A stretch of DNA of 64,000 nucleotides, taken from positions 86,839,980 through 86,903,979 of the forward strand of contig CP136063.1 of assembly GCA_032622095.1 (NCBI GenBank). The letters run 5' to 3'. Position 1 is the first letter of the stretch, and each line of letters begins with the position of its first letter. Under the pieces are notes generated by a model that ran no database searches, had not been told where the DNA came from, and saw only the letters and a program-made list of their open reading frames with translations. This stretch comes from Siphonodentalium dalli. Its lineage: Eukaryota; Mollusca; Scaphopoda; Gadilida; Siphonodentaliidae. Position numbers and translations under genes: made by a program. This document shows positions 1 to 64,000 of the stretch, piece after piece.

Positions 1-449
1 ATGCTACTAACATCTCCAAAAATCTCAAGCAAATCGACCGTACCACTCCATAGAAGACATCGTCTTAACTACACTCAATTGTAAATATTTACTATCAATT
101 CGGGACTCATCTATCGGCGATAAACTAATGAAAACGATTTCGCCATCAAGAGTCACTGCATTTAATTAATATATTAGAATGATGGCATGTGTTGTCAATT
201 TGGATATAATATTTGTAAAAATTACTACTTTGAACAAAATTATTCTCCATTTACATTTTATCAACATATAGGAGTGTTTCACATCACTTTGATCATATTA
301 ATATTGTTCACACAAGAACCAAGCATCAAATTGTATTTTGAACTCCTTGATTGAGCAGATACATTATAAGTCATCCTGAAATGATGAAACTGGTTCTAAC
401 CCTGATGAGCACAGATTAATGTTCCAGGCAAAGGGAGGAAGGGACTGTT
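1..449. other. intron sequence, no feature seen
   Basis: AT-rich non-coding. I searched the minus strand for the rest of the HRDC domain here and in 669-1228 and found no convincing exon. Confidence 0.5.
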
Positions 450-668
450 CTACAGTAATGCCCTAAATAATCGACTCCTTAACCACAGCAGAATTATGGG
501 TAATTATTCTGGATTTAGTCGGAAATATGGCTTGTTGCCATTCATCGCAATGCTCTCGGGGAGAGATTTCCAATGAAGGCAACAAGCCATATTTCCGACT
601 AAATCCAGAAAAAATTAACCATAATTCTGCAGTGGTTAAGGAGTCGATTATTTAGGGCAATACTGTAG
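450..668. mobile_element. fold-back MITE, family A (CTACAGTAATGCCCTAA termini)
   Basis: Two arms of about 95 bp in inverted orientation: CTACAGTAATGCCCTAAATA at the left and its complement at 668. A second near-complete copy is at 47335-47508 and a half copy at 39904-40012. No ORF. Non-autonomous. Confidence 0.85.
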
Positions 669-1228
669 TGGTTGCGGTTACCACCATGTCCTGCTTGTGC
701 ATCCCCAATGAGAATATTTTTCAAAATTTAGACTAATATCACCCCTCTTAATTCAAATTGTTTGGCTTCCGCAATCCGCTACGGCAACCCTTTGCATGGC
801 CCAGTTTACTTCAGCTGATAACTATAGCAAATTATGAGTGCTGCTAATATGGAGGTTCTGGGGTTAATTATATGGGCTTCTGAACAACTAGTAAGACTTA
901 AGGGTAAGAAATAAGTCAAGAAACCTGTAGTATGTGGGTATCATTCCCCATAAGCTGCCTTATCAACATACCAAAGTACAATCAAATCTGATGATCCATG
1001 CCTGAGTTACAAGCTGAAATGTTCAAACAGAAAACAATTTCCACTCAAAAAGGACTGTAACCTTGGGTATCCCCCCCCCCCCCCCCCAATGCCAAAGGAA
1101 AACAAAATCTGAGTTACAAGGTGATATGTTCGTACATATGGACGTACGGCTAGACTGAGGGACAGATGGATGGAACCCTCAAATATATACCCAGGCCCAC
1201 CTTCGGGGGTTGGGGCATAATAATGGAA
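669..1228. other. intron sequence, only the C run recognised
   Basis: No coding signal. Short ORFs spanning it are built on the poly-C run and the minisatellite copies. Confidence 0.5.
1070..1088. repeat. poly-C run
   Basis: About 18 consecutive C on the plus strand, hence a G run in the BLM pre-mRNA sense. Length is likely to vary between individuals or be mis-assembled. Confidence 0.85.
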
Positions 1229-1353
1229 CATACCGGTAGCCATTTCCAGCAATTCACTAATAAGAAAACTTACCGATATCTCTGGCCATTTCCAAGAATA
1301 CACTAGTAAGGAAACTTACAGATTTCCCTGGCCATTTCCAGCAGTTCACTAAA
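1229..1353 (-). repeat. diverged outlying copies of the splice-junction minisatellite
   Basis: Three units resembling the 46-bp array, each ending (minus strand) in a donor-like GTAAGT or GTATGT: GATATCG|GTAAGT near 1273, AAATCT|GTAAGT near 1320 and CTACCG|GTATGT near 1233. The middle one still reads LEMARDIGKF as in exon 20. They are cut off from the main array by the TIR element at 1354-1826. Confidence 0.8.
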
Positions 1354-1826
1354 GGGCCACTTAATTTTCGAACCCCCAGATCACATATATAAATTATATG
1401 CCATATTATATACCATTTGAAAGAGGAAACTCCAAAACATTGTATTATCAACTTATCCTGTGTAATAAACTGTGAACATGTTGTTTTTGTTGAGTTACCA
1501 ACATGTTTTTGTGCTTAAGTTTCATCTGGATTTGTTGTGCAAAGTGTATTATTTTCGATGGCGGGGGGAAAAACTCTATATTTTAAATATAGTGTTATTC
1601 CCCTTTCATTGAAAATATTTTTTTAGTTTGAATTCTGTTGCATTCTGGGAACCATAACATGGGGAATGTTTTTATGATTTCAGCTATTTTCTATTTCTCT
1701 ATGGCCAGTATGGGCATCTTCTGAGACACAAACATTTAATCATATTTTATGGCATAGATTGTTATTAAAACCATATATCAAGGCACTGTAAACAAAATAA
1801 TCGGTGACTCGAAAATTAAGTGGGCC
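1354..1826. mobile_element. TIR transposon-like element splitting the 46-bp array
   Basis: Left end GGGCCACTTAATTTTCGA, right end the inverted TCGAAAATTAAGTGGGCC. 473 bp, no coding potential. It lies between diverged and main copies of the minisatellite. A clear target duplication is not visible. A related end (GGCCCACTTAATTTT) occurs at 49514. Confidence 0.65.
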
Positions 1827-4800
1827 TTATGATTAAACCTACCAATAGCCCTGGCCATTTCCATCATTTCATTAATGATTAAACCTACCAATATCCCTGG
1901 CCATTTCCATCATTTCATTAATGATTAAACCTACCAATATCCCTGGCCATTTCCATCATTTCATTAATGATTAAACCTACCAATAGCCCTGGCCATTTCC
2001 ATCATTTCATTAATGATTAAACCTACCAATATCCCTGGCCATTTCCATCATTTCATTAATGATTAAACCTACCAATATCCCTGGCCATTTCCATCATTTC
2101 ATTAATGATTAAACCTACCAATAGCCCTGGCCATTTCCATCATTTCATTAATGATTAAACCTACCAATATCCCTGGCCATTTCCATCATTTCATTAATGA
2201 TTAAACCTACCAATAGCCCTGGCCATTTCCATCATTTCATTAATGATTAAACCTACCAATATCCCTGGCCATTTCCATCATTTCATTAATGATTAAACCT
2301 ACCAATATCCCTGGCCATTTCCATCATTTCATTAATGATTAAACCTACCAATATCCCTGGCCATTTCCATCATTTCATTAATGATTAAACCTACCAATAT
2401 CCCTGGCCATTTCCATCATTTCATTAATGATTAAACCTACCAATAGCCCTGGCCATTTCCATCATTTCATTAATGATTAAACCTACCAATATCCCTGGCC
2501 ATTTCCATCATTTCATTAATGATTAAACCTACCAATATCCCTGGCCATTTCCATCATTTCATTAATGATTAAACCTACCAATATCCCTGACCATTTCCAT
2601 CATTTCATTAATGATTAAACCTACCAATATCCCTGGCCATTTCCATCATTTCATTAATGATTAAACCTACCAATAGCCCTGGCCATTTCCATCATTTCAT
2701 TAATGATTAAACCTACCAATATCCCTGGCCATTTCCATCATTTCATTAATGATTAAACCTACCAATATCCCTGGCCATTTCCATCATTTCATTAATGATT
2801 AAACCTACCAATATCCCTGGCCATTTCCATCATTTCATTAATGATTAAACCTACCAATATCCCGGGTCATTTCCATCATTTCATTAATGATTAAACCTAC
2901 CAATAGCCCTGGCCATTTCCAGCAATTCATTAATGATTAAACCTACCAATATCCCTGGCCATTTCCATCATGTCATTAATGATTGCCATTTCCATCATTT
3001 CATTAATGATTAAACCTACCAATATCCCTGGCCATTTCCATCATTTCATTAATGATTAAACCTACCAATATCCCTGGCCATTTCCATCATTTCATTAATG
3101 ATTAAACCTACCAATATCCCGGGCCATTTCCATCATTTCATTAATGATTAAACCTACCAATAGCCCTGGAAATTTCCAGCAATTCATTAATGATTAAACC
3201 TACCAATATCCCTGGCCATTTCCATCATTTCATTAATGATTAAACCTACCAATATCCCTGGCCATTTCCATCATTTCATTAATGATTAAACCTACCAATA
3301 TCCCTGGCCATTTCCATCATTTCATTAATGATTAAACCTACCAATATCCCGGGCCATTTCCATCATTTCATTAATGATTAAACCTACCAATAGCCCTGGC
3401 CATTTCCAGCAATTCATTAATGATTAAACCTACCAATATCCCTGGCCATTTCCATCATTTCATTAATGATTAAACCTACAAATATCCCTGGCCATTTCCA
3501 TCATTTCATTAATGATTAAACCTACCAATATCCCTGGCCATTTCCATCATTTCATTAATGATTAAACCTACCAATAGCCCTGGCCATTTCCATCATTTCA
3601 TTAATGATTAAACCTACCAATATCCCTGGCCATTTCCATCATTTCATTAATGATTAAACCTACCAATATCCCTGGCCATTTCCATCATTTCATTAATGAT
3701 TAAACCTACCAATATCCCGGGCCATTTCCATCATTTCATTAATGATTAAACCTACCAATAGCCCTGGCCATTTCCAGCAATTCATTAATGATTAAACCTA
3801 CCAATATCCCTGGCCATTTCCATCATTTCATTAATGATTAAACCTACCAATATCCCTGGCCATTTCCATCATTTCATTAATGATTAAACCTACCAATATC
3901 CCGGGCCATTTCCATCATTTCATTAATGATTAAACCTACCAATAGCCCTGGCCATTTCCAGCAATTCAATAATGATTAAACCTACCAATATCCCTGGCCA
4001 TTTCCATCATTTCATTAATGATTAAACCTACCAATATCCCTGGCCATTTCCATCATTTCATTAATGATTAAACCTACCAATATCCCTGGCCATTTCCATC
4101 ATTTCATTAATGATTAAACCTACCAATATCCCTGGCCATTTCCAGCAATTCATTAATGATTAAACCTACCAATATCCCTGGCCATTTCCATCATTTCATT
4201 AATGATTAAACCTACCAATATCCCTGGCCATTTCCATCATTTCATTAATGATTAAACCTACCAATATCCCGGGTCATTTCCATCATTTCATTAATGATTA
4301 AACCTACCAATAGCCCTGGCCATTTCCAGCAATTCATTAATGATTAAACCTACCAATATCCCTGGCCATTTCCATCATTTCATTAATGATTAAACCTACC
4401 AATATCCCTGGCCATTTCCATCATTTCATTAATGATTAAACCTACCAATATCCCTGGCCATTTCCATCATTTCATTAATAATTAAACCTACCAATAGCCC
4501 TGGCCATTTCCATCATTTCATTAATGATTAAACCTACCAACATCCCATGCCATTTCCATCATTTCATTAATGATTAAACCTACCAATATCCCTGGCCATT
4601 TCCATCATTTCATTAATGATTAAACCTACCAATATCCCGGGCCATTTCAATCATTTCATTAATGATTAAACCTACCAATATCCCTGGCCATTTCCAGCAA
4701 TTCATTAATGATTAAACCTACCAATATCCCTGGCCATTTCCATCATTTCATTAATGATTAAACCTACCAATATCCCTGGCCATTTCCATCATTTCATTAA

Positions 4801-5549
4801 TGATTAAACCTACCAATATCCCGGGTCATTTCCATCATTTCATTAATGATTAAACCTACCAATAGCCCTGGCCATTTCCATCATTTCATTAATGATTAAA
4901 CCTACCAATATCCCTGGCCATTTCCATCATTTCATTAATGATTAAACCTACCAATATCCCTGGCCATTTCCATCATTTCATTAATGATTAAACCTACCAA
5001 TATCCCTGGCCATTTCCATCATTTCATTAATAATTAAACCTACCAATATCCCTGGCCATTTCCATCATTTCATTAATGATTAAACCTACCAACATCCCAT
5101 GCCATTTCCATCATTTCATTAATGATTAAACCTACCAATATCCCTGGCCATTTCAATCATTTCATTAATGATTAAACCTACCAATATCCCGGGCCATTTC
5201 AATCATTTCATTAATGATTAAACCTACCAATAGCCCTGGCCATTTCCAGCAATTCATTAATGATTAAACCTACCAATATCCCTGGCCATTTCCATCATTT
5301 CATTAATGATTAAACCTACCAATATCCCTGGCCATTTCCATCATTTCATTAATGATTAAACCTACCAATATCCCTGGCCATTTCCATCATTTCATTAATG
5401 ATTAAACCTACCAATATCCCTGGCCATTTCCATCATTTCATTAATGATTAAACCTACCAATATCCCTGGCCATTTCCATCATTTCATTAATGATTAAACC
5501 TACCAATAGCCCTGGCCATTTCCAGCAATTCATTAATGATTAAACTTAC

Positions 5550-5577
<28 letters not shown>
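1827..5577 (-). repeat. 46-bp minisatellite of copied exon-20/5' splice-site junction, about 81 copies
   Basis: Unit (plus strand) runs GATTAAACCTACCAATATCC then CTGGCCATTTCC then ATCATTTCATTAAT. Successive units start 46 bp apart (e.g. 1877, 1923). On the minus (BLM) strand each unit reads GGAAATGGCCAGGGATATTG|GTAGGTTTAATC with the bar at the exon-intron boundary, i.e. the end of BLM exon 20 plus its donor. The true junction at 5550 is the right-most member and carries GTAAGT. Variants with AGCAATTC, AGCCC or CCCGGG recur in groups, suggesting higher-order repeats. One truncated unit lies near 2980. 46 is not a multiple of 3, so reading frame is not kept. Confidence 0.97.
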
Positions 5578-47220
<41,643 letters not shown>

Positions 47221-47334
47221 GTTACATAGCCATCAGAAGATTGAGTGATGTTCTGAAAAGAAAAGGCACTGTGAGAGGATTTAACCCTTTCTATACTAAA
47301 TGGATGCTCACACATAACAATTCAATGGTGAACA

Positions 47335-47508
47335 TACAGTAATGTCCTAAATAATTGACTCCTTAACCACAGCAGAATTATGGGTTACTTTTCAGAGAGC
47401 TGAGAGCTTTCCGATGAATGGCAACAAGCCATATTTCCAACTAAATCCTGAAAAGTTACACATATTTCTGCTGTGGTGAAGGAGTCGATTATTTAGGGCA
47501 TTACTGTA
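47335..47508. mobile_element. family A fold-back MITE upstream of the BLM start exon
   Basis: TACAGTAATGTCCTAAATAA at 47335 and TTAGGGCATTACTGTA ending at 47508, arms about 75 bp. 82 bp upstream (in BLM sense) of the exon with the start codon. A TTAACCCTTTCTATACTAAA family C end lies between them at 47281. Confidence 0.85.
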
Positions 47509-47509
47509 G

Positions 47510-49510
47510 CTTGTATCATGGAAATTCCTAATAATCTATCTGAACAAAAGCGTGTTTTCTGTTTGTATCTGTGTTTATCTGTCACAATTTTGGCGCATTT
47601 AAAAAGATATCACCCTCATGTCCGATTGCGCCAAAATTTTGACCATGTCCTGACTGAGGCACATCTTAGAATATGACAAGTCAATTGGTAAAGACAACCT
47701 TAGATACAACACATTTCCAAAGGTTGTCAAGGCAATATTTTTACTGATATAATGCGTTTCTCTGCAGGCGATTGTGCGTTGATCAGGGTGCCAGTGTTAT
47801 ATAACACCAAAGCCAAATTCCAGACAAACTCTGTGCACCGTTTGCTGCCTTTCTTTATATCGTTGTCAGTGGCAGATCCAGAGAATTGAAAAGGGGGGTG
47901 CTATATAGTGATGTATATATGATGCGTAGCATCATCCGAGCCACGAAGCAGTGAATGTGGGAGAGCACAAGAGGGGGGTATTTCTCGTAGGTGGGGGTTC
48001 CGGAAAATTTTGTGTATACTACATTACAATTGTTATATTTAATTTTTATAGAAATATTCAGTGCTGAACCTTTCAACTTTCAACAATTCACAGATTACTA
48101 TTAATTAATAGTTCCCAAGTGGAATCAGACTTATTGGGCAACTTGCTCACATAAACACAATACGTAGGAGCATGGATATGTCATTCGATTTCAACCTATT
48201 AGGTCACTCCAACAGACACATGTACATGTATGTGTTATAGAGTGATAAAGCTAAATGATCCCAACCATAGTCAGACATACGCAGCTGTTAAAGATATAAT
48301 AGTTATGAAATTAAGTGAATAACATCATAATAACTCTATTTATCTACTTCTTACATTGGAACCTGAGTCATAACATATTATGTTGTTGTGTTAGTTGCAT
48401 ATTAAAAAGTTATGGGATCATTGAGATTAGAGACCAATCAATACCTGAACATCTATATAAAATATTTTATTGCAGAATAATCAGATCACTAAAGGTGAGA
48501 TATGAGAATGGTCAGATTGAAAATATTAAGAGTCATAACATTGGATCGCATACAGTATATCAATGGTTAATTTTATTCTAAGCTGATCGTTGGAAAGACA
48601 TGTCTGTAAACAGCAGAAATATTATTAAATGTAGGGTTAATATTTTCAAAACCATTCAATCAATACCAAAATCTATACAGGTGAAGAATGTGTCATGATT
48701 AACCTGAATGAGATTATAAAAGTGATCGGGTAGAAAAATATTTGACCAATAAGTTAGTCTCAAGAATACCAGCACCATTATTATTATTATCCTGTAGCCC
48801 AAATGCAATTGAGGGAATTTCAAAATAAGATATTTCCTCTAATGATGAATATTCAATTGGTGACTTATAGAAATCCTTACTGAACCTGGCTCAAGGTGAA
48901 AGTGATAATTTAATATCTGCCTATGGAATGGGTTAGTTTTAATCCCAAAATCCATGTACATGAAAAGTGGATCACCATCAACCTGGACACAGAATAGGAG
49001 AATGATCAGATGAAAAACATCACAAGACCATATGATGTGTTGAGAGGGTTAATCATTTTCAATGACATCATATGATGGAACTACGGAATAGGTGGGTTAA
49101 TATATTTCTAAAATACAGTGTCTGTAAACAACAATGTCTATAAATAGCAATGTCTGTAAAACATCCCTACAAATAAACAATGGACCATTCCAATTTAATC
49201 TTTTAGAGTAGTGTCTTATTGAATGTACATTAATGAACCTGTTTCAACAAAGGGGTTAACTTAATATTGCACAGAAAACTAACAGAGATCCTTCCATTAA
49301 TTATATTTTGACAGATTTTATCAACAGACTCTGCTTGCCATGCTATCTATCTATCTATCTATCTAGTGTCCAGCTAAACATAACTCAATGCCAATAATAC
49401 AGTCTCTGTGTGATGAGAAGTTCTCTTCAAAGTGACAAACAGGTATTAATTACATTATCAGTTACTTTAATTTTAAATGGCCATAACTCTGTTAAAATAT
49501 ATTAATTTTA
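47510..49510. other. 5' intron of BLM, no gene recognised
   Basis: AT-rich. A (CTAT)n microsatellite at 49345-49366 and a CCATTATTATTATTATCC run near 48777. No coding signal. Confidence 0.45.
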
Positions 49511-49605
49511 AGGCCCACTTAATTTTGCTGAAGGGGTCACTCTCACCAAAAAAAGTGCTGAAGGGTACATAGGGTTTGAAAATGTGCTGAAGGGTACACA
49601 GGGTT
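49511..49605. repeat. GGCCCACTTAATTTT end fused to a GGGGTCACTCTCACC / TGAAGGGTACACA repeat
   Basis: Combines the terminus seen at 1354-1826 with the fold-back ends seen at 9192-9270 and 9930-10010. CTGAAGGGTACA is duplicated (49558 and 49588). Confidence 0.55.
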
Positions 49606-50154
49606 TGTGATCGCCACTAAGTGTCGGCACACACGATCCCGATTGTGCCCGGTTAAATCCGACTGCCGGGGGTCAGCGCACACGAGTCGGATTTTCACTC
49701 CGGTCATGCATGTATGGTCACATAGTATATAGCCAACTGGTGTGGTCAGCCTATCTAGCCAGTTACTTTTGCTAGTCGTGGTGGTTTATATAAAAAGACT
49801 AATATTTATTAATATTAAACTAAATAACTTAAATATATTAATATTATTAATAATATAGCCTATTGAGGTCACGAGCAATAGCCGTAAATTGGCGTAATAG
49901 ACCTTTCCACATGCAGCTGCCGCCCTCTTGTTCCATATTATTATACATGCACTCATTTTCTGCCCACAGGTCTACCAGCCGTTGTTCCTTGTCGATCGAT
50001 CAGAATTCTTGATTTAATTTTGAATAGCAGTCGCCGCTAACTATTCCGACATTTTGAATGAGGTTTTGGTCATGTGACGGTCATGTGACAAGCAAAACAC
50101 GCACGTTGCCATCGTCAAAAGCCGGATTTTCCTGATGAAAAACGGTTCAATAAT

Positions 50155-52780
50155 CCACTGCTACTGAACTTGGAGAAAAGACACACTGGTGCCAAGATTG
50201 GACATATTAGAATTCCACATGTTACTTGTGCTGACGATGCTCATAATGACCTCGATCTTCAATTGATGTTACTTGAAGTTGAAGACTATTCCCAGAGAGA
50301 GAGATATCATATCAATCCTTCAAAAGCACGATTTCGGAACAACAAACACACCAGCAACACGAGGAAGCCACTTGAATTTGAGTCGAAGAGAATTGATGAA
50401 GTACACTCGATGATACATCTGGGATTTGAACGAAGAACTGATGGAAAATGTGACGTCGAAAGTAGAATTCAGAAAGGCAGAAGAATGATGTATGCGCTAA
50501 TGGGAGCTGGGCTGAATGGGAATGGTGGTCTTAATACACTGGTATCAACAAAGCTATGGAACATCTATGTAATTCCAAGAATTTTATATGGAATCGAGGC
50601 TTTAACTCCATCTCCATCTGACATCAAATGTATAGACAGAGGAAAATGCTGAAGGCCTGAAGCAGATCCAATCCTTACCACAACGCACAGCAAATGTTGC
50701 AGCCTTCGGACTTCTTGGGTTACCCCCAATTGAAGCAATTTTCCACAAACAAATCCTTTGCTTCTTTGGAAATATCTGCAGAAGTGAGGGGTCCATCGAG
50801 AAAGAAATTGCTTGTATGCAATTAGGCCAAAAAAAAAAACATGTCTGTTTCCGATTTCATGAGCAAAAAAATCCAGGTAGGCAGGTAGGGAAATGCTTTT
50901 TTTTGGCAATTTTTTTTTCTTCTTCAAAATCCTTCTATAATGCACCATATTCTAAAAACAAGATAAAAGTTGGTATTCTCAATACCTTTGTATCCAGTTG
51001 CTGAAGTTTCTGACAGAAAACTAGTTTTATATCTGACAATATACCCAGAATATGCACCAGAAAGTTTGGAGTGATCTGAGTTCCAAGAAGGGACACAAAA
51101 ATGCTATCTCCTGTGGCTCATGGCACCATGTCACAATGTTGCGCAATACTGTACATGACAACATTGATACTATCGGCATTGCTAGCAAAAGTCTAGACAA
51201 CTTCTATGCCATCATGTTGACATCTCATTTTCACCTGGCCGTGCGACTCTCAGAACAGAACAGATTTATTCATGAATATTTGGATTCATCTGCAACCACA
51301 AATACATGTAATCATGTATCTTAATAGAAGTAAATTCTTATTGAAAATTCAATATAAAATAATTGCTGCTGAATGTAAACATAGTATATACTATATATAT
51401 ATATATATAATAGAATATCTTTATAGTTTGACGAGAAACAAGGTTTATTTTCGCGTGTAGATTCAGCAAATGGGGGACCGAGCTTTAGCGATGTTCCCCA
51501 TTTGCTGAATCATACGAGGAAATATACCTTGTATCTTGTCAAACTGTATTGTTTTTATCGATCGCCAAAGTTTAAAAGTCGTTAACATCTATTAAATTTG
51601 TTTAAATGGGATAAGAAATTAATGGGGAATTTCTTCAGGAAACAATTAAATCGATTGCAAGATTTTTGGTTGTACATGCAGTTCAGAGAGCGTGACTTGA
51701 TTATGATAGCTGGAGTGTCCGTTCTTGCTTTATTCTAGCATGTGCTAAAATAAAGCCATGGTTATTTTCCAGCCTTTATCTTTATAGTAGATGACAAAAG
51801 CTGATGGACAAAAAGTGTCAATTTTACATGCATAACAAAAAAAAAAAAACTTTTGTTATTGTTTTTTTTTATATTTATTTATGGACAATTTTCAAAAACA
51901 AATCCAGGTCGGCCCAATTTTGGCAGGTAGGTCGGGAAACCGGAAACACAGACGTTTTTTTTTTTGGCCTTAGCAATGAAGGATCTACAATCTTGCAGCT
52001 GGTTCTCTGGAGTGAGGAAGATGTTGTGTAAATATATGTTACCATCTGCATATGACATACTAAAGTCGCCACCTGAAAAAACGGCTTGGAAATGTAGTGT
52101 TGACAGTTTCTGGAATCGTGAAACTAGATCCGAATTTGAAAACAAAATCAACACAACATTACATCAACCCTAAGGTGATAAAGATTGGACACACTCATCA
52201 TGTATGGTCAACTGTAAGAAACAACATCCATGATATTAGAAGAGCTGCCGTCAAAGTCAGAATGTTGGCTGGAGTTTACACACTTCAAGATAAACGAGCT
52301 GTATACTATAACGAGTCACCAGACTGCCAGATGTGGAAGCAAGACAGTGAATCAATCCAGCATCTTTTGACCTCATGCAAATATCTGACAATTCAGAAGT
52401 CTAGAGATGCAGCACTGAAACAACTGAAGACCATCATCCCACTTGCTGTTTATACAGCAATCACAGATCACCCTGCCATCCTTGCTCAATTCATCCTGGA
52501 CTGCTCCTGTGACAATATCTCAGATATTCTTCAATTGGACTACTCACTGTTGGAGAAGATCGAATATTGGAGCAGAATTTATATCATGGACCTTCATCAA
52601 CAAAGATCATTATCATTGAGGAAGGATCACAGCAGACTGAGTAAATTTTTTCTATTAATCATTTTTATACACTCAATCATGTCAATCGGAAATTCGAAAT
52701 TAATATTACTCCAACATGGAGGTTCAGCGAAATATTACCGCTGTAAATTCAAGAAGAAGAAGAAGAAGAAATCAAACTCG
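50155..52780 (+). mobile_element. non-LTR retrotransposon fragment (RT tail and C-terminal region), split and frameshifted
   Basis: 50170-50652 reads IPHVTCADDAHNDLDLQLML, where ADD matches the reverse transcriptase catalytic Y/FADD motif with an altered first residue, then RYHINPSKAR, then IHLGFERRTDGKCDVESRI and IPRILYGIEAL, a typical post-RT thumb. A frameshift near 50640 moves to VAAFGLLGLPPIEAIFHKQI. The frame is cut at 50822 by a TIR element and resumes at 51970 as AMKDLQSCSWFSGVRKML. A second shift leads to VRMLAGVYTLQDKRA and CQMWKQDSESIQHLLTSC, like the C-terminal segment of many LINEs. It ends near an (AAG)n tail at 52750. Inactive; clade not assigned. Confidence 0.85.
50825..51969. 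mobile_element. PIF/Harbinger-like element (TTA target duplication) inside the LINE
   Basis: Left TIR GGCCAAAAAAAAAAACATGT then CTGTTTCCG; right TIR CCGGAAACACAGACG then a T run and GGCC. Flanked by TTA at 50822-50824 and 51970-51972. A 3-bp TWA duplication with GG-starting TIRs fits PIF/Harbinger. 1145 bp; no transposase-length ORF (90 codons at most). Subterminal GGCAGGTAGG motif at both ends. Confidence 0.8.
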
Positions 52781-53178
52781 ATTAAATCGGATCCGACAAA
52801 AACCGCTCCAAAGTTAGGCGCACACAACACTACTAGTAACATCATTACTTAAACTGTGTTTCTGAAAGTCTGGTGCCCATTAGCAGTTTGTTTTCAGTTA
52901 ATTTTAATGTTCATTGGAATGTAAACAATTAATTATTCTCTAACACTAGAAATCTATGGGAGGCCAAATTCACATTTATTAATAAGGCCAAAACAAAATG
53001 AATGCGTGTTTCCCGTAACGAGCCCAAAACAAATAGGGGCGGGCGGTAGGCTTTTCATTTTATTTTATTTTTTCATTTTATTTTTTTATGGTCTCGTGTG
53101 GGCCATGCCTAACCACCATCAAACACCGTACAATGACCCGAGCAACCAACAAATTGTTGATAAAACTGATATATGCTA

Positions 53179-53567
53179 TTAACCCTTTACCCAACATAAG
53201 GCCCTGTGCCAATGCATTCTCTTATATATGCGAGTCGACCATAGGTCGCCTCGCATATATAAGAGAATGCATTGGCTTAACACATTAAAAATTATAAAAT
53301 TGTTAAAGAATGTAAGAATAAATGGTAAAAAAAGATTTTTTTTAGGCCAATGCATTCTCTTATATATGCGAGGCGACCTATGGTCGACTCGCATATATAA
53401 GAGAATGCATTGGCACAGGGCATAACTGTAACTATCACAATGTGGTCAAGGAGCCGGTTCCAATTATATCCATATTTGTATGGTTCTATTGAGACAGACC
53501 GAAGATATTTTAGGCTGTTGAAGCTTTATTTGGCCGGTTTTGGCCGGTTTGTTGGGTAAAGGGTTAA
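53179..53567. mobile_element. TTAACCCTTTACCCAACA MITE nested in the PIF-like element
   Basis: Exact inverted ends TTAACCCTTTACCCAACA and TGTTGGGTAAAGGGTTAA, with the TTAA as target. Contains TGGCCGGTTT twice and the double-hairpin repeat at 53203-53421. Confidence 0.9.
53203..53421. repeat. double-hairpin repeat, best-preserved copy
   Basis: CCCTGTGCCAATGCATTCTC begins the left hairpin (loop CGACCATAGGTCG); about 60 AT-rich bases follow; the right hairpin is its inverted copy ending GCATTGGCACAGGG. The four arms are nearly identical, making this the reference for the family. Confidence 0.9.
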
Positions 53568-53984
53568 ACAAGATATAATTATATATATTTTTACGAAATA
53601 AGTTTAATTATTAACCAAACAAGTAAATATATCATAGATATAAAATATCTAGTTTGATGCCAACAAAATGGGAATGACAATTATGTGTCCCCAGGGAGCA
53701 GTATTAAAAAAAATATCTCCCCGATAAGAAATTCTCCTATCAGAGTCGGGGTACAATGTTTACTTTAGTGATACATTGTAGTTGCCATTCATTTCCCTGG
53801 CCACTGTAGCTTCCTGTTGCGCATGTCTTATAAGTCACAGCCGGCTGGCTACAGCTTTTTTGCTCAAATACACTCAACAATACTCCATATAAACGCAAAC
53901 ACGTGCTTCCGATCAGCGAAGAGGAACGATAACCTGTAATCTTCCGGTATTGCGTCCGGTCGTAATTTGACTTTCTGTTTGAAG

Positions 53985-54562
53985 AGACGGCCCCACGCGA
54001 AGTCGGCCCCATTAATTAGAAGGGATTAAATCGGCTTAATTTTATTGAGATATTGTTTATTTTGTCTAATTGTGAGGTCCCCAACTTAAATTTAGTTGAG
54101 TTAGTGTAGTGTTTGTGTAGGCTAATTGTGAAGTCCGCAATGTTTTCTTAGTTGTAATAACAAAAGAGTGCGTCGAAATACCAAGCTGAACCACTACCAA
54201 GCTGAAGTTTTCGCGATCACCGCATTTTTCTATAGATTTACGCTCGCTATGTCATCAAATCTCAAATAAAATTACGCCATGTTGCATTATTTTGTTTTAT
54301 TTTTTCAGTATACAGCACAAAATATGCTTTGAATGGCATGTTCCGCCTTATTTTTCCTCAGCTTGGTATTTCGACGTTCCGTAACAAAATGATCTTCACT
54401 CATGGGGAGTCACTGACAGCGGCTCAGTTATAAAAATATGATAGTTGCATTATCATTATTATCAGTTTCATATTTCATATAATAAAATAAATAAAGAATG
54501 ATTTTAAACAATGGTTCTGTTATATATGGGGCCGACTTCGCGTGGGGCCGACTTCGCGCGGG
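53985..54562. repeat. inverted GGGGCCGACTTCGCG segments enclosing an internal fold-back
   Basis: CCACGCGAAGTCGGCCCCAT at 53993 and ATGGGGCCGACTTCGCGTGG at 54526, the latter followed by two more GGGGCCGACTTC repeats. Inside, CGTCGAAATACCAAGCTGA (54172) and CAGCTTGGTATTTCGACG (54360) are another inverted pair. Possibly two nested small elements. Confidence 0.65.
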
Positions 54563-54817
54563 GCCGACTTCTCCTGTATTCGTGACGAATGAGGCTTTGC
54601 GAAAAATATATAAATATATCAAAGATATAATTTATCTCGCGAGGTGAATCAGATAAAATGGAACAACGTGTACATAGTTTGGTTATCAGCGCGGTCGGTC
54701 GGTTTATAGATTGATTTTTTATATTTAAAACCAATAAAATTAACTTGGGTCGGGAGGTTTTGAAGACGGTCGGTCGGGTTACAGGAAACACGCATTCATT
54801 TTGTTTTGGCCTAATTG

Positions 54818-55245
54818 CGCTGAAAAGCAATCCAATTGCACTTCAGCGCAATCCAATTGCGCTTCAGCGCAATCCAGCTTGATTCATATCAGCGCAATCC
54901 AGCTTGATTCATATCAATTGCGCTGAAGTGCAATTGAATTGCGCTGAAGCGCAATTATTGTTACAAGCTTACACCCCTGAATAGATAGGTTATTCCATTA
55001 ATTAACTGGGGGTTCCCATATATGGGAAAATTGCGCTGAAGAGCAATTAATTTTCTATTGGATTTATTCATTAATTAACTGGTGCCGTGGGTTTAGCCAT
55101 AAAAATAAAATTAATTGCGCTGTTAAAGCGCAATTCAATTGCGCTGAAGCACAATTAAGTTTCAATTGCGCTTCAGCACAATTGAATTGGACTGAAGCGC
55201 AATTGAATTGCACCATTGAATTGCGCTTCAGTACAATTATTAATA
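54818..55245. repeat. cluster of 20-bp palindromes AATTGCGCTGAAGCGCAATT
   Basis: About a dozen copies, complete or with one or two changes, at roughly 54822, 54843, 54862, 54917, 54938, 55028, 55112, 55134, 55158, 55178, 55200 and 55221, spaced irregularly and starting at the edge of the PIF-like element. ATTCCATTAATTAACTGG is also duplicated (54994, 55068). No coding sense; the local minus ORF (55064-55300) is a shadow. Confidence 0.85.
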
Positions 55246-56229
55246 AATGGGAATTTGGCCTCCCATAGAATGATAGATTCTGATAAGTGATAGAAATCAT
55301 GGCAGATACGGAGAACGGGAGATAGGAAAACTAAACATAATTTAGAACGACATTGTCACATTTCAAACCCTGTGCAACCTTCAGCACATTTTAAAATCCT
55401 GTGAAATAAAACCAACCAATTAACATCTTGATTAGATATATTTTATCCTGAATGCATAGACAAGGACTTGTTTTTTAAAACAGTTTTAGTCCCGAAAAAA
55501 AATGAATCGAGTCGAGTTTTCCGCCATACGATATTAGTAACAAAAACGCGGAAAATAAAGTATATTAAAACGGAACTAGGAAATCGACGAATTTCTTTTC
55601 ACGATGCATATTCGCAAATTTGCAAATTGCCAGTTTAAAGATAATAATAATCAAATATTTAATATATTGTTTTATAAATAATAAAATATGACTAGAGTAT
55701 CACTAAAATAGAATACAATTTTATATAAGCTCCATCTCCTGGTCTCAGCATGAACAATTGTTTTTTTAAAACAACCGATTTAACTTCCTTTTCCGGTCTA
55801 ATTTTTCTCGGATTCAGGTGCGGAATTTTTCTACTCAAATATCTGATCAAATCCCCTCTATCTGGCCCATGAATTACATTTAGCCCAACTAGAAACAATT
55901 CAAACAATACTATTCTGTTCTTTTTTTGGTAAAATAATTAGGTTATGTTTGTTTACTGGTAAACAATTTAATTTAATATCCAAATCACACTGCATAGTCA
56001 CATAGTGATAATATTGGCAATACTCCACAGATGTTTGTTATTATAAATACATAGTAGCCCTAGACTAAACACTATAATAGAAGTAGGGAAACAACATGTT
56101 CGAAGTACCCTCCCACCTCCCCTTTTGCACTTGAAATCTCATGAAAACGAATCCGCTTTGGAGTCTGACAATATTAATACCTACGTATGAAAAACTATCG
56201 AATATCGAAAAGGACACTTAGTGACTTAC
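55246..56229. other. sequence between palindrome cluster and candidate first exon, nothing recognised
   Basis: AT-rich; the small ORF at 55692-55907 has no recognised similarity. A CCCTGTGCAACCTTCAGCAC segment at 55369 belongs to the repeat seen at 9945 and 49560. Confidence 0.4.
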
Positions 56230-56475
56230 CATACACACTCCTTGACATGTTTATCCAGAAAAACAACTTTTATCAGCTGAATATAATCAAAAACACGATA
56301 AAATTTGGCTCGACACAACTTCATTAGCACGGAAATGTTGGGATCAACAACTCGTTTGTCAAAATACTTTTAGCGGGCAATCGTTGACTTGTCCCCGGAC
56401 TGTAAACCTTGCCATCGCTCTGCTGTTGTCGTTAACATCAAGTTCGCGGTAACATCAACACCGCAATTTGTAAGT
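56230..56475 (-). other. candidate non-coding first exon of BLM (5' UTR)
   Basis: Read on the minus strand, this stretch ends in TATG followed by GTAAGTCAC, a near-consensus 5' splice donor at 56229. The sequence upstream is relatively CpG-rich for this window (CCGCGAACTT, CCCGGACTGT) and has no long reading frame. The start-codon exon at 47252-47186 has an acceptor with untranslated bases in front of its ATG, so at least one upstream non-coding exon is needed, and this is the best donor I see. The 5' boundary is a guess. Short upstream ATGs are present. RNA evidence is absent, so this is inference. Confidence 0.4.
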
Positions 56476-56749
56476 GGTAAAAATCTGAAAAAGACATCAG
56501 ATACATGCAGAAACTAATTGTTGTGCATATTTATTTCTATTCGAGGTGGCAATTTTTCATCTTTATCAGCATTTTTAACGATAAGGGCGATGCTAATTCA
56601 GGGACTATATTTTATCCAGCGCATTAAAATTAAAACAAAGTCATGAATTGGCTGATGTTTTCTATGTCTGCATATTTCATCGATAATTACAAGGCATGTG
56701 TGTGTGTCGAAATAACGTTTTAAGTTCAAAGAGAATTAGAATGGGGATG

Positions 56750-56876
56750 AGAGTGTGGTGTTTGTGATTTCGGGAAAGCAGAGAGCGAATATACTGTGGC
56801 AAATAGTCGCCCATTAACTAAATTTGCCACAGTATATTCGCCCTGTACCTTTCCGAAATCACAAAACTCTACACTG
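56750..56876. repeat. fold-back repeat
   Basis: AGCGAATATACTGTGGCAAA at 56783 and TTTGCCACAGTATATTCGCC at 56823, extending outwards with GTGATTTCGGGAAAG / CTTTCCGAAATCAC. Arms about 50 bp. Confidence 0.85.
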
Positions 56877-56901
56877 TTGTCCCCTAATTGAAGTAGACTC
56901 A

Positions 56902-59165
56902 CAGGGATTTTTTTTAGGTGTCCTCAGGGTCCGGTAAACGGCCCCATTCCCAATGGGAAAAAGGCACCTTTATTCCCAATTTTTAACCACCAAATTCCCA
57001 ATTGCAGGCGGGTATATAATATAATCGGGCTTATTGAATAATTATCAATTTTTTCTGAGTTTTGTACACTCAGTCGATCGATAAACGGCTGAAAACCCGT
57101 TGTAAATCGACGACATCGGGAAATGGCGACCTAACTATTAGGTTAACATGCGAATTACCTCCCCTCTACCAGTCAGCGCATTTATGAAAGAGGGATGATA
57201 ACTCTAAATAAATTGCCGATTTAAAACACGTGTACAGTAAATACAAGTAAATATAAGTTTATCATGTCACATGTCCTTGGAAAGTCTTAGTGTCCCCATT
57301 AAGTAGTATTTAATATGTGTAGACAGCAAGGACTTGCATAAAGTTTAAAACAACTTGTCAATTTAATTCACTCCGAAATGTATTCAGTAAACTAATTGCG
57401 TAGGTGATGTAAAAACAGCATTTATGTTTGAGTCGCGTTATACACCGAAAATTACGGTATTATTACTATTTACTTGTGTGTAACAGTGATTAAGGGGATG
57501 GCAAAGTCTGTTTCATAAAAAATGTCTGGAAACGGGCTGACAAAATTGGTATTTTTCACATAAAAGTAGACAGAAATAGATATAACAACATAGAGATAAT
57601 ATATAGAGCATATATCGTTAAAGGAGGTGCCACGAATAGATGTGAGCTAAAAAGCTTTTTGTACCAGAAAAATGACTTTGAAACAGAGTATATCTGCAAT
57701 ATTATGTCATTGTTTTGGCATTCAAATGTGAAAAACTATAACTTCAACAGTATCATTAGGCAGCCCATTATGATAAGTGACATACCGTTAAGAGCCAAGG
57801 AGCTATGCTTTAGATTAATGTTCACTGTATCGTTTGCAAAATGTCCGCTAAAACGTGTCAGTTTTTCTTGGGAGCCAGTCGCCATATTTCAATTGTAAAC
57901 ACATGTTCATGACGTTGTTGTCATTTTTTAATTCGCGGCAGGTACATGAAAATCGACCAGAAAAGCAATCCGATCCTGCAATCGGGCAAGTTTATGATAT
58001 GAAATCGATGCTTTCAGTTTATTTAAGTTGTTGGAATTAATTTAGTTGCTTGATTACCCACGATTTATGAAGTTTTGTGCTGTTTACAGATGGAAATGTT
58101 GATATTTTATTTTTAGAATTACCAGTCTATAGTCGAAAGCGAGATTACAAGATGTCGTATTAGTACGCAAATCACAGAAATAGAAAACTTACATGTTTCA
58201 GAATATTGTATTATTCTAAAATCAAATAGCCTATATAAAAACATATTTATGAATAGGAAAGTACCGTATTCCGACGAAATATGTCATATTTTACGACGGA
58301 CTCCTTGTGCGAGTTCACTTCCGGTCAATTCTATTTTGGTGCACTGGGATCAACAACATTGTGGAGTAAAATACGTTTAATAACATTTGAATGTAAATTA
58401 ATCGAGAAATTGTCGGTTATCAGGTACAATCATATTGCTTATAACCCATATCTATTGATGGGCATAATCAAAAGCTTGATCCCATGCGCGATTGTCTATA
58501 CTGATCGATTTCCATTCGTAATCGTATTCTAGTATTGACGGATGGGTTTGTTTGTAATCATGGCCGCCCCGCCTCCATGGCATGCGTATCGGCTATGGCA
58601 AAATAATGTTAGGATATTATGGTCTCCCATACCAAGAAAAATAGTTCCTAAGAATGTAAACAATGCAAATGGATGACATTTTGCCATTATTCAGGATGAC
58701 AGTACTATTTTCACAGGCAGGGTATTTGGGAAAGTTCTTGTTTTTCCTCAAAATGATGTCTCCTTGTCTCTAGCCAGATTCTTATAGGACCATTTTGACT
58801 GTTCAGTTTGTACAAAAAGTTAACCATTGGAACTGGAGAAACGCCGTTTGGGGACATGATTTTTTGTCACTCTACCGCGAGTAAATTCTAACAGCTATAA
58901 TTTCTCTACTAATGACAAGATCTTTGTTTATTATTGATTATTATGTGTGAAAAATATGAAGTTTATCCATTCTATGGCCGGTGAGTAATTATTGATCATC
59001 TGGAGGTAGGGTGCAATCCGCGGTGGCCATCTTGACCAGACTTTACCATCCCCTTAATTGAATTTTTCTAAAACATGGAAAATTCCCAATTTTGGTCTGT
59101 AAAGACACATTTTTCCCAATTCGAACGGACCCGGACCCATTCCCAAAATAGGCAGAAAAATCCCT
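56902..59165 (+). mobile_element. CAGGG-terminated DNA transposon with 5-bp target duplication, copy 1
   Basis: CAGGGATTTTT at the left, AAAAATCCCTG at the right, with ACTCA at 56897-56901 and 59166-59170. The subterminal regions hold CCCATTCCCAATGGG, CAAATTCCCAATTG and GGGAATGGG-type motifs. CAGGG ends recall hAT, but the duplication is 5 bp here and in copy 2, not 8, so the superfamily is left open. A TTAA element is nested at 57490-59057. No transposase recognised. Confidence 0.8.
57494..59053. mobile_element. TTAA-target (piggyBac-like) non-autonomous element
   Basis: TIRs GGGGATGGCAAAGTCTG and CAGACTTTACCATCCCC (one change), with TTAA on both sides (57490-57493, 59054-59057). Copy 2 of the host element has the uninterrupted site AGTGATTAATTG near 59470, proving the insertion boundaries. 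1560 bp. Internal ORFs of 79 (57659-57898) and 83 codons (58281-58532) are not recognised. piggyBac is inferred from the TTAA target; other TTAA users exist. Confidence 0.85.
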
Positions 59166-59673
59166 GACTCAAGTAGCCGTATTTAAGTCCATATACTTAG
59201 ATAATTGGAACATCAACAATATTGTTATTTATTCTACCAAAGAGTGCTTATATTTGGTGTCAGACTGGTAGACTAGTAGGGTTATGTTTTATGCAACTTT
59301 GGTCGCGTAAGGTGCCTAAAACTTCTACATATATATCAGGTTGGCGAAACAGCATACAGCGATTTTTCTGCCTATTTTGGGAATGGGTCCAGGTCCGTTC
59401 GAATTGGGAAAAATGTGTCTTTACAGACCAAAATTGGGAATTTTCCATGTTTTAGAAAAATTCAATTAATCACTGTTACACACGAGTAAATAGTACTAAT
59501 ACCGTAATTTTCGGTGTATAACGCTACTTAAACACAGGTAACTCAAAGATGGAGTAAAATCTCAGCCCATTGGGGTCCATTTCTCAGCCTCAGGTAAGTT
59601 GAAAATTCACAGATAACAACGGAAGGATTCAAGCCATCCACCAAACTTCGACGGAAAAACGGTAATAATAGTG

Positions 59674-59700
59674 CGGGGGGGGGGGGGCGGGGGGGTTTCC
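59674..59700 (+). repeat. poly-G run
   Basis: About 23 G in two blocks split by one C. G-quadruplex potential; likely length-variable or assembly-sensitive. Confidence 0.9.
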
Positions 59701-60046
59701 AGCAAATGTTTATAAAATTAACAGCAAGGAGGTGAAATTTTTATATTTTATACATAACTCGGCAAGCTTTTTCTTCTCCGCAAGATTATATTTTTGTTTA
59801 AATGGAGCCCCACGCTGCCACAGTAAAAAATGTGTATTCCGGCAACCACATGGTGAGTCCCCCCTAATAATCAGATAATCCTGCTGAAAACGTCCGCAAA
59901 CGTCATGGATACACGGCTTAATCGTAAACCGATGAGTCCACTTTTAACAGAATGCGGGGGGATGTGTATTCTGGAAGAACATGGTGTGTCCCCCTGATAA
60001 TGAGATAATCCTAGCAACCACGTGCGCGAAAGTAATATATACTGGC

Positions 60047-61145
60047 TAGAGATGGGCGGTTGTGAAAATTTGCCTCGGTTTCGGTTTCAGATTCGGTTGT
60101 GGAAAAAGAGTTGAGTCTCGGTTTCGGTTTTTATTAATAAAAATGACAAATGTGAACAAAATCTAATTATGCTTCATCATATTACAAAGAAAACACACCA
60201 ATTTTATTACCATAACTTGTGAGGTACATGACCTTTTATAATTGTAAATTATGTATCATATTGTTACTATTACATGTATATTGTTAATGTCCATGTCGAG
60301 TGGCAGTGCTAGAATGCAAGTGAGTCTGTGTATTGTGTATGACTGCAATTCAGCATCATATGATCATAAGTGTGAAATAATATAATGATCATTTATATTG
60401 GCATAAAACTAATGTGTGTGACTAGATATATGTCACTATGTGTATAGTTATGATTTGAAAAATAAAATTTGAAATAAACAAAATTAAAATAAAACATGAC
60501 TAGAATCTCTCAATCACATTATCTGGCTATATGCCTATTAACATATTTAGGGAACATAATACTGTACACACTATACATGCATCCAATACAAGTCACCTGA
60601 ATGAGTGCTATTTCTCAACAGTTTACCGACAAACGGTATAATTCATTCCGGCTCCGATTCCGGCATAACATTTTTAATCAACGGCGCACAAATATATTTG
60701 ACGATTTAACATCCAAACAGTGATAAAAACTAATAGGGAATGCGGGTAACAATGATTGATACCTTTGATATCGTATCCTCGTTATCAAATTCACCTTTCA
60801 GAGTATTTGTACGGCCTTAATGATTAAAAGATCATGAGAAATAAACTGACTTGTGTTGTGTTTACTACGGCGAAAATAGGTGTACACGGAAGCAACGTAA
60901 TTAATTCGTCGCGCGATTTCACCATGCGAACTCCTTTCTGCATATATTACAGGCGGCACACTTAATTTCTTATCTTTCTTTGAAAAATATTTCCACACAG
61001 GACTCGTTTGTTCGTCGTGCTGCCATGATTACAGGAAGTTGTGACAACCGAAACTACGGGTTTTCCCAACTTACCACGGTTGTCATTTCCGGTTTTTCCT
61101 GACAACCGAAACCGAACTGATTCCACGGTTAACCGCCCATCTCTA
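60047..61145 (-). mobile_element. hAT transposon, internally deleted, with 8-bp target duplication
   Basis: TIRs TAGAGATGGGCGGTT and AACCGCCCATCTCTA; ATACTGGC flanks both ends (60039-60046, 61146-61153). Subterminal CGGTTTCGG-type repeats at both ends. Near the right end, minus strand, an ATG (61025) precedes the peptide in the next entry. Too short (1099 bp) for a full transposase. Inserted into copy 2 of the CAGGG element. Confidence 0.93.
60870..61027 (-). pseudogene. remnant of a hAT transposase N-terminus (decayed BED zinc finger)
   Basis: Minus-strand reading gives TSPVWKYFSKKDKKLSV followed by PPVIYAERSSHGEIARR. SPVWKYF and the following lysines are the start of a BED zinc finger as found in hAT transposases and ZBED genes. 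The two expected cysteines (normally C-x2-C after the KLSV-like strand) are missing here, so the finger cannot bind zinc as written. The catalytic region is absent. Fragment only. Confidence 0.65.
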
Positions 61146-61679
61146 ATACTGGCTTACAAGTCGGATGCGGCCACTTTCAAATGAATGCGGGGAGGTAAAC
61201 ACCTGGCTCGCCCTGCTATGTTTATTTGTGGGAATATTCCTCTCAAGCGAGTGACGTACTTGCTATAATAACTGTCAAACTTTGATAATTATTCAATAAA
61301 CTCGATGATATTATATACTTGCCTGCAATTGGGAATTTGGTGGTTGAAAATTGGGAATAAAGGTGCCTTTTTCCCATTGGGAATGGGGCCGTTGACCGGA
61401 CCCTGAGGACACTTAAAAAAATCCCTGGCATATATAGCTGGACGATATACAACCGATATGGTTATCGACCTGATCCGAAAAGCCGTACCGATAATCGACT
61501 CATCTATTCCTGGAAGATAATTCTCTTCAAGGATACACACACTGACAATGGTTGTCTATCGAATAACTCAGCATTGATAAGAGTTATGTGTTTGATTCAG
61601 TTAGTTACAAATAAAACATGTTGCCATCCTGATTTATACTGATCATATGAGCCAGATATAATATTAGCAAGTGAAGTTC

Positions 61680-61740
61680 GATTAGGCAAAAAAAAAAAAT
61701 GGCATGTTTCCGCACATCGACCGACCCTAAAAATAACCCA
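61680..61740 (+). mobile_element. solo terminus of the GGCAAAA...GTTTCCG (PIF-like) family
   Basis: TTAGGCAAAAAAAAAAAATG then GCATGTTTCCG resembles the left TIR at 50825. No partner end seen nearby. Confidence 0.4.
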
Positions 61741-62221
61741 CCGACCCTAAAGTTTTTATTGATATATTGAGAAAAAGTCTCTTTTTTTTTACCACTAATG
61801 CTCATGAATATTGATCATTAGTGTACAAAACACATGGCTTCTAACATATCCCTGTGAAAAGTGACAGCTGTCTCAAAAGCCCCAGGTTGTGATGGGTTGT
61901 GGTCAACTTGTGGATTGATGGGCATGATGAATTTTGCAATTTTAATTTCCTGAGATTGGATCTCATGCCTGCTTTATGCCTTGTTTGGGACTTATGGAAC
62001 ATAGGAACACTATCAACAGACATGGTGGGTGTGTATCTGTATATATATACATGTATAGAGGTTAACACTACATATGTTAGGGGTATATAGCTACTGTTTC
62101 CAAAAACAGGCATGCCTGGTTGGGTGTACTGGCTACCTCTAGACAATGGGATGTAGTCGTCACAATACAAGTACGGTACAATGGCGGTATTATGGGTAAA
62201 ATTGTTATAAAAAGTTAGTGA

Positions 62222-63052
62222 CTACTCTAGTGATCCGAATAATAGTAGGGGTCGGAATAATAGTAGGGGGTGGAAAATTTGCCAAATTTTAATAATAGTA
62301 GGGGTCGGAATAATAGTAGGGGGTGGAAATGTCAATGAAAAAGGAGATCATTGAAGAACACTGATTTAATTATCAAACAAAAACTTATAATAAACACTCC
62401 TCGACCCAGCACGGACAACGTCTGGTTCTTGCAGAACCTTTTCAATGTCATTGATTTGAACGGAGAACACTGCGTCAACACTTTTATACGAATTTTCAGT
62501 TCCAGCACAAGGCTCGAAAAATCTAACACTCAGGGGATCCTGAGCGGTAACACATGCTATTAATTTTCTTTGGTCGGAATCGGTCCACCAACTACTCAAT
62601 TGTGTTCTAATTAAAGAAACTTTCAAACGTGAGCCCCAGACGTTGATTAACTTCTTAGTTAATAACGCGTCAATTGTAAAAAAAACACAGACATAACGCG
62701 TTGTCACCTTTGTTCGCCTCACTGAACGATAAACAATACCCGCAGAGGGGGGTCTGTCTATTGCAATAGGGTCGCACGAATTGCAAAATAGCGACACGTG
62801 CGAGGATGGAGTTACTTCCCATGGATCAAATCATTGATTATATTGCGATGCCAGACGGTTGCGCGAATTCTTTGAACGTATTCCGTTTCATGCATGCCAT
62901 TTGATTAAAAACTACGAATAATGCGATCATTCATGGAGTATGGGTGATCAAAATTAAATAATCGTAGGGGCTTGAATAAGAATCGTAGGGGGTGGATTTT
63001 TTCTCCAAAATTAATAATCGTACGGGTACTGTTATTCGGATCACTAGAGTAG
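62222..63052. mobile_element. TIR element with CTACTCTAGTGATCCGAAT ends and subterminal repeats
   Basis: Left CTACTCTAGTGATCCGAATA, right TATTCGGATCACTAGAGTAG, except for one base (GTTATTCGG). Subterminal AATAGTAGGGG motifs occur four times at the left (62240-62325) and as AATCGTAGGGG at the right (62965-63020). 831 bp and encloses a 143-codon ORF. Superfamily unknown; the right end overlaps by 3 bp with the start of the next hAT copy. Confidence 0.8.
62366..62797 (-). CDS. 143-codon ORF carried by the TIR element, function unknown
   Basis: Begins MSLFCNSCDPIAIDRPPS and ends VVRAGSRSVYYKFLFDN. It fills most of the element, has balanced composition (Trp, Cys, charged residues) and no repeats. 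CNSCD could be a single CxxC half-site. I recognise no transposase or host domain. It could be a captured exon-like fragment, the stub of a transposase, or an accessory protein. The start codon is simply the first ATG. Confidence 0.45.
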   Translation of the reverse strand: MSLFCNSCDPIAIDRPPSAGIVYRSVRRTKVTTRYVCVFFTIDALLTKKLINVWGSRLKVSLIRTQLSSWWTDSDQRKLIACVTAQDPLSVRFFEPCAGTENSYKSVDAVFSVQINDIEKVLQEPDVVRAGSRSVYYKFLFDN

Positions 63053-64000
63053 AGATGGGCGGTATTGAAATTTTAAGATCGGTATCGGTAAATTTCCGTC
63101 GATTTACCGCGGTATCGGTACGGTAATCGGTATTGCTATTAAATTACAAAACCAGAGCAGAAATTCCAGGTAAATTGTGGTAACAAGTTTTTAACTGAAC
63201 AATGTACAGTACATGAAAATATGCCCACTGATTTACTACATTCGCGACAACAGCTAAATGAGGCAACACAATGACCTACACAATTATTCAATTAGGTGAT
63301 ATTCAGACATCTCTTTGATCATTTATACGCAGGCCGTCGCACCCCTTTTGAAAAGAATAAGAGATTGCATCATTGCATGGCTACAATATCTATACGTGTC
63401 AATTTCGTCACATTTTCGCGAGTGAATAGAATTGTGAGTAGTGATCACAATTCACAAATCCTAATCAATAGCCGCAACGCCGAAATAAATCTTAGAATTT
63501 AATCAATTGATGGATCTGTTCTATTTTTAGAAAGTGAAAGTAGATTTTGATTCACTGTATAAATGAAATCAGACCTTATTTCTGTTTATGCCGCTTGCAT
63601 TCCGATGTCTTTGAAGTAGCCAAAGCCACGTGTTATACGGACTGCCACCACCTGAGTCAGTGTGGCATTGACAACGTTACAATGTAGCAATAAGTTACAG
63701 CACTGCTTCTTTGATACACTGTGTAGTGTGTATCTATTCTAACAACTGCATTGATTGTTAGGCCCGTAACTAGGTCGGCCATCTGTGAGTGTTTATTCCT
63801 TTTGCTCGCTCAAGGCCTGTCAAACTGATAAAAGGTCACGGTCTTTGTGATGGTCTGATGGATTTGTATAATTCTGAGATTAATTTCAATTAAAGTACCG
63901 AATCAAAACTGTTTACTGAGAAACTTTACTCAATAAGAAGACACACAAGTTGGCAACACATGAATAATTTCAATACCGAAAAGTCGGTATTTTAGTTTTG
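63050..64000. mobile_element. second hAT copy of the TAGAGATGGGCGGT family, right end beyond window
   Basis: Starts TAGAGATGGGCGGTATTGAA with subterminal GGTATCGGTA repeats in the same plan as 60047. At the window end AATACCGAAAAGTCGGTATT reappears, suggesting that its other terminus is close. No transposase-like ORF seen. Confidence 0.7.

Follow-up and report, generated by a model that had tools for sequence, protein, structure and literature searches.

The minisatellite of human IFI6 has a unit of 12 nt and its isoforms are in frame. This minisatellite, in the gene also called G1P3 or 6-16, reportedly provides multiple splice donor sites, as the title of the work of Turri, Cuin and Porter in 1995 (Nucleic Acids Res 23:1854) has it. 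Two downstream repeat units act as splice donors and three mRNA species are possible, according to PMC4526556. Human segmental duplications contain repeats of minisatellite length, some of them at exon-intron boundaries, which vary between recent copies and to which alternative splicing and novel introns are attributed; PMC2812944 gives averages of 30-bp units, 4 repeats and 160 bp, with up to 39 copies in one gene group. For the potato RdRp gene, PMC4974935 describes intron gain by tandem duplication over the intron 1/exon 2 boundary. Intronic minisatellites in earthworm are the subject of PMC12783039.

The array described here, in a BLM gene of Siphonodentalium dalli, resembles that of IFI6 in being a minisatellite with multiple splice donors, which in BLM are predicted from the sequence, but differs in its unit of 46 nt, which is not a multiple of three, in its copy number and in the stop codon within the first added stretch. 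The two BLM arrays, of 81 and 21 units of 46 bp with no new intron evident, differ from the segmental duplication repeats of PMC2812944. As in potato (PMC4974935), tandem duplication over a splice boundary has brought splice signals along; however, the BLM array crosses the 5' donor, is without an obvious acceptor and multiplies donors only. No published report of this array was found in the literature searched, Bloom syndrome by name included. The array is real, uncommon and instructive, yet known in kind, IFI6 being the precedent, and is most simply seen as a tolerated unstable array.

The BLM gene and the array at its exon-intron junction

The window, meaning the whole stretch of 64,000 nucleotides analysed, is C3:86839980-86903979 in a genome of 2.23 Gb and nine contigs. 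Nine translated exon pieces taken as one protein gave human BLM as the best match (1.1e-124, PDB), with the next RecQ-type proteins at 9.9e-71 and weaker. The HRDC and RQC profiles exceeded their cut-offs at both copies of the locus, A in the window and B elsewhere on the contig, and the helicase, zinc, RQC and HRDC parts expected of BLM were found. Judged by these matches the host gene is BLM, of the RecQ family. Stops did occur inside some matches: one TAA per copy in the RQC match, which in copy A sits in the acceptor-side TTTAAG, and one TGA and one TAA per copy in the protein match at the next exon. Both matches were taken to extend past the exons; the exon pieces themselves are stop-free. 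The strongest HRDC profile match genome-wide, in a long open frame at C6:60704725-60704928, belongs to a different gene.

The exon next to the array, called exon 20 in the initial annotation, is 130 nt long and contains the start of the HRDC region. It lies on the minus strand at 5550-5679 of the window and is defined by its acceptor TTTTCAG, its donor GTAAGT, tblastn and the match to human BLM. Just beyond the window, at C3:86839620-86839811, comes the next exon, which carries more of HRDC. The intron between them, also on the minus strand, covers window positions 1-5549 and ends just beyond the window at C3:86839812, giving 5,717 nt overall, 65% of which is array in copy A when counted from the first donor on. 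The same intron has a near-palindrome with long inverted arms at 463-655.

Tandem Repeats Finder (TRF) placed the 46-bp array at 1829-5579 of the window with 81.0 copies and 93% matches. One unit, in the BLM sense, consists of about 30 bp of exon end and 16 bp of intron start. The array adjoins the donor of a real coding exon, the junction being at 5549/5550, and it begins there as had been claimed: by the unit list and donor count, unit 1 is the real junction of the 130-nt exon (5534-5579, minus strand; 30 nt of exon and 16 nt of intron, donor GTAAGT at 5549). The core minisatellite follows at 1829-5533 on the same strand, where TRF, the unit list and the donor counts give 80 further units with a GTAGGT donor in each. 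The proposal that a BLM exon-intron boundary has been amplified next to itself is thus supported, since the array opens with the real junction as unit 1 and the later units come after it. Spacing between units is 46 nt except for one step of 73 nt.

The figure of about 81 donors in one BLM intron was borne out, with the qualification that one of the 81 is the real donor. Copy A has TTG/GTAAGT once (the real one), TTG/GTAGGT 79 times and TTT/GTAGGT once. Counting a 5' splice-site match per unit within the tandem array, and including the real ones, there are 81 donors in copy A and 21 in copy B. The further statement that every unit equals the exon end plus the donor held only in part. The units do derive from the junction, but the 32-mer quoted for them is exact in only 48 of the 81 units of copy A, real junction counted, and the others carry substitutions. 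On the same count the 20-nt exon end is exact in 50 of 81, and GTAGGTTTAAT was found in 80 of 81.

The exon-end 20-mer had no occurrence outside the array in the whole window, and chance resemblance is therefore excluded. A genome search with the unit, which scored the best candidates only so that absence elsewhere is not proven, listed 48 matches, all of them at the window locus or at C3:86503209-86504719, where copy B lies. Among these listed matches the unit was not found dispersed elsewhere without exon flanks, being confined to the BLM locus and its duplicate, and an origin from a dispersed repeat was rejected.

The array is longer than first described. The stretch at 1829-5579 stands, but about 2.5 older, diverged units with two GTAAGT donors lie further into the intron at 1239-1351 on the minus strand (TRF 1239-1352, sequence and counts). 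The unit also occurs, 21 times, at the second locus. Between the core and these outer remnants is a dispersed element of 477 bp at 1352-1828, unstranded, recognised by its 20-nt terminal inverted repeats and by a genome search with 1353-1828 as the query. This search scored the best 40 of 6,758 candidates and found the element at 82-86% identity in at least 38 further places beyond the two BLM copies, a lower bound. Copy B repeats the arrangement, with the element and then outer units with GTAAGT donors.

The second copy of the locus

In copy B, TRF found the array at 5757-6719 of the stretch analysed, which is C3:86503757-86504719. Its 21 units make up 25% of the intron, which is 3,792 nt long in this copy. 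The region is colinear with copy A in the same orientation, head to tail, and the main aligned pieces are 332-342 kb apart. Identity from about window position 9.8 kb onwards is mostly 98.4-99.5%, with one piece at 96.2%, and before that about 90-99%. This comparison covered about 60 kb of copy A, from 10 kb outside the window to 49.8 kb within it; pieces shorter than 150 bp or below 85% were left out of it, and the alignment is broken up by insertions.

The extent of the copies was gauged from 11 fetched samples of 1.5 kb, of which 5 were searched and 3 gave a partner on the other copy. These were the samples at 86.45, 86.62 and 86.70 Mb, with partners at distances of 339.6, 333.6 and 335.3 kb respectively; such distances and positions place the copies head to tail. 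The sample at 86.81 Mb gave repeat-like partial matches only, not even itself being among the matches listed. By these samples the copies span about 255 kb or more, C3:86364686-86621500 and C3:86700001-86955045, with the sampled BLM exons inside. The boundary region (86.62-86.70 Mb), represented by one sample, gave satellite-like sequence. A satellite-like repeat present on many contigs occurs between the two copies at C3:86639492-86648295 and 86660001-86661500.

Other tandem arrays also seem to vary between the copies. A 97-bp array of six units at window 6675-7260, in the next upstream BLM intron, seems to be missing from copy B, where the alignment jumps from 6676 to 7334. A 67-bp minisatellite at window 27980-30818, reported in two phases of 25.8 and 16.6 copies, seems length-variable too, the matching stretch of copy B being about 946 bp.

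All nine of the BLM exon pieces sampled are stop-free in both copies, with 98.3-100% amino-acid identity between B and A, which gives no sign that an array of either size has put the gene out of action. An assembly artefact, which the initial annotation had named as a danger, is unlikely given that both separately assembled copies hold long arrays with different unit types, the copy numbers being those of the assembly. There are 18 and 12 unit types in the two copies, 4 of them common to both.

On this comparison the second locus would be either an uncollapsed allele or a recent duplication. We lean slightly towards two alleles that the assembler placed next to each other, with 81 against 21 units as a length polymorphism of one gene. 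Two head-to-tail copies of about 255 kb or more with uneven identity (about 90% to 99.5%), many insertion differences and nearly identical coding pieces point this way. However, a genuine recent tandem duplication predicts much the same pattern, and the boundary, sampled once, is satellite-like.

Donor sequences and variation among units

It had been suggested that the donors of the array are kept weaker than the real one, and at first sight copy A agrees, with a real GTAAGT against GTAGGT in 80 of 80 core donors and with 9.1 bits for GTAAGT against 6.5 bits for GTAGGT by a position matrix. The real junction of copy B, however, reads TTG/GTAGGT, the same as its array donors. The contrast is therefore confined to copy A, and the suggestion is contradicted unless B is unexpressed. 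Outer donors in both copies are GTAAGT, and pairing with the U1 5' end is predicted to be nearly as strong for one state as for the other (-9.1 kcal/mol for GTAAGT and -8.8 kcal/mol for GTAGGT). The suggestion fails on these grounds despite the lower matrix score, and selection for weakness of the array donors is scarcely credible.

Masking of the array donors by RNA structure was also rejected. Donor accessibility calculated by RNA folding was 0.467 for the real donor of copy A against a mean of 0.376 over 77 array donors, 78 of the 81 donors having fitted the search pattern, and 0.183 against 0.364 over 20 in copy B. Real and array donors thus show no consistent difference.

The GTAGGT state looks instead like a single array mutation spread through the core by homogenisation. 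Because GTAAGT persists in the outer units past the element, in copy A as in copy B, GTAGGT is more likely to be the derived state. An early GTAAGT array would have had its far end severed by insertion of the element, after which the core would have been homogenised, presumably in the direction of GTAGGT.

The two copies differ at two places over the 130 bases of the exon and the first 16 of the intron, a synonymous base in a Leu codon and donor position +4. These two positions belong to the part of the junction that the 46-nt unit covers, and in each case the base of copy B is found in the array of B. This is what would be expected if the real junction were a live member of the array, with units overwriting the BLM exon end and donor by gene conversion. 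The Leu-codon state is, however, also present in an outer unit of copy A and absent from the core array of A, so it may simply be old, and conversion of the junction appears unlikely. Were it to occur, concerted evolution would tie coding sequence and a splice site to an intronic minisatellite whose length would also tune poison splicing.

Variation was counted over 99 array units from both copies, after exclusion of the real junction of each copy and of a single 45-bp unit in B. Minor base states, each counted once, numbered 21. Of these, 19 fell in the 30 columns that stem from the exon and 2 in the 16 that stem from the intron; columns 31-41 had none. The donor hexamer is unchanged across all 99 units. 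The binomial P for the 16 intron-derived columns was 0.009, or 0.016 with G and C sites weighted double. For the 11 invariant columns it was 0.003 (0.005 weighted), this stretch having been picked after viewing the data. The donor hexamer gave P = 0.05, and an invariant run of at least 11 columns anywhere gave 0.07. The 67-bp array of the window served as a control: two of its parts, from which 25 of 25 and 12 of 16 units entered the count, also had long invariant runs, of 31 and 38 columns, though with few events (6 and 4). Constraint on the donors would then be a hint and not a result. A test for higher-order repeats gave lag 12 as best, with 7 of 32 non-major types shared, which suggests block duplication and not more.

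Predicted consequences and the most likely history

Reading through past the exon gives DIGKFNH and then a stop in copy A, and MARDIGRFNH and then a stop in copy B. The stop is a TAA just past the junction and before donor 2, so all later donors, and intron retention as well, would encode one and the same truncated protein. The prediction of isoforms that stop after GKFNH is therefore supported as a reading-frame outcome, and most of HRDC would be missing from them. With 46 nt not a multiple of three and TAA following GKFNH, isoforms kept in frame through array donors are not expected. A simple screen of the intron for pyrimidine-rich AGs of the acceptor kind gave none inside the core array of either copy. 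RNAs with early stops are expected to decay.

The common stop could make the array a rheostat of poison donors, in which use of array donors rises with array length and the length sets the dose of full-length BLM. That all later donors converge on a stop before donor 2, that predicted U1 pairing of array and real donors is so similar and that the hexamer is invariant over the counted units would all suit such a device. Yet the invariance is weak once the choice of stretch is allowed for, open exon pieces accompany both 21 and 81 units, and folding accessibility does not consistently separate real from array donors; we regard regulation of this kind as decidedly unlikely.

A cluster of 80 GTAGGT donors within about 3.7 kb might alternatively bind many U1 snRNPs, so as to suppress premature polyadenylation in a long intron or to sequester U1. 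Suppression of intronic polyadenylation by U1 is described in the review PMC3826338. In copy A, however, AATAAA is absent from the intron and its two ATTAAA lie beyond the core array; the intron of copy B, with fewer units, has two AATAAA and two ATTAAA. That a single transcript could sequester so abundant an snRNP is implausible. A role in U1 binding is thus highly improbable.

The array is, in our judgement, probably an unstable intronic minisatellite derived from a boundary duplication and most likely a tolerated passenger, nearly neutral, with at most a small predicted cost in splicing. A 46-bp segment, with 30 nt from the end of the BLM exon and 16 nt from the beginning of the intron, would have been duplicated in tandem, and slippage or unequal exchange would have made the array grow and shrink into a minisatellite. 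GTAGGT would be one mutation of the array that took over the core; the real junction of copy B is in this state too. All units lie downstream of the original donor without an obvious 3' splice site, so the first donor probably still gives the default product. Splicing from a later donor would bring whole units into the RNA and meet the same TAA, giving one HRDC-truncated protein from RNAs that would probably be degraded. The difference between 81 and 21 units and the 4 common unit types fit a tolerated passenger, as expected of an unstable array. Against it, the donors are oddly intact, and a neutral array with slightly harmful donors might have lost some.

The locus offers a natural test of how the spliceosome settles on a single donor when about 80 nearly identical ones are present, and the one genome provides both array lengths, 81 and 21, and both states of the real donor, GTAAGT and GTAGGT. 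Should the later donors be used, the dose of full-length BLM, a helicase of genome stability, would depend on the length of the array. If they are not, the array would place a limit on how far donor similarity alone decides splicing.
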